A DNA stretch of 64,000 nucleotides, taken from NCBI RefSeq assembly GCF_000758705.1, contig NZ_CP009287.1:4898001-4962000 (forward strand), written 5' to 3'. The notes under the pieces are model-generated. The model ran no database searches and was not told where the DNA came from. It was given only the letters and a program-made list of their open reading frames with translations. This DNA is from Paenibacillus graminis. GTDB lineage: Bacteria > Bacillota > Bacilli > Paenibacillales > Paenibacillaceae. Positions 1 to 64,000 of this stretch are shown here, in pieces (position 1 is the first letter of the stretch; each line of letters starts with the position of its first letter). The position numbers and the translations under genes were made by a program.

Positions 1-807
1 CTGATACAAGCGAAGCTCAACTGTTGAAAATGAGACATTCTGGTCAATATAGCGCATTCTGCCCTTGATCGTCTCAATCTCTTCCTGAATGGCGCCGAGC
101 TGGTTCGCAAACGCTACGAGGTCGGCGGATTTGGTTGCCTTTTTCATAAACTCGATGTACTGGCTCTCCATCAGCTGCTTGGCTTTGAGGCGCGACTCCA
201 AATCCACATATTCCTCTGAAACATCCTGACCCTGAATCTGACGCTGAAGCTTTTCGTTTTTGATTTTTTCCAGGCTGCTTAGAAAGGGGGAAAACCCGGA
301 CGCCGGCACCTTAAGAATAAAGGTTCCGCCCCGCTCATACTCGGATGTGCTTTCCGAAAATTCAATTATATAGCCATTGGCAAGGGTCACCATATTCCGG
401 ACCTCTGTCTGCGCCGCAGCGTAATCCTTCACTTCCATGGTGAGATTGGCGTGATAGATCAGTTTTTTGTTCAGTCCTGCCACAACGTCGCTTCCTGTAA
501 AACCAGCCGTTCCCTTTGACGTCTGCGCTGCGTCCATGCTGTCGGCAGCTGAATTTCCACCCCCGCCCTTGGTCCCTTTGGCGGCAGGTGCCTCAGCTTC
601 AGAGCTCATAGACTGCTCTGCAACGTCTGCTGATGCGTTCTGCGCCGCACCGCCGTCTACGCTGGCCTCCGTACTGGCAGTATCCGCCTTCATAAGCGAA
701 TTCCCCGCAGCATCGTTGTTTTCTCCAGACCCGCACCCTGCCACAACCACAGCAAACATCAATAATCCCAATAGATAAAACAGATAATGCAGACCCCTTT
801 TTTGCAT
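1..807 (-). CDS. DUF4349 domain lipoprotein, C-terminus cut by window edge
   Basis: The reading frame is open from the start at 807 to the first base of the window, giving 269 codons without a stop. The N-terminus is a lipoprotein signal peptide with a lipobox-like VVVAGCGS, so the protein should be anchored on the outer face of the membrane. A Ser/Ala/Gly-rich linker follows (about residues 25-100). Then comes a region with KLIYHANLTMEV and the coiled-coil-prone stretch EYVDLESRLKAKQ, both typical of DUF4349. An ATG at 813 is also in frame, but GGAGG sits 7 nt before the ATG at 807 and touches the other one. No biochemical role is assigned to the family; envelope sensing or anti-sigma-like roles are only guesses. 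Confidence 0.85.
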   Translation of the reverse strand, partial: MQKRGLHYLFYLLGLLMFAVVVAGCGSGENNDAAGNSLMKADTASTEASVDGGAAQNASADVAEQSMSSEAEAPAAKGTKGGGGNSAADSMDAAQTSKGTAGFTGSDVVAGLNKKLIYHANLTMEVKDYAAAQTEVRNMVTLANGYIIEFSESTSEYERGGTFILKVPASGFSPFLSSLEKIKNEKLQRQIQGQDVSEEYVDLESRLKAKQLMESQYIEFMKKATKSADLVAFANQLGAIQEEIETIKGRMRYIDQNVSFSTVELRLYQ

Positions 808-1150
808 CCTCATTCCTCCAAAAGTGTAGTGGAAACTCCGCTTCTGTTGTGCAGATTGCTGACGCGTAAGCTTTTTGTCTCTTGGCTTTCCGCGTTATAC
901 TCTTTGACGATCCAAAAGCTGGAAGGTTGCAGAAAAGCAGTAAATTTCCCAGTTTGGCAGTCCCGGTTCCCCCGTTTGCTAGCGTTTGCATGATTTGCTA
1001 AAATAAGGTGTCTGTAAAGACGGGAAACACCAATAACCCTATATCCGCAAGGAATAAGGGTTAGGTTCTGCCCGGACAAGCTCCACCTTGCCGGTCAGAT
1101 CATGCTGGTTCGGCTGCTGCCCTTCCACGACAAGGGGAGGTGAGGCCCTC
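808..1150. other. Intergenic region between divergent DUF4349 and DUF1540 genes
   Basis: I find no convincing gene in these 343 bases. They should carry the divergent promoters. The one clear structure is an imperfect hairpin at 1034-1063 (TAACCCT arm, GCAA loop, AGGGTTA arm, two internal mismatches). It has no T-run after it, so it is not an obvious terminator. Confidence 0.5.
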
Positions 1151-1303
1151 ATGGCAAAAGACGTACAATGCGCAGTGAATTCCTGCACCTACTGGGCAGA
1201 GGAAAACAGATGCAATGCCGAATCCATCTTTGTGGCCTACCACAGTTCAAAACAGCCTTCAAATGCTGAGGAAACAGACTGCCAAACCTTTGAAAGAAAA
1301 TAA
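1151..1303 (+). CDS. DUF1540 domain protein
   Basis: A 50-residue protein whose first half, MAKDVQCAVNSCTYW, carries the cysteine spacing typical of DUF1540: Cys at 7, 12 and 21, and a further Cys near the C-terminus. Such small Cys proteins of spore-forming Firmicutes are thought to bind metal, but their function is unknown. The start is set by GGGGAGGTGAGG a few bases upstream of the ATG at 1151. A longer in-frame start at 1088 lacks a ribosome binding site. A strong hairpin terminator follows immediately. Confidence 0.85.
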   Translation: MAKDVQCAVNSCTYWAEENRCNAESIFVAYHSSKQPSNAEETDCQTFERK

Positions 1304-1312
1304 GCCCAGGTT

Positions 1313-1338
1313 AGAAGGGACCCTCCACGGTCCCTTCT
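1313..1338. terminator. Terminator between convergent DUF1540 and metE genes
   Basis: A perfect 10-bp inverted repeat, AGAAGGGACC / GGTCCCTTCT, with a 6-nt loop lies between the convergent genes. It follows the DUF1540 stop by 10 bases. Minus-strand transcription of metE would meet the same hairpin, with a T-rich stretch about 8-15 nt beyond, so it may work in both directions. Confidence 0.75.
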
Positions 1339-1374
1339 TGCTTATTCCCATTCTAGCAAGATTGAGAATGATTA

Positions 1375-3663
1375 TCAAGCGTTATTCTTCCGCACATTTG
1401 CCGCTGCCAGCACCATGTTGCGCAGCGCCGCTTCTGTCTCCTCCCACCCCCGTGTCTTCAGCCCGCAGTCCGGATTAATCCAGAATTGTCCGGCATCCAG
1501 CACACGCAGGGCGCGCTCAATATTTTGAGTCATCTCCTCTACTTCCGGTACACGGGGGCTGTGAATATCATAGACGCCCAGGCCAATTCCTTTATCATAG
1601 TCATCATTTTCAAAAGCAGCGATCAGCTCCCCATGGCTGCGCGAGGTTTCAATAGAGATGACATCGGCATCCATGGCCGAAATGGCCCCGATCATATCGT
1701 TGAACTCGCTGTAGCACATATGGGTGTGCACCTGCGTGGTATCTTTTACATGATTGGTTGCCACCCGGAAGGACCGCACCGCCCAATTGAGATAATGCTC
1801 ATGGTCCTCTGCCTTCAGCGGCAGCCCTTCACGGATCGCCGGCTCATCCACCTGGATCATCTCGATGCCGGCATCCTCCAGCGCCTGCACTTCATGACGC
1901 AGGGCCAGCGCGATTTGCTTGGCGACCTCTTCACGGCTGAGATCATCGCGGACGAACGACCAGTTCAGGATCGTTACCGGACCGGTCAGCATCCCTTTTA
2001 CCGGGAGCCTTGTCAGCGACTGGGCATAGACGCTCTCCTTGACGGTCATGGGCTGAATAAAAGCGACATCCGCATAGATGACCGGAGGCTTCACACAGCG
2101 GGAGCCGTAGGACTGCACCCAGCCATTCTGGGTGAACAGATAACCGGCCAGCTTCTCACCGAAGAATTCGACCATATCTGTCCGCTCGAACTCCCCGTGG
2201 ACCAGCACATCCAGGCCCAGCTCCTCCTGAAGGGTAATCGCCTCCGCGATTTGGCGGCGGACGAACGCGTCATAGCGCTCCTCGTTCCATACGCCTTTGC
2301 GCCATTTGAGACGCGCCTGCCGCACCTCTGCCGTCTGCGGAAAGCTGCCGATGGTTGTCGTGGGCAGCAGCGGCAGCTTCCACTTCGCCTGCTGCAGCTT
2401 CACGCGCTCTGCAAAAGGCAGGCTGCGGCTGTCCGGAAGCGCGTCCAGCCTGCGGACCTGCTCCGCTACATCCTGGCGTCCGCGTTCAGGAAGGGCGCGG
2501 AAGGCGGCCAGCGCTTCACGGCTCTCCGCAAGCTGCGCCGCAGCGTTACCGTTCCCGCCGCCGGCGGCTGCAGCGAGCAGGCCAAGCTCTGCCAGCTTCT
2601 CGTCAGCGAAGGCCAGTGCCTGCTTCACGGCAGGTTTCAGCTTGCTTTCGCTCTGCACGGTTACCGGCACGTGCAGCAGGCTTGAGGATGGCTGGAGAAT
2701 CAGCCGGTCCAGCGGGACATGGGCGGCCAGCTTCTGGATCAGGCCGAGCTTGGCATCAGGGTCGGCGCGCCAGATGCTGCGCCCGTCAATAATGCCGGCA
2801 CCCAGCCATTTATCAGCCGGCCAGCCAAGGCGTTCAACCGCTTCCAGATTGGCGCCGCCATCATGGACGAAGTCGAGGCCAATGGCTTGTACCGGCAGCT
2901 CCAGCAAGGCTTCCAGCGGTTCCGCCGCTTCAAAATAGGTCTGCAGGATCAGCTTCAGCCCGGGAACTGCTGCGGAAATCGCACCATATATGGTCTTCAG
3001 CAGCTCTATATCTTCCGGAGCCAGCCCGGTAACGACCGCCGGTTCGTCGATCTGCACCCAGGCAACACCCTCCTGCTCCAGCTCTTGCAGCAGCTGAATA
3101 TAAACCGGCAGGAACCGCGCAGCAACTTCTCCGGTTTCCGCTGCCGGGAACCCCTTGGACAGCTTCAGGAAGGTATAAAGTCCAACTATAACCGGCTTGC
3201 CTTCAATGCCAGCCTGCGTTTTAGCGAAGCGGTAGGCGGCCAGCGGTTTGTTCTCTGTAAGCTGCGGGGTTAGGCTGCCGATTTCAGGCACGATGTAGTG
3301 GTAATTGGTATTGAACCATTTGGTCATCTCACAGGCCGGGGCGGATGCGCTGCCGCGGGCCATGGCGAAATACAGATCGAGCGGAACGGCCCCGCCGTTA
3401 TAAGCATAACGCTGTGGAACAACGCCGAACATTACAGCGGTGTCCAGCACATGATCGTAGTAGGTAAAATCATTCACCGGAATCAGATCGATACCGGCTT
3501 TTTGCTGCGACTGCAGATGCTGAAGCTGAATTCCAGCCATTTGGGCAAGGAAATCCTGCTCACTCACTTTGCCGGACCAGTAGGCCTCCAGCGCTTTTTT
3601 CCACTCGCGGTTTTTACCGATTCTCGGGTACCCCAGATTGCTGGTAGTAATCTTGTTTGTCAT
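1375..3663 (-). CDS. metE: Cobalamin-independent methionine synthase
   Basis: The 762-residue product matches MetE in length and motifs. It transfers a methyl group from 5-methyltetrahydropteroyl-triglutamate to homocysteine in the cytoplasm, the last step of methionine synthesis. The N-terminal domain begins with SNLGYPRIGKNREWKKALE. The C-terminal catalytic domain shows LPTTTIGSFPQT, VHGEFERTDMVEFFGE, the zinc-ligand region QVHTHMCYSEFND and the C-terminal zinc cysteine in WINPDCGLKTR. A longer frame extends to 3801, but a GAGGAG site 9 nt before the ATG at 3663 and homology both support 3663. The gene stands alone, with its own leader and terminators on both sides. Confidence 0.97.
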   Translation of the reverse strand: MTNKITTSNLGYPRIGKNREWKKALEAYWSGKVSEQDFLAQMAGIQLQHLQSQQKAGIDLIPVNDFTYYDHVLDTAVMFGVVPQRYAYNGGAVPLDLYFAMARGSASAPACEMTKWFNTNYHYIVPEIGSLTPQLTENKPLAAYRFAKTQAGIEGKPVIVGLYTFLKLSKGFPAAETGEVAARFLPVYIQLLQELEQEGVAWVQIDEPAVVTGLAPEDIELLKTIYGAISAAVPGLKLILQTYFEAAEPLEALLELPVQAIGLDFVHDGGANLEAVERLGWPADKWLGAGIIDGRSIWRADPDAKLGLIQKLAAHVPLDRLILQPSSSLLHVPVTVQSESKLKPAVKQALAFADEKLAELGLLAAAAGGGNGNAAAQLAESREALAAFRALPERGRQDVAEQVRRLDALPDSRSLPFAERVKLQQAKWKLPLLPTTTIGSFPQTAEVRQARLKWRKGVWNEERYDAFVRRQIAEAITLQEELGLDVLVHGEFERTDMVEFFGEKLAGYLFTQNGWVQSYGSRCVKPPVIYADVAFIQPMTVKESVYAQSLTRLPVKGMLTGPVTILNWSFVRDDLSREEVAKQIALALRHEVQALEDAGIEMIQVDEPAIREGLPLKAEDHEHYLNWAVRSFRVATNHVKDTTQVHTHMCYSEFNDMIGAISAMDADVISIETSRSHGELIAAFENDDYDKGIGLGVYDIHSPRVPEVEEMTQNIERALRVLDAGQFWINPDCGLKTRGWEETEAALRNMVLAAANVRKNNA

Positions 3664-3888
3664 GATATTCTGCTCCTCATCTATCCCTTTTTGTTCATTC
3701 AAATCCAAAGTGTTCTGCACTTCATCCCTTAATCTGATGCCATCATACTGTACCCCTTTCGCCATCCGCAACAGATTCCGGTGTCTGGGCGTTATACACA
3801 TTGGCTATAGCAAAACAGCAGCTGGCCGGATATTGCACTTGAACCTGGATAGAACTCATGCCAAAAGAACCCCGATAAGCCCTTGTCC
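3664..3888 (-). promoter_or_regulatory. metE leader region, no recognised riboswitch
   Basis: About 225 bases separate metE from the uppP terminator. Many Firmicute metE genes carry a SAM (S-box) riboswitch or a methionine T-box in this place. I looked for the S-box core and the T-box GGTGGNACCGCG on the minus strand and did not see either. The leader therefore holds the promoter and probably another kind of control. Confidence 0.35.
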
Positions 3889-3927
3889 AAAAAAGGCGGT
3901 ACCCTTCAACGAGGGCACCGCCTTTTT
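3889..3927 (-). terminator. Rho-independent terminator of uppP
   Basis: A hairpin with arms GGCGGTACCCT / AGGGCACCGCC (one mismatch) is flanked by A6 on the left and T5 on the right, so it reads as a terminator on either strand. uppP ends 13 bases away on the minus strand, making it the likely user. Confidence 0.85.
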
Positions 3928-3940
3928 ATTCTTTTCTATT

Positions 3941-4801
3941 CTAGAACCACACCAGGTAAACCACCGCAGCCAGAATAATCCGGTAGATAGCGAACGGCAT
4001 CAGCTTGATCCGGTTGATCAGCTTCAGGAAGAAGCGCATGGACAGCAGCGCGAACAGAAAGGCGCTGATGAACCCGGCAATGAAGAACGGCAAGGCATCC
4101 AGCGTGAAATACTGCCAGTTCTTCAGCAGTGAAATCAGGCTGGCACCGGCCATGATCGGCACCGCCATAATAAAGGTGAAATCGGCAGCGGCCCGGTGGC
4201 TCATGCCGAGCAGAACGCCGCCGGAGATCGTTGATCCGGACCGCGAGAAGCCCGGCCAGAGCGACAAGCACTGGATCAGTCCGACCGATAGCGCCTGCCT
4301 ATATGTAATTTGATCGACACTCTCCGCTTTGATCTTTTTGGGGGCGAACAGGTCCGCACAGATCATCAGAATAGCTCCAACGACCAGGCCGATCAGCACC
4401 GTAGCCGTTGAGAATAAATGCTCATCAATATAATCCTCGAACAGAAATCCCAGCACGCCGGCAGGAATGAGGCCTACAATGACCTGCGCCAGCTTCAGCC
4501 GTCCCGCAGTTTCAACGGCCGGCTGGCCTTCCGGCACCGCTGTCAGCTCCTTGCGGCTGAAGCGCTTCAGGCCCAGCAGATCAATGAACCGGTTGCGGAA
4601 GATCACCACTACGGCCAGGATTGAACCCAACTGGATCACGACTTTGAAGGTGTTAGCCGTATATTTTCCGAGAAAATCCATCGATTTCAGCCACATATCA
4701 TCGACAATAATCATATGGCCGGTGGAGGATACCGGAGCAAATTCGGTCAACCCTTCTACAATTCCGAGAATGATAGCTTTAATAATAGTCAGCAGCTCCA
4801 T
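3941..4801 (-). CDS. uppP: Undecaprenyl-diphosphatase (UppP/BacA)
   Basis: A 286-residue polytopic membrane protein that dephosphorylates undecaprenyl diphosphate, recycling the lipid carrier of cell-wall synthesis. Overexpression of the family confers bacitracin resistance. Visible signatures are the N-terminal GIVEGLTEFAPVSSTGHMI, with the conserved Glu-rich and PVSSTGH motifs, and the C-terminal WPGFSRSGSTISGG motif. The start at 4801 has TAGGAGGAG upstream; the longer frame to 4873 runs into the 64-bp repeats and is rejected. A Bce-type (bacitracin/peptide) module begins about 0.9 kb away, which may reflect a shared envelope-stress theme. Confidence 0.96.
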   Translation of the reverse strand: MELLTIIKAIILGIVEGLTEFAPVSSTGHMIIVDDMWLKSMDFLGKYTANTFKVVIQLGSILAVVVIFRNRFIDLLGLKRFSRKELTAVPEGQPAVETAGRLKLAQVIVGLIPAGVLGFLFEDYIDEHLFSTATVLIGLVVGAILMICADLFAPKKIKAESVDQITYRQALSVGLIQCLSLWPGFSRSGSTISGGVLLGMSHRAAADFTFIMAVPIMAGASLISLLKNWQYFTLDALPFFIAGFISAFLFALLSMRFFLKLINRIKLMPFAIYRIILAAVVYLVWF

Positions 4802-4815
4802 GATTCTCCTCCTAA

Positions 4816-5003
4816 AAGTTTTGTGAGCATTGCTTCCTGAATTTTCTTCGTACAAAACTCGCTTCGGAAGCATTTACTTAAGTTTTGTGAGCATTGCACC
4901 CTGAATTTTTTTCGTACAAAACTCGCTTCGGAAGCATTTACTTAAGTTTTGTGAGCATTGCACCCTGAATTTTCTTCGTACAAAACTCGCTTCGAAAGCG
5001 TGA
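4816..5003. repeat. Three tandem copies of a 64-bp repeat
   Basis: Two full 64-bp units (4816-4879 and 4880-4943) and a third of about 60 bp (from 4944) follow each other with only a few substitutions. Every unit starts with AAGTTTTGTGAGCATTGC and has a matching TACAAAACTCG, so AGTTTTGT and ACAAAACT can pair within a unit. A small GCTTCGGAAGC dyad follows. The array fills almost all the space between uppP and the DedA gene upstream. Confidence 0.9.
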
Positions 5004-5019
5004 CCTTGATTGGTATTTG

Positions 5020-5643
5020 CTAGCTGCGCGCCTTCCCTGCGGTACGGCGTTTGCGGAGATACAGCAGACCCAGCACGAGAATTCCTCCGGCAAGCAGGAC
5101 ATATACAACACTGGAATACGTGTCGATATAGCCTCCAATGTCCTCCCACGACTCGCCGAGTGCAGCCCCCAGGAGGATCAGAAGAGTATTCCAGCCCAGC
5201 GTGCCGATCGCCGTAAACAGCATGAAGAGTCCAAACTTCATTCCCGACATGCCTGCCGGAATCGAGATCAGGCTGCGCACCAGCGGCACCATCCGGCAGA
5301 ACAGCACTGTCCAGTAGCCGTATTTGTCAAACCAGGCATCCGCTTTGCGGATATCGCTTTTGTTGATCCGGATCCATTTGCCGTAGCGGTCCACGATCCG
5401 CTCCATTCTGCTGACATCCAGCAGCCGGCCAATCCAGTACAGAATCACCGCTCCAAGCAGCGAGCCTGCCGTTGAGGCGATCAGCACACCGGGAATCGTA
5501 AGCCCGGAAGTCGTGGTCATAAATCCGCCAAACGGCAGGATGACCTCCGAGGGAATCGGCGGGAATATATTTTCCAAGGCCAGCATCAGAAAAATTCCGG
5601 CATATCCGAACTGCTCCATGATATCTGTAATCCATGTTTTCAT
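5020..5643 (-). CDS. DedA family membrane protein
   Basis: A 207-residue integral membrane protein of the DedA/SNARE-associated (VTT) superfamily. It shows the family pattern ENIFPPIPSEVILPFGGF near residue 25 and FCRMVPLVRSLISIPAGMSGM near residue 110, where the conserved Arg and Gly lie in re-entrant loops. Members include flippases for undecaprenyl phosphate or phospholipids. The position next to uppP makes a role in carrier-lipid recycling plausible, but that is inference. GGAGGG lies upstream of the ATG at 5643. The gene follows the Bce-like permease by only 14 bases, so it may be read through from it. Confidence 0.9.
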   Translation of the reverse strand: MKTWITDIMEQFGYAGIFLMLALENIFPPIPSEVILPFGGFMTTTSGLTIPGVLIASTAGSLLGAVILYWIGRLLDVSRMERIVDRYGKWIRINKSDIRKADAWFDKYGYWTVLFCRMVPLVRSLISIPAGMSGMKFGLFMLFTAIGTLGWNTLLILLGAALGESWEDIGGYIDTYSSVVYVLLAGGILVLGLLYLRKRRTAGKARS

Positions 5644-5657
5644 TCGTGTCCCTCCGT

Positions 5658-7607
5658 CTAGATGAGATTTTTCTTGAGGTTGCGCAAATAGCGGCTGCGG
5701 ATGAAGAAGAAGTACAGCGTCTGGGCAGCCAGATAACCGGTCAGTACTGCCCCGGTCTCGGCAGCGATGGATAGATAGAACAGCCGCTGCAGCGCAATAA
5801 AGGCAAACAAGCTGTGCAGAACCGCCAGCAGCACCGGAACAAAAAACATAAGTGCCAGCTGCAGCGTGGCAATGCGGTCCAGCTCCCGGTCGGTCAGGCC
5901 CATTTTGGACAGGGTCGAATACTGCAGACGGTCATGGTCCAGGTCCATATAAAGACGGAAATAGAGAAAGCTGCCTGCCGCAATGAAGAACACTGTCCCG
6001 ACCAGCAGTGAAGCGAACAGCATCGTGCTGTACAGCGTGCGTTGAATTTCGAACAAGGTGCCGCTGATTACGACAGCAAAAGGGGACTTTGCTTCATAGG
6101 GCACTTTTCCTGTGGCGGCCAGCTCTGAGGCTACCCCTGTTGTCCGGGGAAAATCCTCCATATAGAACCCGGTATACCAGTCCTGGTGCACCGGGACAAT
6201 TCCGTTGTACAGGCTGTCGCTGACCACGAGTCCGCTGAAGTCCCCGCCGCCTCTGCCGTCCAGCTCCGGAAGCAGATATTCCGCAATGGGCACATGCTGC
6301 GTATAGCCAATCTCTTGAATCTGGATTCCTTGCTTAAGCGAGTAGGTTGCCTTGAACCGCGCAGCGGTCAGGCTGCGGTCACGCTGGGAACCAATCATCA
6401 CCAGTCCTTTATTCCCCTCAAGAGGAGGCTCGTCTGAGATGAAGCCTGCATGCCGCAAGGCAAGCTTGTAATTACTGTATGACATCAGCGGGAGCTGTTT
6501 TGTATGGTCAGGACCGGTCTGTGAGACTATAGCCGCGTATTTGAGCGGAATCCGCAGGGTTTCGTAAGGCAGGTCTAACCGTTCCAGCTCTGCGGTAATC
6601 CCCTGCAGGTCCTGCTTTTCCGAGGAAACGTACCCGCCTCCCTTAGCCACATAACCGACAGCCGCAGGATAATCCAGCTTCAGCTCCCGTGACAAGGTGT
6701 GGATCGAGGCAAACACCCCGACCGAGGTAAAGGAGACCGCAGATACAATGGTGACCATAAAAAACATCCGGCCATTATCCTTCCAGCGGTACGAAAGCCC
6801 CGAGAATGTTAGGATATGCGTGTGCTTCCAATAGAAGCGCCGGAGCTTCCGCAGCACCCCCACAATATACAAGCTGAGCTGTGTGTAAAAAAGATAGGTA
6901 CCAGAAACCGTGATCAGCACAACAGGAAACATCATGATTTCTACAGTTGCGGCTGTTGTTGCAGCTGCCAGAGCATAACCGGCCAGCAGCAGCAGACCCG
7001 ATAATAACGCAAGCCCGCCCGATACCTTAGGCTCTGTTTCCCCTCTGCCTCCGCCCCGGAACAAGCCGTGCGGCGATTCACTGCCGATGAAGGCAAAGGT
7101 CAGCAGCGAGATCAGCATAAACAGCAGGACAAAGCTGCAGATCGTCAGCACCGGTGCCTGCCAGGACAGATGGAATTCCAAAGGTTCGATACCCAGGAAG
7201 CCGGACCCGATCATCAAAAACAGCTTGCCCAGCAGCAGTCCAAGCAGCGTGCCGGTGAGGATGGCTAAGCTGCCGATCATCATATTTTCCAGAAAAACCA
7301 TCAGCTTCAGCTGCCGCTTGGTCATGCCGTGCATCAGCAGAATGCCGAATTCCAGCTTGCGCGATTGCAGGAAGGAGCCAACCGACACAAGCACGAACAG
7401 GGAACAAAAAAGATAGATGATTGCTTCGGCCGCCATCATGGTTCTGGCCGCTGCACCGAGAATCATATCCTGCGAAATGGCCGGATGGTAGATAAACAGT
7501 GCACACAGAAAAAAGACCATGACCGAAAAAGCACTGCTGACGAAATACGCGGCATATTTCCGCTTGTTCCGTGCTACATTCCTATAGGCGAACTGCCGGA
7601 AGTTCAT
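5658..7607 (-). CDS. Bce-type ABC transporter permease (FtsX-like)
   Basis: A 649-residue permease with the ten-helix layout of BceB/VraG proteins. The N-terminus is MNFRQFAYRNVARNKRKYAAYF, followed by helices 2-4 and paired helices. A large extracellular domain (about residues 310-520) precedes the last helix group. In this family the extracellular domain recognises antimicrobial peptides or their lipid targets, and the transporter both removes the drug and signals to a partner histidine kinase. The gene overlaps the upstream ATPase gene by 26 bases, indicating coupled translation. Which peptide is detected cannot be read from the sequence. Confidence 0.9.
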   Translation of the reverse strand: MNFRQFAYRNVARNKRKYAAYFVSSAFSVMVFFLCALFIYHPAISQDMILGAAARTMMAAEAIIYLFCSLFVLVSVGSFLQSRKLEFGILLMHGMTKRQLKLMVFLENMMIGSLAILTGTLLGLLLGKLFLMIGSGFLGIEPLEFHLSWQAPVLTICSFVLLFMLISLLTFAFIGSESPHGLFRGGGRGETEPKVSGGLALLSGLLLLAGYALAAATTAATVEIMMFPVVLITVSGTYLFYTQLSLYIVGVLRKLRRFYWKHTHILTFSGLSYRWKDNGRMFFMVTIVSAVSFTSVGVFASIHTLSRELKLDYPAAVGYVAKGGGYVSSEKQDLQGITAELERLDLPYETLRIPLKYAAIVSQTGPDHTKQLPLMSYSNYKLALRHAGFISDEPPLEGNKGLVMIGSQRDRSLTAARFKATYSLKQGIQIQEIGYTQHVPIAEYLLPELDGRGGGDFSGLVVSDSLYNGIVPVHQDWYTGFYMEDFPRTTGVASELAATGKVPYEAKSPFAVVISGTLFEIQRTLYSTMLFASLLVGTVFFIAAGSFLYFRLYMDLDHDRLQYSTLSKMGLTDRELDRIATLQLALMFFVPVLLAVLHSLFAFIALQRLFYLSIAAETGAVLTGYLAAQTLYFFFIRSRYLRNLKKNLI

Positions 7608-8352
7608 GGCCCGCGCCTCCCAGCAGCGACAGCATGTCGATAATGTTCTGGAAGAAGGCCGCTCTGCTGCTGCCCCGGTACATCTCGCTGTGAAAGCGCC
7701 CGTCTTTGATGAAGATTACCCGGTGGCAAAAGCTCGCGGCTACGGCGTCATGTGTGACCATAAGTACCGTCGTTCCTTCTGCTCCATTCACTTCTGCAAG
7801 CAGGTTCATGACTTCGCCGGCGGCTTTCGAGTCCAGGCTTCCTGTAGGCTCATCGGCCAAAATCAGCGAGGGCCGGTGGATCATTGCCCGGGCGATGGCC
7901 ACCCGCTGCATCTGTCCGCCGGAAATTTCGCAGGTCCGCTTGTCCAAAAGTGCACGGATGCCGAGCCGGTCAGCCACCTCCCCAAGCCGTTTCTCCATTT
8001 CCTTCACTGTGAACCCGGCCAGCGTCAGCGGCAGCACAACATTCTCCTCCACGGTTAGTGTGTCAAGCAGGTTGAAATGCTGGAAGACAAACCCCAGCTC
8101 CTTACGGCGGAACAATGCCTTGTCCTTGCTCCCCAGCTCCCCCGGGTTCCGGCCATTGACCATCACTTCCCCTGAGGTCGGCTCATCAATTGTGGCGATT
8201 ACGTTAAGCAGTGTGGTTTTACCGCTGCCCGAAGGTCCCATAATGCCCACGAACTCGCCTTTCTCCACAGCAAAGCGAATATGGTTCAAGGCGTGAGTCG
8301 AAACCTTGCCTTCATATATTTTGGATAAATTGTGGACGTCTAATATGGGCAA
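7582..8352 (-). CDS. Bce-type ABC transporter ATP-binding protein, TTG start
   Basis: A 256-residue ATPase. It carries Walker A GPSGSGKTTLLN (about residue 40), the ABC signature ISGGQMQRVAIARA, Walker B LILADEPTGSLDS and the H-loop VTHDAVAA. It would power the adjacent BceB-like permease in antimicrobial-peptide detoxification and signalling. The start codon is TTG at 8352: AAGGAG lies 9 nt upstream and no in-frame ATG lies near the expected N-terminus (MPILDVHNLSKIY). A BceR-like binding site sits about 85 bases upstream. Confidence 0.92.
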   Translation of the reverse strand: MPILDVHNLSKIYEGKVSTHALNHIRFAVEKGEFVGIMGPSGSGKTTLLNVIATIDEPTSGEVMVNGRNPGELGSKDKALFRRKELGFVFQHFNLLDTLTVEENVVLPLTLAGFTVKEMEKRLGEVADRLGIRALLDKRTCEISGGQMQRVAIARAMIHRPSLILADEPTGSLDSKAAGEVMNLLAEVNGAEGTTVLMVTHDAVAASFCHRVIFIKDGRFHSEMYRGSSRAAFFQNIIDMLSLLGGAGHELPAVRL

Positions 8353-8387
8353 GTGCTTCCGCTCCTTCGATCGCCTGGATTACCTTT

Positions 8388-8393
8388 ATTATA
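8388..8393 (-). promoter_or_regulatory. Probable -10 box of the Bce transporter promoter
   Basis: A perfect TATAAT reads on the minus strand upstream of the ATPase start. The hexamer 17 nt further upstream (TGGCAG) is a poor -35. That is what one expects for a promoter needing an activating response regulator. Confidence 0.5.
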
Positions 8394-8436
8394 AAAACTG
8401 TAAACTGCAGCTGCCATTTCTGAAACTTACAACCAC

Positions 8437-8452
8437 CTTACAGTATTGTAAG
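8437..8452. promoter_or_regulatory. BceR-type response-regulator binding site
   Basis: CTTACA-GTAT-TGTAAG is a perfect 6-4-6 inverted repeat. It matches the TNACA-N4-TGTAA pattern reported for BceR-like regulators of Firmicutes. It lies about 20 bp upstream of the expected -35 of the transporter promoter. A further CTTACA half-site is at 8426-8431. It is the physical link between this transporter and the response-regulator gene at 11560-12258. Confidence 0.7.
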
Positions 8453-8494
8453 CCGGGAACATTATGGTCACATTCAAGCTGTCGAGGAAAGTGG

Positions 8495-8523
8495 TTGACA
8501 TTCCGCCGCAGAACGCTTATATT
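8495..8523 (+). promoter_or_regulatory. Promoter of the ene-reductase gene
   Basis: TTGACA at 8495-8500 and TATATT at 8518-8523 are separated by 17 bases, a near-consensus housekeeping promoter for the gene starting at 8570. Confidence 0.8.
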
Positions 8524-8526
8524 TAC

Positions 8527-8542
8527 ATGCATGAGCATGCAT
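8527..8542. promoter_or_regulatory. Palindromic operator overlapping the ene-reductase transcription start
   Basis: ATGCATG-AG-CATGCAT is a perfect 7-2-7 inverted repeat beginning 3 bases after the -10 box, where a repressor would block transcription. The MarR-family gene just downstream of the ene-reductase is the obvious candidate repressor, but this is inferred. Confidence 0.6.
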
Positions 8543-8569
8543 TTAATATTACACGAGGAGAGATTAATT

Positions 8570-9610
8570 ATGATGAAGGACTTATTCACCCCCTATGAGC
8601 TGCAGGATTTGAAATTGAAAAACCGTGTCGTTATGCCCCCCATGTGCCAATATTCCGTTGCCAATAAGGATGGCATCGCCACGGATTGGCACTACAATCA
8701 CTATGTAAGCCGTGCGGTCGGCGGTACAGGACTTATTATTATGGAGATGACCGATGTCGATCCGGATGGCCGGATTACCGATTATGACCTTGGAATCTGG
8801 TCAGATGATCATATTCCCGCATTGGCAAGAATCGTTGAAGCGTGCCACTCTTATGGCGCCAAGGTAGGCGTACAGATTGCCCATGCCGGACGTAAAGCCG
8901 AGGATGCTCCGCTACCTGTAGCCCCTTCCGCCATTCCTTTTAGTGCCGAGTATAAAACTCCGCGCGAGCTGACCACTGAAGAAGTAAAGGCAATGGTTCA
9001 GAAATTCCAGGCTGGCGTTGAGCGGGCCGTTCAGGCCGGTTTTGATGTCATTGAGCTGCACGGGGCACACGGTTATCTGATCCACCAGTTCCATTCCCCT
9101 TTGACCAATAAACGGACGGATGAATATGGTAAGGACCTGACGCGGTTCGGCAGAGAAGTCATCCAGGCGGCCAAAAAGGTAATGCCGGAGGGAATGCCTC
9201 TAATTATGCGTATTTCCGCACAGGAATATGTGGAAGGCGGCTACGGCCTCCGCGAGAGTGTGGAGATCGGCAGAGCGTATAAGGAAGCCGGAGCTGATAT
9301 TTTCCATGTCAGTGCCGGTGGTGAAGGTGCTATTGCTGCTGAAGGCAAACCGGGAACTCACGCTGCCTATCAGGTTCCGCTTGCCCGTGCGTTCAAGCAC
9401 GAGCTGAATGTTCCGGTGATTGCCGTCGGACGTTTGGATGAGGCTGTGCTGGCTAACGCGGTTATCGGCAACGATGAAGCCGATCTGGTCGCTGTGGGAC
9501 GGGGCATGCTGAGAAACCCGTACTGGACCCTGGAAGCCGGTGTACAGCTCGGCAAGGACGCGGGTCTGCCCAAGCAATACGAGCTTGGCTTCCCCCGTTC
9601 CCGAAGATAA
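8570..9610 (+). CDS. Old yellow enzyme family NADPH dehydrogenase (YqjM-like ene-reductase)
   Basis: A 346-residue FMN-dependent TIM-barrel oxidoreductase that reduces activated C=C bonds of enals, enones and similar electrophiles with NADPH. It begins MMKDLFTPYELQDLKLKNRV and shows PPMCQYSV, with the Cys typical of YqjM-class enzymes. VQIAHAGRKA and ELHGAHGYLIHQFHSPLTN (substrate/FMN loop) follow, then VGRGMLRNP near the end. Two adjacent ATGs (8570, 8573) are possible after CGAGGAG; the longer upstream frame has no ribosome site and crosses the promoter. Strong promoter and operator elements lie directly upstream, pointing to an inducible electrophile or oxidative-stress response. Confidence 0.93.
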   Translation: MMKDLFTPYELQDLKLKNRVVMPPMCQYSVANKDGIATDWHYNHYVSRAVGGTGLIIMEMTDVDPDGRITDYDLGIWSDDHIPALARIVEACHSYGAKVGVQIAHAGRKAEDAPLPVAPSAIPFSAEYKTPRELTTEEVKAMVQKFQAGVERAVQAGFDVIELHGAHGYLIHQFHSPLTNKRTDEYGKDLTRFGREVIQAAKKVMPEGMPLIMRISAQEYVEGGYGLRESVEIGRAYKEAGADIFHVSAGGEGAIAAEGKPGTHAAYQVPLARAFKHELNVPVIAVGRLDEAVLANAVIGNDEADLVAVGRGMLRNPYWTLEAGVQLGKDAGLPKQYELGFPRSRR

Positions 9611-9691
9611 GACTTACGCCCGTAAGGTATGTTCTAACGCCATTTCTTATACAAAACGGGACCCGGAGTGTTATAATAGACAAAAATTTAT

Positions 9692-9910
9692 TATATAAAT
9701 TGAACTTAAAAAATTAAGATAAGAGAGGGAAAGTGGCGGAGGAGAAGTTTGGAACTGTAGAGCGTTAGCGTTCGCCTTTGTATCCGGATACCATCCGCTA
9801 AAAGCGGAATGAATGAAGAAATCTGGATATTGGCAGCGGCCGGAAGTCCAAACCTCCTCTGGGGTCACGACCCATCCTAAAATACAAAAATCATAAGTTC
9901 AGTTTATATA
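9692..9910. repeat. 219-bp nested inverted-repeat element
   Basis: The element is bounded by 17-nt arms at 9692-9708 and 9894-9910 that match at 16 of 17 positions, the exception being a possible G-U pair. Inside, GAGGAGAAGTTTGGA (9739-9753) is answered by TCCAAACCTCCTC (9847-9859). The centre holds further dyads, including CCGCT-AAA-AGCGG. No reading frame fits. It could be a MITE-like mobile element or a long structured RNA. It fills most of the 339-bp gap between the ene-reductase and MarR genes. Confidence 0.75.
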
Positions 9911-9949
9911 GGCATCCTTTGGCATACATCCGGGAGAGGAATGGTATAA

Positions 9950-10384
9950 ATGAAAAATCCCCTTGAAGGCGGGCTGATCACCAGTTGGCTAAGCTTAACT
10001 CATATACAAATGAAGGTTGCGGGTGAACTGGAAGCGAAATTGCAGGAGAACTTTGGATGGTCGCTCAACGAATTCTATCTGATGTTCTTCCTGTCCGAAG
10101 CGCCGGAGAAGAAGCTCCGCCTGCAGCAGCTGGAGGCGATGGTCGGGCTCAGCCAGAGTGCCGTCTCCAGGCTGGTCAGCCGCTTTGAAGCGAAGGGCTG
10201 CGGGGCACTGCAAAGAACGGTATGCGACGACGACCGCAGAAGTATCTATACCTCCCTGACCCCTCTCGGCCAGGAAAAGGTAGACCGTGCACAAGTGACG
10301 GTGAACGAGGTGCTTCATGAAGCTTTTCCCCGTGCGGAAACCAAGCTGTTGCTGGAGCAAATGCTGCAGCTCCCGCAGCAATAA
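9950..10384 (+). CDS. MarR family transcriptional regulator
   Basis: A 144-residue winged-helix protein. The recognition helix region QLEAMVGLSQSAVSRLVSRFEAKG (about residues 61-84) is followed by the wing LQRTVCDDDRRSIYTSLTPLGQEKV, the classic MarR DDRR..LT signature. A Cys sits in the wing and another (KGCGAL) just before it; redox or electrophile sensing is possible but unproven. GGGAGAGG precedes the ATG. It follows the ene-reductase on the same strand and probably represses it through the palindrome at 8527-8542. A terminator follows. Confidence 0.88.
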   Translation: MKNPLEGGLITSWLSLTHIQMKVAGELEAKLQENFGWSLNEFYLMFFLSEAPEKKLRLQQLEAMVGLSQSAVSRLVSRFEAKGCGALQRTVCDDDRRSIYTSLTPLGQEKVDRAQVTVNEVLHEAFPRAETKLLLEQMLQLPQQ

Positions 10385-10408
10385 TGCCCAAGCCGGGCTT
10401 CCCCTTAT

Positions 10409-10446
10409 AAAAACCTGCTGTCTCATACACGAGGCGGCAGGTTTTT
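10409..10446 (+). terminator. Terminator of the MarR gene
   Basis: AAAACCTGCTGTCTC and GAGGCGGCAGGTTTT pair along 15 bp (two G-U pairs) around a 6-nt loop, ending in T5. It starts 24 bases after the MarR stop. It may also serve the convergent kinase gene. Confidence 0.88.
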
Positions 10447-10583
10447 GTATAATTACTTTTCACCTATCCTGGGGTTGCGGTATCCGCTGTGGTCAGCCGG
10501 TTAAATGGATGAGTCGACCTGGTCGACGGCCTCAGCCTGCTGGATAGTCTTGATTTTCCCTTTTGCCACAAACAAAAGTTATC

Positions 10584-11558
10584 TCAAAACATAATCCGCA
10601 CCGTAGTCCCCTTTTCCACCTCCGAGGAAATTCCCACCTCATGCCCCAGCTTGCCGCAGATCTGCTTCACCAAATAGAGGCCCATCCCAGTGGATTCCTG
10701 GAAGCTGCGCCCGTTGACTCCCGTAAAATAAGCATCGAACACACGCGGCAAATCGCCGGGCGGAATACCCACTCCTTCATCACGCACCTCCAGTACTGGC
10801 CTGCCCTGCTCCCCCGTATATCCGTAAAAATGCACAAACCGCCCTTCCTCCACCGTATACCGCAGCGCATTGGTAATGAGCTGGGTCAGCACAAAGGACA
10901 GCCATTTTTCGTCTGAGGTAATGAGCAGGCCGTTCTCTACCGTAATGGCCGGGAATACGCGTTTGCGGATAAACAGCCGTTTCTGCTCCGAGGTCACGCC
11001 CCGCACAACCGCCGCAAGCTCCAGCCGCTCCACATAGAAATCATGTTCGAAGGTATCCAGGCGGGCTGTGTAAAGCACGGTATCCAGCCCTTTCTTGAGC
11101 CGGTCCAGCTCATCCCCGATGGCCGTAAAAGGAGGCCCGTCCTTGCCCTGGATGATGAGGTGGATGACCGACAGCGGGGTCTTCATGCCATGCACCCACT
11201 GGTTAATGAAGTGAATATGCTCCTCCAGCTTGTGGCGGTAGCTGTGCAGATCGTTCTGGTACAGGCGGAACTGGTGGGCCAGCAGTCTGCGCAGGCTCTC
11301 CGCCAGCGGAGAGCTCTGGGCAGGTCCGCCGGAGTCATCCAGCGAGGCGGGGAGATTCAGCAGACGTTCGTAAAAGGAACGGTTGGAGAAATAGCGGTAC
11401 GCCAGATAAGCCAGCAGCAGACAGGTGCTGAGCAGGCCTGCATACAGGCTTACGTTCACTCCGCTGCTTCCGTCCAGACGGTACACCAGGGTGATCATCA
11501 GGAGCTGAGCCAGATAGATGACAATCAGAGGCGACTGTTCACGCAAAAAGAGCTTCAT
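10584..11558 (-). CDS. BceS-like intramembrane-sensing histidine kinase
   Basis: A 324-residue kinase with two N-terminal membrane helices (about residues 10-26 and 38-55) and almost no extracellular loop, the mark of intramembrane-sensing kinases that take their signal from a Bce transporter. The phosphoacceptor His is at 123 in NQWVHGMKTPLSVIH. The ATPase domain has the N-box LTQLITNALRYT and G-boxes DEGVGIPPGDLP and STGMGLYLV. It starts one base after the response-regulator stop, with GGGGAGG inside that gene. Its partner transporter is most likely the one at 5658-8352. Confidence 0.9.
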   Translation of the reverse strand: MKLFLREQSPLIVIYLAQLLMITLVYRLDGSSGVNVSLYAGLLSTCLLLAYLAYRYFSNRSFYERLLNLPASLDDSGGPAQSSPLAESLRRLLAHQFRLYQNDLHSYRHKLEEHIHFINQWVHGMKTPLSVIHLIIQGKDGPPFTAIGDELDRLKKGLDTVLYTARLDTFEHDFYVERLELAAVVRGVTSEQKRLFIRKRVFPAITVENGLLITSDEKWLSFVLTQLITNALRYTVEEGRFVHFYGYTGEQGRPVLEVRDEGVGIPPGDLPRVFDAYFTGVNGRSFQESTGMGLYLVKQICGKLGHEVGISSEVEKGTTVRIMF

Positions 11559-11559
11559 G

Positions 11560-12258
11560 CTACGCCTCCCCCCAGTTCTCGCACAGCCTGTAGCCTTGAC
11601 CGCGGACAGTCTGCAGACCGTCCGCAATATCCAGGGCCGAGAGCTTTTTGCGCACCCGGGTTACGTACACATTCAGCGTATTGTCATCGACAAAAGCCTG
11701 GTCATCCCAGATTTTCTCCAGCAGCCGGTCGCGGGTGACGACAGTGCCCGCTTTTTGCATCAGCTCGTCGAGAATTTTGGCTTCGGTGTGGCTGAGATCA
11801 ATTTTGGCACTCCCGCGGGACAGAACCAGCCGTTCAACATCCAGCATCAACCCCGCTACCGTAAGGCTGCGCTCCGTGCCTCCTCCGGCATAGGAGCCGT
11901 AGGCCCGGCGGAGATGGCTTTTGATTTTGGCGAGGGCAATCTCATAATCAAACGGCTTCGTGATGTAATCATCGGCTCCGTTTTCCAGCGCCATCACCTG
12001 ATCCATTTTGCCCTCACGGGCAGAGATGAACAAGATCGGGCAGGTGGAGAGACCGCGGATTTGGCGGCACCAGTAATACCCGTCGAATTTCGGCAGATTC
12101 ACATCCAGCAGCACCAGATGGGGGGCAAACTGCTCGAACTCCATCCGGACTGCTTCAAAATCATGCACTGCCTGCGTCTCATAGCCGAATTTATGTAAAT
12201 AATCCTGAAGCAGCATTACCAGTCCACGGTCGTCTTCGATAATAAAAATTTTGAACAT
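11560..12258 (-). CDS. BceR-like OmpR-family response regulator
   Basis: A 232-residue regulator. The receiver domain has acidic residues at IIEDD (9-10), the phosphoacceptor Asp52 in LVLLDVNLPKFDGY and the conserved Lys in YITKPFD. The C-terminal winged helix contains LSHTEAKILDELM and DNTLNVYVTRVRKKL. GGAGG lies 8 nt before the ATG at 12258; the longer in-frame start at 12306 lacks one. Phosphorylated by the downstream kinase, it should activate the Bce-like transporter promoter, whose TNACA-N4-TGTAA site matches this regulator class. Confidence 0.9.
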   Translation of the reverse strand: MFKIFIIEDDRGLVMLLQDYLHKFGYETQAVHDFEAVRMEFEQFAPHLVLLDVNLPKFDGYYWCRQIRGLSTCPILFISAREGKMDQVMALENGADDYITKPFDYEIALAKIKSHLRRAYGSYAGGGTERSLTVAGLMLDVERLVLSRGSAKIDLSHTEAKILDELMQKAGTVVTRDRLLEKIWDDQAFVDDNTLNVYVTRVRKKLSALDIADGLQTVRGQGYRLCENWGEA

Positions 12259-12768
12259 ATCAGGCCTCCGGTTTGCAGCATAAGCCCGTTTAGGGGTTTG
12301 CCCCATAATATATACAGTCCCTTGCGAGTAGTCAAATTAGGGGGATGATGATTGATGGCGTGGAATATATAAATCCTTATAGTTTAAAATAGTATTGCCC
12401 ACATGAAATCTGTGGTGTTCCAGCCAGCTCCTGTTGAAGATATTCATATGATTCCGGTATGATTGTAGTTTGTGCAACAGAATTGTTCCTCTATGGGATT
12501 AAAACGCAATCTGCTGTATTTCCTGCAATTGGTTTCTGTGATTTCGGCTTTATGGGTGCAATTCAGGAGATTTTGCTGCACAACCTGCAATAGATTCTAT
12601 TTTCGCTTAAACTTGGGGGCAATCAGCTGCAGATATTGCAATAGATCAGGTCTCGGGTATACATTTTAAGCAGCTATTTGGCAGCTATCCCCTAACCATT
12701 TCAATTTTCGCTGGATAGGCGACAATCTTACACTGCGTTAATTCATTTACGCCAGGAGGTACTTTAGG
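12259..12768. other. Gene-free region with degenerate short repeats
   Basis: I see no gene in these 510 bases. The part from about 12471 to 12640 has roughly three degenerate, loosely spaced copies of a unit with recurring words such as CTGCAAT, TTCT and GGCAATC (for example near 12526 and 12586). This looks like decayed intergenic repeats. The right end must hold the methyltransferase promoter. Confidence 0.45.
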
Positions 12769-13503
12769 ATGAAGCAGAACAAATACGACGAGGCCGGTTT
12801 TTTTGCCAAATATAGCGCAATGCCCCGCTCCACCGGGGGACTGGAGGCTGCCGGAGAATGGAGCACCTTCCGCTCCCTGCTTCCTGATTTACACGGTAAA
12901 AGAGTACTGGATCTCGGCTGCGGTTTCGGCTGGCATTGCCGGTATGCCCGCGGGCAGCATGCGGAATCTGTGGTGGGCATCGACCTGTCCGAAAAAATGC
13001 TAGAGCGGGCCAGGGTGATGACAGATGACCCCGGGATCGAATACCGCCGGGGCGCGATTGAGGACATCCGGTTCGCTGCGGGCGAATTTGATGTGGTGAT
13101 CAGCTCACTCGCCATCCACTATGTCGAGCGGTTCGATCTACTCTGCCGCGAGGTTCAGCATTGCCTTCGGCCGGGCGGCAGCTTTGTGCTCTCCGTGGAG
13201 CATCCCATCTATACTGCGCTCGCCGCGCAGGACTGGCACTACGGTCCGGATGGCGCGAAGCTCCATTGGCCGCTGGACCATTATCATGATGAAGGCCCGC
13301 GCGAAGCCAGATTCCTTGAGGATGATGTGATTAAATATCACCGCAATATAGCGACTTATCTCAATACGCTGATCAACTCCGGCTTCACAGTCACGAAGCT
13401 CTCCGAGCTTCAGCCGACCCCGGAGATGCTGGAGCAGTACGCCGCCTGGCATGAGGAGCTGCGCCGCCCCATGTTCCTGCTGCTCTCGGCAGTGCGAAAT
13501 TAG
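12769..13503 (+). CDS. Class I SAM-dependent methyltransferase
   Basis: A 244-residue cytosolic methyltransferase of the methyltransferase-11 type. Motif I is RVLDLGCGFGWHCRYA (about residues 45-60). The acidic end of strand 2 is VVGIDLSEKML, motif III/IV is FDVVISSLAIHYVERF, and LRPGGSFVLSVEHPIY follows. The substrate is not predictable. CAGGAGG stands upstream of the ATG. It is monocistronic; its 3' end runs directly into a tandem-repeat tract starting within about 60 bases. Confidence 0.9.
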   Translation: MKQNKYDEAGFFAKYSAMPRSTGGLEAAGEWSTFRSLLPDLHGKRVLDLGCGFGWHCRYARGQHAESVVGIDLSEKMLERARVMTDDPGIEYRRGAIEDIRFAAGEFDVVISSLAIHYVERFDLLCREVQHCLRPGGSFVLSVEHPIYTALAAQDWHYGPDGAKLHWPLDHYHDEGPREARFLEDDVIKYHRNIATYLNTLINSGFTVTKLSELQPTPEMLEQYAAWHEELRRPMFLLLSAVRN

Positions 13504-13564
13504 CAGGGCTGCTGATGTGGTTGCAGGTGCGGGTGCAGACATAGGTGGAGACATAGCTGGAGAA

Positions 13565-13965
13565 GACTGACGCAGACATAGTCGCAGTTGCGGTTGCAAA
13601 CATTGTTGGAGAAGACAAACGCAGACATAGTCGCAGTTGCAGTTGCAAACGTAGTTGGAGAAGACTGACGCAGACATAGTCGCAGTTGCAAACGTAGTTG
13701 GAAAAGACTGACGCAGACATAGTCGCAGTTGCAAACGTAGTTGGAAAAGACTGACGCAGACATAGTCGCAGTTGCAAACGTAGTTGGAAAAGACTGACGC
13801 AGACATAGTCGCAGTTGCAAATGTAGTTGGAAAAGACTGACGCAGACATAGTCGCAGTTGCGGTTGCAAACATTGTTGGAGAAGACTGACGCAGACATAG
13901 TCGCAGTTGCAAACGCAGTTGGAAAAGACTGGCAGACATAGTCGCAGTTGCGGTTGCAAACGTAA
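13565..13965. repeat. Nine tandem copies of a 43/49-bp repeat
   Basis: The core GCAGACATAGTCGCAGTTGC recurs nine times (core starts near 13571, 13620, 13669, 13712, 13755, 13798, 13841, 13890 and 13931). Spacing is 43 or 49 bp, the longer units carrying an extra six bases, usually GGTTGC. Four central copies are almost identical. Because 43 is not a multiple of three, all minus-strand frames are open across the tract, giving misleading repetitive ORFs. It lies directly after the methyltransferase gene and looks like a variable-number tandem repeat. Confidence 0.93.
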
Positions 13966-14106
13966 GTCTGAGAAGGAACAAAGCGGCTTCGCCGTCCTTT
14001 AGCTTCACTGGACTCTGGTGCTCTTTGATTTCAGTATAGCGTTACCTGGAGAACGACTTCTATGAATCTACGGCAACTCCAGTTGGAACCCATTTCACCA
14101 AGTTGC

Positions 14107-14412
14107 CCACTTCTGGTCTAATCAAAGGTATTCATATCTCTCATTTCACCCAGTCACCCACTTCTGGTCTAATCAAAGGTATTTATACCTCTCATTCCAC
14201 CCAGTCACCCACTTCTGGTCTAATCAAAGGTATTCATACCTCTCATTTCACCCAGTCACCCACTTCTGGTCTAATCAAAGGTATTTATACCTCTCATTTC
14301 ACCTAGTCGCCCACTTCTGATCTAATCAAAGGTATTTATACCTCTCATTCCACCCAGTCATTCACATCTGGTCAAATCAAGGGTATTTATACCTCTCATT
14401 TCACCCAGCCAC
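14107..14412. repeat. Six tandem copies of a 51-bp repeat
   Basis: Units start at 14107, 14158, 14209, 14260, 14311 and 14362 and contain CTTCTGGTCTAATCAAAGG followed by TATTYATACCTCTCATT. The period is 17 codons, so a plus-strand frame reads a repeating PTSGLIKGI peptide from an ATG at 14103. It lacks a ribosome binding site and ends inside the array, so I treat it as non-coding. Confidence 0.9.
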
Positions 14413-14417
14413 CCTTT

Positions 14418-14457
14418 GCCGCTACAACAACGGTACTTCTGCCGTTGTTGTAGCGGC
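14418..14457. repeat. Perfect 16-bp inverted repeat
   Basis: GCCGCTACAACAACGG and CCGTTGTTGTAGCGGC are exact complements around an 8-nt loop, directly after the 51-bp array. No T-run follows, so a terminator is doubtful; a stable RNA hairpin or protein site is possible. Confidence 0.8.
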
Positions 14458-14610
14458 GAATCGGACTCCGGCATTCTCACCGCATGGCATCGTTAGGAAA
14501 CCATTATTGACCGCGGAATTTGTGTGGTTTCCTGCCGGAAACGATGAGTTCCCTTCGCGATCTTTCTGCGGCTAATGCCGACCAGATAACCGTTATTGGG
14601 GAGGATTGTC

Positions 14611-14642
14611 CATTCCGCCATTCCGCCATTCCGCCATTCCGC
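14611..14642. repeat. Octamer repeat CATTCCGC x4
   Basis: Four exact tandem copies of an 8-bp word occur in the upstream region of the MerR gene. Slipped-strand copy-number change is likely here. The distance to the MerR promoter is about 100 bases, so an effect on expression is uncertain. Confidence 0.85.
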
Positions 14643-14744
14643 CCTTTCGCCCTTCCGCAGGACAAACGGACGGAGGTTCCGCGAATTGTCGCTGGAATAT
14701 CCTGTTCGCCTTTACATCGTGCAATCAAAGTGCTACGATACAAA

Positions 14745-14762
14745 CATGACGTTAACGTTATA
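14745..14762. promoter_or_regulatory. MerR-type operator before the regulator gene
   Basis: CATGACGTTAACGTTAT contains the dyad ACGTTAACGT in the promoter of the MerR gene, 27 bases before its start. The same word stands before the downstream oxidoreductase gene, so the regulator probably controls itself. Confidence 0.7.
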
Positions 14763-14788
14763 TTCTATTGTGAAAGGAGTGATCAATC

Positions 14789-15175
14789 ATGGACCGCATG
14801 CGTATCGGCGAGTTGACAGAGCGGGCAGGGGTTACTCAGCGCACGGTCCGCTACTATGAGAGCATCGGATTGCTTCCTTCAGGGGAGCGCGAGGGCAACG
14901 GTCATCACTACTACACGGAAGAGACGGTCGCCCGTCTGCGGAAGATCGATCAGTTGAAGACGCTGGGCCTAAGCCTTGAGGAGATCCGGGACGTAATCGG
15001 GCTCTACTTCACGGACCCTAGCGGGATACAGCCGAAACGAAAGGTTCTCGGCCTGCTGCACCAGCATCTGGCCGACACAGATAAGAAGCTCGAAGCACTG
15101 GGGCAGTTCCGTGCCGATCTGCAATCCCATATCGAACGCTTCGAGCGGTGGCTCGAGACCAATGATCGAGCCTAA
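14789..15175 (+). CDS. MerR family transcriptional regulator
   Basis: A 128-residue regulator. The N-terminal MerR helix-turn-helix reads MRIGELTERAGVTQRTVRYYESIGLLP, followed by the second wing segment YYTEETVARLRKIDQLKTLGLSLEEI. A C-terminal coiled coil (about residues 85-122) serves for dimerisation. There is no cysteine cluster for metal sensing, so the effector is probably a small organic molecule. AAAGGAG precedes the ATG. An identical operator before this gene and before the following oxidoreductase shows the pair is one regulatory unit. Confidence 0.9.
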   Translation: MDRMRIGELTERAGVTQRTVRYYESIGLLPSGEREGNGHHYYTEETVARLRKIDQLKTLGLSLEEIRDVIGLYFTDPSGIQPKRKVLGLLHQHLADTDKKLEALGQFRADLQSHIERFERWLETNDRA

Positions 15176-15189
15176 ATTTTTTTACTCAA

Positions 15190-15211
15190 AACATGACGTT
15201 AACGTTATGTT
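15190..15211. promoter_or_regulatory. MerR-type operator before the oxidoreductase gene
   Basis: AACATGACGTTAACGTTATG is the second copy of the sequence at 14745-14762; 17 bases are identical between the two. The near-perfect dyad lies between the two genes, 29 bases before the downstream ATG. Confidence 0.72.
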
Positions 15212-15240
15212 TCTAAAATTTCGAAGGAGGAATTATATTC

Positions 15241-16065
15241 ATGAGCGAAAACATTGGATTTATCGGACTCGGTCTGCTCGGGCTGCCCATCGCAGCTAAT
15301 CTGCTGCAAGCGCGGTATGCGCTGACCGTATACAACCGCACCGCGGACAAAGCGAAGCCGCTCGTGGCCCAGGGCGCGTTGCAGGCAGCCCGTCCCGCCG
15401 ACACCGTGACGGCCGGAGGCATTGTCGTTACCCTGGTGTGGGACGATGAAGCACTGGAAAGCATCGTCGGAAGCGAGGATTTCCTGGAGCGGCTCGGACC
15501 AGGCGGCATTCACGTATCGATGAGCACGGTGTCGCCGGATACGGGCAGGAAGCTGGCGGACTTGCACGCGCGGCATGGCTCCGTCTATGTCGAGGCGCCC
15601 GTCTTCGGGCGGCCCGAGGCGGCCGCTGCCAAGCAGCTGTGGATTCCCGTAGCGGGTCCGCAGGAAGCGAAGGAGCGGGTGCGGCCAGTGCTGGAGGCGA
15701 TGGGAGCCAAAGGGATCTTTGACTTCGGTGAAGAAGCAGGGACGGCCGTGCTCGTCAAGCTGATCGGTAACTTCCTCATCGTCTCCGCCGGACGCTCGCT
15801 GGAGGAAGCACTAGGCATGGCCGAGCGCGGCGGAGCCGATCCCAAAGCGGTGGCCGAGATGCTTACGAGCACGCTGTTTCCCGCCCCCATCTATCAATCC
15901 TACGGTAAAATGATCGCCGAGAAGACAGCAAATCTCTCCGAAAGCAAAATTCCGCAGAAGGATGTCGGCCTCTTTCTGGCGGCGGCGCAAAACGCGCATT
16001 TCCCCGCTCCGCTCGCCGGTCAGCTGCTTGATATGCTGGAGGGCGGAGATCGGAGCAGACAATAA
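15241..16065 (+). CDS. NAD(P)-dependent oxidoreductase of the 3-hydroxyisobutyrate dehydrogenase / 6PGDH family
   Basis: A 274-residue beta-hydroxyacid dehydrogenase-like protein. The Rossmann fold begins IGFIGLGLLGLPIAANLL (about residues 5-22). VYNRTADKAKPL follows, and HVSMSTVSPDTGRKLADLH is the substrate-binding stretch. The family's catalytic Lys is in VKLIGNFLIVSAGRSLEEA. Members reduce or oxidise 3-hydroxyacids or act as imine/glyoxylate-type reductases; the substrate here is unknown. GAAGGAGG precedes the ATG. It is controlled by the neighbouring MerR protein through a shared operator and ends in a strong terminator. Confidence 0.88.
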   Translation: MSENIGFIGLGLLGLPIAANLLQARYALTVYNRTADKAKPLVAQGALQAARPADTVTAGGIVVTLVWDDEALESIVGSEDFLERLGPGGIHVSMSTVSPDTGRKLADLHARHGSVYVEAPVFGRPEAAAAKQLWIPVAGPQEAKERVRPVLEAMGAKGIFDFGEEAGTAVLVKLIGNFLIVSAGRSLEEALGMAERGGADPKAVAEMLTSTLFPAPIYQSYGKMIAEKTANLSESKIPQKDVGLFLAAAQNAHFPAPLAGQLLDMLEGGDRSRQ

Positions 16066-16085
16066 ATTGAGCCGATTCGCAAAAT

Positions 16086-16138
16086 AAGAAGGGGCTGTCC
16101 CAAGGTCACGAACGTGACCTGAGGGACAACCCCTTCTT
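16086..16138 (+). terminator. Long terminator hairpin after the oxidoreductase
   Basis: Outer arms AAGAAGGGGCTGTCCC / GGGACAACCCCTTCTT (one mismatch) enclose a perfect inner hairpin AGGTCACG-AA-CGTGACCT, ending in T3. It could stop transcription in both directions. Confidence 0.8.
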
Positions 16139-16316
16139 TGTAAAACAAAATCAAACCATCCTTTGGAAAATGGAAGGGACGAGCAACCCTCAAAAGGTGA
16201 GGGTTCCTTGTACCTCCCTATTCCCAAGCCAGGCTTATAAGGTGCAGATCGGAACGTGTCAGCGTCACGCCAAGCAGTCCGGTAACAGGGCCGGATGCTC
16301 CACTAGGTGCAAAGCT

Positions 16317-17108
16317 TTATCTGCCGTCCAGCAGATTGCCGAGGCCGCCGAGGATGCTGCCTTCTTCCTTGCGGCCGGAGTTGCCCGCAGCCGACAGAAT
16401 ACGGTCTGCCATCCGGCTGAACGGCAGTGACTGCACCCATACCTTGCCCGGCCCGCGCAAGGTGGCGAAGAACAGGCCCTCGCCGCCGAACAGCGCGGTT
16501 TTTACGCCTTTTACAAACTCAATGTTGTAATCGACCGAAGAGGTCATCGCCACGAGACAGCCGGTATCGAGCTTAATCGTCTCGCCTGCCTGCAAGGTAC
16601 GCTCCATGACATAGCCGCCCGAGTGGACGAAGGAAAGTCCGTCCCCTTCAAGCTTTTGCATAATGAAGCCTTCACCGCCGAAGAAGCCCGCGCCCAGCTT
16701 GCGCTGGAATTCAATCCCGATCGAGACGCCCTTGGCTGCACAGAGAAAAGAATCCTTCTGGCAGATGATTTTGCCGCCGTGCTGCTGAAGATCCAGGGGA
16801 ATGATTTTGCCCGGATACGGGGCGGCAAAGGTTACACTTTTACGGCCGTAGGCTCCGCTGTGCGTGAAGATTGTCATGAACAAGCTTTCACCGGTCAGCA
16901 GGCGTTTGCCCGCGCCCATCAGCTTGCCCATCAGCCCGCCTCCGCGTGAGCCGGTGCCGTCGCCGAAGATTGTCTCCATGGTAATCTCCGGGTCCATCAT
17001 CATGAAGCTGCCCGCCTCGGCAATCACGCTCTCGCCTGGATCAAGCTGGACCTCAACACACTGAATTTCCTCTCCCATAATCACATAATCAATCTCATGT
17101 GCGCTCAA
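16317..17108 (-). CDS. AIM24 / TIGR00266 family protein, TTG start
   Basis: A 263-residue protein of the AIM24 (TIGR00266) family, a beta-rich fold of unknown function. It shows the family features: VEVQLDPGESVIAEAGSFMMMD near the start, then GGGLMGKLMGAGKRLLTGESLF, GKIIPLDL and FFGGEGFIMQKLEGDGLSFVHSGG. The start codon is TTG at 17108, with AGGAGG 7 nt upstream; the nearest ATG is out of frame. No membrane helix or signal peptide is seen. A role in membrane or stress physiology is speculative. It appears monocistronic. Confidence 0.88.
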   Translation of the reverse strand: MSAHEIDYVIMGEEIQCVEVQLDPGESVIAEAGSFMMMDPEITMETIFGDGTGSRGGGLMGKLMGAGKRLLTGESLFMTIFTHSGAYGRKSVTFAAPYPGKIIPLDLQQHGGKIICQKDSFLCAAKGVSIGIEFQRKLGAGFFGGEGFIMQKLEGDGLSFVHSGGYVMERTLQAGETIKLDTGCLVAMTSSVDYNIEFVKGVKTALFGGEGLFFATLRGPGKVWVQSLPFSRMADRILSAAGNSGRKEEGSILGGLGNLLDGR

Positions 17109-17263
17109 TAGTATTCCTCCTAAATTTTTGGTGTCAGTGCTTCATCAGCTTATTCTCATTTTACTATGTAACCCTATGAATGTATGGCTGAGATATATAC
17201 GCGCCCCATTCTTTGCTGGTTTCAGGATGAGTCCAAAAATATTCCCCCACCAAAATCTGATAC

Positions 17264-17301
17264 AAAAAAGGCCAGCCTGTTGTTCATTTGGCTGACCTTT
17301 T
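17264..17301 (-). terminator. Terminator downstream of the YitT-like gene
   Basis: AAAAGGCCAGCC and GGCTGACCTTTT pair (one mismatch) around a 12-nt loop; on the minus strand the hairpin ends in T6. It stands about 37 bases after the stop of the membrane-protein gene. Confidence 0.8.
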
Positions 17302-17337
17302 CGCTTATCCCTGAAACAGGGGCTGATTCTGAAATTG

Positions 17338-18009
17338 TCACATTACGGTACCATCGTGCGGCTTGCTAAGTGTGGGCTGAATGGTGGGTGCTTTGCTCAG
17401 CTTAGGTCTGCCAAGTGAGGTTGTAAACGTAATAACGTAGCCGGCTACGACTACTGCGATTACTGTGTACAGCGTTTCCTTGAGAGGCATGTAGAAAAGC
17501 GATAATGCCAGAACGATTACATCCATCAGGATAAATACGGTTCCTACCTTAATCCCCTTCCATTCACTGATCAGCAGCGACAAAATGTCGTCACCGCCGC
17601 TTGCCCCGCCGCCGCGCAGGACCATTCCCGCTCCTAGACCTGTCAGTACACCGGACAACAACGCCGCGAGCGGCAGGTTATCCTGCAGATTGATCACCCA
17701 TCCGGAATAACGCTCCATCAGACTGTAGAATACCGTGAAGGCTCCTACGGAGATGAAGGTGTTCAGTACGAACGCTCTTCCTTTGAAGATCATCGCAATT
17801 AAGAGTACTGGTATGTCTAAGATTAGAATAGATAAAGAAGGCGAAATGCCCAGCACATATTTGCCGAGCAGCGACAAGCCTACAAATCCGCCCTCGGTCA
17901 AATGATTCTGATAATTAATGTGATAATAAGTAAATGCAAGCAGCAATGTTCCGGACAATATGACTGTGAGTCGTAGCGGCATTCCCATGCCACTGTCTTG
18001 TTTCCTCAT
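17338..18009 (-). CDS. YitT family membrane protein
   Basis: A 223-residue membrane protein with about five or six helices that fits the YitT (DUF161) family. It has the recurrent HLTEGGFVGLSLLGKY near residue 35 and GMVLRGGGASGGDDILSLLIS near residue 130. Longer family members carry a C-terminal DUF2179 domain; this one ends after the membrane part in a Pro/Lys-rich tail. Function is unknown. GGGGAG is 6 nt before the ATG. The 340-base upstream region contains a possible structured RNA leader. Confidence 0.85.
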   Translation of the reverse strand: MRKQDSGMGMPLRLTVILSGTLLLAFTYYHINYQNHLTEGGFVGLSLLGKYVLGISPSLSILILDIPVLLIAMIFKGRAFVLNTFISVGAFTVFYSLMERYSGWVINLQDNLPLAALLSGVLTGLGAGMVLRGGGASGGDDILSLLISEWKGIKVGTVFILMDVIVLALSLFYMPLKETLYTVIAVVVAGYVITFTTSLGRPKLSKAPTIQPTLSKPHDGTVM

Positions 18010-18350
18010 ACAGGTCTCCCCTTATCGTATATAGCGGCTAGACGTTTGCCAAGCCTCTACGACGGGTCTGACCGGAGGAAGTGTTACTCCTTCGCATACA
18101 ATGATACTCCCTTCCCTCGCAGAGGCGGCTAACGTCAATGAACAACGGTTCGCGCACTTTCTACAGGGAAGCTAAGTATAAGACAGATCATAACGTTTCC
18201 AAATCGTCCTTTGGGGAATCGTCCTTCGGGGACACATGGTATCCTGATCCTTTCTCTAATTTGATGTGTTCTGAATAGATTATACCACGCAGAAGTGACT
18301 CTCTAAACACTTTTCCATTAAAAAGCATAAAGAACACTGTAAAATCTCTG
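18010..18350 (-). promoter_or_regulatory. YitT leader with candidate structured RNA
   Basis: No gene is seen here. On the minus strand, GCCTCTGC (18126-18119) can pair with GTAGAGGC (18060-18053). This closes a 74-nt domain containing GGGAGTATC, a GGAG/CTTCC hairpin and GGTCAGACCC. The GGGAGTA and GTCAGAC words faintly recall the yybP-ykoY (manganese) riboswitch, but the architecture does not match well. A 15-bp direct repeat (AATCGTCCTTTGGGG-like, 18202-18231) lies further upstream. Confidence 0.3.
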
Positions 18351-18851
18351 TCAACCCGGATTGCGCAGCAGACGGTTGACCGTCTCCCGCCGCACGCCAA
18401 TCAGCTGTCCGATCTCCTCCTGTGTCAATAAATCCGTCAGCTCTGCGCCATGGGAATATTCAAGAAGCCAGCGTTTCAGCAGATCCAGCCGCTCTCCGGG
18501 AGTGCCCACTGTAAGATGGTCCAGGCGGGTCTGCATGAAACGCACCTTCTCTTGAAGCAGCAAGGCGATCTCCATCACTTTATCCGGATCTTCGCGCAGC
18601 TCACGGTACCATTCCGCTGCCGGGACAAGCTCCACTTCACTTTTCATCATCGCTACAGCCGTTCCATGCGCCTCCTTCGGTGAAATGAGTGAATGATGGG
18701 GGACGGTCTCCCCGGGGTACAAGAGATTGAACAGCACCATGTTCCCATTCTCATGCAGCCGGGTTACCTTGAAGAGTCCGCTCTTCACCTGAAACAGATT
18801 CTGGCAGGCATCCCCCTGGCGGAACAGGACCTCTCCTTTGTGCAAAATCAT
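18351..18851 (-). CDS. Short Crp/Fnr family transcriptional regulator
   Basis: A 166-residue protein. The cyclic-nucleotide-binding-like beta roll (MILHKGEVLFRQGDACQNLFQVKSG onwards, about residues 1-85) is followed by the dimer helix and a Crp-type HTH (LTQEEIGQLIGVRRETVNRLL). It is about 50 residues shorter than most relatives: the N-terminus starts in the first strand and the C-terminus ends right after the recognition helix. AAGGAGA precedes the ATG at 18851, so it looks intact rather than truncated. No Fe-S cysteine cluster is present. Its ligand and targets are unknown. Confidence 0.82.
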   Translation of the reverse strand: MILHKGEVLFRQGDACQNLFQVKSGLFKVTRLHENGNMVLFNLLYPGETVPHHSLISPKEAHGTAVAMMKSEVELVPAAEWYRELREDPDKVMEIALLLQEKVRFMQTRLDHLTVGTPGERLDLLKRWLLEYSHGAELTDLLTQEEIGQLIGVRRETVNRLLRNPG

Positions 18852-18999
18852 CCCGCTCTCTCCTTTATATTCTCAGTATGTATTACTCTATTCTACAAAA
18901 TGTAAAGAAACCCTGTACCAAAATGCAGGCAGAGTACGATTTGGCCAATTTTACCAGGAATTAGACTTTATTAAGCCGAACTTCACTCCTGCCCTTTTA

Positions 19000-19551
19000 T
19001 TAGTTGCCTGTCCGACTCAATAAAGCGCTGTACCGGTTCTCCAGCCAAGCCAGCAGTTCATCAGCACAATCTTCCGGCGGATGTTTTGCCGTGTACAGCG
19101 TAAGTTCAGGGCTTGCAGGGACTTCATAAGGATCGGAAATGCCGGTAAAAGAGGGAAGCCCGCCACATCGGGCTTTGGCATACAGGCCTTTGACATCCCG
19201 TGCTTCGCAAATCTCCAGCGGACAATTCACATACACTTCTACGAACTCATGCAGCTGCTGCCGGGCATAGCTGCGCATTTCTGCATAAGGACTGATCAGC
19301 GAAATCACCGTTATCACACCATGCCGGTTCAGCAGTTCCGCAACATAGACAGCCCGGCGGATGTTCTCGAAGCGGTCCTCCCGGCTGAATCCGAGCCCGT
19401 GTCCGATGCTGCGCCGCAGCTCATCCCCATCCAGCCATTCCACGGCCTGCCCGGCTGCCCGCAGCCTGTCTGTAATCAGCGCCGCAACCGTAGATTTGCC
19501 GGCCCCGGACAGCCCGGTAAGCCATAGGGTAATTCCCCGTTGGACACTCAT
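19000..19551 (-). CDS. cysC: Adenylylsulfate (APS) kinase, last gene of the STM4011-4015-like operon
   Basis: A 183-residue kinase phosphorylating the 3'-OH of adenosine 5'-phosphosulfate to give PAPS. Signatures are intact: P-loop GLSGAGKST (residues 13-21), LDGDELRRSIGHGLGFSREDRFENIRR, SLISPYAEMRSYAR and the lid KGLYAKARCGGLPSFTGISDPYE. The start overlaps the stop of the preceding radical SAM gene by 4 bases (ATGA), so translation is coupled. No sulfate adenylyltransferase or PAPS reductase gene lies nearby. This suggests it supplies PAPS, or phosphorylates an APS-like intermediate, for the pathway of this cluster. Confidence 0.93.
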   Translation of the reverse strand: MSVQRGITLWLTGLSGAGKSTVAALITDRLRAAGQAVEWLDGDELRRSIGHGLGFSREDRFENIRRAVYVAELLNRHGVITVISLISPYAEMRSYARQQLHEFVEVYVNCPLEICEARDVKGLYAKARCGGLPSFTGISDPYEVPASPELTLYTAKHPPEDCADELLAWLENRYSALLSRTGN

Positions 19552-20420
19552 TCTCTTCCCTCCCGTACCCCGTAGGGGATCCGTTCCAGCAGCCCGGCTC
19601 CATACACTTGCTGCAGCTTCAGTTCAGGCATATGGATATAGCCGATATAGCAGTCACAGACCATCATCCGGCAGCTACGTTCCACCGATAAGCCTTCCAG
19701 CCCGTCCCGGTATAGATTGCCGATAACTCCCCTGTCCTTATAACAGCGTTTGACCTGGCCGGGACCTTGCACATAGAAAACATTGCTGCCAGCATTGCAG
19801 GCTTTGCCTAAACTTTCGTAGTCCCGGGTATTGAGCACGAAATGAGGATCTATTCCGCTTAAGAAGGCTATATCCTCCCCGGTATAGTAATTGGGCTTAT
19901 CCTTGTAGGCATTCACCCACAAATAGACCTCTTCCGGCAGAGCCGCACGAAGGGAAGCAATCGCCTCAAAGCTGCTTCTAATCCCGACGCTGCCCACACT
20001 GAAAGGAATCCCCTGTTCATATACAGCCATACATTGAGCAAGAAACCGCTGCTCCGCTACCTGGCCCGGATGATAGGTTGCCCAGAAGGCGGCCTTGTGC
20101 GGGTTCAGCCTGGCAGTGAAATCAAGCCCCGCCGACAGATTGGTCTGGATGGCCACCTTGTCTACATGGTCCAGATTGGACAGTGTAATCATAGCTTCTC
20201 TGTACCAGCGGTGAATCAGTGCCTCGCCGTAGGGATTGAAGAAAATAGACAGGCGGTGCCCTCCGGCTCCCTGGTCGGAAACCCAGCGGACAAACGTCTC
20301 CAGCTCCGCCCGGTCCTTGGCGAGGCGCTCCGCACTGTCTCTAGTCTTGCCAAAGGGACAATAAGGGCAATCATAGTTGCAGGAGGTAAGGGCACCCCGG
20401 TAGTAAAGAACAGCCTTCAT
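19548..20420 (-). CDS. STM4011 family radical SAM protein
   Basis: A 290-residue radical SAM enzyme. The cluster-binding CX3CX2C is Cys14, Cys18 and Cys21 in TSCNYDCPYCPF. A C-terminal part has CYKDRGVIGNL and then CRMMVCDCYIGYIHMPE, a cysteine set like an auxiliary (SPASM/Twitch-like) Fe-S cluster. It corresponds to the STM4011 family, always found with the other genes of this cluster. Substrate unknown; a protein, peptide or small molecule could be modified. The start at 20420 overlaps the upstream stop by 4 bases. The longer frame to 20585 is a shadow of the upstream gene. Confidence 0.88.
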   Translation of the reverse strand: MKAVLYYRGALTSCNYDCPYCPFGKTRDSAERLAKDRAELETFVRWVSDQGAGGHRLSIFFNPYGEALIHRWYREAMITLSNLDHVDKVAIQTNLSAGLDFTARLNPHKAAFWATYHPGQVAEQRFLAQCMAVYEQGIPFSVGSVGIRSSFEAIASLRAALPEEVYLWVNAYKDKPNYYTGEDIAFLSGIDPHFVLNTRDYESLGKACNAGSNVFYVQGPGQVKRCYKDRGVIGNLYRDGLEGLSVERSCRMMVCDCYIGYIHMPELKLQQVYGAGLLERIPYGVREGRE

Positions 20421-21802
20421 GGCAAAACAAACCTTTCCATCTGCTTCCGGATCTCGCCTGAAATAAACCAGTCGCCGATTGAATCGGAGTAGCCGAGGCC
20501 TTCCGGGGTCAGGCGCAGTATGCCGTCCTCTTCCCTGCCCAGGCCGCTTTGCAGCAGCAGCCCCAGCTCCGGGTAATCCCTCCACAGAGAAGAGGCAAAC
20601 CGCCCGCTGTAGTCCGCCAGCTTCAGTCCTTCGCTGTGCAGAACCGCCTTCAGAATAAACCGCCGCTTCTGCTCTTCAAGGCTCAGCATAATGCCGTAGT
20701 CTGCAGTGTCATAGCGTTCAGCCGAAACATAATCGGCGATAATACTCTCCGTAGCCTTGCGGCTGACCCCGTAACGGGACGCATAATGTACATTCCGGGT
20801 ATAGGATCTGGCTCCGCAGCCCAAGCCCACCATTCCTTCCTCCTGGCAGCTGTAATCCAGAATGGGTTTGTGCGTTCCGGCGGTTTCCTTGGCAAAACGG
20901 CGCATGGAATATTGGGTGTAGCCATGCCCCGTCAAAAGCAGCTGCGCTGCCTGATAACATTCATGGCGGATGTCCGGCTGGCGCTGAATATCCTCTGGCT
21001 TCACGATTGTGTGGTGGCGCGTATATAACGGATAAATGAAAATTTCCTCCGGCCCTTGGTTGACCGCCTGCTGCAGGGAAAACAGCCAGGATTCCACAGT
21101 CTGGCCCGGGAGGCCGTAGATCAGATCCAGATTCAGAATTGGAAAATCATACTGTTTCAGCAGCTCCAGCGCCCGGTATACCACATCCGGATTCTGCGGG
21201 CGGTATATGGCGGCCGACTCCGCAGCGACAAAGCTCTGAATGCCCATGCTGACCCGGTCGACGGTATGTTCCTTCAGGATATTCAGCTTCTCTTCCGTTA
21301 GCGTCTCCGGAGACGTTTCTACCGAGATAGAGGCTGTGGCAGCGTCCAGGCCCATAATATCCTCAGCAATCCCGAACAGCCGGCGGAGCTGTGCAGGGGC
21401 AAGCAGGCTGGGGGTGCCGCCCCCTATAGCGAACCTTGCGAACGGCTTGCTGCCGGTGAATGCCGCCCACTGCCTGGCCTGGCGCTCCAGGGCATTTACA
21501 TACACGGTATGCACCTCGGCCCGCTTGTCAGGCAGGGTGAACAGGTTGCAGAAGCCGCAGCGCGCGCCGCAGAAGGGAATATGCATATAGAGAAAAAAGC
21601 TCTCCGCAGGCTCCTCCCGCCAGAGCGGCTCCAGCGGAACCGGCGGATTTAGGTCGCGGTAAGCGGTTTTGTGCGGATAGGAATATAGATAATTTCGGTA
21701 AGCCTCAGCGGTAATGCGTTCTCTCCACTGCGTAACGTCCTCCGAAGGGAATGGTGTTCTTCCGTCATCGCGGAGATGCAGGGGAGGCTGTGTTGACGTC
21801 AT
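20417..21802 (-). CDS. STM4012 family radical SAM protein (HemN/HemW-like)
   Basis: A 461-residue radical SAM protein related to oxygen-independent coproporphyrinogen oxidases. CX3CX2C is Cys78, Cys82 and Cys85 in MHIPFCGARCGFCNLFTLP. FAIGGGTPSLL, SVETSPETLTEEKL and DRVSMGIQSF follow, as in HemN, and a HemN-type C-terminal domain is present. In this genomic setting it belongs to the STM4012 family and probably does not make haem. The start at 21802 follows GGATGGAG; the upstream extension overlaps the previous gene and is rejected. It is 37 bases after the hydrolase gene and overlaps the next by ATGA. Confidence 0.88.
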   Translation of the reverse strand: MTSTQPPLHLRDDGRTPFPSEDVTQWRERITAEAYRNYLYSYPHKTAYRDLNPPVPLEPLWREEPAESFFLYMHIPFCGARCGFCNLFTLPDKRAEVHTVYVNALERQARQWAAFTGSKPFARFAIGGGTPSLLAPAQLRRLFGIAEDIMGLDAATASISVETSPETLTEEKLNILKEHTVDRVSMGIQSFVAAESAAIYRPQNPDVVYRALELLKQYDFPILNLDLIYGLPGQTVESWLFSLQQAVNQGPEEIFIYPLYTRHHTIVKPEDIQRQPDIRHECYQAAQLLLTGHGYTQYSMRRFAKETAGTHKPILDYSCQEEGMVGLGCGARSYTRNVHYASRYGVSRKATESIIADYVSAERYDTADYGIMLSLEEQKRRFILKAVLHSEGLKLADYSGRFASSLWRDYPELGLLLQSGLGREEDGILRLTPEGLGYSDSIGDWFISGEIRKQMERFVLP

Positions 21803-21839
21803 ACGGTCTCCATCCTTTCGGGTAAAATCCGGTGCTGGG

Positions 21840-22625
21840 CTATAGGAAAAACTCCCGGTAAGGGACATTCCACACGGTTTCATGCGCCAGCCTGTGTCCA
21901 TGGTAGCCCTCTTCGCCGAAAGCCTCGCCATGATCTGAAAAAGCCAGGCAAAAGACCGGATTGCCGCGTTCACGAAATGCATCGAACAGCCGGCCCAGTT
22001 CGCCGTCCACATAGCGCAGCGCAGCGCGCTGGGTGTCTATGGAATCTTTGCGGGCACCCGGTACAAAATAGTGATTCGGCCCGTGGATCGCCGAGACATT
22101 CAGAAACAGGAACAGCCTCTGATCCAGCGGGGTGTCCTTCAGCAGCTTCAGGGCATGGTTCACCTGATGTTCTGTGGACCGGGGGTTCGTGACCCCGAAC
22201 GTCATCCGCCAGTAGCTGTGCTGGAAATAGCCCGGCAGGACCCGGGCGAGCGGTACTTTTTTGCTAAAAAAAATCACTCCCCCTATACAAAGGGTCCGAT
22301 AGCCTTCGGCGGCAAGCCCTGACACAACATCCGGCGTATCAAACAGCCAGGTGTGGGGGTGGGTCTTCATGCCGGTATTCCGCGAGTGGAACAGCCTCAC
22401 ATGCCGGGATTTGTCCGTGGTAGCCGGGGTAGGCAGAAAACCGCCGAAAAAGGCATGATGCGCGGCATAGGTGAAGCTCCCGGGGGTATGCCTTTTTTCC
22501 CAGGAACCGGTCCCGCACAGATTGGGGCAGTTCGCTTCCTCCAGAACCGCTGCGTCATAGCGCAGGGTGTCGAGTGTGATCATCAGCAGATCGTGGCTGC
22601 CGATAACAGCATTCATGTCTGTCAT
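21840..22625 (-). CDS. STM4013 family alkaline-phosphatase-superfamily hydrolase
   Basis: A 261-residue protein with the metal-binding motifs of the alkaline phosphatase/sulfatase superfamily: LLMITLDTLRYDA at the start (metal Asp and likely Thr nucleophile), LNVSAIHGPNHYFVPG in the middle, and LAFSDHGEAFGEEGYHGH near the end. It is cytosolic, with no signal peptide. It may remove or transfer a phosphate, sulfate or phospho-group. There is no sulfatase CXPXR formylglycine motif, so a true sulfatase is unlikely. The start at 22625 overlaps the ATP-grasp gene stop by 4 bases. Confidence 0.86.
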   Translation of the reverse strand: MTDMNAVIGSHDLLMITLDTLRYDAAVLEEANCPNLCGTGSWEKRHTPGSFTYAAHHAFFGGFLPTPATTDKSRHVRLFHSRNTGMKTHPHTWLFDTPDVVSGLAAEGYRTLCIGGVIFFSKKVPLARVLPGYFQHSYWRMTFGVTNPRSTEHQVNHALKLLKDTPLDQRLFLFLNVSAIHGPNHYFVPGARKDSIDTQRAALRYVDGELGRLFDAFRERGNPVFCLAFSDHGEAFGEEGYHGHRLAHETVWNVPYREFFL

Positions 22626-23866
22626 AAGTGTCCTTCCTTTATGAGCTGCTTCATTTCCCATTCATAAGTGCCGAATCCCTGATACTCTACGTCATAGAGC
22701 AAGTCGCCAAAAGGATTGACATCTGCGGCATAGGTTAGTTGAGAGCCGGCGGATACCAGCACATCTATCCCTGCAACACTTGATCCCGGAAAAGCCGCCA
22801 GCGCATGGACTGCAGTATTCCTGACCTGTTCCTGAGTCTCCCCGGAAAGTCCCGCCGCTTCCGGGGACATCCGGCGGCTGCGCAGATGAAGGTTGGTGAT
22901 CGGCGTGGTGCTTACCCGGGCAATGGAGTGGCAGGCTTCGCCCAGTACCACCAGCTGGCGGATGTCAAGCGAAGTCCCTCCTGCACCGGATTTGGGAATC
23001 CACTGCTCAGCATAAGCCCCGTGGCGGCATAGCCAATTGATCAATCCGGCAATCGTGCGGCTGTCGGTATAACGCCGCAGCTTGCCGGAATTATAATAAA
23101 CAGGGGGACGGGTAATATAATTCTCTACCCCTACGGTGGTCACCGCAATCTCCGCCCCTGTAGACGGGTTCACCTGGTAGGCAATGACACCGGAAGCAGC
23201 AGACCCGCAGGCCAGCTTAATAAAAACCCGGTGCATGCGCTGCCGGATCATCTGTTCACGGATGGAGCTGTAGTCCTCAAGTGCCTGCTCTGCGCTGAGC
23301 GGACGCGGGATTCTGACATCCGCAGCGGCCAGAAGCTGCTGCGTACGCCGCTTGTCGGTCATATCCGCGATATCCTGCGGATCATTCAGCCACCGGGAAT
23401 CCGGCAGAAGGAGGGCCGCTTCCTCCCGAAGCCTGGCCAGCAGGCGGCAATAGCCGCGAAACCACTGGGAAGGATGATGCAGCACACCGGGCATGTCCCG
23501 AAGCTTTCCGGCGGTTCTACAGCTTAGCGGATAAGGATCAGGCTTCTGCCCGAAGGGATGCAGGGCATCGCTGGAGGCACCGGCATCCGGCGCACCCAGC
23601 ATAATTAAGGCCCGCTCCACCTCAAAGCTGCCACCTGGCGAGTCCAGCCGGAGCAGCGGCGCGGGAGTGCCGGGGGCTGGTCCGTTTGCAAGATCCAGGC
23701 AGCCCTCTGCTGCCAGGAGGCCGGCCAGCGTTTGGCCAGCCAGCAGGCCAGTATACGGTAAAATAATGGCCGGCGGCAGCCCCAGACGGCTTCTCGCCTG
23801 TTGAATTCCGCCAGTCCGCTTGTCACCGGGGATGCCGATGACGATCAGCGGCCGCGTCTTCTTCAT
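22622..23866 (-). CDS. STM4014 family ATP-grasp protein
   Basis: A 414-residue protein whose second half reads as an ATP-grasp domain. VFIKLACGSAASGVIAY gives the ATP-binding Lys, DIRQLVVLGEACHSIARVS follows, and VAGIDVLV with YAADVNPFGDLL gives the metal-binding Asp/Asn. ATP-grasp enzymes join a carboxylate to an amine or thiol through an acyl phosphate. The N-terminal 180 residues are family-specific. The start is either the ATG at 23866 (TGATG overlap with the upstream stop) or the GTG at 23869; I give the ATG. Confidence 0.86.
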   Translation of the reverse strand: MKKTRPLIVIGIPGDKRTGGIQQARSRLGLPPAIILPYTGLLAGQTLAGLLAAEGCLDLANGPAPGTPAPLLRLDSPGGSFEVERALIMLGAPDAGASSDALHPFGQKPDPYPLSCRTAGKLRDMPGVLHHPSQWFRGYCRLLARLREEAALLLPDSRWLNDPQDIADMTDKRRTQQLLAAADVRIPRPLSAEQALEDYSSIREQMIRQRMHRVFIKLACGSAASGVIAYQVNPSTGAEIAVTTVGVENYITRPPVYYNSGKLRRYTDSRTIAGLINWLCRHGAYAEQWIPKSGAGGTSLDIRQLVVLGEACHSIARVSTTPITNLHLRSRRMSPEAAGLSGETQEQVRNTAVHALAAFPGSSVAGIDVLVSAGSQLTYAADVNPFGDLLYDVEYQGFGTYEWEMKQLIKEGHL

Positions 23867-24711
23867 CACTCTGTGATGGAAGGATACCGCCAGTCTTCGT
23901 CATCATCGCTGGTCTGGCGGTCGCTGACATCCGCTGGCAAGCCGCTGCGCTGCCAGCGGGCAAGCATCTCTTCAGACATATAATGATGGCTCAGGTTCAG
24001 CGCCTTCAAGCCTTTGATCCGTTCGCTGGCCAAAAGCACCTCCGCACCTTTGTCACTAAGCGTTCCCAGAGACAGGTCAAGTGTATCCAGCTGGTCCAGG
24101 ATTGGGGCATCTGCAACCGCTATGGCGATTTCATCCTGGATTTCGCTGTTTTTCAGGCCAAGGTATGTAAGCTTTGGAAATTTACCCGGCTCCATAAGCG
24201 GAATAATATCTTCAAGGCTGCCGTCAAAACCATAATTATCGACACCCAGGTATAGCTCCAGCTTGCGCAGATTCGGGAGCTCAGCAGCCGCGATTTGGGC
24301 CAGAACGCCCTTGCCCAGACCGCCGGTAATAATAATTAGCTCTTCCAGCTTGTCATGCTGCAGCTTACTCAGGCTCAGATCGTTCCCGCCCTGAATCGTC
24401 AGCGATTGAAGCTCCGGGAAAGCCGGCAGCAGCGGAGAAAGATCACTTTGCGTAATCCACGAAATCTCACACTCCTCATACCCCATCTCGCCGATGAACA
24501 GCTTGCGGAGGGCCGGGAAGCTTGCGCTGTGTTTTACGAGCGCTTCTACAACGTCCTCCGAGCTGTTCTCATAAGCCTGCCCCCAGTCTCCGATAACAAG
24601 ACTGTTCAGCGATGCGGCTTCGGGACTTGCGCTTAAGCTTTCAATCGCTGCTCCTATCCGCTGGCCATCTTCAAATTCATCGTACCCAACCGTAAGTTTA
24701 ACTTCTGACAT
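23866..24711 (-). CDS. STM4015 family leucine-rich-repeat protein, first gene of the operon
   Basis: A 281-residue acidic protein. It has several leucine-rich repeats from about residue 60 to 250, for example FPALRKLFIGEMGYEE, FPELQSLTIQGGNDLS, LPNLRKLELYLGVDN, FPKLTYLGLKNSEI and LDQLDTLDLSLGTLS. It has no signal peptide or membrane segment. In this conserved cluster the LRR protein may be a scaffold or itself the substrate of the radical SAM and ATP-grasp enzymes; that is inference. GGGAGGG stands just before the ATG. A gene-free stretch of 600 bases lies upstream and should contain the operon promoter. Confidence 0.86.
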   Translation of the reverse strand: MSEVKLTVGYDEFEDGQRIGAAIESLSASPEAASLNSLVIGDWGQAYENSSEDVVEALVKHSASFPALRKLFIGEMGYEECEISWITQSDLSPLLPAFPELQSLTIQGGNDLSLSKLQHDKLEELIIITGGLGKGVLAQIAAAELPNLRKLELYLGVDNYGFDGSLEDIIPLMEPGKFPKLTYLGLKNSEIQDEIAIAVADAPILDQLDTLDLSLGTLSDKGAEVLLASERIKGLKALNLSHHYMSEEMLARWQRSGLPADVSDRQTSDDDEDWRYPSITE

Positions 24712-25236
24712 GAGTAATCCCTCCCGGCAAATTTTGGCTATAAATTACCCTAACATCTTCGGGGAGGGTTGGTCAAATGAATCCATGTGCTGACGGTGAT
24801 GTCCACTCTGTCAAACCGGGAGACACTGGTTGTTAAGTAGCTTTTCAGTGAAAAGAGCATCTGTTAACCGGCTTCGTCAGCTGGTTAGGTGGAAAAATAT
24901 CACTAATTTGTTTAAGTATCAGCAACTCGGCAAGCTAAGTGGAAAAAGGCGCACTAATTCAGCCTATTTCGATCCACATAAGGAAATATCGGTGAATCCA
25001 GTTCCCTTTTTCCACTTAATCCTCGCAGTAGTTGATTTCTGAGGAATTTAAGTTTCCTTTTTCCACTTGGCTGGCCACGGGATCGCCCAAAAACGGCATT
25101 TTCGCTTTTGCTCTTACACCTCAAGCGGAGCGCCTCACTCCTTATCCATAAAATAACCCTACTAAGCGGGGCTTTTATATGGATATGGAGGCTGATTCAG
25201 ATACTTTGAAAGGGCCGATAAATCCTTTCAGACATG
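24712..25236. repeat. Intergenic region with AGTGGAAAAAG-type dispersed repeat
   Basis: No gene is seen. AAGTGGAAAAAGG at 24937-24949 faces two reversed copies, CCTTTTTCCACTT, at 25005-25017 and 25056-25068. Words such as CACTAATT lie between them. The same family recurs near 37610, 43614 and 57308. The promoter of the five-gene STM4015-4011 operon plus cysC must also lie here, near 24712-24800. Confidence 0.7.
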
Positions 25237-25302
25237 CAAAAGGGCTGCCCTCACCCGCAGAATAAAATCTGCATAAAGATGACGTTGGGCAGCCCCTTTA
25301 AA
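25237..25302 (-). terminator. Terminator of the fructose operon
   Basis: GGGCTGCCC and GGGCAGCCC pair, with flanking AAAA/TTTAAA, around a 36-nt inner segment holding a small CAGA..TCTG dyad. On the minus strand it ends GGGCAGCCCTTTT, 11 bases after the fruA stop. Confidence 0.8.
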
Positions 25303-25313
25303 TTCTATTATAC

Positions 25314-27245
25314 TCAGCCGGTCTTGAGCGGCTTCTTCCAGAGGCCGAGCGTCAAGCCGGAAATGACAGAGCCGATCAGCACGGCTAGGATAAACAACAA
25401 GGCATTGCTGGAGAGCGCAGCCACGAAAATACCGCCATGCGGTGCGGGAACGTTGAGGTTCCACAGCTGGGTCAGGCCGCCAGCAACGGCTGATCCTATG
25501 ATGCAGGAGGTCAGGACACGCAGCGGGTCTGCGGCGGCAAAGGGAATCGCCCCTTCGGTAATAAACGACAATCCGAGCACATAGTTAGTCAGGCCTGATT
25601 TGCGTTCCGTTTCGGTGAACTTATGCTTGAAGAACGTAGTAGCCAGTGCAATAGCCAGCGGAGGAACCATCCCTCCGGCCATCACTGCCGCCATCATCAG
25701 CCCGTTGGTGTTGCCGCTGGAGGTAAATACGCCAATGGCAAACGTGTAGGCGGCTTTGTTGAACGGCCCGCCCATATCAATAGCCATCATTCCTCCAAGA
25801 ATCAGTCCCAGTAAAACTGCATTGCCTGTTCCCAGATGATTTAGTCCGTCGATCAGACCTTCATTAATCCAGCTGAACACCGGATCGAACAGGTAGAACA
25901 TAATCCCGCCGGTAATCAGCAGGCTGAATACGGGATAGAGCAGGATCGGCTTCAGTCCGTCCAGCGTTTTGGGCAGTCCGGCAAACGTTTTGCGGAGCAG
26001 GATGACCACATAACCGGCCAGGAACCCGGCAGCCAGACCGCCAAGGAAGCCGGCGTTGGAATTGAGGGCCATGTAGCCGCCGACCATCCCCGGCATCAGG
26101 GCCGGACGGTCACCAATGCTGAGCGCGATGAAGCCGGCCAGGATCGGGATCAGGAAATGGAAGGCGCCATCGCCGCCGCCAATGGTCTGCAGCAGCTTGA
26201 CGATTGGATTATCAACACTTGCCACCTGTTCAATCAGGAAGGAGATCGCGAGCAAGATCCCGCCGCCGACTACGAACGGCAGCATATGCGAGATGCCGTT
26301 CATCAGATCCTTGTAGATTCTGCTGCCGATGCTGCCCGATTTGGCTGCCGGAGCCTCATCGCCCCCGCGTCCTTCGCTGCGGTAGATAGGCGCTTCACCT
26401 TTCACCGCTTTGGTTATCAGCTCTTCAGGCTTGCGGATGCCGTCGCTTACCGGTCTTTGCAGCACCGGCTTGCCGTTGAAGCGGGCCATCTCCACGTTCT
26501 TATCGGCAGCGATGATCACGCCGCTGGCCCGGGCGATCTCGTCCGCGGTCAGCACATTCTGGGCGCCTTCCGAACCATTGGTCTCGACGCGGATGTTCAC
26601 GCCCATTTCCTTGGCTTTTTTCTTCAGCGCATCTTCCGCCATAAAGGTATGGGCTATCCCTGTAGGACAAGCAGTTACGGCAACAACGAAGCTCTGTGAT
26701 GCCGGGTTGCCCACAATCATACGTTCAGGTGCCCCCTGTTTGGTTCCGCCAGTGCTGGCTGCTTCGTCTGCCTTCGCCTCGGCTTCAGCTTCGGCCTGTT
26801 TGGCATCGAACAAAGCCGCTACCTCATCCGGTGTCCGGGCATTCATCAACGCTTCAATGAATTCGCTTTCAATGAGCAGCCTCGACAATGCTGCCAATGT
26901 GCGCATGTGCATATTCCCCGCTCCCTCAGGTGCGGCAATCATGAAGAACAGCTTTGCAGGCTCTTCATCCAGAGAGGCAAAGTCTACGCCCGCCGCGCTT
27001 TTGGCAAATACAACGGTTGGTTCGTTGACAGCTCTGGTTTTGGCATGCGGCATGGCGATTCCCCCGCCGATGCCGGTACTGGACTGCGCTTCGCGCTCCA
27101 GAATTTTTTTCTTGAATAAAACGGGATCATTAATCCGGCCGCTGGCCGCAAGGCTGGCGATCAGTTCATCAATCGCCGCTTCCTTGGACACCGCCTGAAG
27201 GTTCATGATCATCGTTTCTTTTACCATCAGATCTGTAATTTTCAT
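25314..27245 (-). CDS. fruA: PTS fructose transporter subunit IIABC
   Basis: A 643-residue membrane permease that imports fructose and phosphorylates it to fructose 1-phosphate. Domain order is IIA (residues 1-150, phosphorylated His67 in GGGIAMPHAKT), an Ala/Glu-rich linker, IIB (about 180-280, phosphocysteine Cys193 in VAVTACPTGIAHT) and IIC (about 300-640, several helices, with FITEGAIPFAA and VPAPHGGIFV). AAAGGGAG lies upstream of the ATG. It is the last gene of the fruR-fruK-fruA operon, 39 bases after fruK. Confidence 0.96.
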   Translation of the reverse strand: MKITDLMVKETMIMNLQAVSKEAAIDELIASLAASGRINDPVLFKKKILEREAQSSTGIGGGIAMPHAKTRAVNEPTVVFAKSAAGVDFASLDEEPAKLFFMIAAPEGAGNMHMRTLAALSRLLIESEFIEALMNARTPDEVAALFDAKQAEAEAEAKADEAASTGGTKQGAPERMIVGNPASQSFVVAVTACPTGIAHTFMAEDALKKKAKEMGVNIRVETNGSEGAQNVLTADEIARASGVIIAADKNVEMARFNGKPVLQRPVSDGIRKPEELITKAVKGEAPIYRSEGRGGDEAPAAKSGSIGSRIYKDLMNGISHMLPFVVGGGILLAISFLIEQVASVDNPIVKLLQTIGGGDGAFHFLIPILAGFIALSIGDRPALMPGMVGGYMALNSNAGFLGGLAAGFLAGYVVILLRKTFAGLPKTLDGLKPILLYPVFSLLITGGIMFYLFDPVFSWINEGLIDGLNHLGTGNAVLLGLILGGMMAIDMGGPFNKAAYTFAIGVFTSSGNTNGLMMAAVMAGGMVPPLAIALATTFFKHKFTETERKSGLTNYVLGLSFITEGAIPFAAADPLRVLTSCIIGSAVAGGLTQLWNLNVPAPHGGIFVAALSSNALLFILAVLIGSVISGLTLGLWKKPLKTG

Positions 27246-27284
27246 TACAATCCACTCCCTTTAATCACAAGTGTGCTGCTTGAC

Positions 27285-28196
27285 TTATAGCTGTTCAATC
27301 TGAATCTGTGTCTTAAGCTGCTCGATAAGCGCTCTGTCCGCTAGATCATCCGAGAAGGCCGTTGCGCTGCCTGAAGCCACGCCTGTCCGGAAGGCCTCCA
27401 GCACATCTCCAGTAAGAGACAGCGTGCCGACGAATCCGGCAATCATGGAGTCCCCCGCTCCTACCGAGTTCTTCACCTTACCCTTCGGTGCATTGGCAAA
27501 GTACACCCCTTGATCCGAAATGAAGAGCGCACCCTCACCTGCCATAGACACCAGAACATTCCGTGCACCTGATTCCAGCAATCTGCGGCCGTAGGTAATA
27601 ATCTCATCTCTGGAGCCGATGCTCACGCCGAACAATTCTGCCAGCTCATGATGATTGGGCTTTACCAGCAGCGGCTCCTGCGCCAGCGCATCCTTCAAGG
27701 CCTGACCTGTTGTGTCGATTACAAACTCAGCCTTTTTGCTTTTGCATTCCGCAATCAGCCTGCTGTAGAAACTTCCTCCCAGCGAAGGTGGAGCGCTTCC
27801 TGACAAAACCAGAATATCTCCGGCCTGCAGCGCTTCGAGCTTAAGCAGTAAAGCCTCTGCCTCCTCCTCACGGATCGCAGGTCCGGTCCCGTTAATTTCT
27901 GTTTCCTCAGCAGCCTTCAGCTTGATGTTAATCCGGGTGTCCTCGGCTACTGTTACGAAGTCACTGGAGATATGCTCTTCACCCAGCCATTGCCCGATAT
28001 ATCTTCCCGTAAAGCCCCCCAGAAAACCGGTTGCCGTATTGCCCACTCCAAGCTGGTTCAGCACACGGGAGACATTGATTCCTTTGCCGCCCGGAAGCTT
28101 GAGATCCCGTTTCATCCGGTTCAATCCGCCGAGCGTCAAATCTTCAACTTCCACGATATAATCGATGGAAGGGTTAAGCGTCACAGTATAGATCAT
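27285..28196 (-). CDS. fruK: 1-phosphofructokinase
   Basis: A 303-residue PfkB-family sugar kinase converting fructose 1-phosphate to fructose 1,6-bisphosphate with ATP. It begins MIYTVTLNPSIDYIVEV. It has the first PfkB signature LKLPGGKGINVSRVLNQLG and the second, VKNSVGAGDSMIAGFVG, with the catalytic Asp in GAGD. GAGGG precedes the ATG. It sits between fruR and fruA, in the usual operon order. Confidence 0.96.
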   Translation of the reverse strand: MIYTVTLNPSIDYIVEVEDLTLGGLNRMKRDLKLPGGKGINVSRVLNQLGVGNTATGFLGGFTGRYIGQWLGEEHISSDFVTVAEDTRINIKLKAAEETEINGTGPAIREEEAEALLLKLEALQAGDILVLSGSAPPSLGGSFYSRLIAECKSKKAEFVIDTTGQALKDALAQEPLLVKPNHHELAELFGVSIGSRDEIITYGRRLLESGARNVLVSMAGEGALFISDQGVYFANAPKGKVKNSVGAGDSMIAGFVGTLSLTGDVLEAFRTGVASGSATAFSDDLADRALIEQLKTQIQIEQL

Positions 28197-28228
28197 GGTT
28201 ATCCCTCTTTATTATGGTTTTCCGGCCC

Positions 28229-28990
28229 TCACACTAAAGTATAGTCGAGTTCCAGGCCTTCCAGCCCGCGAATGAAGCCTTCAGGTGCCCCTGTATCCAG
28301 AATGCAGTGATCGATTTCCTGCAGGTCAGCCACTTTGCAAAAGGATACCTGGCCAATCTTGCTGTGGTCAGCCAGCAGGATAGCCTGCTTGGCCACGGAA
28401 ATCATTTTGCGTTTGGTAGCGGCTTCCAGCATATTCGGCGTGGTGATGCCTTCATGCATATCCAGCCCGTTCGTCCCGAGAAAAGCTTTGTCTACCCGGA
28501 CCATTTCCAGCGAACGCTCCGTCATCGGTCCGACAAAAGCGAGCGTATCCGGCCGCAGCATCCCTCCGGTGATCGAAACTTCGATGTTGCGGCAATCCTT
28601 CAGCTCATTGAGCGCAATCATGGAATTGGTAATGACCTTAAGGTTCGAGAACGTCTTCAATGCTCTGGCGATTTGCAGCGTCGTGGTTCCTCCATCCAGG
28701 AGGATGGCGTCGCCTTCCTGAATCATCTCTACAGCCTTGCGGGCAATCCGCTGCTTCTCTTCAAGGAACCGGTCTGCTTTGTCCGGAAACGCCGCTTCAA
28801 AATTCACACTCTGCAGCGAAACCGCTCCGCCGTGCGTGCGTTTCAGCAGCCGCGCTTCTTCAAGCTCCTTCAAATCACGGCGGACGGTGGATTCGGACAC
28901 GCCCAGATCCTGGCTAAGCTCCTGTACGGACGCCCGGGTATGCCTTTCAACAAACTGGACGATGCTTCTTTTGCGTTCTTCTTCGAACAT
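28229..28990 (-). CDS. fruR: DeoR family fructose operon repressor
   Basis: A 253-residue regulator. The N-terminal DeoR helix-turn-helix reads VQELSQDLGVSESTVRRDLKELEE, followed by a sugar-phosphate-binding domain with DGGTTTLQIARAL and GGMLRPDTLAFVG. It should release DNA on binding fructose 1-phosphate. The ATG at 28990 has AAGGAG 8 nt upstream; an in-frame GTG at 28999 overlaps that site and is rejected. It is the first gene of the operon and so autoregulated. Three TGATCA boxes upstream may be its operators. Confidence 0.93.
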   Translation of the reverse strand: MFEEERKRSIVQFVERHTRASVQELSQDLGVSESTVRRDLKELEEARLLKRTHGGAVSLQSVNFEAAFPDKADRFLEEKQRIARKAVEMIQEGDAILLDGGTTTLQIARALKTFSNLKVITNSMIALNELKDCRNIEVSITGGMLRPDTLAFVGPMTERSLEMVRVDKAFLGTNGLDMHEGITTPNMLEAATKRKMISVAKQAILLADHSKIGQVSFCKVADLQEIDHCILDTGAPEGFIRGLEGLELDYTLV

Positions 28991-28999
28991 GGTGCCCAC

Positions 29000-29396
29000 T
29001 CCTTGTGAACAGCGCAGAATAGGAAAACAACGGTTCTGCTATCTATGAATCGATGATCAAAATGATCAATATCACGCTCACTCCGTGATCATTATTGACC
29101 ATTTATGCTCATTTATGATTGTAACAGCGTTTACATCTGGTGTAAAGTGATTTTTCATTGGCTTATTTTCTCTTTAGGCCGCACAAATATACCCTGCCCC
29201 CAAGGTTTTGTTTGTCAGGAACACTGACACTTTTCCCGAAAAATACCATGCTGCTCATTTCCGCTTATTTTTGCTCAATTTCCCGGCCGGCAGTATAGGA
29301 AAACACTATTCAGAAATATCCTCTCATTCGCCTATTCCTCCCGGCGCTGTTTGACATATTTTATATTACATATGGGAAAAAGCAGGTGAACAGGAG
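29000..29396. promoter_or_regulatory. Divergent control region of the fru operon
   Basis: There is no gene in these 397 bases. TGATCA occurs at 29054-29059, 29063-29068 and 29086-29091, and ATTTATG twice near 29099-29117; these are candidate FruR sites. TGTAACAGCGTTTACA (29120-29135) has TGTAA/TTACA arms like a CcpA cre site but with a spacer two bases too long. TTGACA near 29352 may belong to the plus-strand gene. Confidence 0.5.
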
Positions 29397-29693
29397 ATGG
29401 CCCACAACAACAATAACTTTGGATACGGTAATACGGGGAATGGCCGCACTAACGGCAAGAGTAGCAAGGACGGCAACGGTGCCCCCCTCGAAACCGAGGA
29501 GCTGGATGCCGAAGATTACGCCATTATTGCAGCCGGACTGACAGCACTGGGCGACATCTTTGCCTTTTTATCTCTAGTGAAAGCCAAGCAGGTAACCAAA
29601 GAAACCGGAGGCCAGGCCGGCGTAGATCCGATTCTGTTCATACAATCGAGAAAAAAAAAAGCAGCGAAACGTAAAAACCGTCCACTGCGTTGA
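29397..29693 (+). CDS. Small hypothetical protein
   Basis: I do not recognise this 98-residue protein. The N-terminus is Asn/Gly-rich (MAHNNNNFGYGNTGNGR). An acidic stretch (ETEELDAEDYAIIAAGL) leads into a hydrophobic segment (TALGDIFAFLSLVKA, about residues 50-65) that might be a membrane-associated helix. The C-terminus is strongly basic (RKKKAAKRKNR). AGGTG lies 8 nt before the ATG, and AGGAG touches it. Composition suggests a sporulation or envelope-associated protein, but there is no direct evidence. Confidence 0.65.
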   Translation: MAHNNNNFGYGNTGNGRTNGKSSKDGNGAPLETEELDAEDYAIIAAGLTALGDIFAFLSLVKAKQVTKETGGQAGVDPILFIQSRKKKAAKRKNRPLR

Positions 29694-29711
29694 CCTTCTA
29701 TTCATCTGTGC

Positions 29712-30185
29712 TCATGGAGAGCCTAGCGGAATGGCATGATGCTGTTCAAATAAGGTGCTTACCGCTTGCTGGTTCTGCTCCTCCTCCAGGGTTACAATGA
29801 CAATAATATGTTCCTTGGCGGCATGGCGGGCGTAGACTTCCGCATCCTCCTGCGGAATTCCGATGCTGATCAGACTGACGGCAAGTCCATCCCCATCCAG
29901 TTCCGCTCCCGCCAGCTTCCGGGCTGCCGGACCGGCGGCTACCGCTGTATCAGGCAGCATCTCCAGCCCGACACCCAGCGCTTTGGCGGTTCCGAACAAG
30001 CCTTCATTCCCCTCGCCGGATTCTGTCCGGCCAATCCCCGTATCGTGGCTGATCACATTCAGCGTATTCTTTTGCTTCGTCACCACCGAGATTTGCTTCG
30101 GCTTGATGCCCTGTTCCTTGGCAGCCTCAATCGCCAGAGAAGCATCGCCCGGATGTCCAAAAATCCCCATAACCAGTATCGTCAT
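29712..30185 (-). CDS. General stress protein-like, YflT/GSP17M type
   Basis: A 157-residue soluble protein that resembles the general-stress family with an N-terminal YflT-like domain. It has an alpha/beta pattern starting MTILVMGIFGHPGDASLAIEAAKEQGI, a GTAKALGVG stretch and a second half with GIPQEDAEVYARHAAKEHIIVIVTLEEEQ. Relatives are induced by stress in Bacilli but their role is unknown. A GGAGGAAT-type ribosome site precedes the ATG at 30185. It converges with the short gene at 29397-29693, 18 bases apart. Family assignment is moderate. Confidence 0.65.
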   Translation of the reverse strand: MTILVMGIFGHPGDASLAIEAAKEQGIKPKQISVVTKQKNTLNVISHDTGIGRTESGEGNEGLFGTAKALGVGLEMLPDTAVAAGPAARKLAGAELDGDGLAVSLISIGIPQEDAEVYARHAAKEHIIVIVTLEEEQNQQAVSTLFEQHHAIPLGSP

Positions 30186-30348
30186 CTCTCATTCCTCCTG
30201 TTAAAGCGATATTAACCTCAGCTTCCTGCCGCTAACCAGAGTAATCCTAAGTTCCGGGCAAGCGATATCTGAATCATTCTTCCGGAATTCGGTTATAAAG
30301 ATAGAATCGATACATATTGCTATAATTGAGAAATCAGGGGGTGCTGCT

Positions 30349-31449
30349 ATGCTGCAAAGCAAATATTTTAGGACATGTCTGGCCATTATCGCTTTTTTAA
30401 CGATTCTGTATCTGGGCTCCAAAGTCGTTTTTCTGATCACACCATTGGTAGCTATCTTCAATCTGCTGCTTGTGCCGATGATGCTGTCGGGTTTTATGTA
30501 TTATTTGTTGCGTCCGCTCGTCAATTTCCTGGAGAGCAGGAAGCTGAACCGCATGCTGTCAATTCTGCTCATCTATGTCGTGTCCATAGGACTGTTTGTA
30601 CTCTTCTGGGTACTGGTCTGGCCGACACTGCGCGAGCAGATCCAGAATTTCATCGACAATACTCCTTATCTGGTGCAGGGGATGCAGGATCAGTTCAACA
30701 AGCTGCAAAACGACCCTTACTTTTCCCGCTTCTTCAAGGGGGATGCCGATCTGTCAGCACGGATATCGGGTTACTTGAGCGATGTCATCACCTGGGTGAC
30801 CAATTCTATGTCCAACCTGATCGGCGTGGTATCAAGCATTGTAGTGGTCATTGCTACTCTGCCTATTATTCTCTACTACATGCTGAAGGATGGACATAAG
30901 CTCTCCCCCATTCTGCTCAGCCTGGTCCCAAGAAAGTTCCGCAAGGAAGGACAGGACATGCTGCAGGATATCGACAGTGCGCTCAGCGGATTCATTGTTA
31001 CAAGAGTGCTGCTGAACGTGGTGCTGGGGGCCATGCTCTATGTGGGTTTTCTGATTATCGGGCTGCCTTATTCACTGATGCTTGCCATCATTTCTATCCC
31101 GCTTAATTTCATTCCGTATGTCGGCTCGCTGCTGGCGGCTGTTCCCGTTGTGATCGTGGGCTTCATTGAATCCCCTACGATGGCTATCTGGTCGCTGGTG
31201 ATCATCGTCATCGCCCAGCAGATTCAGGACAATGTGCTTTCTCCAATTATATACGGCAAATCCCTGGATGTGCATCCGCTGACTACGGTAGTACTCGTAC
31301 TCGTGGGGGGCGATTTCTACGGCATCATCGGCGTATTGATTGCACTTCCGGTGTATATGATCCTCAAAATCATTTTTCTGCGGATCTATGAGATTATCAT
31401 TGCTGAGCGTGTGGAAGACGTGGTAGTAGCCAAAGAAGAGCAGCTCTGA
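30349..31449 (+). CDS. AI-2E family transporter
   Basis: A 366-residue membrane protein with about seven or eight helices of the AI-2E (PerM/YueF/YtvI-like) family. It has the family pattern LVPRKFRKEGQDMLQDIDSALSGFIVTRVLLNVVLGAMLYVGF in the second half, given here as a region near residues 185-230. IPLNFIPYVGSLLAAVPVV and LSPIIYGKSLDVHPL follow. Members act as antiporters or exporters; an autoinducer role is not implied. GGGGGTG precedes the ATG. It is monocistronic, with a terminator. Confidence 0.9.
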   Translation: MLQSKYFRTCLAIIAFLTILYLGSKVVFLITPLVAIFNLLLVPMMLSGFMYYLLRPLVNFLESRKLNRMLSILLIYVVSIGLFVLFWVLVWPTLREQIQNFIDNTPYLVQGMQDQFNKLQNDPYFSRFFKGDADLSARISGYLSDVITWVTNSMSNLIGVVSSIVVVIATLPIILYYMLKDGHKLSPILLSLVPRKFRKEGQDMLQDIDSALSGFIVTRVLLNVVLGAMLYVGFLIIGLPYSLMLAIISIPLNFIPYVGSLLAAVPVVIVGFIESPTMAIWSLVIIVIAQQIQDNVLSPIIYGKSLDVHPLTTVVLVLVGGDFYGIIGVLIALPVYMILKIIFLRIYEIIIAERVEDVVVAKEEQL

Positions 31450-31480
31450 CCCACAGACCTGTCAGGCTTAGATTATCGCC

Positions 31481-31526
31481 AAAAAAGACGCAGGACTCTC
31501 CAGCGGAGAAGCCTGCGTCTTTTTTT
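31481..31526 (+). terminator. Terminator of the AI-2E transporter gene
   Basis: AAAAAAGACGCAGG and CCTGCGTCTTTTTTT form a perfect stem closed by an inner CTCTCC/GGAGA pairing, ending in T7. The A6 on the left makes it usable by the convergent gene too. Confidence 0.93.
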
Positions 31527-31539
31527 GTACCGGTACCGT

Positions 31540-31944
31540 TCAGCCCCGGAGGGAGCGTACTACAAAGATATGGCTGCCTTTCAGCAGATTCTGTCCATCC
31601 TTCAGCGTAACCGAACCCTTGGTATGTGAAACAATCGTTGTATTGTATGCAATCAGCTGATCGCCCTTCCAGACGGTTACCGCTGACTTAAAATAGACTG
31701 CATTGTCGAACTGCTGGCGTTCTCTCATGACGTATCCGACAGCATGAAGCGTCGGGGCCAGGGCTCTCTCCTTGGGGGCCAGGGCCTTGATGAATACAAT
31801 GTCACGAAAAGGCACCGCGATTTCCTGATGGCCAATCACAGCCACTGAAGCCGCCGGGTCCCATTTGCGCAAAACACCCTTCATGATCGTGTAAGGCTCT
31901 TCGCCGCAGTACATAATAACGGGCCTGCCTACCCAATGCTTCAT
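31540..31944 (-). CDS. Hypothetical protein
   Basis: A 134-residue protein I do not recognise. It is predicted soluble and beta-rich, starting MKHWVGRPVIMYCGEEPY and ending HIFVVRSLRG; no catalytic motif is visible. The spacing of hydrophobic strands would fit a small barrel or SH3-like fold, but that is a guess. A GGGGGTGGGG ribosome site precedes the ATG. It lies 31 bases after ung on the same strand, so it may be its operon partner. Confidence 0.7.
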   Translation of the reverse strand: MKHWVGRPVIMYCGEEPYTIMKGVLRKWDPAASVAVIGHQEIAVPFRDIVFIKALAPKERALAPTLHAVGYVMRERQQFDNAVYFKSAVTVWKGDQLIAYNTTIVSHTKGSVTLKDGQNLLKGSHIFVVRSLRG

Positions 31945-31975
31945 GGCCCCACCCCCTTCGCTGTATCTGAGCTGA

Positions 31976-32644
31976 CTATATATTCGGTATGGACCAATCT
32001 ATTCCCTGTAAGCCATGCGACTCCAGATACTGGTTGGCCCGGGAGAACGGCCGGCTGCCCAGAAATCCCCGATGCGCCGAGAATGGGCTGGGGTGCGGAG
32101 ACTGGATCACAAGGTGGCGGCTCCGGTCGATATATGCCCCTTTTTGCTGGGCATGGCTGCCCCACAGGATAAAAACCAGAGGCTCCTGCCGCTCATTCAG
32201 CTTCTCCATCACCGCATCGGTGAAAGTCTCCCAACCGAGCCCTTTATGGGAGTTCGGCTGGCCTTCCCGGACCGTCAGCACAGCATTCAGCAGCAGAACC
32301 CCTTCCTCCGCCCAGTGCAGCAGCGAGCCGTGGTCCGGAACGGAAACACCCATGTCTTCATGCAGCTCTGTGTAGATATTGCGCAGGGATGGCGGTATCC
32401 GCACTCCCGGTTTGACCGAAAAGCTGAGCCCATGTGCCTGTCCTGCTCCATGATAGGGGTCCTGCCCCAGAATAACTACCCTTGTTCTGTTGTAGGGTGT
32501 CAGCTTAAGCGCCGAGAACAGTTCCTCTTTGGGCGGATAGACTGTGTATTGCTTGTATTCCCGTGCCAGCGCATAGCGCAGCTCCTGAAAATAGGGCTTC
32601 TGCGTTTCTTCCTCCAGAATCTCATCCCAATCGTTGCCGAACAT
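31976..32644 (-). CDS. ung: Uracil-DNA glycosylase
   Basis: A 222-residue family 1 uracil-DNA glycosylase that removes uracil from DNA in base-excision repair. It shows the water-activating loop VVILGQDPYHGAGQAHGLSFSV, then LLLNAVLTVREGQPNSH, LVFILWGSHAQ and the DNA-intercalation loop SPHPSPFSAHRGF. GGAG lies 8 nt before the ATG at 32644; the longer in-frame start at 32668 is less likely. Cytosolic. Confidence 0.97.
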   Translation of the reverse strand: MFGNDWDEILEEETQKPYFQELRYALAREYKQYTVYPPKEELFSALKLTPYNRTRVVILGQDPYHGAGQAHGLSFSVKPGVRIPPSLRNIYTELHEDMGVSVPDHGSLLHWAEEGVLLLNAVLTVREGQPNSHKGLGWETFTDAVMEKLNERQEPLVFILWGSHAQQKGAYIDRSRHLVIQSPHPSPFSAHRGFLGSRPFSRANQYLESHGLQGIDWSIPNI

Positions 32645-32724
32645 TTTCCTTTCTCCTTCCGCTCCCATGCGTGTTATTCATTCATTACCTGTTATTACCC
32701 AAAATATAGCCGGCTCCGGGCAGA

Positions 32725-33387
32725 TTATTTCCGTCCGTAATCCGCCTTGATCTCTCCCCATTCCCTGGTTTGCCACTTCAAGATCTTATTGGTATATGTA
32801 TTTGTCTGCAGCCAGCGCTCCGCACGGTCGATCAGCGTCCAGATTTCCTCTGTGGAAGCATCGCGCGGCAGTGTGGTAGCTACCTTCTTCTGCTTGACCC
32901 ATTTCATGGCATTCACAGAATCGCTGTAAATGGTCCGGCTGCTGCCCTCTTTCTTCAGCAGGGCCAGCGCATGGACGATCGCCAGGAACTCGCCAAGATT
33001 ATTGGTGCCTTTTGAAATTGGCCCGCAGGAAAAAATAATGTCACCAGTCTGCGTATCCACACCCTTATATTCCACAGGCCCGGGATTGCCCCGCGTCCCC
33101 ACATCCACGGAAATACTGTCATACTCAATTTCTGCCGGTGCTTCTGCGGGTGCGCTGCGCTTAAAAGAGCTTGCCGCTTTGCTTTTGCCTGCTCCGGTTG
33201 CTGCTGCGCCGCTTCCCCAGTTGCCCTTCCAGCCAGCCTTGTAGGCGGCATCTGCCGCAGCCCTGGATTCATAGGATTTATATTTTGCACCCGTATAATG
33301 ATCCGTCTGTGCCTGGCATTCCGCCCATGTTCCGTATACACCGGGCTTCTTGCCTTCCCAGACCACATAATATTTCTGCTTAGCCAT
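32725..33387 (-). CDS. rnhA: Ribonuclease H with N-terminal viroplasmin domain
   Basis: A 220-residue type 1 RNase H that cuts RNA in RNA-DNA hybrids. The N-terminal viroplasmin-like domain (KYYVVWEGKKPGVYGTWAEC, residues about 5-45) binds hybrid. A Gly/Ala-rich linker leads to the catalytic domain, with Asp in ISVDVGTRGNPG, Glu in NNLGEFLAIVHAL and Asp in IYSDSVNAMKWV. The typical last catalytic Asp is less obvious. It lies 80 bases upstream of ung on the same strand, consistent with a DNA-maintenance pair. Confidence 0.9.
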   Translation of the reverse strand: MAKQKYYVVWEGKKPGVYGTWAECQAQTDHYTGAKYKSYESRAAADAAYKAGWKGNWGSGAAATGAGKSKAASSFKRSAPAEAPAEIEYDSISVDVGTRGNPGPVEYKGVDTQTGDIIFSCGPISKGTNNLGEFLAIVHALALLKKEGSSRTIYSDSVNAMKWVKQKKVATTLPRDASTEEIWTLIDRAERWLQTNTYTNKILKWQTREWGEIKADYGRK

Positions 33388-33540
33388 TGTGATCTTCCCC
33401 TTCCAGCCGCAATTGCGGGGTCAAAAGAATATTGTAATCCAAACGGCGGCGAGTTTGAAGTCCTAAATAACGAAACCCGCAGCCGCCGCATATTCAGCGG
33501 ATAATAACCCGGCTGCAGGTTCATAATATACCCATGGAAA

Positions 33541-34116
33541 TTAGTCCAGGACCGCAAGTGTAATATCGGCAATCCTCTGCAGCTTGCCTGGGTCCGGGCT
33601 GGTTTTGACCATGACCCGGAGTCCCACCAGCGCATTATGCAGGAATGCCGCAAGGTCAGCCGCCCGGTGATGTTCAGGTATTTCTCCGCTCGCCTGCCCG
33701 CGGGTGATCAATTGTTCCAGCAGCCGCTCCGTATTCAGAAATGCATCGTTAACCTTGGAGGTGGCCTCCGGGTCATGATTGGCCAGCTCAACGGCAGTGT
33801 TCACAAGCAGACAGCCGGATGGCTCCGTCTCCTGCTTATAGATAACCGATTCGAACAGCAGCCGGATGGCTTCTTTGGCGGACTTCACGCCTTCTACGCG
33901 CCCTTCCATTCTACTGGCGGTCATCTCTGCAAAACGTTCGATGGATTTTATATATAAAGTATGCTTATCACCAAAAGTATCGTACATGCTCCGCTTATGA
34001 ATGCCCATACCGGCCACCAGATCCTGCATCGAGGTTTTCTCATAGCCCTGCTGCCAAAAAACATTCATCGCCTTGCCCAGTACGTTGTCGACATCAAATT
34101 CTTTGCTTCTTGCCAT
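33541..34116 (-). CDS. TetR family transcriptional regulator
   Basis: A 191-residue repressor. The N-terminal TetR helix-turn-helix reads VLGKAMNVFWQQGYEKTSMQDLVAGMGIHKRSMYDTFGDKHTL, taken as residues 8-50, and the ligand-binding domain has CLLVNTAVELANHDPEA. Three consecutive ATGs occur (34122, 34119, 34116); AAGGAG is 7 nt before the last, which I choose. It is divergent from a lipoprotein gene, with a GAACGTTC palindrome between them, so that gene is its likely target. Effector unknown. Confidence 0.9.
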   Translation of the reverse strand: MARSKEFDVDNVLGKAMNVFWQQGYEKTSMQDLVAGMGIHKRSMYDTFGDKHTLYIKSIERFAEMTASRMEGRVEGVKSAKEAIRLLFESVIYKQETEPSGCLLVNTAVELANHDPEATSKVNDAFLNTERLLEQLITRGQASGEIPEHHRAADLAAFLHNALVGLRVMVKTSPDPGKLQRIADITLAVLD

Positions 34117-34155
34117 CATCATGCTCCTTTCTGCCTCTATAGTTTATCATTTATA

Positions 34156-34163
34156 GAACGTTC
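34156..34163. promoter_or_regulatory. Candidate TetR operator
   Basis: TATAGAACGTTCGGTA has a perfect GAACGTTC core and TA/TA outer pairs. It lies midway between the divergent TetR and lipoprotein genes. Confidence 0.5.
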
Positions 34164-34193
34164 GGTAAATATTAACACAAGGAGGATGTTCAC

Positions 34194-34757
34194 ATGAAAA
34201 AGCTTACAGCTTTAACGGCCATATTCGTTCTGGCCCTGCTTGCCGGATGCGGCAACTCAGCGGACAACAATAACACGGCAGGCACCAATCCCCCGGCGAA
34301 CAACGGGAACGCTACCAATGCCACCGCTGCACCGGATGCTGTAACCTCGGCTTCCGTGGTTGACAACGGCGAGGATTTCAAAAAGGCAATCAGCAAAGAG
34401 GGGACCTGGATTGCCGCCACACTGAAGGATCTGACCTTTACGGAGGATCTTGTCGTCGAAGGGGAGTTCAGCAACAAAGGTGAACCCGCACGCAAGATCG
34501 CGCTGTACACGCAGGATGCGGATCACAATATCACCAACTCTTTTAGACTGACGGCTCCCAAAATTACAATCAAAAGTGAGAATACCCAGATTCAAGGCGG
34601 CACTTTTGTTGGTGACGTCTATGTGCAAGCGAACGGCTTCAAAGTGGTGAATGCCACTATCGAGGGCAATGTCTATTTCTCCGATGATAAATACCAGGCC
34701 ACCTACAGTGCGTCGGACCAGGGCAAAGTAACCGGTGTAACCGAAGTCCAAAAATAA
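34194..34757 (+). CDS. Lipoprotein with polymer-forming-like repeats
   Basis: A 187-residue lipoprotein. The signal peptide ends in LLAGCGN (Cys at about residue 19) and is followed by an Asn/Thr/Ala-rich linker to about residue 50. The mature domain carries TFTEDLVVEGEF, TQIQGGTFVGDVYVQANGF and NATIEGNVYFSD. This short beta-repeat pattern is reminiscent of bactofilin or right-handed helix folds. AAGGAGG precedes the ATG. It is divergent from the TetR gene and probably controlled by it. Function unknown; membrane-anchored and extracellular. Confidence 0.82.
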   Translation: MKKLTALTAIFVLALLAGCGNSADNNNTAGTNPPANNGNATNATAAPDAVTSASVVDNGEDFKKAISKEGTWIAATLKDLTFTEDLVVEGEFSNKGEPARKIALYTQDADHNITNSFRLTAPKITIKSENTQIQGGTFVGDVYVQANGFKVVNATIEGNVYFSDDKYQATYSASDQGKVTGVTEVQK

Positions 34758-34767
34758 TTACGGATTA

Positions 34768-34820
34768 CCGCAAAGGTGCTTCCATGAAGGCTTGAATGCC
34801 GAGGGAGCACCTCTTTGCGG
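34768..34820 (+). terminator. Hairpin after the lipoprotein gene
   Basis: CCGCAAAGGTGCTTCC and GGGAGCACCTCTTTGCGG form a long, slightly imperfect stem around a loop of about 19 nt, starting 11 bases after the stop. It lacks a T-run, so termination strength is uncertain. Confidence 0.5.
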
Positions 34821-34843
34821 GTTATGGGAGAAGAGAGGCTGTC

Positions 34844-36205
34844 ATGCATATTTCATTCCGCAGGCTTATGCTTGTAACTCCGCTGCTTGCCCTGGTTTCG
34901 TGCAGTTGGCCGGGGGCTAAGACCCAGCTGCCGCAGTACCGGATTCAGTCCGGACAGGATCTGGCCATTCTGACTACAACAGACACACACTACTTGTCCA
35001 AAAGCCTGACCGACTATGGCCCGGCCTTCACTCAATTTCTCGCCGCCGGGGACGGGAAGCAGCTAGGCTACAGCGAAGAACTTATCGGTGCACTCGCCAA
35101 CGATATTGCCATCCGGAAACCGGATGCCGTTATCATCAGCGGGGACCTCAGCAATAACGGCGAGAAACGCAGCCATCAGGATCTGGCGAAGCATCTGAAA
35201 GCCATGGAGCAGGATACGGGGACACGGGTCTACGTCATCCCCGGCAATCACGACATCCTGAATCCATGGGCCCGCAAATTCAAGGGCCAACGGCAGTACC
35301 GGGCGGATAATGTTAGTCCGCAGAAATTCCGCAACCTCTATCAAGATTTCGGGTATGACGAAGCTTTGCTGGAGGATCGGGATTCCCTGAGTTATCTGGC
35401 CGCCCCTTCCGGCGACTTGTGGCTTCTCATGCTGGATACCAGCCAATACGCCAATAACAAGGAGCTTGGACACCCTCAGCTGGACGGAAGAGTAGCAGCC
35501 TCGACGCTGGAGTGGATCGATGAATGCGGCAAGCTGGCGGCAGACAGCGGAGCGCAGATTGTGGCGGTCATGCATCACAATCTGCTGGATCACAGTGAGT
35601 TCATTCAGAAAGGCTTCACGGTCAATGACAATGCCGGGGTGATTGAAGCACTGGCAAGAAACGGTATTAACACTGCCCTCAGCGGCCATATCCATATCCA
35701 GGACATCAGCAAAATCAGCAGGAACGATAGCAGCATGTACGACATTGCAGGCAGCGCCCTATCCGTATATCCCCATCAGTACGGCATGCTGCACTATTCC
35801 TCTGCGGATCATGCCTTGGACTACAGCACCTTCAAGCTGGGCATGGAGATGTGGGCAGCAGCGGCGGGCAGCCCAGATGAGAATCTGCTGAATTGGGGGA
35901 CCTACAGCAAGCAGAATTTTAGTAAGCGTTCCGCTGCGCGGAGCTTTGCGCAGCTATCTGAGGATACAGCGTATGCCGGGTATTCAGAAGGTGAGCTGCA
36001 GGCTATGGCGGATCTGGCGGGACGGCTTAATGAAATTTATTTGGCGGGATCAGCCAAGTCTGACCTCTTAGCGGCAGTTGCTTCCGATGCCTTCCGGCTG
36101 TGGCAGAATGCCCCCCCAAGCGGTCTAAAGAGCTATGTACTGGGAATAGCCAGACTCGATCCCAAAGATAATCAGCACCTGCATATAGAGCTTGCTGAGC
36201 ATTAG
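34844..36205 (+). CDS. Metallophosphoesterase lipoprotein
   Basis: A 453-residue calcineurin-like phosphoesterase. It has a lipoprotein-like N-terminus (LVTPLLALVSCSW), so it should sit outside the membrane. Metal-binding motifs are in order: TTTDTHYLS, IISGDLSNNGE, VIPGNHDI, VMHHNLLDH and SGHIHIQD. A C-terminal extension of about 130 residues follows the catalytic domain. It hydrolyses phosphomonoesters or diesters; the substrate is not predictable. The ATG at 34844 has GAGAGG upstream; the longer in-frame start overlaps the hairpin of the previous gene. Confidence 0.88.
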   Translation: MHISFRRLMLVTPLLALVSCSWPGAKTQLPQYRIQSGQDLAILTTTDTHYLSKSLTDYGPAFTQFLAAGDGKQLGYSEELIGALANDIAIRKPDAVIISGDLSNNGEKRSHQDLAKHLKAMEQDTGTRVYVIPGNHDILNPWARKFKGQRQYRADNVSPQKFRNLYQDFGYDEALLEDRDSLSYLAAPSGDLWLLMLDTSQYANNKELGHPQLDGRVAASTLEWIDECGKLAADSGAQIVAVMHHNLLDHSEFIQKGFTVNDNAGVIEALARNGINTALSGHIHIQDISKISRNDSSMYDIAGSALSVYPHQYGMLHYSSADHALDYSTFKLGMEMWAAAAGSPDENLLNWGTYSKQNFSKRSAARSFAQLSEDTAYAGYSEGELQAMADLAGRLNEIYLAGSAKSDLLAAVASDAFRLWQNAPPSGLKSYVLGIARLDPKDNQHLHIELAEH

Positions 36206-36625
36206 CAGAGCATCGGTTCTAATTCTCCCAACACCGCTATCCATCGCTTTCACTGGCTGGTTTCAAGTTTGTGATGTCAGTTCTGCTGATCCTTACGGAC
36301 CGTAACGCCGCTATTTACTCCAAAGGGATACTTATGCCGGGGCTAACGGACCGCAGCGCACTTATAGCTTCACAAGTAGCCGTAAATGGGGTGATTGCCC
36401 GCGAATAAGTGCGCCTCAGTCCGTTACTTTGCGAAAAAATGATTTTTGATAGGGATATGAGCCGCTCAGTCCGATAACCATTTCGATCCCGGTGAGAACG
36501 GTTTGATCTCACCATTTAAGATCTTCTGGTCTGCTAGGCTTTATGTTTAAGAACAGCAAATTGCGTTTAAGTTAGGGCGGTAGGATACAAACTTCTGCTG
36601 AAGCGCTAAGGAGGATGAGGATTCA
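36206..36625. repeat. Intergenic region with 22-bp inverted repeats
   Basis: No gene is seen in these 420 bases. Two 22-nt arms, 36344-36365 and 36405-36426, match at 19 of 22 positions. They share TAACGGAC and GCGCACTTAT and enclose 39 nt. A palindrome TTACGGACCGTAA lies just upstream (about 36293-36305). The right end carries the catalase promoter. The region resembles dispersed intergenic repeats of Paenibacillus-like genomes. Confidence 0.65.
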
Positions 36626-37528
36626 ATGTTCAAACGCATGGATGAGATCATGATCGAGATTCCCGATGTCGAGAAGCCGGACCCTAATGCCGCAGCCGCC
36701 GTACAAGAACTGCTTGGAGGAAAATTCGGCGAGATGTCCACACTTAACAATTATCTCTATCAATCTTTTAACTTCCGTTCCAAAGACAAGCTGAAGCCCT
36801 TCTACGATCTGGTAATGAGTATAACAGCTGAAGAGCTGGGCCACGTCGAGCTGGTATCGCATGCAGTGAATAAATGCCTTAGAGGTTCAACAGCGTACAA
36901 ACAACCGGATGCCACCCCACTGGATGCTGTAAAAGATGCCCGGCTGTCCTATCACTTCCTGGCCGGAGCCCAGGGGGCGATGCCGTTCGATTCCATGGGC
37001 AATCCATGGACCGGGGCCAACGTGTTCAACAGCGGCAACCTGGTAGAGGATCTGCTGCATAACTTCTTCCTGGAATGCGGAGCAAGAACACACAAAATGA
37101 AGGTCTATGAAATGACCGATCATCCGGCTGCGCGAGCGGTTGTCGGTTTCCTGCTTGTCCGCGGCGGAGTCCATGTAGTGGCTTATGCCAAAGCGCTGGA
37201 GATTGCAACCGGCGTCAACGTAACCAAGCTGGTGCCCATCCCGTCCCTCAGCAACAAATCATTTACCGAAGCTGCCAAATATGAAGAAAAAGGGGTCCAC
37301 ACCAAGCTATACACTTGGAGCGACAAAGACTTCAGCTCCATTGACCAGATCTGGAAGGGCACCCATCCTGAGGACGGCCTTCCACTGGAAGTGATTCAGG
37401 GGGTACCTGAAGGCGTGCCTATCCCTGAAGCGCCGGAATCCAAGGAAGAGTTCGCACCGGGCATTTCCGCCGAGGAATTCAAGGAAATTGCCAAACGCCT
37501 CAAGATGGCAGGCAATATAAAAGATTAG
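36626..37528 (+). CDS. Manganese catalase family protein
   Basis: A 300-residue di-manganese catalase that breaks down hydrogen peroxide. The four-helix bundle has the ligands expected for the family: Glu36 in GGKFGEMSTLNNYLYQS, Glu70 and His73 in ITAEELGHVELVSH, Glu near 149 in NFFLECGARTHKM and His near 182 in RGGVHVVAYAKALE. Length and C-terminal tail match spore-associated (CotJC-like) and vegetative forms. A GGAGG-type site precedes the ATG. It stands alone, so vegetative stress expression or a spore role cannot be told apart. Confidence 0.93.
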   Translation: MFKRMDEIMIEIPDVEKPDPNAAAAVQELLGGKFGEMSTLNNYLYQSFNFRSKDKLKPFYDLVMSITAEELGHVELVSHAVNKCLRGSTAYKQPDATPLDAVKDARLSYHFLAGAQGAMPFDSMGNPWTGANVFNSGNLVEDLLHNFFLECGARTHKMKVYEMTDHPAARAVVGFLLVRGGVHVVAYAKALEIATGVNVTKLVPIPSLSNKSFTEAAKYEEKGVHTKLYTWSDKDFSSIDQIWKGTHPEDGLPLEVIQGVPEGVPIPEAPESKEEFAPGISAEEFKEIAKRLKMAGNIKD

Positions 37529-37838
37529 GCCGGCAGGAGTAAAAAGGTGAGTCTGGTGCGGACAAGCAAGGTACACAGATAAAAGCGGAACCCTTAACTG
37601 AAGGTAGTAAAGTGGAATTAGTGAATTTAAATGGGCTACCCAGGCGTTGTTACGGGGTGTTAATTGGAATTAGTAGTGTTAATTTTAAGCTAGTTCACTT
37701 GTAGGAGTGTGGATGTGCCGTTTTAAGTTTACTACTAAAGCTAGACAGCTGCGCTATCCAGTTACGGACGGCGCAGCCGTTTCCACTGGCTGAACCAGTG
37801 CCGTTCTTTTAAATGACTGCGAAGCTGCACCTTCCCGA
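37529..37838. other. Intergenic region with a fragment of the AGTGGAA dispersed repeat
   Basis: No gene is seen. AAGTGGAATTAGTGAATT begins at about 37610, a member of the family also found at 24.9, 43.6 and 57.3 kb. Near 37767-37810 there are dyads (ACGGACGGCGCAGCCGT; CACTGG-CTGAA-CCAGTG followed by GTTCTTTT) that could be a weak terminator for the catalase gene. Confidence 0.5.
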
Positions 37839-38390
37839 TTAATCATACCCGCCAACCGCTTCAGGAAGCGCCTGATATTCGGACTTGCTCTGGACCAGCT
37901 TCACAATCCTGGTCCGCAGCTCCTTGAGCTTTTTGGCATCCGGAGGGATTTGGCAGTACTCTTCGCTCCAAGCTAATTCCTTCTGCTCACCGTTGACCCG
38001 AATGATCCAGTGTTCTTCCTCATAAGGGGCCTGCCTGCAGCTCTTGTCCGCAATCTCCAGCTCCATATCACCCAGTACATTCATCTCACGCATCTGCTGG
38101 TAAATCCCGCTGATTTCAGCATCCGTCAGCCTGAGCTTGGCTGCTGCTGAACCCTTGGAAATCAAATCCTTCGTTACCCTGCCCTTGAATGTATTAATCT
38201 CATTCTTAGCAGTAATCCCATAGCGCACAGAAAATGCAAAATCCCCGGGCATCTGTTCCGGCATGGCGGCAGCAGCCGCAGGCGACTCCAACGGCTCTTC
38301 GGGATCAGAGCCTTCTGCAGCTCCGCAACCCGCAAATATAACCGCCAGCAGGGACAGCAGCAGTACAGGATAGACCAACCGTTGGTTCAT
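37839..38390 (-). CDS. Hypothetical lipoprotein
   Basis: A 183-residue lipoprotein with signal peptide MNQRLVYPVLLLSLLAVIFAGCG (described as residues 1-23, lipobox FAGC). A Glu/Pro/Ala linker follows, then a soluble domain with FAFSVRYGITAKNEINTFKG, ISGIYQQMREMNVL and WIIRVNGEQKELAWSEEYC. Two cysteines in the mature domain (about 114 and 141) could form a disulphide. No function is recognised. GAGGGAG lies before the ATG. Confidence 0.8.
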   Translation of the reverse strand: MNQRLVYPVLLLSLLAVIFAGCGAAEGSDPEEPLESPAAAAAMPEQMPGDFAFSVRYGITAKNEINTFKGRVTKDLISKGSAAAKLRLTDAEISGIYQQMREMNVLGDMELEIADKSCRQAPYEEEHWIIRVNGEQKELAWSEEYCQIPPDAKKLKELRTRIVKLVQSKSEYQALPEAVGGYD

Positions 38391-38484
38391 AGTCTCCCTC
38401 TTTCAGGACTTCAGAATAGAGAAAATTTGATTATCACAAAGTAGTCTACGAACCCCTCCGCTTCTTCCAGGGGTATCAGCTCTC

Positions 38485-39600
38485 TTAGTCTAAGTCTTGA
38501 GGCTTCAGTATAAGCACTGCAGATGCGGCTTCCCGGCCGTTCACCAGCAGGGTGATCTTATGTTCCCCTGCATAATGGCGGCGGGTGGTCAGATCCGCCC
38601 AGCGGTGGGTCCGTTTGCCGGATAGGCGGGTGCCTCCCGGAACCGTTTTATCCGAGAGCAGGAACAGCTTGCGCGAGGTTTTGCCCCCGGCTTTAACGAA
38701 ATCAATTCCGTATTCTATACGTATACGGGCCTCATCCCCGTCGCGGACGTTAAGGGCATAAGCCAGCTCACAGCTCCCGCCTATCTGCAGTTCCGCAGGC
38801 TCCACAGTCAGGAGGGCATTGATTGCAAGCGGAGTTTCCTCCTCCTGGCCTGCATAGCCAAAAAGCGCCAGAACCTCAGGGTTCGCCTGGCGGATCAGCG
38901 TGCGGCAGCCATGCCGCACGATCCAGTCCGTGTGCGCATTCATGCCTTTCCAGCGCCGGACAACATCAATCACGACACCGGGATGGTCCTTGGCGATATC
39001 GTTCAGATTATTCGCCACACTCTTGCGCACGTACAGCGAAGAGTCCGCCTTCAGCTGCTCCAGCACCGGGAGTACCGGCGACGGGTCACGCTTGAACATA
39101 GGCAGCGCCTGGCCCCAGGGAAGGCGGGGCCGGCTGCCCTCGCTCGACAGCCGCCGCACATGCTCGTCCGGGTGCTGCGACCAGCGCAGCATCTGCGCCA
39201 TCATCCGCTGCGGGTCCCGCAGCAGAAACGGCCGGACGGCAAATTCCGCCGACGATTTAGGAGTGAAGCGTTCCAGCGCCGACATGGACAGTTCCCAGTG
39301 CTCTTCGCTTCCCCCGAACACTTCAACAAAATCGGGGAAGATCAGATACGGGAAGCCCACACATTCTTTATCTATTGCAAATAGTATTTCCAGAGCATCC
39401 TCATACCGCCGGGGCAAAAATGTTCCGAGTGTCTCCGTGATCCGCCGCATCCGGCCCTTTAGCTCCAGCTCCTCCCAGGGGTCCTTCTTCGCCGCAGTTA
39501 CGAATCCTTCCAGATCAAACCCGCTGTATACGGACCGGAGCTTCTTGCCGAAGCTGCGCAGAAATCCCTCGTTGTACATTGCTTTTAACGGTTCCACCAT
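38485..39600 (-). CDS. DNA alkylation repair protein (AlkC/AlkD-like HEAT repeats)
   Basis: A 371-residue protein with the HEAT-like helical repeats of the AlkC/AlkD DNA glycosylase superfamily. Its order is MVEPLKAMYNEGFLRSFG at the start, then LPRRYEDALEILFAI, WSQHPDEHVRRLSSEGSRPRLPW (a highly typical stretch) and SSLYVRKSVANNLNDIAKDHP. A C-terminal domain of about 90 residues (from about 280) looks like an immunoglobulin fold, as in AlkC. It would excise alkylated bases such as 3-methyladenine. CAGGAGGAG precedes the ATG. No adaptive-response genes lie nearby. Confidence 0.9.
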   Translation of the reverse strand: MVEPLKAMYNEGFLRSFGKKLRSVYSGFDLEGFVTAAKKDPWEELELKGRMRRITETLGTFLPRRYEDALEILFAIDKECVGFPYLIFPDFVEVFGGSEEHWELSMSALERFTPKSSAEFAVRPFLLRDPQRMMAQMLRWSQHPDEHVRRLSSEGSRPRLPWGQALPMFKRDPSPVLPVLEQLKADSSLYVRKSVANNLNDIAKDHPGVVIDVVRRWKGMNAHTDWIVRHGCRTLIRQANPEVLALFGYAGQEEETPLAINALLTVEPAELQIGGSCELAYALNVRDGDEARIRIEYGIDFVKAGGKTSRKLFLLSDKTVPGGTRLSGKRTHRWADLTTRRHYAGEHKITLLVNGREAASAVLILKPQDLD

Positions 39601-39732
39601 TTCTGTCTCCTCCTGCCGGTTACTGCCTGTGCAGTGTTTTACACTTCTGGTTACAAGTGTTGCCAGAACAGCATAACATAAGTAACCGGACAGCTTAATG
39701 TCATATTCGATCCCCAGGATTATGCATAATGT

Positions 39733-39807
39733 TTATACCCGGCTGAATATTCTCTGTCTGGTGCGGTATATGTAGCCTTTCTCAGTCTGGTTAAACAGCA
39801 CAGGCAT
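39733..39807 (-). CDS. Possible 24-residue peptide
   Basis: An ATG at 39807 preceded by AAAGAGGTG at good spacing opens a short frame, MPVLFNQTEKGYIYRTRQRI and four more residues, ending at 39733. The strong ribosome site is the only support. It may be a tiny conserved protein, a leader, or chance. Confidence 0.25.
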   Translation of the reverse strand: MPVLFNQTEKGYIYRTRQRIFSRV

Positions 39808-39838
39808 CGCGGCACCTCTTTCCCGAATTTATAGCCAA

Positions 39839-40399
39839 TCACTTTGGCTGTCCTCTTACGATACCGGCGGGACCTGTTCCCTTTTCAGCAATCACAACCG
39901 TACCGCTTTTCAAATCCACAATGCGGCTTCGTGTGTCAGCGTGTGAAATGTACAGCGGTTGCCCGTTTGCCTTTATACAGTAGGATATAGGGCCTATCGG
40001 ATGGGCAATAAAATCTAAGGTTCCAGCATGTCCTTCCAGCCCGCTCAGCCCCTGCAAAATCTCCACACACAGGAGATAACCTATCTTTATATCACCAGCC
40101 TCAACTACCGAAGGAGTATACAGCTCTCCTTGCATCGGAGACTTCGCCCGTTCCAATACAATCTCTCCGTCCGGGCCGATCATTAGCGCCCTGTCTTTGC
40201 CGTTACCATCTTTGTAACTGGTCATCATCAGCTTCCTATAATGCCTGGCAAGGCTCCGGAGTGTCTGCACACTGCCGGTATCAGCTACATACCCTTCAGG
40301 GTAGAGCACTGCATCACAGTAAGCGGACCACAACCTCAGTTCTTCTTGCAGCTTTAACATATCAGCTTCATGATCGGGCTGAGAGACCAGCAAGTTCAT
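39839..40399 (-). CDS. Nitrilase-like hypothetical protein
   Basis: A 186-residue protein. Its middle part, VEAGDIKIGYLLCVEILQGL followed by LDFIAHPIGPISY and IVDLKSGTVV, resembles the carbon-nitrogen hydrolase pattern around the catalytic Cys (compare GVEICEDLW...LLFNPSAS in the NAD synthetase of this window). However the N-terminal catalytic Glu motif is missing and the protein is about 80 residues short. It may be a reduced or inactive nitrilase relative. TGGAGG lies before the ATG at 40399. It is 42 bases downstream of the next gene on the same strand. Confidence 0.6.
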   Translation of the reverse strand: MNLLVSQPDHEADMLKLQEELRLWSAYCDAVLYPEGYVADTGSVQTLRSLARHYRKLMMTSYKDGNGKDRALMIGPDGEIVLERAKSPMQGELYTPSVVEAGDIKIGYLLCVEILQGLSGLEGHAGTLDFIAHPIGPISYCIKANGQPLYISHADTRSRIVDLKSGTVVIAEKGTGPAGIVRGQPK

Positions 40400-40441
40400 C
40401 GGGATTCCTCCATACATCTTTTCTCTGTCGTCTAAAATTCT

Positions 40442-40972
40442 TCAATTTAGCAGCGTTTCCACCTCATCGATGCTCTTCTTAGCCCTGCTGTTCAGCCCCC
40501 GCTTATCTTTGAGGCCAAGCTGCTGCAGCTCATGACCCGGATCAATGACCAGCGGCTGTTCCATGACAGATTGCAGCAGCTCTGCGGCGGCACGGCAGGC
40601 ACTGAACAGCTGCTCACGGGACAGTACTTTTTTATGGGAGCGGATAATGTCCACCAGTTTTTCGGCGAACCGCAGTCTGACGATGCTGTCAGCGCTCATA
40701 AGGTTGCGGGTTGCGAACGAAGCTGTCTTTTCGACCATAACAATGTCCTGATACTGCCTGGAAAGTGCCTCCAGTGCGGCAACCGCCTCCCAATCGCGGA
40801 TCGACAGCTGCTTCAGATACCCGGCGAACATTTCGTCAACCCACTGTTTTTCTGTTTCTTTGGCGATTGCAGACTGCTTATACTGCTCCAGCACACCTTC
40901 ACGGTGCATTTGGATAGGACTGCCCAGACATCGGGTGAACAGCTCCCGGGCTTGTTCTGTGTTTTTTTCCAT
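40442..40972 (-). CDS. Hypothetical protein
   Basis: I do not recognise this 176-residue protein. It is predicted almost entirely helical, with no membrane segment, and charge alternation suggests a soluble helical bundle. Stretches such as WEAVAALEALSRQYQDIVM and SADSIVRLRFAEKLVDIIR recall scaffold or HEAT-like helices. A GGGGAT-type site precedes the ATG. Together with the nitrilase-like gene it may form an operon of lineage-specific genes. Confidence 0.65.
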   Translation of the reverse strand: MEKNTEQARELFTRCLGSPIQMHREGVLEQYKQSAIAKETEKQWVDEMFAGYLKQLSIRDWEAVAALEALSRQYQDIVMVEKTASFATRNLMSADSIVRLRFAEKLVDIIRSHKKVLSREQLFSACRAAAELLQSVMEQPLVIDPGHELQQLGLKDKRGLNSRAKKSIDEVETLLN

Positions 40973-41199
40973 ACTGTGATCCCCTTGTCCAAACCTTTCT
41001 GTGAAAGGTCATGGCTGAATTGTACAACTCCATCCTGCGCAAAATAAATGAATTCTATCTTTGGATGCAACAAAAAAGCGTTATTTTCACATATTTTGCA
41101 CATTAAATCTTGTTTTCAAAATGCAATGCCTGTCGTATTATAGATAAAAAGCTTTTGTAGACACCCGAGCTAAAGCGAAAGAACGGAGGAATGTCAGCC

Positions 41200-41418
41200 A
41201 TGCCGCAGACACTTGTTAAAAATGTTGATTTTTTTGTCGCCGCCCTATCGCAGACCTATGTGTCCGCGCTGCAGCTCGATCCGGATGGAATGTACTCCCA
41301 GGTAGGCATCGGAATCGTCGAGAAATTTGCGGAAGATTATGTGCGCCTCAAAAGATTCGACGGCAGCGTCTCCCATTACGACCGGGAAATCACAAAATTC
41401 CAGCATAACAAAGCCTAA
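41200..41418 (+). CDS. Small hypothetical protein
   Basis: A 72-residue protein beginning MPQTLVKNVDFFVAALSQT. It has a mixed helix pattern and a basic, charged C-terminus (RLKRFDGSVSHYDREITKF). No family is recognised. Two in-frame ATGs exist; the one at 41200 has GGAGG 10 nt upstream, while the one at 41191 touches the site. It is divergent from the hypothetical gene ending at 40972. Confidence 0.6.
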   Translation: MPQTLVKNVDFFVAALSQTYVSALQLDPDGMYSQVGIGIVEKFAEDYVRLKRFDGSVSHYDREITKFQHNKA

Positions 41419-41623
41419 CCCTTCCCTAAATTACATTCCGCCCTGAGCATAATTTTCCTGCTTACTCCAGCTGAAAGGCTGTAAATCCTTAGTATTACGG
41501 CACAGCCCTGATACCTTTCTCCTCCTGTTTAGTGGTTCAGTTCCCCCCATTTGGTTAATCGTTACATAAGATGGGTGTTTGGGACATATCCTAACTTTTG
41601 CAGGACAGAAAGGAATGAGAGGC

Positions 41624-41830
41624 ATGAGCGACAAAGAGAAATTCACGGACGAGCGCAGCCCCGGCTTTAACCAGATTCCCGATGCCAGCAGACCTGGACA
41701 GACGGCATCAACGGACAAGCTGGACGATATCGTGGGAGGTATTATGGATAATGTGCAGGAAACCCTGACCGGTGATACCCCTAACGAACCTGGCAAGCAT
41801 CCGGCAAACGATACAACCACAGACAAATAA
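41624..41830 (+). CDS. Small acidic hydrophilic protein
   Basis: A 68-residue, very polar protein (MSDKEKFTDERSPGFNQIPD...) ending in KHPANDTTTDK. It is likely intrinsically disordered, with one amphipathic helix candidate (TDKLDDIVGGIMDNVQETL). Such proteins are common stress- or spore-related small proteins in Bacilli, but no function is known. AAGGA 9 nt before the ATG at 41624 sets the start. A terminator follows about 90 bases later. Confidence 0.6.
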   Translation: MSDKEKFTDERSPGFNQIPDASRPGQTASTDKLDDIVGGIMDNVQETLTGDTPNEPGKHPANDTTTDK

Positions 41831-41919
41831 GAAACCCCTAGAGTAAGAACCTGATGCTAGCCAGACTGTATAAAAATGGACTTCGTGCATAAGGTGCAAT
41901 TTCCCGGCACAAATTTAAC

Positions 41920-41958
41920 AAAAAGGCGGACACACGGCTTGAGCGTGTCTGCCTTTTT
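41920..41958 (+). terminator. Rho-independent terminator
   Basis: AAAAAGGCGGACACAC and GCGTGTCTGCCTTTTT pair with one mismatch around a short loop, ending in T5. It closes the small gene ending at 41830. Confidence 0.85.
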
Positions 41959-42157
41959 GGCATACGATTCAACCGGTACAATGCCGGCAAACCGGCGTTA
42001 TCCCTTCATTTAGCTTCAAATTCATACAAAGCCTCGGGGCCAGCAATTCTTCGAACGTACCGGGGTCACCTGCGGCATCACTTGTTGTGCGATGGATTTG
42101 AACATACTCAACTCACAGCAACCAGCGAGAAAGGCAACATTCCGGCACAAAATTTTA

Positions 42158-42199
42158 ACGTGTGCATTTTAATAATTCCTTGACTTGACAGTGTCAAGG
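42158..42199. promoter_or_regulatory. Candidate operators before the LacI gene
   Basis: ACGTGTGCATT at 42158-42168 is repeated exactly before uxaB (44041-44051). Closer to the gene, CCTTGAC (42178-42184) and GTCAAGG (42193-42199) form an inverted repeat with an 8-bp spacer. Either may bind the LacI protein encoded next to it. Confidence 0.45.
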
Positions 42200-42245
42200 C
42201 CGTAAACTGAAATCGTTAACAATTCTATTTTTCCGGAGAGATATT

Positions 42246-43247
42246 ATGATCACCATCAAAGACATTGCACGTGTCGCGGGCGTCTCCCATACAACTGTTT
42301 CCCGGGCGCTGAACGGCAGCCCGCTGATCAAGAAGGTTACCCGGGACAAAATAGAAAAAATCGCCGAAGAAATGAACTACGTCCCCAATTACAGCGCCAA
42401 GAGCCTGGTGTCCAAAAGGTCCTTCACCATTGGCCTGTTTTTTTCCAGCATTGAGCAAGGAACCTCGGCCAGTTTCCTGGTGGATGCCATCAAGGGAATC
42501 AGCCACATCCTGGATGAGAACTTTAACTTGACGGTCAACGGCATAGACGGCGTGCATCATTTTGGCACTATTCAGCCGCAGCGCTTTGACGGTATCCTGG
42601 TCATGAGCCAGAGCGATGAGGATAATGCCTTTATCTATCATGTGAAGAAGATGGGCATCCCACTGGTCGTGCTGAACCGCCAGCTTGAAGATCCCGGCAT
42701 TATGAATGTGGTGGCTAATGACCGTGAAGGCGTGAAGGAAGCCATCGACTATGCCGTCCGGCAGGGACACCGGAAATTTGCCATTATCGAAGGCAAACCC
42801 GGCTTCAAGTCGTCGAGCGAGCGCAAGCAGGGCTTCATGGACAGCCTGATTGCCCATCGTCTTCCGCTGAACTCCGAATATTTTGCGGCCGGAGACTACA
42901 GTATTGAGAGCGGTTATGCAGCTATGGCTGCTCTGCTCCTGCTGCAAGATCCGCCGACAGCTGTATTTTGCTCCAATGACGATATGGCGATTGGTGCGAT
43001 GAATGCCTGCTACGCCCATAAAGCCGATGTTCCAGGGCAGATTTCCCTGATTGGATTCGATGATATCATGTTCTCCCGGTACACGAATCCCGCCCTGACT
43101 ACGGTCCGCAAGCCGATTACAGAAATCAGCGAGCTTGGCACTAAAATGCTGGTCCAGCTGCTTCAGCAGCCGGAGACCCAACCCCAGCAGCTGTTCGTGA
43201 AGACATCGTTAGTCATCCGCCAGACAGTAGCTGAATTACAGCAGTAA
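42246..43247 (+). CDS. LacI family regulator, probable control of uronate genes
   Basis: A 333-residue LacI-family protein. The N-terminal HTH and hinge read MITIKDIARVAGVSHTTVSRALNG and YVPNYSAKSLVSKRS, and a periplasmic-binding-like effector domain follows, with GIDGVHHFGTI, VVANDREGVKEAIDYA, FCSNDDMAIGAM and SLIGFDDIMFSRYTNPALTT. CGGAGAG precedes the ATG. The gene stands 840 bases before uxaB on the same strand and shares an 11-base word with its promoter, so a role as repressor of the galacturonate operon is likely. Confidence 0.92.
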   Translation: MITIKDIARVAGVSHTTVSRALNGSPLIKKVTRDKIEKIAEEMNYVPNYSAKSLVSKRSFTIGLFFSSIEQGTSASFLVDAIKGISHILDENFNLTVNGIDGVHHFGTIQPQRFDGILVMSQSDEDNAFIYHVKKMGIPLVVLNRQLEDPGIMNVVANDREGVKEAIDYAVRQGHRKFAIIEGKPGFKSSSERKQGFMDSLIAHRLPLNSEYFAAGDYSIESGYAAMAALLLLQDPPTAVFCSNDDMAIGAMNACYAHKADVPGQISLIGFDDIMFSRYTNPALTTVRKPITEISELGTKMLVQLLQQPETQPQQLFVKTSLVIRQTVAELQQ

Positions 43248-43297
43248 TGAGGGGTCGAGCGGCGCGGCGTGCGCGTCTGCGGGGCGCCAGGGCTTCG

Positions 43298-43522
43298 GCA
43301 CGAGTGAATCGTGGCGCGCAGCGGCTGGGGCACGAGTGGGTTGCGGCGCGCGGGGGCTGCGGCACGAGGGGATTGCGGCGCGCGAGGGCTGCGGCACGAG
43401 GGGATTGCGGCGCGCGAGGGCTGCGGCACGAGTGGATTGCGGCGCGCGAGGGCTGCGGCACGAGGGGATTGCGGCGCGCGGCGGCTGCGGCACGAGGGGA
43501 TTGCGGCGCGCGAGGGCTGCAG
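43298..43522. repeat. Seven tandem copies of a GC-rich 32-bp repeat
   Basis: CACGAG starts units at 43298, 43331, 43363, 43395, 43427, 43459 and 43491. Each unit reads about CACGAGGGGATTGCGGCGCG followed by CGAGGGCTGCGG. The tract begins about 50 bases after the LacI stop, and its GC content is far above that of its flanks. A 32-bp period is not a multiple of three, so long ORFs on both strands here are artefacts. Confidence 0.92.
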
Positions 43523-44088
43523 CGCGCGGAGTAGCGCTCAAGAGGTTTGGCAGCAAGGCTTGTCCGGACTTCTCTCCGGTACCTATAAACGTATAAATCA
43601 CTCTACTAAATTAAAGTGGAAAAAGTACAACTAAATTAGCCAATTTAGAGGGTTTGAAGCACAATAGTGGGAAAAAGTAGAGTTAATTCGGACAAATTAG
43701 GCCATTTATGGCGATTCCGCCCGAATTAAGTATACTAATTCCAACTAGCCTCTGCATTTGGGCATTGACCTGCGAATTAGTTCTACTAATTCCACTTAAG
43801 CTTATGACTAAGTGTGTCTAGCTTCGCTATTTGCTGCCAATACCAGTTTGGGTAACTATATATATTGAACTTTAGTTTTACGTTGTGAGGTATGGTCGTA
43901 ACTGCGAAGAATGTTTGGACTTACAGCCGCTGCCGATCCCCAAACGTTTAGGGTTTTCCCTCTTTCAGATTTGGCAACTCTAATTGTTTCAACTGAATCC
44001 GGTTAAAAAAAGAGCCTCTCTTTTTTTAAATAAAATGTTCACGTGTGCATTATTCCAATACACTATAAAAGGAGATTATCGAACACTT
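43523..44088. other. Gene-free region with the AGTGGAAAAAG repeat, before uxaB
   Basis: No gene is seen. AAGTGGAAAAAG at 43614-43625, a second AGTGGGAAAAAG near 43664 and AATTCCACTT near 43792 mark a copy of the dispersed intergenic repeat. The rest leads to the uxaB promoter. Confidence 0.6.
44035..44051. promoter_or_regulatory. Candidate LacI-type operator before uxaB
   Basis: ATGTTCACGTGTGCATT has outer and central dyad symmetry (ATG..CACGTG..CAT) like a LacI-family operator. It includes ACGTGTGCATT, repeated before the LacI gene, and lies 38 bases before the uxaB ATG. Confidence 0.55.
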
Positions 44089-45510
44089 ATGACACAGCGC
44101 TTATCCAGAACCACTCAGCCCGGCCTGCCGCAATATCCGGAACGGATGATTCAATTTGGGGAAGGGAATTTCATGCGTGCTTTTGTTGACTGGCAGCTGC
44201 AGCAGATGAACAAGCAAGGCCTGTTCAACGGAAGCGCAGCGGTTATCGTGCCCATCGGCCAGGGACTCGGCGGGCTGATGGCCGAGCAGGATAATCTCTA
44301 CACGGTGCTGCTGAACGGCATCATGCAGGAGCAGCCAGTCAATTCGCGCGAGATTATCACCAGTGTCAGCCGGGTCATCAATCCCTACAGCGACTATGAA
44401 GCGTATCTGGCCCTGGCTGAAAATGATGAGCTGGAGTTTATCACCTCCAATACCACCGAAGCAGGCATCGCCTATCAGCCGGGAGACCGTTTGGAGGATA
44501 CGCCTCCCTCAAGCTTTCCTGCCAAACTGACCGTCCTTCTCCACAGACGGTTTGAGCTGGGCAAAAAAGGTTTCGTCATCATCCCCTGCGAGCTGATCGA
44601 CCGCAATGGGGAAAAGCTGCAGGAAATTGTGCGGCAATACGCCGCAGAATGGAAGCTGGGGGATGCCTTCCTGCAGTGGCTGGACGCGGAGAATACCTTC
44701 TGCTGCAGTCTGGTTGACCGGATTGTTCCGGGTTATCCGCGCGACAAAGCCGCTGAGCTGGAAGCCGGGCTGGGCTACCTCGATAAGCTGATGGTAACTG
44801 CAGAGCCGTTCCTGTTCTGGGTCATTGAAGGCCCGGCGTGGCTGTCCGAACGGCTGCCGCTAGCGAAAGCCGGACTTAACGTAGCCGTTACAGATGACAT
44901 GACCCTCTACCGCGAGCGCAAGGTTCACCTGCTGAATGGGCCTCATACCGCCATGGTTCCCCTCGCCTTGATGGCAGGCCTCGAAACTGTAGAGGATGTG
45001 ATGAACGATGAAACGTTCTACCGCTTTGTGCGGGAGCTTTTGGATGAAGAGCTTATTCCGATGCTGGATCTGCCGCAAGAAGAGCTTCTCTCCTACGCGG
45101 ATGCTGTGCTGGAGCGCTTCAGGAATCCGTTCATCCGCCACGAGCTGGCTTCGATTTCACTGAACAGCATTTCCAAGTTTAGAACCCGGCTACTCCCTGT
45201 GCTCCTCCGGTATCAGCAGGAACGCGGCCAGCTGCCGCCGCTGATTACACTGGCTTTTGCCGCGCTGCTGCTCAGTTACCGGGGAGACCTCGTGAAACGT
45301 CAGGACAGTGCTGAAGTGCTGGCGGTCTTTGATCAGGCCTGGAGCAATCCTTCCACCTTCGCTGCTTCGATTCTTAAGGAAGTCAGCCTGTGGGGACAGG
45401 ATCTGTCACAGGTGCCAGGCCTTACTGAAGCCATTGACGCCCGGCTGCATCAGCTCCAAAACTCCGGCAGCCGTGCCGCACTGCAGCAGTTGGTCCGTTC
45501 AGAAGCCTAA
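44089..45510 (+). CDS. uxaB: Tagaturonate reductase (altronate oxidoreductase)
   Basis: A 473-residue NAD-dependent reductase of the long-chain mannitol dehydrogenase family. It converts D-tagaturonate to D-altronate in galacturonate breakdown. It shows RMIQFGEGNFMRAFVDWQL (residues about 20-38, Rossmann part), EFITSNTTEAGIAY, IIPCELIDRNG, CSLVDRIVPGYP and KVHLLNGPHTAMVPL, which contains the catalytic/binding region, and ISKFRTRLLPVL. The GGAG-to-ATG distance is about 14 nt, longer than usual. The upstream frame to 43984 is rejected. First gene of the uxaB-uxaA-uxaC operon. Confidence 0.94.
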   Translation: MTQRLSRTTQPGLPQYPERMIQFGEGNFMRAFVDWQLQQMNKQGLFNGSAAVIVPIGQGLGGLMAEQDNLYTVLLNGIMQEQPVNSREIITSVSRVINPYSDYEAYLALAENDELEFITSNTTEAGIAYQPGDRLEDTPPSSFPAKLTVLLHRRFELGKKGFVIIPCELIDRNGEKLQEIVRQYAAEWKLGDAFLQWLDAENTFCCSLVDRIVPGYPRDKAAELEAGLGYLDKLMVTAEPFLFWVIEGPAWLSERLPLAKAGLNVAVTDDMTLYRERKVHLLNGPHTAMVPLALMAGLETVEDVMNDETFYRFVRELLDEELIPMLDLPQEELLSYADAVLERFRNPFIRHELASISLNSISKFRTRLLPVLLRYQQERGQLPPLITLAFAALLLSYRGDLVKRQDSAEVLAVFDQAWSNPSTFAASILKEVSLWGQDLSQVPGLTEAIDARLHQLQNSGSRAALQQLVRSEA

Positions 45511-45537
45511 TTCATTATTTTCTATAGGAGGGACAGC

Positions 45538-47025
45538 ATGAAACGATTAATGAAAATGAATCCCCGGGATACAGTAGCCGTCGCGCTGCGTCCGGTTGCT
45601 TCCGGTGAAGTACTTTCCTTTGAAGGGCTTAGTCTCACAGCCGCCCAGGATATTCCGCAGGGCCATAAAATCGCCTTAACCAGTTTTGCGGAGGGCGATG
45701 TCATTACCAAATACGGATACCCTATCGGCCATGCGGTGGAAGCAATCCGGGCGGGTGACTGGATTCATACGCATAATATCAAAACCAACCTGTCCGGAGA
45801 AGAGGAATATGAATATCTTCCCGACCTGCATCCGGTCACCTATCCGAAACGCGGCCTGACCTTCCAGGGCTACCGCAGGGCGAACGGCAAGGTTGGCATC
45901 CGCAACGATCTGTTCATCATCCCTACGGTTGGCTGCGTGAACGGCATCGCCGAGCAGATGCTGCAGGAGTTCAAGGCAGAGCACCCCGACCCGGGCGGTT
46001 TCGACAACTTCACTGTGCTTAAGCATCCTTACGGCTGCTCGCAGCTCGGCGACGACCACCGCATGACCCGCAGCATCCTGCTGGATGCCGTAAATCATCC
46101 CAACGCCGGGGGCGTGCTTGTCTTCGGCCTGGGCTGCGAGAATAATATCGTCTCCGAATTCCGCAGCATGCTGGGCGGCTATGACGAGAGCCGGGTCAAA
46201 TTCCTCGTTGCCCAGGAGGTAGGCAATGAGGTGGAAGCGGGGCTTGCACTTCTTGAAGAGCTGTATGAAGCAGCGAAAAATGATGTCCGCGAGCCGGTTC
46301 CGCTCAGCGAGCTGAACATCGGACTGAAATGCGGCGGCTCCGATGGTTTCTCCGGCATTACTGCCAACCCGCTGCTGGGCGCTTTTTCCGACTTCATTAT
46401 CTCCCAGGGCGGAACCTCCGTGTTGACCGAGGTCCCTGAAATGTTCGGGGCGGAGAAGATGCTCATGGCACGTGCGGAGAACCGCGAGGTCTTTGAAGAC
46501 ATCGTTTCGCTGATCAATAACTTCAAGCAGTATTTCCTCTCATACGGTGAACCGGTGTACGAGAATCCCTCTCCCGGCAACAAAGCCGGAGGCATCAGCA
46601 CACTGGAGGACAAATCGCTGGGCTGTACGCAGAAGGCCGGCAGCTCGCCCGTTGTGGATGTGCTGGATTACGGGGTGAAGCTGCGCCGCAAAGGCCTCAG
46701 TCTCCTGCAGGCTCCGGGCAACGATCTGGTGGCGGCCTCCGCCCTCGCCGCATCGGATTGCCAGCTCGTGCTTTTTACGACCGGACGGGGCACACCGTTC
46801 GGCAGCTTTGTGCCAACGGTCAAGGTGGCGACCAACAATGATCTTTTTGCCAAAAAGGGCCACTGGATGGACTTCAATGCCGGACCGCTGCTGGAGCGGC
46901 CGATGGCCGAGGTGCTTGAGGAATTTATCGCCTACATTATCGGTGTGGCCAGCGGCCAAAAAACGCGCAACGAGCAGAACGAAGTGCGTGAGCTGGCGAT
47001 TTTCAAAACCGGAGTAACGCTCTAA
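45538..47025 (+). CDS. uxaA: Altronate dehydratase
   Basis: A 495-residue dehydratase turning D-altronate into 2-keto-3-deoxygluconate. The N-terminal SAF-type domain (KIALTSFAEGDVITKYGYPIGHAV..GDWIHTHN) precedes the catalytic part, with GYRRANGKVGIRNDLFIIPTVGCVNGIA (residues about 110-138), HPYGCSQLGDDHRMT, FGLGCEN and IGLKCGGSDGFSGITANP. GGAGGGAC lies before the ATG. It is 27 bases after uxaB and 33 before uxaC, so the operon is tight. Confidence 0.95.
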   Translation: MKRLMKMNPRDTVAVALRPVASGEVLSFEGLSLTAAQDIPQGHKIALTSFAEGDVITKYGYPIGHAVEAIRAGDWIHTHNIKTNLSGEEEYEYLPDLHPVTYPKRGLTFQGYRRANGKVGIRNDLFIIPTVGCVNGIAEQMLQEFKAEHPDPGGFDNFTVLKHPYGCSQLGDDHRMTRSILLDAVNHPNAGGVLVFGLGCENNIVSEFRSMLGGYDESRVKFLVAQEVGNEVEAGLALLEELYEAAKNDVREPVPLSELNIGLKCGGSDGFSGITANPLLGAFSDFIISQGGTSVLTEVPEMFGAEKMLMARAENREVFEDIVSLINNFKQYFLSYGEPVYENPSPGNKAGGISTLEDKSLGCTQKAGSSPVVDVLDYGVKLRRKGLSLLQAPGNDLVAASALAASDCQLVLFTTGRGTPFGSFVPTVKVATNNDLFAKKGHWMDFNAGPLLERPMAEVLEEFIAYIIGVASGQKTRNEQNEVRELAIFKTGVTL

Positions 47026-47058
47026 TCCTAATCAAATCCAAGCAAAGGGAGAATTGCA

Positions 47059-48483
47059 ATGTTTTTAAATGACGATTTTCTGTTGACCAGCGAAACGGCG
47101 CGCAGGCTCTTTCATAATCATGCCAAAACCATGCCGGTTATCGATTACCACTGCCACCTCGACCCGAAGGAAATCTATGAAGACAAGGCGTTCCGCAACC
47201 TGACCGAGGCCTGGCTGGCCGGGGATCATTACAAATGGCGGCTGATGCGGGCCAACGGGATTCCGGAATCCCATATTACCGGAGAGGCTTCCGATTATGA
47301 CAAGTTCCTGGCATGGGCCCGTACGCTCCCCAAGGCTGTCGGGAACCCGCTGTACAGCTGGACCCACCTGGAACTGCGCCGTTTCTTCGGGATTAACGAG
47401 ACGCTGAACGAGGCTTCCGCTCCTGCGATCTGGGAGGAAGTGAACCGTAAGCTTGCTGAGCCTGCGTATACCCGGCGGAGCCTGATCCGGAATTCGAATG
47501 TCACAATGATCTGCACCACGGATGACCCGGCAGATTCGCTGGAATATCACCGGCTGCTGAAGGAGTCCGAGCCTGAGTTTCAGGTCTTCCCTACCTTCCG
47601 CCCCGACAAAGCGCTCAATATCGGTGCCGAAGGATTTCCGGCTTGGCTGGCCCGGCTGGAGGAGGCATCCGGTATATCGGTAACCTCTTATGCTTCCCTC
47701 GTCGCAGCCTTGCGGAGCCGTGTGGATTTCTTCCATCAGAACGGCTGCCGGCTGTCCGACCATGCGCTGGATGTGCTGCGTTATCAGGCCGCTAACGAAG
47801 CATCACAGCTGGAACAGATTTTCGCCAAACGTCTGGGAAGCGCGGAGTTGTCAGCGGAAGAAATTACAGTCTACCGGACTGAGCTGCTGTCGGAGCTGAT
47901 TGGAATGTACCATGATAACAATTGGACCATGCAGCTGCACCTGCACGCGTTCCGCAACAATAATACGCCGATGTTCCAGCGCCTTGGGCCGGATACCGGC
48001 TACGACGGAATTAACGACCTGTCTTTGGCCGAGGCGCTCTCGCAGTTGCTGGACCGGGCCGAATGCGGCAAGGGGTTGCCGAAGACCATCCTGTATTCTC
48101 TGAATCCTGGAGATTACCCCGCCCTGCTTGCGCTCATGGGCTGCTATCAAAAGGACACCGCAGGCAAGCTCCAGCTCGGCTCCGGCTGGTGGTACAACGA
48201 TACCCGCGACGGGATGCGCCGCCAGCTGACCCTGCTTGCCGACAACAGCCTGCTGGGCAACTTTGTCGGCATGCTGACCGACTCGCGCAGCTTCCTCTCG
48301 TACACCCGCCACGAGTATTTCCGCCGCGTGCTCTGTGAGCTGCTGGGCGAATTGGCCGGGCGCGGTGAAGCGCCGGACGACCAGGCCCTGCTCGGACAGC
48401 TGGTGGAGGATATTGCCTACAACAATGCAGCCGGCTACTTTGGCTTTGAATCACGCAGTGCAGCCAAGATGCAGCACAGCTAG
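47059..48483 (+). CDS. uxaC: Glucuronate isomerase (uronate isomerase)
   Basis: A 474-residue amidohydrolase-fold enzyme. It interconverts D-glucuronate/D-fructuronate and D-galacturonate/D-tagaturonate, the first step of uronate use. The metal-binding VIDYHCHLDPKEIYED is near residue 27. NVTMICTTDDPADSLEYHR, MQLHLHAFRNNNTPMFQ, LGSGWWYNDTRDGMRRQL and the C-terminal VGMLTDSRSFLSYTRHEYFRR are all characteristic of UxaC. AAAGGGAG precedes the ATG. Cytosolic. Confidence 0.96.
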   Translation: MFLNDDFLLTSETARRLFHNHAKTMPVIDYHCHLDPKEIYEDKAFRNLTEAWLAGDHYKWRLMRANGIPESHITGEASDYDKFLAWARTLPKAVGNPLYSWTHLELRRFFGINETLNEASAPAIWEEVNRKLAEPAYTRRSLIRNSNVTMICTTDDPADSLEYHRLLKESEPEFQVFPTFRPDKALNIGAEGFPAWLARLEEASGISVTSYASLVAALRSRVDFFHQNGCRLSDHALDVLRYQAANEASQLEQIFAKRLGSAELSAEEITVYRTELLSELIGMYHDNNWTMQLHLHAFRNNNTPMFQRLGPDTGYDGINDLSLAEALSQLLDRAECGKGLPKTILYSLNPGDYPALLALMGCYQKDTAGKLQLGSGWWYNDTRDGMRRQLTLLADNSLLGNFVGMLTDSRSFLSYTRHEYFRRVLCELLGELAGRGEAPDDQALLGQLVEDIAYNNAAGYFGFESRSAAKMQHS

Positions 48484-48555
48484 ACAGAAGCGTGGACGCC
48501 GTCCTTTTATAAGATAACAATTAAAGACACCAAGTATCAGGAAAGGAAGTATATT

Positions 48556-49251
48556 ATGCCTACCCTGTATATCGCGGGTGACTCCACCGCCGCACAGAAG
48601 GGCGGAGGCGAAAAGCCGATGGCCGGCTGGGGAGAATTCCTTCAGGAGCATTTCAGCCCTGATATTGCTGTAGATAACCGGGCGATTAATGGACGCAGCT
48701 CCCGTTCCTTCCTGGCGGAAGGACGGCTTGAGGATATCGGCAAGGACTTCCGGCGCGGCGACTACCTGCTGATCCAGTTCGGACACAATGACCAGAAGGT
48801 AGAGGACCCTGCCCGTTATACTGATCCCGCTACGGAGTACCGCCGGAATCTGCTCACGTTCATTGAATTCGCCCGCAGCCGCTGCGGATACCCTGTTCTG
48901 CTGACTTCGGTCAGCCGCCGCCGGTTCACCGCAGGCGGCGAACCTGACCCGCTCGCGGTCGGGCTGTACCCGGAAGCGGTGCGCGAGGTCGCAGCGCAGA
49001 CCGGTACACCGCTGCTTGATATTTTTGCCTCCTCCCAGCAGCTGTACCGCGTGCTGGGAGTGGATGGTTCGCGGCAGCTGTTCATGCATCTGCCTGCAAA
49101 CGGGCATCCCAATTATCCACAGGGCATTACGGATGACACGCATTTCTGCAAAGAAGGCGCCGCCCGCATAGCTAACCTGACCGCCGTGGCGATCTCGCAG
49201 TCGGCAGAGCTGGCTGCTTTGCAGGCATACTTGCGCTGGCCGGGGCTTTGA
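48556..49251 (+). CDS. SGNH/GDSL hydrolase, rhamnogalacturonan acetylesterase-like
   Basis: A 231-residue SGNH esterase. Block I is LYIAGDSTAAQKGGG with the catalytic Ser, block II is VDNRAINGRSSRSFLAEGR, block III is LLIQFGHNDQK and block V is DDTHFCKEGAARIANL with catalytic Asp/His. This layout is that of RhgT/YesT-type rhamnogalacturonan acetylesterases, which remove acetyl groups from pectic oligomers. No signal peptide, so it acts on imported fragments in the cytosol. GAAAGGAAG precedes the ATG. It follows uxaC by 72 bases, fitting the pectin theme. Confidence 0.9.
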   Translation: MPTLYIAGDSTAAQKGGGEKPMAGWGEFLQEHFSPDIAVDNRAINGRSSRSFLAEGRLEDIGKDFRRGDYLLIQFGHNDQKVEDPARYTDPATEYRRNLLTFIEFARSRCGYPVLLTSVSRRRFTAGGEPDPLAVGLYPEAVREVAAQTGTPLLDIFASSQQLYRVLGVDGSRQLFMHLPANGHPNYPQGITDDTHFCKEGAARIANLTAVAISQSAELAALQAYLRWPGL

Positions 49252-49400
49252 CCCGCAGAGCGCCTGCCGGCAACGTAAGGCTCCCGTGGACTCCGCCGAT
49301 CATCAGAGGAGAGAAACATCGCATTTCGCGTTGGCTGCCCTAGTTACTCTATACAACTTAGCATATAGAATCCTTATTAGGTTACAAGGAGGTTTTTATC

Positions 49401-50243
49401 ATGGCTGCCCCGCTTCATTTAGGTGTACGCGCCCATGATTTTGGCCGGCTGCCTTTGCCGGAGCTGACCGCCAAGCTTAGCAGGTATCGTTTTTCGCATA
49501 TTCAGCTCGCTGTACATAAATCCTTTCCCGAAAGTGTCCCTGCGCTGACTGCATTAAGCCCAGGAACCGCTGCCTATTTTGGCGAAGCCTTCCGCCAGGC
49601 AGGAGTCCGGATTGCTGTGCTTGGCTGCTATGTAAATATCGTCGATCCTGACCCCGCCGCAAGACAGGCGGCCTTGAACGCATTCGGCACCCATCTTCGC
49701 CTGGCCCGCGATTTTGGCACCAGTCTGGTTGGTACCGAAACAGGCAGTGTAGGCAAAGGGTATACTGCGGAGAATTTTACCGGGGAAGCCTTTCGTCAGG
49801 CAGCAATGTCTGTACAGGCCTTGGTGACGGAGGCGGAGCGATTCGGTGTAACGGTAGGCATTGAAGCAGGGATCAATCACCCGCTGCATACCGCACAGCT
49901 GGCACACCGGCTGCTCACGCTGATTCCCTCCAACAATCTGCAGATTATTTTCGACTGTGCCAATCTAATGACCGCGGACAATTACCGGCAGCAGGATGCC
50001 GTGATTGAGGAGGCGCTGGAGCTGCTGGGGGACCGGATTGCTGTCCTGCACCTGAAGGACTTCACGGTCAATAACGGACAGATCGAGATTGTGCCTGTCG
50101 GCCAAGGGCTGCTTCACTTTGCTCCGCTGCTCCAATACATGAAATATAAGCGGCCGCATATTCAAGGCATTCTGGAGAGTACCCCCGAGGACTACATGCA
50201 GGGCAGTATAGATTTTCTGCAGCGGCTGTATGATGAAGTCTGA
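49401..50243 (+). CDS. TIM-barrel sugar phosphate isomerase/epimerase
   Basis: A 280-residue xylose-isomerase-like TIM-barrel protein of the sugar phosphate isomerase/epimerase group. LHLGVRAHDFG begins it, FGTSLVGTETGSVG and VGIEAGINHPLHT carry the metal-binding Glu and His, FDCANLMT has the Asp, and VLHLKDF and ILESTPEDYMQ end the active site. Substrate unknown, perhaps an intermediate of uronate or rhamnose breakdown. CAAGGAGG precedes the ATG. It is 149 bases after the esterase and closes the cluster with a terminator. Confidence 0.87.
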   Translation: MAAPLHLGVRAHDFGRLPLPELTAKLSRYRFSHIQLAVHKSFPESVPALTALSPGTAAYFGEAFRQAGVRIAVLGCYVNIVDPDPAARQAALNAFGTHLRLARDFGTSLVGTETGSVGKGYTAENFTGEAFRQAAMSVQALVTEAERFGVTVGIEAGINHPLHTAQLAHRLLTLIPSNNLQIIFDCANLMTADNYRQQDAVIEEALELLGDRIAVLHLKDFTVNNGQIEIVPVGQGLLHFAPLLQYMKYKRPHIQGILESTPEDYMQGSIDFLQRLYDEV

Positions 50244-50344
50244 CCTGCTGAAGGAAACTGGGGGCGGAAAGAAGCAGTAGTTAAAAAACTGTGCCGCAGA
50301 CCGCGCAACCCGACTCCGGCTCATTGTGCCTCTGCGGCATACCA

Positions 50345-50388
50345 AACGGGCATCCCCTCGCATCTAACGCGAGAATAGGATGCCCGTT
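50345..50388. terminator. Bidirectional terminator between convergent genes
   Basis: AACGGGCATCC and GGATGCCCGTT form a perfect outer stem enclosing a CTCGC/GCGAG inner stem. It lies between the epimerase and the alpha-mannosidase gene ends. Confidence 0.75.
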
Positions 50389-50430
50389 GCTGCTGTATGT
50401 GTTAATTCTTCCAGCTTCTCTGCCCCAGAG

Positions 50431-53400
50431 CTAACTGGAGAATTTCACAATAAAAGTACTGATTTCATACGGCTTGATTTCACAGGTAACCGCCCCGCCG
50501 GGCTTCACTTCACCCACCGGCCGTTCCATCAGGTCACACTCCTGCCAGGAATGAACAGGATAATCGCTGCTGAGCGTTACGGTGCTGCGGGTGCCTGTAT
50601 ACTCATGCAGGCGGACGATAAAGCCTTCGCCGTTCTCCGCCATTTTGAGAGCGTCAACGGCAATGCTGCCGCAGTCCGTCTTAATCAGCGATTTGCCGGC
50701 ACCGGCAGAATAACCCCCTTTGACCACACGCAGCGGATTGTTCAGTGACCAGGCTTCCTGAACCGTACTTGCCGCTGCCCAGTCGCCCTTGTGGGGCAGC
50801 AGGGCATAGGTGAACCGGTGCTCCCCCTGGTCCGCCTGCCAGTCAGGCTCGGTTGCCGACTTAATTAGTGACAGCCGCATCACATGGTCCTTAATGTCAT
50901 AACCGTATTTGCAATCATTCAGCAGGCTGACGCCATAACCCCGCTCGGACAGATCTGCCCACTGATGGCCGACACTTTCGAACCGCGCATAATCCCAGCT
51001 TGTATTCCAGTGCGTCGGCCGCTTCACGTTCCCGAACTGGATGTCATAGGTAGCCTCCGTAGCCCGCACCGCTACCGGAAAAGCGGTCTTCAGCAGCTGA
51101 TGCTGCTCATGCCAATCGGCCAGCGTCTCAAAGTCAATCCGGGCGCTTCTGCTGTACACCTTGACTTTCTGAACAATGGAGGAGTCCATATATTTCCATG
51201 TGAATTCCAGCACTGCCGTAAGCGGGCCGCATTCGGTCAGCTCTACCGAGCGCAGGTCAGTGATTTCTCTCTTTTTCTCCTGATAAAACAGGTCAATATC
51301 CCAGGCATCGAACATCTTCGGTTTATCTTCAAAAACCTGAAGCACGTTGCCGTTCTCGCCTGGAGCCAGCACTTCCCTCTGTTCCCTGCGGTCATAGATG
51401 CGGCTCAGCTGCCCCGCTTCGTTCCATTCCAGCATATAAAACGGTGTCGTAAGCCGGGAATCCTGCCATTCGAACGGAATAGGACAGCCGGACGTTAAGG
51501 AGTTGCCTTCCGGTACCTCAATCTTGCCCACGGCAGAATCGGCAAAATCAGCAGAACCCGCCTGTACCGCCATGGCCGCCGCAGTTCCAGCCTTTATAAC
51601 TGTGCTGCCGAGCATCGGAACCGCCGGGACCTCGATCAGCCACTCCCCGCCAACAAGCTGGGAAGATAACTGTTGGCCGTCCGCAGTGGTCCACGCCGTG
51701 TCTTCTCCTACTGCTTCAAAAGGAATGGCCGCGAGCTCTGTCCGCTCAAAAAATGCTCCATTGAAGACAGTGTACACAGTCTCCTGCCGGGAATCAGCCC
51801 CGTCAGCTAGTCCTTCAGTCAGCTCTTTAGCCAGTCCTTCAACCGGCTCTCCAATCAGCTCTTCAGCCGGCCCATTAACCAGCCTTTCGGTCAGCCCCTC
51901 TGCCGCTGCCTCCGCCGCCGCGCTGCCGATCCGCTCCGCTTCTGCATACTCCAGTCTTGAATCCTCGTACACCTCGCGGATGGAGGAGCCGGGAATAATA
52001 TCGTGGAACTGGTTGCGAAGGATAGTCTGCCAGCCTTCCAGCAGCGGCTGCGCAGGATAGGCGCTGAAGCTGCCTTTTTCCACAGCGAGGAGAACCTGCA
52101 GCCATTCCGCTTCACGGTACAGCAGCTCCAGCTTCCGGTTCATCCGTTTGTTATAGGCCTGGCTGGTGTACGTTCCCCGGTGGTATTCCAGATACAGCTC
52201 CCCGTCCCAAGTATGAACATACTGGTCCGTGCTGCGGACCGTTTCATTCAGGCGTTCAAAATACTCATCCGCCCGCCCCGTCCGGACCGCAGGAATCCCA
52301 GGCATCTTATCAAGGCGGCGGCGCATTTCCAGCATTTCGCGGTTAACTCCCCCGCCTCCATCGCCGTATCCGTAGGAGAGCAGCAGCTCGCGGTTCAGAT
52401 TCTTATCCCGGTACTGATCCCAGATGCCCTGAACGGAGAAGGCTTCAATCAGACCGTTGTAGGTGTAATACCAAGCGCCGGAGTCTGGCCCCTCAGGTGT
52501 GGTGATAAAATGGGTCAGCACTTCGCTGCCGTCAATGCCTCTCCAGCGAAACGTATCATGGGGCATACGGTTATATTGGCTCCAGCTGATTTTGGTCGTC
52601 ATGAAGGTATCAATGCCTGATTTGCGTAAAATCTGCGGCAGCGCCCAGCTGTAGCCAAAGACATCGGGGAGCCACAAATATTTGCAGTCCGCACCGAATT
52701 CCTCCCGGAAGAACTTCGTCCCGTACAAGATCTGGCGCACCAGTGATTCCCCGCTGGTCAGATTACAGTCCGCCTCCAGCCACATCGCGCCTCCGGCTTC
52801 CCAGCGGCCCTCTTCCACCCGCTTGCGGATTTCGGCATAGATTTCCGGGTAATCCTCTTTGATGTAAGCATACAGCTGAGGCTGGGTCTGCAAAAAGATA
52901 TATTCCGGGTACTGCTTCATCAGGCGGAGCACCGTCGAGAAGGAGCGCGCCGCTTTTTCCCGCGTATGGGTAAGCCGCCACAGCCAGGCAACGTCGATAT
53001 GGGTATGGCCGATTGCGGTTACGGTTACCGGATGCTTCGACTCAAGCATTGCCAGCTGCTCCAGCAGCAATGATTCTGCCGCCTGGACGGAAACGTAAAA
53101 GCCTGCACTGCCCGGTTTCGACCAGTCCAGCTTGTTAAAAGCCCGGTTGAGCGCCATCAGCAGCCCCTGCTTCTCCGGCTGATTGTCGGCAAGCTGCTTG
53201 TAGGCGGATAGCGCAGCACGGCCTGTATAATACAAATTATCCGCCGCCTCATCCAGCCAGGCCAGCTCTGCCCGCTTGATCCGGTGCTCCTGCGGAACCG
53301 GGCGGCCTCCGCCCTCCAGCCCTGACCACAAGCGGAAGGTAAAGTCCAGCGCACGGCCCGCCGCATCCTCCTCCAGAAATACCTCCTGATGATTGGAATC

Positions 53401-53739
53401 CACCCCTTGATAAGGTTTGCCGTCAAGATACAGCAGCGACTCAAAGCCGCTGTTGTTGCCTCCGCCGGTCCGGCCGAAGTCAAAAAGTCCGACCACACGT
53501 TTCCCCTTCCACTCAGCAGGCACTTCAACAGTGCGATGCAGCCAGATGTACACATCCCGGCCGGTCCAGCAATCCCCCTGCTGAAGCCTGCTGTCTCCTT
53601 CAGGCTGCGGAGGGTACATTCCGTTCGCTCCATCCTTATCCTCTACTGCCAGCCAGTCATTCAGCTTAGCAATTTCACGGTAACGGTACCCTTCCAGCTC
53701 CCGCAGCCGCGCCCCCAGCTTCTCCTCGGTCCAAAACAT
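50431..53739 (-). CDS. Alpha-mannosidase, glycoside hydrolase family 38
   Basis: A 1102-residue GH38 enzyme. An N-terminal domain (1-235) precedes the catalytic domain, which has GHTHIDVAWLWRLTHTREKA (zinc ligands His245 and Asp249, His247 adjacent), FLQTQPQLYAYI and LWLPDVFGYSWALPQIL with the nucleophile Asp. Middle and C-terminal beta domains follow. About residues 615-650 form an odd low-complexity stretch of repeated GL/EEL-type units (EGLAKELTEGLADG). It probably hydrolyses mannosides in the cytosol. AGAGGAGG precedes the ATG. It is 50 bases after its LacI gene, with an operator between. Confidence 0.93.
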   Translation of the reverse strand: MFWTEEKLGARLRELEGYRYREIAKLNDWLAVEDKDGANGMYPPQPEGDSRLQQGDCWTGRDVYIWLHRTVEVPAEWKGKRVVGLFDFGRTGGGNNSGFESLLYLDGKPYQGVDSNHQEVFLEEDAAGRALDFTFRLWSGLEGGGRPVPQEHRIKRAELAWLDEAADNLYYTGRAALSAYKQLADNQPEKQGLLMALNRAFNKLDWSKPGSAGFYVSVQAAESLLLEQLAMLESKHPVTVTAIGHTHIDVAWLWRLTHTREKAARSFSTVLRLMKQYPEYIFLQTQPQLYAYIKEDYPEIYAEIRKRVEEGRWEAGGAMWLEADCNLTSGESLVRQILYGTKFFREEFGADCKYLWLPDVFGYSWALPQILRKSGIDTFMTTKISWSQYNRMPHDTFRWRGIDGSEVLTHFITTPEGPDSGAWYYTYNGLIEAFSVQGIWDQYRDKNLNRELLLSYGYGDGGGGVNREMLEMRRRLDKMPGIPAVRTGRADEYFERLNETVRSTDQYVHTWDGELYLEYHRGTYTSQAYNKRMNRKLELLYREAEWLQVLLAVEKGSFSAYPAQPLLEGWQTILRNQFHDIIPGSSIREVYEDSRLEYAEAERIGSAAAEAAAEGLTERLVNGPAEELIGEPVEGLAKELTEGLADGADSRQETVYTVFNGAFFERTELAAIPFEAVGEDTAWTTADGQQLSSQLVGGEWLIEVPAVPMLGSTVIKAGTAAAMAVQAGSADFADSAVGKIEVPEGNSLTSGCPIPFEWQDSRLTTPFYMLEWNEAGQLSRIYDRREQREVLAPGENGNVLQVFEDKPKMFDAWDIDLFYQEKKREITDLRSVELTECGPLTAVLEFTWKYMDSSIVQKVKVYSRSARIDFETLADWHEQHQLLKTAFPVAVRATEATYDIQFGNVKRPTHWNTSWDYARFESVGHQWADLSERGYGVSLLNDCKYGYDIKDHVMRLSLIKSATEPDWQADQGEHRFTYALLPHKGDWAAASTVQEAWSLNNPLRVVKGGYSAGAGKSLIKTDCGSIAVDALKMAENGEGFIVRLHEYTGTRSTVTLSSDYPVHSWQECDLMERPVGEVKPGGAVTCEIKPYEISTFIVKFSS

Positions 53740-53756
53740 TTGCCCTTCCTCCTCTT

Positions 53757-53770
53757 ATAACACGTGTTAT
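53757..53770. promoter_or_regulatory. LacI operator, copy 1
   Basis: ATAACACGTGTTAT, a perfect 14-bp palindrome, stands between the LacI gene and the mannosidase, directly before the mannosidase ribosome binding site. Confidence 0.85.
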
Positions 53771-53789
53771 GTTGCCGGAAAAAGCGCGG

Positions 53790-54830
53790 TTACGCGCTTT
53801 CTCCTGCCCTTAATACTGCAGGCAGCCATATTTTACCGCCCGCCTCCGATGTTGTTCCGCCTTCAATCTGCTTCAGCACCCGCCGTACCGCTTCTTCCCC
53901 CATGCCTACATAGGGTATTTCCACACAGCTTAATGCCGGAAGGCTAAGCCGGTGGCCCTGGATCGTGTTGTCCGCCGCCATCACCCGCAGCTCTTCGCCG
54001 ATCTGCAGGCCCAGCTTATGGGCGGCCCGGTATAAATCCGGGACCCCGCTGGACCAGTTCACCAGCAGCGGCGGCGGCGGCTTGCTGATATCCGCCAGCT
54101 TCAGGAGCCATTCCTCCCAGTCCACCCGCCCTTCCCGTTCAGGAAGGCGGAAGGAAAAGGGATTCATGCCCCGGCCGCTGCACCAGCGGGTATAGGCGTC
54201 CCGGCGCGTCCGCTCCGCCCAGCTCCGGATAACGCCATGATATACCTCAGCATATACCGGAGTCTGGAGCTGCGGCGTTCCCGGCCGCAGCAAATAATCC
54301 AGCGCCAGCTCCACACTGCCCTTGTAGTCGGCCAGCACAGAGCATACCCCCTCCGCCTCGGCATAGCCCTCCACGGATACGTAAGGAACCCCCGCCTCGC
54401 CAACCTTGGCGGCCCATGCTTCATCGCGGTAGCTGGTATCATCCAGCGTCACGATGCCGTCGATCTTCCGCTGGTGGTAGAGATCCACCAGCTCATCCCT
54501 GGCTTCGCCGTCCGGCCGCTGGCCCGGCGAGCAGAGCAGAATGTGATAGCCGTGCGCCTCACATTCCCGCTGCATGCCCTCCAGCAGCCGCATGAACAGC
54601 GGGTGCCGTGTGTCGCCGAACGCAGCCAGACTCATGGTGCGGCCCGTCTTCATGCTCCGCGCCTGGGCGTCCACATGGTAGTTCAGCTCGCGGATCGCTG
54701 CCAGCACATTCTCACGCGTTTCCCCGCTGACGCCGATGCCCGGTGTACCGTTCAGCACAGCAGAGACTACGCTGCGGGACACACCGGCCAGCTTGGCGAC
54801 GTCGTGGCTGGTCACTCTTTTTTTGCCCAT
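53790..54830 (-). CDS. LacI family repressor of the alpha-mannosidase
   Basis: A 346-residue LacI-family regulator. The HTH reads VTSHDVAKLAGVSRSVVSAVLNG (described as residues 5-27), the hinge region has ARSMKTGRT, and the effector domain shows LFMRLLEGMQRECEAHGYHI, YHQRKIDGIVTLDDTSY, PLLVNWSSGVPDLYRAA and MAADNTIQGHRLSLPALSCV. The ATG at 54830 has GAGGTG upstream; the longer frame to 54857 overlaps its operator. It shares the ATAACACGTGTTAT palindrome with the mannosidase promoter, giving direct evidence of autoregulation and target. Confidence 0.93.
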   Translation of the reverse strand: MGKKRVTSHDVAKLAGVSRSVVSAVLNGTPGIGVSGETRENVLAAIRELNYHVDAQARSMKTGRTMSLAAFGDTRHPLFMRLLEGMQRECEAHGYHILLCSPGQRPDGEARDELVDLYHQRKIDGIVTLDDTSYRDEAWAAKVGEAGVPYVSVEGYAEAEGVCSVLADYKGSVELALDYLLRPGTPQLQTPVYAEVYHGVIRSWAERTRRDAYTRWCSGRGMNPFSFRLPEREGRVDWEEWLLKLADISKPPPPLLVNWSSGVPDLYRAAHKLGLQIGEELRVMAADNTIQGHRLSLPALSCVEIPYVGMGEEAVRRVLKQIEGGTTSEAGGKIWLPAVLRAGESA

Positions 54831-54850
54831 ATCAGCACCTCGGCAAAAGT

Positions 54851-54864
54851 ATAACACGTGTTAT
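54851..54864. promoter_or_regulatory. LacI operator, copy 2
   Basis: ATAACACGTGTTAT, identical to the copy at 53757-53770, lies 20 bases before the LacI start codon, so the regulator should repress itself. Confidence 0.85.
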
Positions 54865-54866
54865 TT

Positions 54867-55040
54867 CTATTGTATACCCTTTTTATGGAAAGGGGCTGCA
54901 AGGGGATGGTCAAGAATTCCGGCTTCCTGAAGCTGCTGCTTGCTCTCCTCCACTTGGGCGTGGACCCCGTCGAACAGCGTCTTGGCCTCTTCCTCTTTAC
55001 CAAGGGCTTGTCCAAAGGAGACCCGTTCTTCAGCAGTCAT
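54867..55040 (-). CDS. Small acidic hypothetical protein
   Basis: A 57-residue frame begins MTAEERVSFGQALGKEEEAK, followed by TLFDGVHAQVEESKQQLQEA and a tail ending HKKGIQ. It is helical and charged with coding-like codon use, and stops three bases before the LacI operator. AGGG lies about 6 nt before the ATG, a weak ribosome site. It may be a small gene of its own, or the conserved tail of a decayed gene. Confidence 0.5.
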   Translation of the reverse strand: MTAEERVSFGQALGKEEEAKTLFDGVHAQVEESKQQLQEAGILDHPLAAPFHKKGIQ

Positions 55041-55203
55041 TGTTAGCCCTGCCGCCTCTTTCTCTTGAGGTTCTCTCCTTGGTCCCCAGCGTAAAATAGA
55101 AGGCTTAATGCCCTATCCGGCCTTTTCTACTTGTTACGGGCACCAAATCATGGGTACAATTAATTATTAGTACGTGTCATCATACAAAGGATAGGTGAAA
55201 CAA

Positions 55204-57141
55204 ATGCAGAATTTCGGATTTGCAAGAGTCGCCGCCGCATCCCCTGAACTGCGGGTTGCTGACTGCGGGTATAATGCAGCACAAATTATGGATGTGATCG
55301 GACAAGCGGATGAGAAGCAGGTAGAATATCTGGTGCTGCCGGAGCTGTCCATTACCGGCTATACCTGCGGGGATTTATTCCTGCAGCCGGTGCTGCAGGA
55401 AGCCGCACTGGCTGCCTTGCAGAAGATCGCCGCCGCTACCAAAGGGCGGAATCTGATCGTCATTGCCGGCTTGCCCGTTTCCATAAAAAGCAGGCTGTTC
55501 AACTGCGCTGCCGTATTGCAGCAAGGTACAATTCTGGGTCTTGTAGTGAAGACCTGCATCCCCGGCTACAGTGAATTCTATGAGCCCCGCTGGTTTGCCG
55601 GGGCCGAAGAGCTGGAGGTATCAGAGCTGCGGATTGGTGAAACCGCTGTGCCAATCGGCAATGATCTGATCTTCACCAGTGAAGGCGGCAGCGGAATCTC
55701 CTTCGGCGTGGAAATCTGCGAGGATCTCTGGGTTCCGGTTCCTCCGAGCAGCCTGCTCGCCCAGGCCGGAGCTGCATTGCTGTTCAATCCCTCGGCCAGC
55801 AATGAGCTGGTGGGCAAAGCGGACTACCGCCGCCAGCTCGTCTCCAGCCAATCCGCCTCCTGTGTGGCAGGTTATGTCTATGCCGGCTGTAATACCGGCG
55901 AATCGACAACGGATGTCGTGTTCGGCGGCCACTCGCTAATCGCCGAGAATGGGCAGATGCTCGCGGAATCCGAGCGCTTTACCCATGAGAGCCGCCTCAT
56001 CATCGCCGACATCGATGTGCCGAGAATCCAGTATTCCCGCACGGTGATGGGCACCTTCCGGGCCGGCAAGGGCGGCCGGAACTACCGTGAGGTGCTCTAT
56101 GCGGCACCGGGCGCCCTGCTTGAAGGACGGGAGCTGGTCCGCACCCTCGCCGTGAATCCGTTCGTTCCCGGCAACCCGCAGCAGCGGGACGACCGCTGCC
56201 GGGAGATTCTCTCCATCCAGACCTCCGGCCTGATGAAGCGCATCCGCCACATCGGCACCAAGCAGGCGGTAATCGGCATCTCCGGCGGTCTGGATTCCAC
56301 GCTGGCGCTGCTCGTCGCCGTGCGGGCGATGGAGCTGCTCGGCCGCCCGGCCAGCGATGTGCTGGCGGTCACCATGCCGGGGTTCGGCACGACGAACCGT
56401 ACCTACGACAACGCCGTCGGCCTGATCAAGGCACTTGGCGCTTCGCTCAAGGTAGTGGATATCAAAGCGGCCTGCCTGCAGCATTTCGAGGATATAGGCC
56501 ATGACAAGGATGTTCACGATCTGACCTATGAGAACGTTCAGGCCCGGGAACGAACGCAGATCCTGATGGATCTGGCCAACAAGAATGGCGGCATTGTGAT
56601 CGGCACCGGCGATCTGTCGGAGCTTGCCCTCGGATGGTGCACCTATAACGGTGACCATATGTCTATGTACGGTGTCAATTCGGGCATTCCGAAGACGCTC
56701 ATCCAATATGTCGTCGCCTGGTATGCCGATCACGAGGCCGACGAGACTGTGAATAAGCTGCTCTATGACATCATCGACACAGGAATCAGCCCTGAGCTTC
56801 TGCCGCCATCCGCCACGGGCGAGATTGTCCAGCTTACGGAGAATATACTGGGGCCTTATATAGTGCATGATTTCTTCCTGTATTACATGCTGCGGACAGG
56901 CGCTTCGCCCGCCAAAATGTTCTACCTTGCCCGGCATGCTTTTGGCGACGCCTATCCCAAAGAGCAGCTCGTGAGCTGGCTCCGGGTATTCGTCACCCGC
57001 TTTTTCACCCAGCAGTTCAAGCGCTCCTGCCTCCCGGACGGACCTAAGGTCGGAACGGTCAGCCTCTCGCCGCGCGGCGACTGGCGTATGCCGAGCGACG
57101 CTTCTGCCGCGCTTTGGCTGCGTGAGGTTGAGCAGCTGTAA
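55204..57141 (+). CDS. nadE: Glutamine-dependent NAD(+) synthetase
   Basis: A 645-residue two-domain enzyme making NAD from deamido-NAD with glutamine and ATP. The N-terminal nitrilase glutaminase domain (about 1-290) has [16 protein letters not shown] (Glu), a central Lys region and [14 protein letters not shown] (Cys). The C-terminal synthetase domain has the P-loop [15 protein letters not shown] and [21 protein letters not shown]. The ATG at 55204 has AGGTG 6 nt upstream; an in-frame GTG at 55195 overlaps that site. Monocistronic, with a terminator. Confidence 0.96.
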
Positions 57142-57698
57142 GCTTCAGCTCAGCTGGAGAACTGCCTGGAAAGTATCTGAATGCTGACAGCAACGGCTGC
57201 GCCGTCCAATAAGGACAGCGCAGCCGTTTTTGATGTAGAATGCCAGGCTATGGAGATAGAATCTAGTACAAATATCCTAAGTGGACTTGGAGCTGAGGGA
57301 GGGAGTAAAGTGGAAAAAGTGAACCTAATCCAGCCCATCTGGCTCCCGAACCATCATTAGTGGGAAAAAGGTAATCCAATTCAGCCGATTCACCCCATGA
57401 TGAGTGAATTCACTTCAATTAAGTTTACTAATTCCCCCTAATGCTATCCGCGGGTGCCTTAACTGAGGATTTAGGTATACTCATTCCACTTCACTATTTT
57501 CAGCTCCGCATCTTCGAACACTTTCTGCATCAAGATTCCATCGTTACTCCTACATGCTATTTTTTTCCCCATACAGCCCGGGTGATCAATCGCTCTTGTC
57601 CAGCAAAAGTATAAAGCGGAGCGGAGGCGGCTTAGACTTCTCATCCCTGCGCCTTGTTTCTTCCTCACCCCGCCTTGCTTCTTCACTACCTGCCAACG
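57142..57698. repeat. Intergenic region with the AGTGGAAAAAG dispersed repeat
   Basis: No gene is seen. After the nadE terminator, AAGTGGAAAAAG (57308-57319), AGTGGGAAAAAGG near 57359 and ATTCCACTTCAC near 57482 mark another copy of the repeat found at 24.9 and 43.6 kb. The right part is short and featureless. Confidence 0.65.
57192..57231 (+). terminator. Terminator of nadE
   Basis: AACGGCTGCGCCGTCC and GGACAGCGCAGCCGTT pair with one mismatch around AATAA, followed by T-rich sequence, 50 bases after the stop. Confidence 0.9.
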
Positions 57699-58151
57699 CT
57701 ACCGCTGTGTTTCACGGGCGGCATAACCATAGACGTTGTTCAGTACAAGCACCTGGTCACTGCCAAGCGGAGTATGAACCGTTACCGTCTCACCGGGTTC
57801 AGCCAGAAGCAGCGCTCTGCCCATAGGTGACCAGAGGGAGATCGAAAACTCATCCAGACTGGATTCACCGGGAATCACAATACGATATGCATCTGTCAGC
57901 GTTTCCGGGCCGATCTTCAGCGAAATCCAGGAGCCGATCAGTACCACAGAGCGCGTAAGCTCATCACCGGCTCCGGCCAAAATACGCTGCACACATGCTT
58001 GATACTTCTCAATCAAAGCACGGATCTCTGCACGGTCCGCAGGCGATTCCGTTGCCGTCCGTTCCAGAATGCCATAGGTATTCTCATCGAAATATACAAG
58101 CTGGCGCACCAGTTCCTCACGCAGGGAATCTGTAATCAGACTATGGTTCAT
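57699..58151 (-). CDS. GreA/GreB family elongation factor-like protein
   Basis: A 150-residue protein whose C-terminal half has the FKBP-like GreA/GreB domain (VVLIGSWISLKI..YRIVIPGESSLDE..SPMGRALLLAEPGETVTV). The N-terminal coiled coil (NTYGILERTATESPADRAEIRALIEKY) is shorter than in GreA, and the acidic tip is less clear. It may bind RNA polymerase like Rnk or act in transcript cleavage. The ATG at 58151 is chosen over an in-frame GTG at 58163 by similarity; its ribosome site (GGCGGGTG) is weak. Confidence 0.8.
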   Translation of the reverse strand: MNHSLITDSLREELVRQLVYFDENTYGILERTATESPADRAEIRALIEKYQACVQRILAGAGDELTRSVVLIGSWISLKIGPETLTDAYRIVIPGESSLDEFSISLWSPMGRALLLAEPGETVTVHTPLGSDQVLVLNNVYGYAARETQR

Positions 58152-58329
58152 AGTAGATTTCACCCGCCTTCTTCATCCGGTCTTGCTCGAAAATCTGCAC
58201 TTGTCCTCTCATTTCGCTCATTCCTTCCATATAGTAAAATAGATCCCGCTATGGGGATCTATCTATAACATATCATCTTTTGTCAGAAATACAAGGCCAA
58301 TCCGCCTTTAGCACCGTTTGCCGCCAAGA

Positions 58330-59235
58330 TTAACGTTTACCGGCTTCTGCTCTGCTGTACATATTCAGCTCCTGCAGCCGGATCAGCACCTTGCCGAAAC
58401 GCCCCCCCTGCTGAACCGGCACCTTGCCGTCAGGATAAGTGCGGTGCACATATTCCGTAACGGTCCGGCGGGCAGCCTCATCGGCGGGCAGCTTATGATG
58501 CTTCAGGAGCATCAGTGTCTCCTTGATCGCTTCCTCGCTGGAGAGCTCGGTGCTTTTCATCTCGCGTGTGATCAGCGACTCAAACGAATATCCCTTCAGA
58601 TAGAGCAAGTGGGTTAAATAAGCCATATCCGAGCTTTTCACATGCGATTCATGCCCGTTCAGCAAAGGAAGCACCTCATTCAGCAGACTGTTCTCTCTGT
58701 CCCCTGCATTCAGGCTGATGTAGCAGTACTTGCGGGCACAGCTTAGCACACTCTCCACACTCTCCCAATCCACAACCACCGGAGACATGGACACAAAGAC
58801 CAGATCGAAAGCGCCCTTCCAGCCTTTGGCCTCAAGATCCACATGTTCGAATCGCTCGCGCACCAGCTCCACCTGTCCCGGACCGAACCTGGCGGTATTC
58901 TCCATGAACAGCTCGGATAATGGAAGGTTCGGCTCCACTGCGGTAACCTTCGCCCCTCTATCGGCAAAAGGAACCGTGAACCCGCCCGAAGCCGCACCCA
59001 CATCCAATACAGACAGTCCTTCAAAGTCGACCCCCTGGCCTTCAAGCCAGCCGATAATCCGCTCGCTTCTGCGTCTTCCCCCTTCACTGAACACTTCTTC
59101 ATTAAATGACTTCGCTTTATGGTCAAAGGTACGTGCCATGTCCATCCCCGACTGCTTGAACCTGTTGCCCGTCGCCTCCGGGTCCTCTTTCCAGGCCTTT
59201 TCCCATACATCGGCATTAAATAAATCGTTAATCAT
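58330..59235 (-). CDS. SAM-dependent methyltransferase, Rrf2-linked
   Basis: A 301-residue class I methyltransferase. Motif I is LSVLDVGAASGGFTVPFADRG (about residues 73-93, described here only by position), followed by VTAVEPNLPLSELF and FDLVFVSMSPVVVDW. The C-terminal third is helical with KGYSFESLITREMKSTELS. Substrate unknown. GGAAAGGG precedes the ATG. It lies 96 bases after the Rrf2 gene, and both genes have the same 22-base promoter element, so it is probably a target of that regulator. Confidence 0.85.
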   Translation of the reverse strand: MINDLFNADVWEKAWKEDPEATGNRFKQSGMDMARTFDHKAKSFNEEVFSEGGRRRSERIIGWLEGQGVDFEGLSVLDVGAASGGFTVPFADRGAKVTAVEPNLPLSELFMENTARFGPGQVELVRERFEHVDLEAKGWKGAFDLVFVSMSPVVVDWESVESVLSCARKYCYISLNAGDRENSLLNEVLPLLNGHESHVKSSDMAYLTHLLYLKGYSFESLITREMKSTELSSEEAIKETLMLLKHHKLPADEAARRTVTEYVHRTYPDGKVPVQQGGRFGKVLIRLQELNMYSRAEAGKR

Positions 59236-59285
59236 TTTAGCTCATCCCTTTCCAAGATCGTTAATTTCAAGCTTTTACAGATTTA

Positions 59286-59307
59286 AAAGACTATCTATAT
59301 CTATAAT
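59286..59307. promoter_or_regulatory. Shared 22-base element before the methyltransferase
   Basis: On the plus strand AAAGACT-N6-ATCTATAAT; the same two blocks with the same spacing occur at 59748-59769 before the Rrf2 gene. On the minus strand the ATTATAGAT part is a possible -10 region. Confidence 0.6.
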
Positions 59308-59331
59308 CATTCCGCAGAAAACGGCGGATGA

Positions 59332-59730
59332 TCAGTCCACCGTTATTTTTCCGGCCAGCTCGGACATCTTCTTGTTCTGTAGATACCGCTCCATCTGCCG
59401 CTCCGCTTCGACCATCTCCTGCTGAATCAGACACTTGCTGGAGTGGTTGAGCGTACAATCGAACAACGAAGCCGTGCCTTCAATGGCATGAATGATGTCC
59501 AGAAAAGAAATCTCTTCCTGCCTGCGCTTCAGCCGGTAGCCGCCGTTCGCACCGGATGCGGACTCGATGAGATCCGCCTTGACCAGCTTGGTCAGGATCT
59601 TCGACAGATACGTAGGAGATACCCCCTGCCGTTCCGCGAGCAGCTGTACACCTATTGGCTTGTTCGGTGCAGCAGATACCAGATAGAGCATTGTGTGCAG
59701 CGCATAGTTGGTTGCCTTTGAATATTTCAT
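59332..59730 (-). CDS. Rrf2 family transcriptional regulator
   Basis: A 132-residue Rrf2-family winged-helix protein. It begins MKYSKATNYALHTMLYL, has the recognition region LAERQGVSPTYLSKILTKLV, the wing SASGANGGYRLKR and DIIHAIEGTASLFDC. Two cysteines remain at about 97 and 106, not the three-cysteine Fe-S set of IscR, so the signal it senses is unclear. GAGGTG 7 nt before the ATG at 59730 sets the start. It shares a promoter element with the downstream methyltransferase, implying autoregulation. Confidence 0.9.
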   Translation of the reverse strand: MKYSKATNYALHTMLYLVSAAPNKPIGVQLLAERQGVSPTYLSKILTKLVKADLIESASGANGGYRLKRRQEEISFLDIIHAIEGTASLFDCTLNHSSKCLIQQEMVEAERQMERYLQNKKMSELAGKITVD

Positions 59731-59747
59731 CCATATCCACCTCAATC

Positions 59748-59769
59748 AAAGACTTTATTAATCTATAAT
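59748..59769. promoter_or_regulatory. Shared 22-base element before the Rrf2 gene
   Basis: Second copy of AAAGACT-N6-ATCTATAAT, 17 bases before the Rrf2 start codon, the place expected for autoregulation. Confidence 0.6.
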
Positions 59770-59784
59770 AGCGCTAAAGAACGT

Positions 59785-59837
59785 AAAAAGCAAACGAGAC
59801 TTAAACAGCTGCCCGCAGCTGAAATCCGTTTGCTTCC
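59785..59837 (-). terminator. Terminator of the rhamnosidase gene
   Basis: GAAGCAAAC and GTTTGCTT arms enclose an inner CAGCTG-CCCG-CAGCTG hairpin; on the minus strand it ends in T5. It lies 14 bases after the rhamnosidase stop. Confidence 0.8.
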
Positions 59838-59850
59838 TTCCACGTTATCC

Positions 59851-62517
59851 TTAGCTCATTGCGCCCAGCTCATAAATGAACCTATAGTCCCCGGAGCCCA
59901 GCATTACTTTCACCTCATGCTCCAGCTGCTCTGCGGAATGTACGCCGATGGCCTGCTCAAGGTGCACATCACCTTCCAGCACACGGGGCAGACCGGCATT
60001 CGGGAGATATAGCGCAGCAGAAGTATTCGGCGGGACTGAAACGGACAGTTCCATCTGATTCGAAGTAATACTCCATTCCGAGCGGATGCGCCCGTACACC
60101 GTTTCAAGCGCAGCTGCAGCCCAGGTCAGGTCCCCGCCCGGCTGCGGCTTGATCACAAATTCCTTGTATCCCGGGTGCGCTTCATCCAGCTCAATGCCTG
60201 CAATATGGCGGTATAAAAAATCCCCGATGGCTCCATACGCATAATGGTTGAACGAATTCATATTTTTGCTCCAGAAGCTTCCGTCCTCCTTTATCCCGTC
60301 CCAATGCTCCCAGATGGTCGTCGCTCCCTTGGTCACCTGGTACAGCCAGGAAGGATAATCGGTCTGCAGGAGCAATTTGTAGGCCGCATCCATATGCCCG
60401 GCTTCACTTAACACAAGGTTCAGATAAGGTGTGCCCACAAACCCGGTGGTGAGATGGTGGCCGCTTTCTTCCAGGAGCTTCAGGAGTTTGTCTGTTGTTC
60501 TTGCTTTCGCCGGTCCTTCCACCAGTCCGAACATCAGAGCCAGCACGCAGGCTGTCTGTGTGGGTACGGATAGACGCCCCGAAGGAGTGATGAATTCACG
60601 GTTAAAAGCTTCTTTAATGCGGCTGTAGAGCACCATGTATTGCTTAGCTTCATCTGTTCTTCCAAGCACATCGGCTGTCTTCTGCAGAAGCTGAACGGAA
60701 TAAGCATAAAAGGCTGTCGCGATCAAATCGGTGTCCGTAGCACCTTTGTAGCTGTCCTGTTTCGCATCCAGTCCCAGCCAGTCGCCAAAATGAACCCCCG
60801 TATTCCAAAGATACTCATCTTGGCCCTGCTTGCGGATATACTCCACCCAGCCCCGCATGCTTGGATATTGCTGTTCAAGGATACGCTTATCCCCGTAACA
60901 TTGGTACAGCGTCCACGGACAGATAACGGCAGCGTCGCCCCATGCCGCAGACGAATGATCATTTTCTCCCAGGACATCCGGGATCACGAACGGAACACCG
61001 CCATGTTCCAGTTGATCAGCAGACAGATCTTTGAGCCATTTGCTGAAAAACGGCGCCACATTCATCAGATATGCCGAAGTGCGGATGAACATCTGCGCAT
61101 CTCCGGTCCAGCCGAGCCGCTCATCCCGCTGCGGGCAATCCGTCGGCACGTCGACAAAGTTGCCTTTTTGGCCCCACAGAATATTGTGCTGGAGCTGGTT
61201 GATCAGCGGATTGGAGCACGCGAAGGAGCCTGTGTGCTCCATATCCGAATGAAGTACGATCCCTGTAAAATCCTCTGGCGAGAGTTCCTCACCGAACCCG
61301 GTCAGCTGCACATAACGGAATCCCTGGAAGGTAAACCGCGGCTCATAGCTTTCCCGTCCTCCGCCTTTGGCAATATACGTGATCTTCTGCCGGGCGCTTC
61401 TCAAATTATCGGTATAGACATTGCCGTCCCGGTCCAGCACCTCGAAATGAACCAGCTCTACCTGCTGCCCTCGCGGGGCGGTAAGGCAAAACTGCATCCA
61501 GCCAACCATGTTCTGCCCCATATCAAGTACGGTTTCACCGGCCGGCGTCTTAAGCAGATTAAGCGGCTTGATCTGATCTATTTTCCTTACCGGAACATTC
61601 TCCTGCGCCACCAGAATCTCCTTCGAATGCGGGAGGAGTTCAACCCGGGACCAGCCGCTGTCGTCATAACCGGGCTGGCTGAACCCGCTCAGTTCCAGTC
61701 GGGCATCATAGGTCTCTCCGTGATACAGCTCCGACATCAGAATCGGGCCGGCGGCTGCAGTCCAGTTCTCACCCGTCGCAAATATCTGCTCGCTCCCATC
61801 CTCATAGGTCAGATGGATTTGCATAAGCAATGCGGTGCGGCTGCCAAAAATATGCCTGCGGTTATCCCAGGCCAGGTTTCCTTTATACCAGCCATTCCCC
61901 AGCCACGCACCTACAGCATTGTCACCTGCTGCAATCTGCGCTGTAATATCATAAGCCTGCACCTGCAGCCGCTGACTGTAGCTGGTCCAGCCCGGGGTCA
62001 GATAACCATCGCCTACGCGCAAGCCGTTGAGTTCCAGTTCATACAGTCCCAGGGCGGTCGCATACATTCTGGCCTTAAGCGGTTTAGCAGCGGCTTGAAA
62101 GCTGCCCCGAAGGAGCGGACAGCGCTCCGCTTCTACACCCAGCAGTGACAGCGGAGCGCTGATCCATTCCGCCTGCCAATCCTCCTGTGCCAGCAGCCCC
62201 ATCTCCCAAAATGCAGGTTCCGACCATTCCGTACCCCGGTTCTCCGTATCCCACACTCTAACCCGGTAATAATAACGCTGCCGTGAACCCGGCAGCAGTT
62301 CCGCCAGCTCCACATGGGCCGATTGCTCTGAATACACCCTCCCGGAACTCCATAATATCCGGCGGAAATCCGCTTCAACAGAGACCTCGATCTCATAGGA
62401 CTGCTGCAGCACATCCCGCTCCTCCGATTGAAGCTGCCAGCTGATTCTAGGGAAGCGCACATCAAGCCCGACCGGATTTTCTTTATACTCTACACGTAAC
62501 TTTTGAACCGTTAGCAT
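59851..62517 (-). CDS. Alpha-L-rhamnosidase, glycoside hydrolase family 78
   Basis: An 888-residue GH78 enzyme that cleaves terminal alpha-L-rhamnose from pectic and other glycosides. N-terminal beta-sandwich domains (RVEYKENPVGLDVRFPRISWQ; ARMYATALGLYELELNG) lead to the (alpha/alpha)6 catalytic barrel. There PTDCPQRDERLGWTGDAQMF holds the general acid Asp/Glu region, and ATTIWEHWDGIKEDGS the second catalytic Glu. No signal peptide. The ATG at 62517 is chosen; the longer GTG start at 62547 lacks a ribosome site. It is divergent from an AraC regulator that probably activates it. Confidence 0.94.
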   Translation of the reverse strand: MLTVQKLRVEYKENPVGLDVRFPRISWQLQSEERDVLQQSYEIEVSVEADFRRILWSSGRVYSEQSAHVELAELLPGSRQRYYYRVRVWDTENRGTEWSEPAFWEMGLLAQEDWQAEWISAPLSLLGVEAERCPLLRGSFQAAAKPLKARMYATALGLYELELNGLRVGDGYLTPGWTSYSQRLQVQAYDITAQIAAGDNAVGAWLGNGWYKGNLAWDNRRHIFGSRTALLMQIHLTYEDGSEQIFATGENWTAAAGPILMSELYHGETYDARLELSGFSQPGYDDSGWSRVELLPHSKEILVAQENVPVRKIDQIKPLNLLKTPAGETVLDMGQNMVGWMQFCLTAPRGQQVELVHFEVLDRDGNVYTDNLRSARQKITYIAKGGGRESYEPRFTFQGFRYVQLTGFGEELSPEDFTGIVLHSDMEHTGSFACSNPLINQLQHNILWGQKGNFVDVPTDCPQRDERLGWTGDAQMFIRTSAYLMNVAPFFSKWLKDLSADQLEHGGVPFVIPDVLGENDHSSAAWGDAAVICPWTLYQCYGDKRILEQQYPSMRGWVEYIRKQGQDEYLWNTGVHFGDWLGLDAKQDSYKGATDTDLIATAFYAYSVQLLQKTADVLGRTDEAKQYMVLYSRIKEAFNREFITPSGRLSVPTQTACVLALMFGLVEGPAKARTTDKLLKLLEESGHHLTTGFVGTPYLNLVLSEAGHMDAAYKLLLQTDYPSWLYQVTKGATTIWEHWDGIKEDGSFWSKNMNSFNHYAYGAIGDFLYRHIAGIELDEAHPGYKEFVIKPQPGGDLTWAAAALETVYGRIRSEWSITSNQMELSVSVPPNTSAALYLPNAGLPRVLEGDVHLEQAIGVHSAEQLEHEVKVMLGSGDYRFIYELGAMS

Positions 62518-62671
62518 CCTGTCCACCCCGTCTTTTCTTGGATTCACCCTATAATTTTGAAACGCTTTCTATTACAATTATAAGAATTCAAATCCATTCT
62601 ATTACCTGTAAAAAAGACATTTCACCTGCTTAAAAAGGACTTTTTGTCCGGTGGAGAAAGGGGGGGGACGG

Positions 62672-63586
62672 GTGAACTCTTCAAACCATACGTTGAAAGG
62701 CGAAAGCTTTTTCGAAAAGAACCTGCTGCTGTATGTGAACCGTGCTACGGAGACTTACCAGCTTCCGCTTCATTCCCATGATTTCATCGAGCTGGCCTTT
62801 GTTGCGGAGGGCAAGGGGTTCCACTATATAGAACAGGAGGTTCACCATGCCTTCAAAGGACAGCTATATTTCATTCCTGTCGGCGTCTCCCATGTCTTCC
62901 GGCCTTCGTCGCCTAGTTCCCTCAAAGAACCGCTTGTGGTCTATAATTGTTTGTTTACACCGGAGCTTCTGGAGGGACTGACCCCGGTTATTCCGGACAC
63001 GCCGATTGCAGATTACCTGGCACAGATCCGAAATCACCAGATTTCTCCGTTCTCGGTCACTGACCCTCACGGTTCCATCGAGAGCCTCTTTCTCTCTCTT
63101 CACCGGGAGTACAATCTCCCGCAGACCGGTTCCGGCAGCTATCTGTTGTCCCTGTTCATTCAGCTGATGATTACCCTGTACCGCTTCAAGCATGACGAGC
63201 TTCAGTTTCCGGTGAATAAGCAAACGCGATTCCTGCATGTTCTCCGCTATATCCAGCAGGAGTATGCCCGGGACATTACCCTAACTCATCTTGCCCGGAC
63301 CTTTGACTGGAGTGAGCGTCATCTTCAACGTTTGTTCAGGGCGCATACGGGGCAGACCTTTCACCATTTCCTGCAGAATGTCCGGGTTCAACAGAGCTGT
63401 GGACTGCTAACCCGGCAGCTGCATACTCCCATCCCGCTCATTGCCGAACAGGTGGGTTACCGTGATACCAAAACCTTCAGCCTGGTCTTCAAACGGATTA
63501 TGGGAAAAACCCCCGGCGGGTACCGGCAAGAGGCGGAAACCGCGGCGGCGGCAGGCGGGGTCAACAACAGCAAGGGTCACGAGTAG
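62672..63586 (+). CDS. AraC family regulator, GTG start
   Basis: A 304-residue AraC-type activator. An N-terminal cupin sensing domain (PLHSHDFIELAFVAEGKGFHYIEQ, about residues 30-55) precedes two C-terminal HTHs: YARDITLTHLARTFDWSERHLQRLFRAHTGQTFHHF and IPLIAEQVGYRDTKTFSLVFKRIMGKTPGGYR, described by these key residues. The start is GTG at 62672 behind a run of eight G; an in-frame GTG at 62651 lies upstream of that site. It is divergent from the rhamnosidase with about 150 bases between, so L-rhamnose or a rhamnoside is the likely inducer. Confidence 0.88.
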   Translation: MNSSNHTLKGESFFEKNLLLYVNRATETYQLPLHSHDFIELAFVAEGKGFHYIEQEVHHAFKGQLYFIPVGVSHVFRPSSPSSLKEPLVVYNCLFTPELLEGLTPVIPDTPIADYLAQIRNHQISPFSVTDPHGSIESLFLSLHREYNLPQTGSGSYLLSLFIQLMITLYRFKHDELQFPVNKQTRFLHVLRYIQQEYARDITLTHLARTFDWSERHLQRLFRAHTGQTFHHFLQNVRVQQSCGLLTRQLHTPIPLIAEQVGYRDTKTFSLVFKRIMGKTPGGYRQEAETAAAAGGVNNSKGHE

Positions 63587-63788
63587 ATCAGCAGATCTTA
63601 AATAGTGGAATCAAACCATTCTAACCGGGATGGAGCTAGAATCATTTTTACGACTAGTAGATTGACCCAAAAAATAATGCAACTAAAGGCTTCAGCGAAT
63701 AAGCAAAGCGCGTGCAGAAGAATTCCGACGGGCTGAGCGTACTCGAATTCTTCAAAAATGACGCATTCCCGTCCGTTCGCCTCTATTC

Positions 63789-64000
63789 TTACTGGGCCGT
63801 TAAAATCAGCGGTCCGTCCGGCGTGACTGCGATTGTATGCTCATATTGCGCCGACAACTTGCCGTCGGCCGTTCTCGCCGTCCACTCATCATCGTCGATT
63901 GTGATATGGAACGTACCCTCGTTAATCATCGGTTCAATTGTAAATACCATGCCTTCCTTTAACCGGATGCCTTTGCCGGCTACGCCGATATGCTCGTAGC
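63789..64000 (-). CDS. map: Methionine aminopeptidase type I, C-terminal part
   Basis: The last 70 codons of a type I methionine aminopeptidase that removes the initiator Met from new proteins. The start lies beyond the window. YEHIGVAGKGIRLKEGMVFT, IEPMINEG (metal Glu) and QYEHTIAVTPDGP (metal Glu) are diagnostic. The fragment ends with ILTAQ and a TAA at 63789-63791. Confidence 0.9.
   Translation of the reverse strand, partial: YEHIGVAGKGIRLKEGMVFTIEPMINEGTFHITIDDDEWTARTADGKLSAQYEHTIAVTPDGPLILTAQ

Follow-up and report, generated by a model that had tools for sequence, protein, structure and literature searches.

Positions 19000 to 24711 of the window, the 64,000-nucleotide stretch of Paenibacillus graminis DNA that we analysed, contain six intact open reading frames (ORFs) on the minus strand in the order STM4015-4014-4013-4012-4011-cysC, given here with corrected starts. 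The first gene, at 24711-23866, encodes an LRR protein of the STM4015 family (281 amino acids; NF038076, 357 bits against a cut-off of 275). It is followed by genes for an STM4014-family ATP-grasp ligase with a GTG start (415 amino acids; 23869-22622; NF038074, 396 bits against 175), an STM4013-family hydrolase or transferase of the alkaline-phosphatase fold (261 amino acids; 22625-21840; NF038075, 388 against 250; PF00884), an STM4012-family HemN-like radical SAM enzyme (461 amino acids; 21802-20417; NF006067, 568 bits against 380; HemN_C) and an STM4011-family radical SAM enzyme (290 amino acids; 20420-19548; NF038073, 394 bits against 200). The last gene, cysC (19551-19000), encodes a predicted APS kinase of 183 amino acids (TIGR00455, 209 against 139; PF01583, 193 against 21.1, 5e-57). 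Folds were assigned from sequence profiles and are predictions. Neighbouring genes share 4 bases at four junctions, or only 1 base at the first one should the ATG at 23866 be the start, and the STM4013/STM4012 junction is the sole gap, of 37 bases. An earlier note on this DNA had described a coupled, single-strand operon with this one gap, and the intact ORFs and overlaps bear it out; its assignment of the first five genes to the STM4011-STM4015 families holds at the curated NCBIfam cut-offs, and the CysC that it called intact passes the cut-offs of both kinase models.

A Crp/Fnr-like gene lies 148 bases beyond cysC, at 18851-18351. An Rfam scan of the window gave zero matches. We dropped a defence-system identity because the PADLOC models gave only partial or weak matches and no full-length one (PDC-M51A reached 1e-12 over 106 amino acids of STM4012; the others were weak).

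The operon is widespread and its kinase gene is recurrently linked

All five STM genes were present at 94 of the 97 STM4011-bearing Paenibacillaceae loci and, in other phyla, at 62 of 80 loci. STM4011 was found in 40 of 296 Actinomycetes, and relatives of STM4013 are encoded on at least 579 stretches. The literature searched gave no function for the operon; STM4013 or STM4015 was named in just two papers, both times in tables.

At 38 of the 97 Paenibacillaceae loci cysC directly follows STM4011. Among the 80 loci of other phyla, an APS kinase lies near operon genes in 7, and the sequence around the locus contained none in 73. Five Myxococcota loci carry a whole PAPS-making module adjoining operon genes: a Sat-CysC fusion overlapping STM4013 at L070 and L099, and a cysD-cysN-cysC module at L080, L082 and L101. 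We did not find STM4014 or STM4015 in the stretch examined around L070, L099 and L101, so at these three the PAPS module accompanies STM4013/4011, with no carrier gene in sight. In Variovorax cysC overlaps STM4011 by 4 bases, as in the window, and overlaps of this length involving the kinase gene were recorded at L088, L070 and L099. Inspection by eye of the gapped loci G134, G207 and G227 revealed no convincing extra gene between STM4011 and cysC. On the CysC tree, the linkage state has switched at least four to six times: the linked label must have been gained or lost 6 times in all, and starred branches force 4 of these changes. Given its frequency in the family and its recurrence in other phyla, the linkage exceeds chance and is not confined to this genome, a point on which the earlier note had staked its reading.

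In the window's genus, presence of the kinase also follows presence of the operon: full-length APS kinase was found in 22 of 22 operon genomes and in 0 of 10 operon-free genomes. The five unlinked operons of this genus form one clade among linked ones, and the kinases of these genomes fall elsewhere on the CysC tree, in two separate places. An unrelated APS kinase is thus present where the linked copy is missing; together with the repeated linkage and the 22-to-0 pattern, this suggests that the pathway probably needs PAPS. The window's cysC is the sole APS kinase match in its genome, and in the Variovorax and Neomegalonema genomes the linked kinase is the only strong one. Among Actinomycetes, a hand count at 1e-20 found a kinase in 39 of 40 operon genomes and in 190 of 256 others (G426, with a weak STM4011 match, was entered as operon-negative); the operon-bearing genome in which none was detected is G518. 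This co-occurrence says little because it is confounded with genome size, the listed kinase-free genomes measuring 1.0-4.6 Mb against 3.6-10.7 Mb for those with the operon. The earlier note had proposed that the pathway may need PAPS, and this is now well supported by the repeated linkage, the Myxococcota modules and the presence of unrelated kinases where the linked one is missing. A further basis is that the two common sulfotransferase families searched, PF13469 and PF00685, had no match in this genome.

STM4015 ends in a conserved tail

The P. graminis STM4015 protein ends in RYPSITE (23869..23889, minus strand), preceded by the acidic linker SDDDEDW (23890..23910, minus strand). The terminal Glu is present in 196 of 201 STM4015 ORFs (94/95 from Paenibacillaceae and 102/106 from other phyla), and the ending R[YF]xx[VIL]xE in 93/95 and 75/106, respectively. 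In the 106 ORFs from other phyla, the last seven positions carry 1.9-4.0 bits, compared with 0.8-1.4 for the preceding positions of the variable linker, whose Asp/Glu content is 36% in these ORFs and 45% in Paenibacillaceae. This conservation leads us to propose the tail as an attachment or modification site. The earlier note had offered two roles for the LRR protein, scaffold or substrate; the Glu-ending tail sharpens this towards a putative covalent carrier or substrate.

The residue five positions before the Glu is Tyr or Phe in 94 of the 106 tails from other phyla. We set aside a PQQ-like Tyr-Glu crosslink: Tyr is replaced in 28 of these tails, by Phe in 16 and by another residue in 12, which makes PQQ-like Tyr chemistry unlikely. 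All 29 copies of a small partner protein of these loci end in Asp, and a conserved C-terminus is not unique to STM4015. At 21 of 67 STM4015-bearing loci, two to five STM4015 ORFs accompany a single enzyme set. A solved structure from Bacteroides fragilis, 2ra8 (Q64V53_BACFR), matches positions 25-307 of the STM4015 profile (9e-83) and has YPMITE at the place of the tail, at chain position 354 of 362; the last 8 residues are probably a tag. At the N-terminus it is longer than STM4015 by about 70 residues, which we take to be a WGR domain.

Enzymes of the operon

The best PDB profile matches of STM4014 were to LysX (1uc8, 2.8e-5) and, at about 1e-4, to LysX/RimK. The likeness to LysX is weak and common to RimK (rimK_fam, 23.7 bits against a cut-off of 143). 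The motif [ED]xNxxGD is kept in 70 of 70 STM4014 homologues, and the LysX signature GSWGR occurs in 0 of 70. In STM4013, D19, T52, H181, D231 and H232 are invariant among 56 sequences, and T52 (22470-22472) is the predicted Thr nucleophile. The nearest solved relatives of this protein are NPPs and sulfatases. Both radical SAM enzymes carry a CX3CX2C motif, at 21548-21571 in STM4012 and at 20358-20381 in STM4011, and STM4011 has further SPASM-like cysteines within 19650-19799. Across 7 sequences of each family, C78, C82 and C85 of STM4012 and C14, C18, C21, C208, C226, C250, C255 and C257 of STM4011 are invariant. The C-terminal part of STM4011 matches SkfB (6efn, 6.7e-4). We know of no core family of the operon that binds PAPS.

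A proposed PAPS-dependent pathway and its alternatives

We propose, tentatively and at a little under an even chance for the whole scheme, that the operon encodes a PAPS-dependent pathway acting on the C-terminal tail of STM4015. CysC would convert APS from the distant sat gene into PAPS for this pathway and not for assimilation, a step well supported by comparative evidence. The end of STM4015, with its Glu behind the acidic linker, may be the site of attachment or modification, as its conservation suggests. In the manner of LysX on LysW, STM4014 could activate a carboxylate of the terminal Glu for coupling to an amine, and the SPASM-type STM4011 and HemN-like STM4012 might next modify the tail or its cargo. 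STM4013, with its putative Thr nucleophile, may transfer or hydrolyse a sulfuryl, phosphoryl or phosphoadenylyl group, which makes it the first candidate for the PAPS user; this is the weakest step, and the fold of STM4013 is not, to our knowledge, known to use PAPS. Where one locus encodes several STM4015 paralogues, they may be alternative carriers or substrates for one enzyme set. Several observations count against the scheme: the 73 of 80 distant loci without a linked kinase, the three Myxococcota loci where neither STM4014 nor STM4015 was seen, the missing GSWGR signature and weak LysX likeness of STM4014, the Actinomycete G518 with its operon but no detected APS kinase, and the conserved Asp end of the small partner protein.

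Two alternatives concern the kinase. CysC is an APS kinase by family and is predicted to phosphorylate APS: its nearest solved relative is 5cb6 (1.4e-51; 'Probable adenylyl-sulfate kinase'), and its P-loop and residues common to solved APS kinases look canonical. An altered pocket was considered and dropped, as no consistent change was visible relative to relatives. CysC might be an ordinary sulfate-assimilation kinase located here by accident, as its being the genome's only APS kinase match would allow. The genome has one match each to ATP-sulfurylase (PF01747) and to cysH (PF01507), and the two sit together some 1.5 Mb from the operon and so outside the window; the earlier note's lack of nearby sulfate-assimilation genes holds for these two families. 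A scan with this CysH at 1e-15 gave zero matches at 184 loci, that is, no reductase beside the kinase. Of the specific models, CysH clears the one for APS reductase (TIGR02055) and fails the one for PAPS reductase (TIGR02057), but it also passes NF002537 and TIGR00434, which cover phosphoadenylyl-sulfate reductases in general, so PAPS use by CysH is possible too. Despite this, we set the assimilation role aside as very improbable on the CysH type and on the genus's ten genomes that have neither the operon nor a full-length APS kinase, an argument that would hold if they assimilate sulfate; recurrence of the linkage elsewhere also argues against it. Scarcely more probable is that CysC phosphorylates another nucleotide intermediate. 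Some CysC-fold kinases act on other substrates, among them a Campylobacter CysC-like protein that we take to be a cytidine diphosphoramidate kinase, and the window has no linked APS source. However, the ATP sulfurylase that accompanies the kinase in the Myxococcota modules, the canonical residues and the seeming interchangeability of unrelated APS kinases speak against such a role, and they also disfavour the adenylylated intermediate that the earlier note had offered as a possible substrate.

The other two alternatives concern the tail, and we regard both as unlikely, neither one more so than the other. The tail could be a RiPP-like core peptide, altered by the radical SAM enzymes and then released by cleavage to serve as a small product or cofactor, with PAPS giving it a sulfate and the LRR domain serving as an unusually large leader. 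Its place at the extreme C-terminus behind a flexible linker, the multiple STM4015 ORFs per enzyme set, the SPASM relative of STM4011 and the frequent Tyr or Phe ahead of the Glu would fit this; but no recurrent peptidase was seen among the part of the neighbour families inspected, the variable Tyr makes PQQ-like Tyr chemistry unlikely, and an ATP-grasp enzyme beside a terminal Glu equally fits a carrier. The tail could instead be a docking or recognition motif only, the true substrate being a small molecule or another protein, with PAPS still required. C-terminal motifs can be recognized without being modified, and covalent change on the tail is a reading of sequence; a nearly invariant terminal Glu beside a LysX/RimK-related ligase, and retention of the motif in most paralogues, argue against docking alone. 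A bolder form of our PAPS-dependent proposal, which we consider possible but lean against, is that the operon represents a class of ribosomal carrier-protein biosynthesis new to science, in which an ATP-grasp enzyme, two radical SAM enzymes and an alkaline-phosphatase-fold enzyme would build a PAPS-derived (sulfated or phosphoadenylylated) product on the RYxxVxE tail of folded LRR proteins. STM4013 would then be a PAPS-using transferase.

Comparison with known systems

The window genes belong to the NCBIfam STM4011-STM4015 families, whose models name no function and whose names and descriptions contain neither the PAPS link nor the tail. A graspetide survey (PMC8939145) does not mention leucine-rich, LRR, STM4014, LysX or HemN. 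The LysW/LysX (ArgW/ArgX) system shares a Glu-ending acidic carrier tail, and its cluster encodes a RimK/LysX-type ATP-grasp ligase, a type to which STM4014 may belong on weak similarity; as described in PMC10433800, LysX uses the gamma-carboxyl of the carrier's terminal Glu to attach an amino group. LysW is a small Zn protein with EDWGE, whereas STM4015 is an LRR protein with RYPSITE (RYxxVxE in relatives) and lacks EDWGE, and STM4014 lacks the GSWGR of LysX. Relative to that system, the operon adds two radical SAM enzymes, an alkaline-phosphatase-fold enzyme and a PAPS supply. Pearlins, as described in PMC9303977, are small molecules assembled at the C-terminus of a ribosomal peptide and tailored by radical SAM enzymes, PEARL adding an amino acid to the carrier peptide. 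The proposed pathway is alike in both respects but would use an ATP-grasp enzyme in place of PEARL, whose model matched none of the six operon proteins, and a large folded carrier. The C-terminal cysteine region of STM4011 resembles that of SPASM radical SAM RiPP systems such as SkfB, but a thioether site was not identified in the operon. The operon is widespread and unstudied. It seems to draw on activated sulfate and on two radical enzymes to build something on the tail end of an LRR protein, a kind of pathway that appears not to have been described before. It offers two testable handles, the probable PAPS need and the last Glu of the LRR protein as a candidate for modification, and, if the proposal is true, it adds carrier-protein chemistry and a use of PAPS beyond sulfotransferases and sulfate reduction.

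An operon coupled to an APS kinase gene

The complete 7.17-Mb genome containing the window (G000) carries six undamaged genes in one orientation on the minus strand (window 24711-19000): STM4015 (LRR protein), STM4014 (ATP-grasp), STM4013 (alkaline-phosphatase fold), STM4012 and STM4011 (radical SAM), and cysC (APS kinase). All junctions are 4-base overlaps except for a 37-base gap between STM4013 and STM4012. The five STM proteins pass their NCBIfam cut-offs and CysC passes TIGR00455, bearing out the earlier note's description of a coupled six-gene operon on a single strand. We found CX3CX2C in STM4011 and STM4012, with extra cysteines near the C-terminus of STM4011; D19, T52, H181, D231 and H232 of STM4013 were invariant in 56 sequences, and [ED]xNxxGD of STM4014 was present in 70 of 70. 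These are the signatures expected of such enzymes. The residues of CysC likewise look canonical. The literature searched assigned no function to the STM4011-STM4015 families, which have names only. Four GTGGAAAAA-type repeats, two per orientation, lie 5' of the operon (window 24877-25076), and a short Crp/Fnr-like regulator is encoded on the same strand, 148 bases 3' of it (window 18351-18851); one Deinococcus operon also has a Crp/Fnr gene, upstream.

cysC is linked to the operon in several lineages

STM4011 was present in 97 of 245 Paenibacillaceae genomes sampled (98 matches at 1e-3; G212, at 3e-4, was dropped); in three of the 97 (G082, G130 and G188) the copy is incomplete or broken. Comparing 96 fetched surroundings and the window, we found cysC 3' of STM4011 on the same strand in 38 of 97 loci: 17/22 in the window's genus (g1), and 9/12, 7/14, 4/11, 1/28, 0/5 and 0/5 in genera g6, g8, g17, g7, g10 and g2, respectively. 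A 4-base overlapping cysC start is possible in 18 of the 36 linked loci with readable junctions, excluding the window. The operon copy of G130 (L218) is decaying, with a broken STM4011 frame and a STM4015-like ORF lacking the tail.

Among 80 loci from other phyla, taken from at least 579 STM4013 relatives, seven had an APS kinase within about 8 kb or less either side of STM4013, against a chance expectation of about 0.3 (assuming about 1.6 APS kinases per 8-Mb genome); the corresponding stretches of the other 73 had none. With the family count, this goes against the earlier note's refuting condition, adjacency in this genome only. In Variovorax (L088), the cysC start lies within the STM4011 stop, in a 4-base overlap identical to the window's, and in Neomegalonema (L075) cysC comes after STM4011, either overlapping it by 8 bases or lying 49 bases beyond it, according to which start is chosen. 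Linked kinases in Myxococcota instead lie against STM4013: at L070 and L099 a Sat-CysC fusion, which makes up a complete PAPS synthase, has a 4-base overlap with the STM4013 start, and at L080, L082 and L101 a cysD-cysN-cysC set is divergent to STM4013. These identities are backed by family models at L099 and L101 (where CysN scores below its own cut-off) and by Pfam at L070; those at L080 and L082 were assigned through similarity to L101. All five core genes occur at L075, L080, L082 and L088; as a caution, STM4014 and STM4015 were not found in the fetched stretches of L070, L099 and L101, nor STM4012 at L070. These distant loci are the most telling cases for a link that is not local.

The distribution of operon and kinase agrees with the linkage data. 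In g1, an APS kinase was present in 22/22 genomes with the operon and, with every candidate scored, a full-length one in 0/10 without it; one of the latter, G179, has a 57-residue match (5e-4, 22.0 bits versus a Pfam cut-off of 21.1). Across the family at 1e-20, counted by hand and checked against a tally, the figures were 97/97 with the operon versus 73/148 without (Fisher 1e-21, uncorrected for kinship), a further 21 of the 148 having weak matches only. All 50 genomes checked from the 80 loci, mostly isolates, have an APS kinase. In Actinomycetes, the figures were 39/40 versus 190/256, but in groups that differ in genome size; the exception, G518, is either real or caused by assembly.

In a tree built from 45 linked APS kinases and a chosen sample of 43 unlinked ones, with bootstrap not fully settled, the linked label requires six gains or losses, four forced by well-supported branches. 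The linked kinases fall into a large clade of 37 from Paenibacillaceae, G170, Variovorax, Neomegalonema and two Myxococcota groups, and look like several recruitments. A STM4012 tree of 94 rows, built by a quick method and rooted at the midpoint, groups the five unlinked g1 operons in a single clade (99) amid linked ones (surrounding supports 84-87), and the three unlinked g6 operons are likewise nested. The APS kinases of the five g1 genomes fall in two other regions of the CysC tree and share 42-44% identity with the window's. Thus, genomes with an unrelated APS kinase seem to have lost the linked one.

PAPS use in the genome

G000 has no APS kinase match other than CysC, and the linked kinase is the only strong one in the Variovorax and Neomegalonema genomes. 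No other clear PAPS use was evident in G000, and the sulfotransferase families PF13469 and PF00685 had no match there. The CysH of G000 has the CC...CxxC pattern that marks APS reductases; it passes the APS-reductase model TIGR02055 (250 versus 235) and fails the PAPS-reductase model TIGR02057 (222 versus 254). CysH may use PAPS as well, because it scores above the cut-offs of two broader phosphoadenylyl-sulfate reductase models, NF002537 (287 versus 154) and TIGR00434 (254 versus 165). No relative of CysH was found at 1e-15 in 184 loci scanned.

STM4015 ends in a conserved tail

The window's STM4015 ends in RYPSITE. Among 201 closed STM4015-like ORFs at 1e-20, 196 end in Glu (94/95 in Paenibacillaceae and 102/106 in other phyla; 102/108 for the latter at 1e-5). 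Of the five exceptions, four have Glu-ending paralogues at the same locus and one belongs to the broken operon of G130. When the 106 ORFs from other phyla were aligned at their ends, a variable acidic linker (0.8-1.4 bits per position) preceded seven final residues at 1.9-4.0 bits (R 3.2, Y/F 2.9, last E 4.0). Conservation extends further back in the closely related Paenibacillaceae set. In the B. fragilis structure 2ra8, YPMITE occurs at position 354 of the 362-residue chain. A conserved tip behind a poorly conserved linker is the look that a modified or ligated tail would have. Two to five STM4015 paralogues, most retaining the terminal Glu, occur in 21 of 67 STM4015 loci (for example, L058, L064, L065, L071, L109 and L123).

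A conserved end is by itself no proof of modification, since a partner protein of about 100 residues ends in Asp at 29/29 loci. This partner co-occurs with a DUF6745 protein in 29 of the 184 loci scanned (24/80 from other phyla, 5/8 on plasmids and 0/96 in Paenibacillaceae), as at L035:9192-10513, L037:2668-3993 and L038:1308-2772 beside the operon. The two partners tested had no Pfam match. The DUF6745 protein ends in Thr in 27/29, and its N-terminus in Deinococcus appears LRR-like by eye. In 13/80 loci from other phyla (L104:7345-8013 and 12 others), none of them among the seven with cysC, a HAD hydrolase is encoded 5' of STM4013 and in most cases overlaps the STM4013 start. On plasmids of Rhizobium tropici (L041:6977-9294) and Cupriavidus taiwanensis (L042:6920-9255), a class I SAM methyltransferase comes after a STM4012 homologue, and no member of the remaining four STM families is annotated within the stretch.

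A possible pathway and its known counterparts

Sequence comparison allowed us to show the operon, its repeated coupling to PAPS synthesis and the STM4015 tail. From these we infer a PAPS-dependent pathway acting on that tail, a carrier-type biosynthesis, to which we give a little under an even chance; our estimate was slightly lowered by the broader reductase matches of CysH and by the three Myxococcota loci at which STM4014 and STM4015 were not seen. STM4014 would activate the terminal Glu of STM4015, STM4011 and STM4012 would act on the tail or its cargo by radical chemistry, and STM4013 would transfer or remove a sulfuryl or phosphoryl group.

The best solved relative of STM4014 is LysX (2.8e-5; 1e-4 with a broader profile, beside RimK). 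As described in PMC10433800, LysX attaches an amino group at the gamma-carboxyl of the Glu that ends LysW; in the ArgW version, replacing this Glu by Ala makes the cell arginine-requiring. LysX has a GSWGR motif, which reads EDWGE, whereas STM4014 lacks it, as expected if STM4014 reads a different tail. For this reason, we do not class STM4014 as a LysX. That the operon represents a new class of carrier-type biosynthesis is a rather unlikely proposition. It is alike in principle to both LysW/LysX and the pearlins, but its set of parts matches neither.
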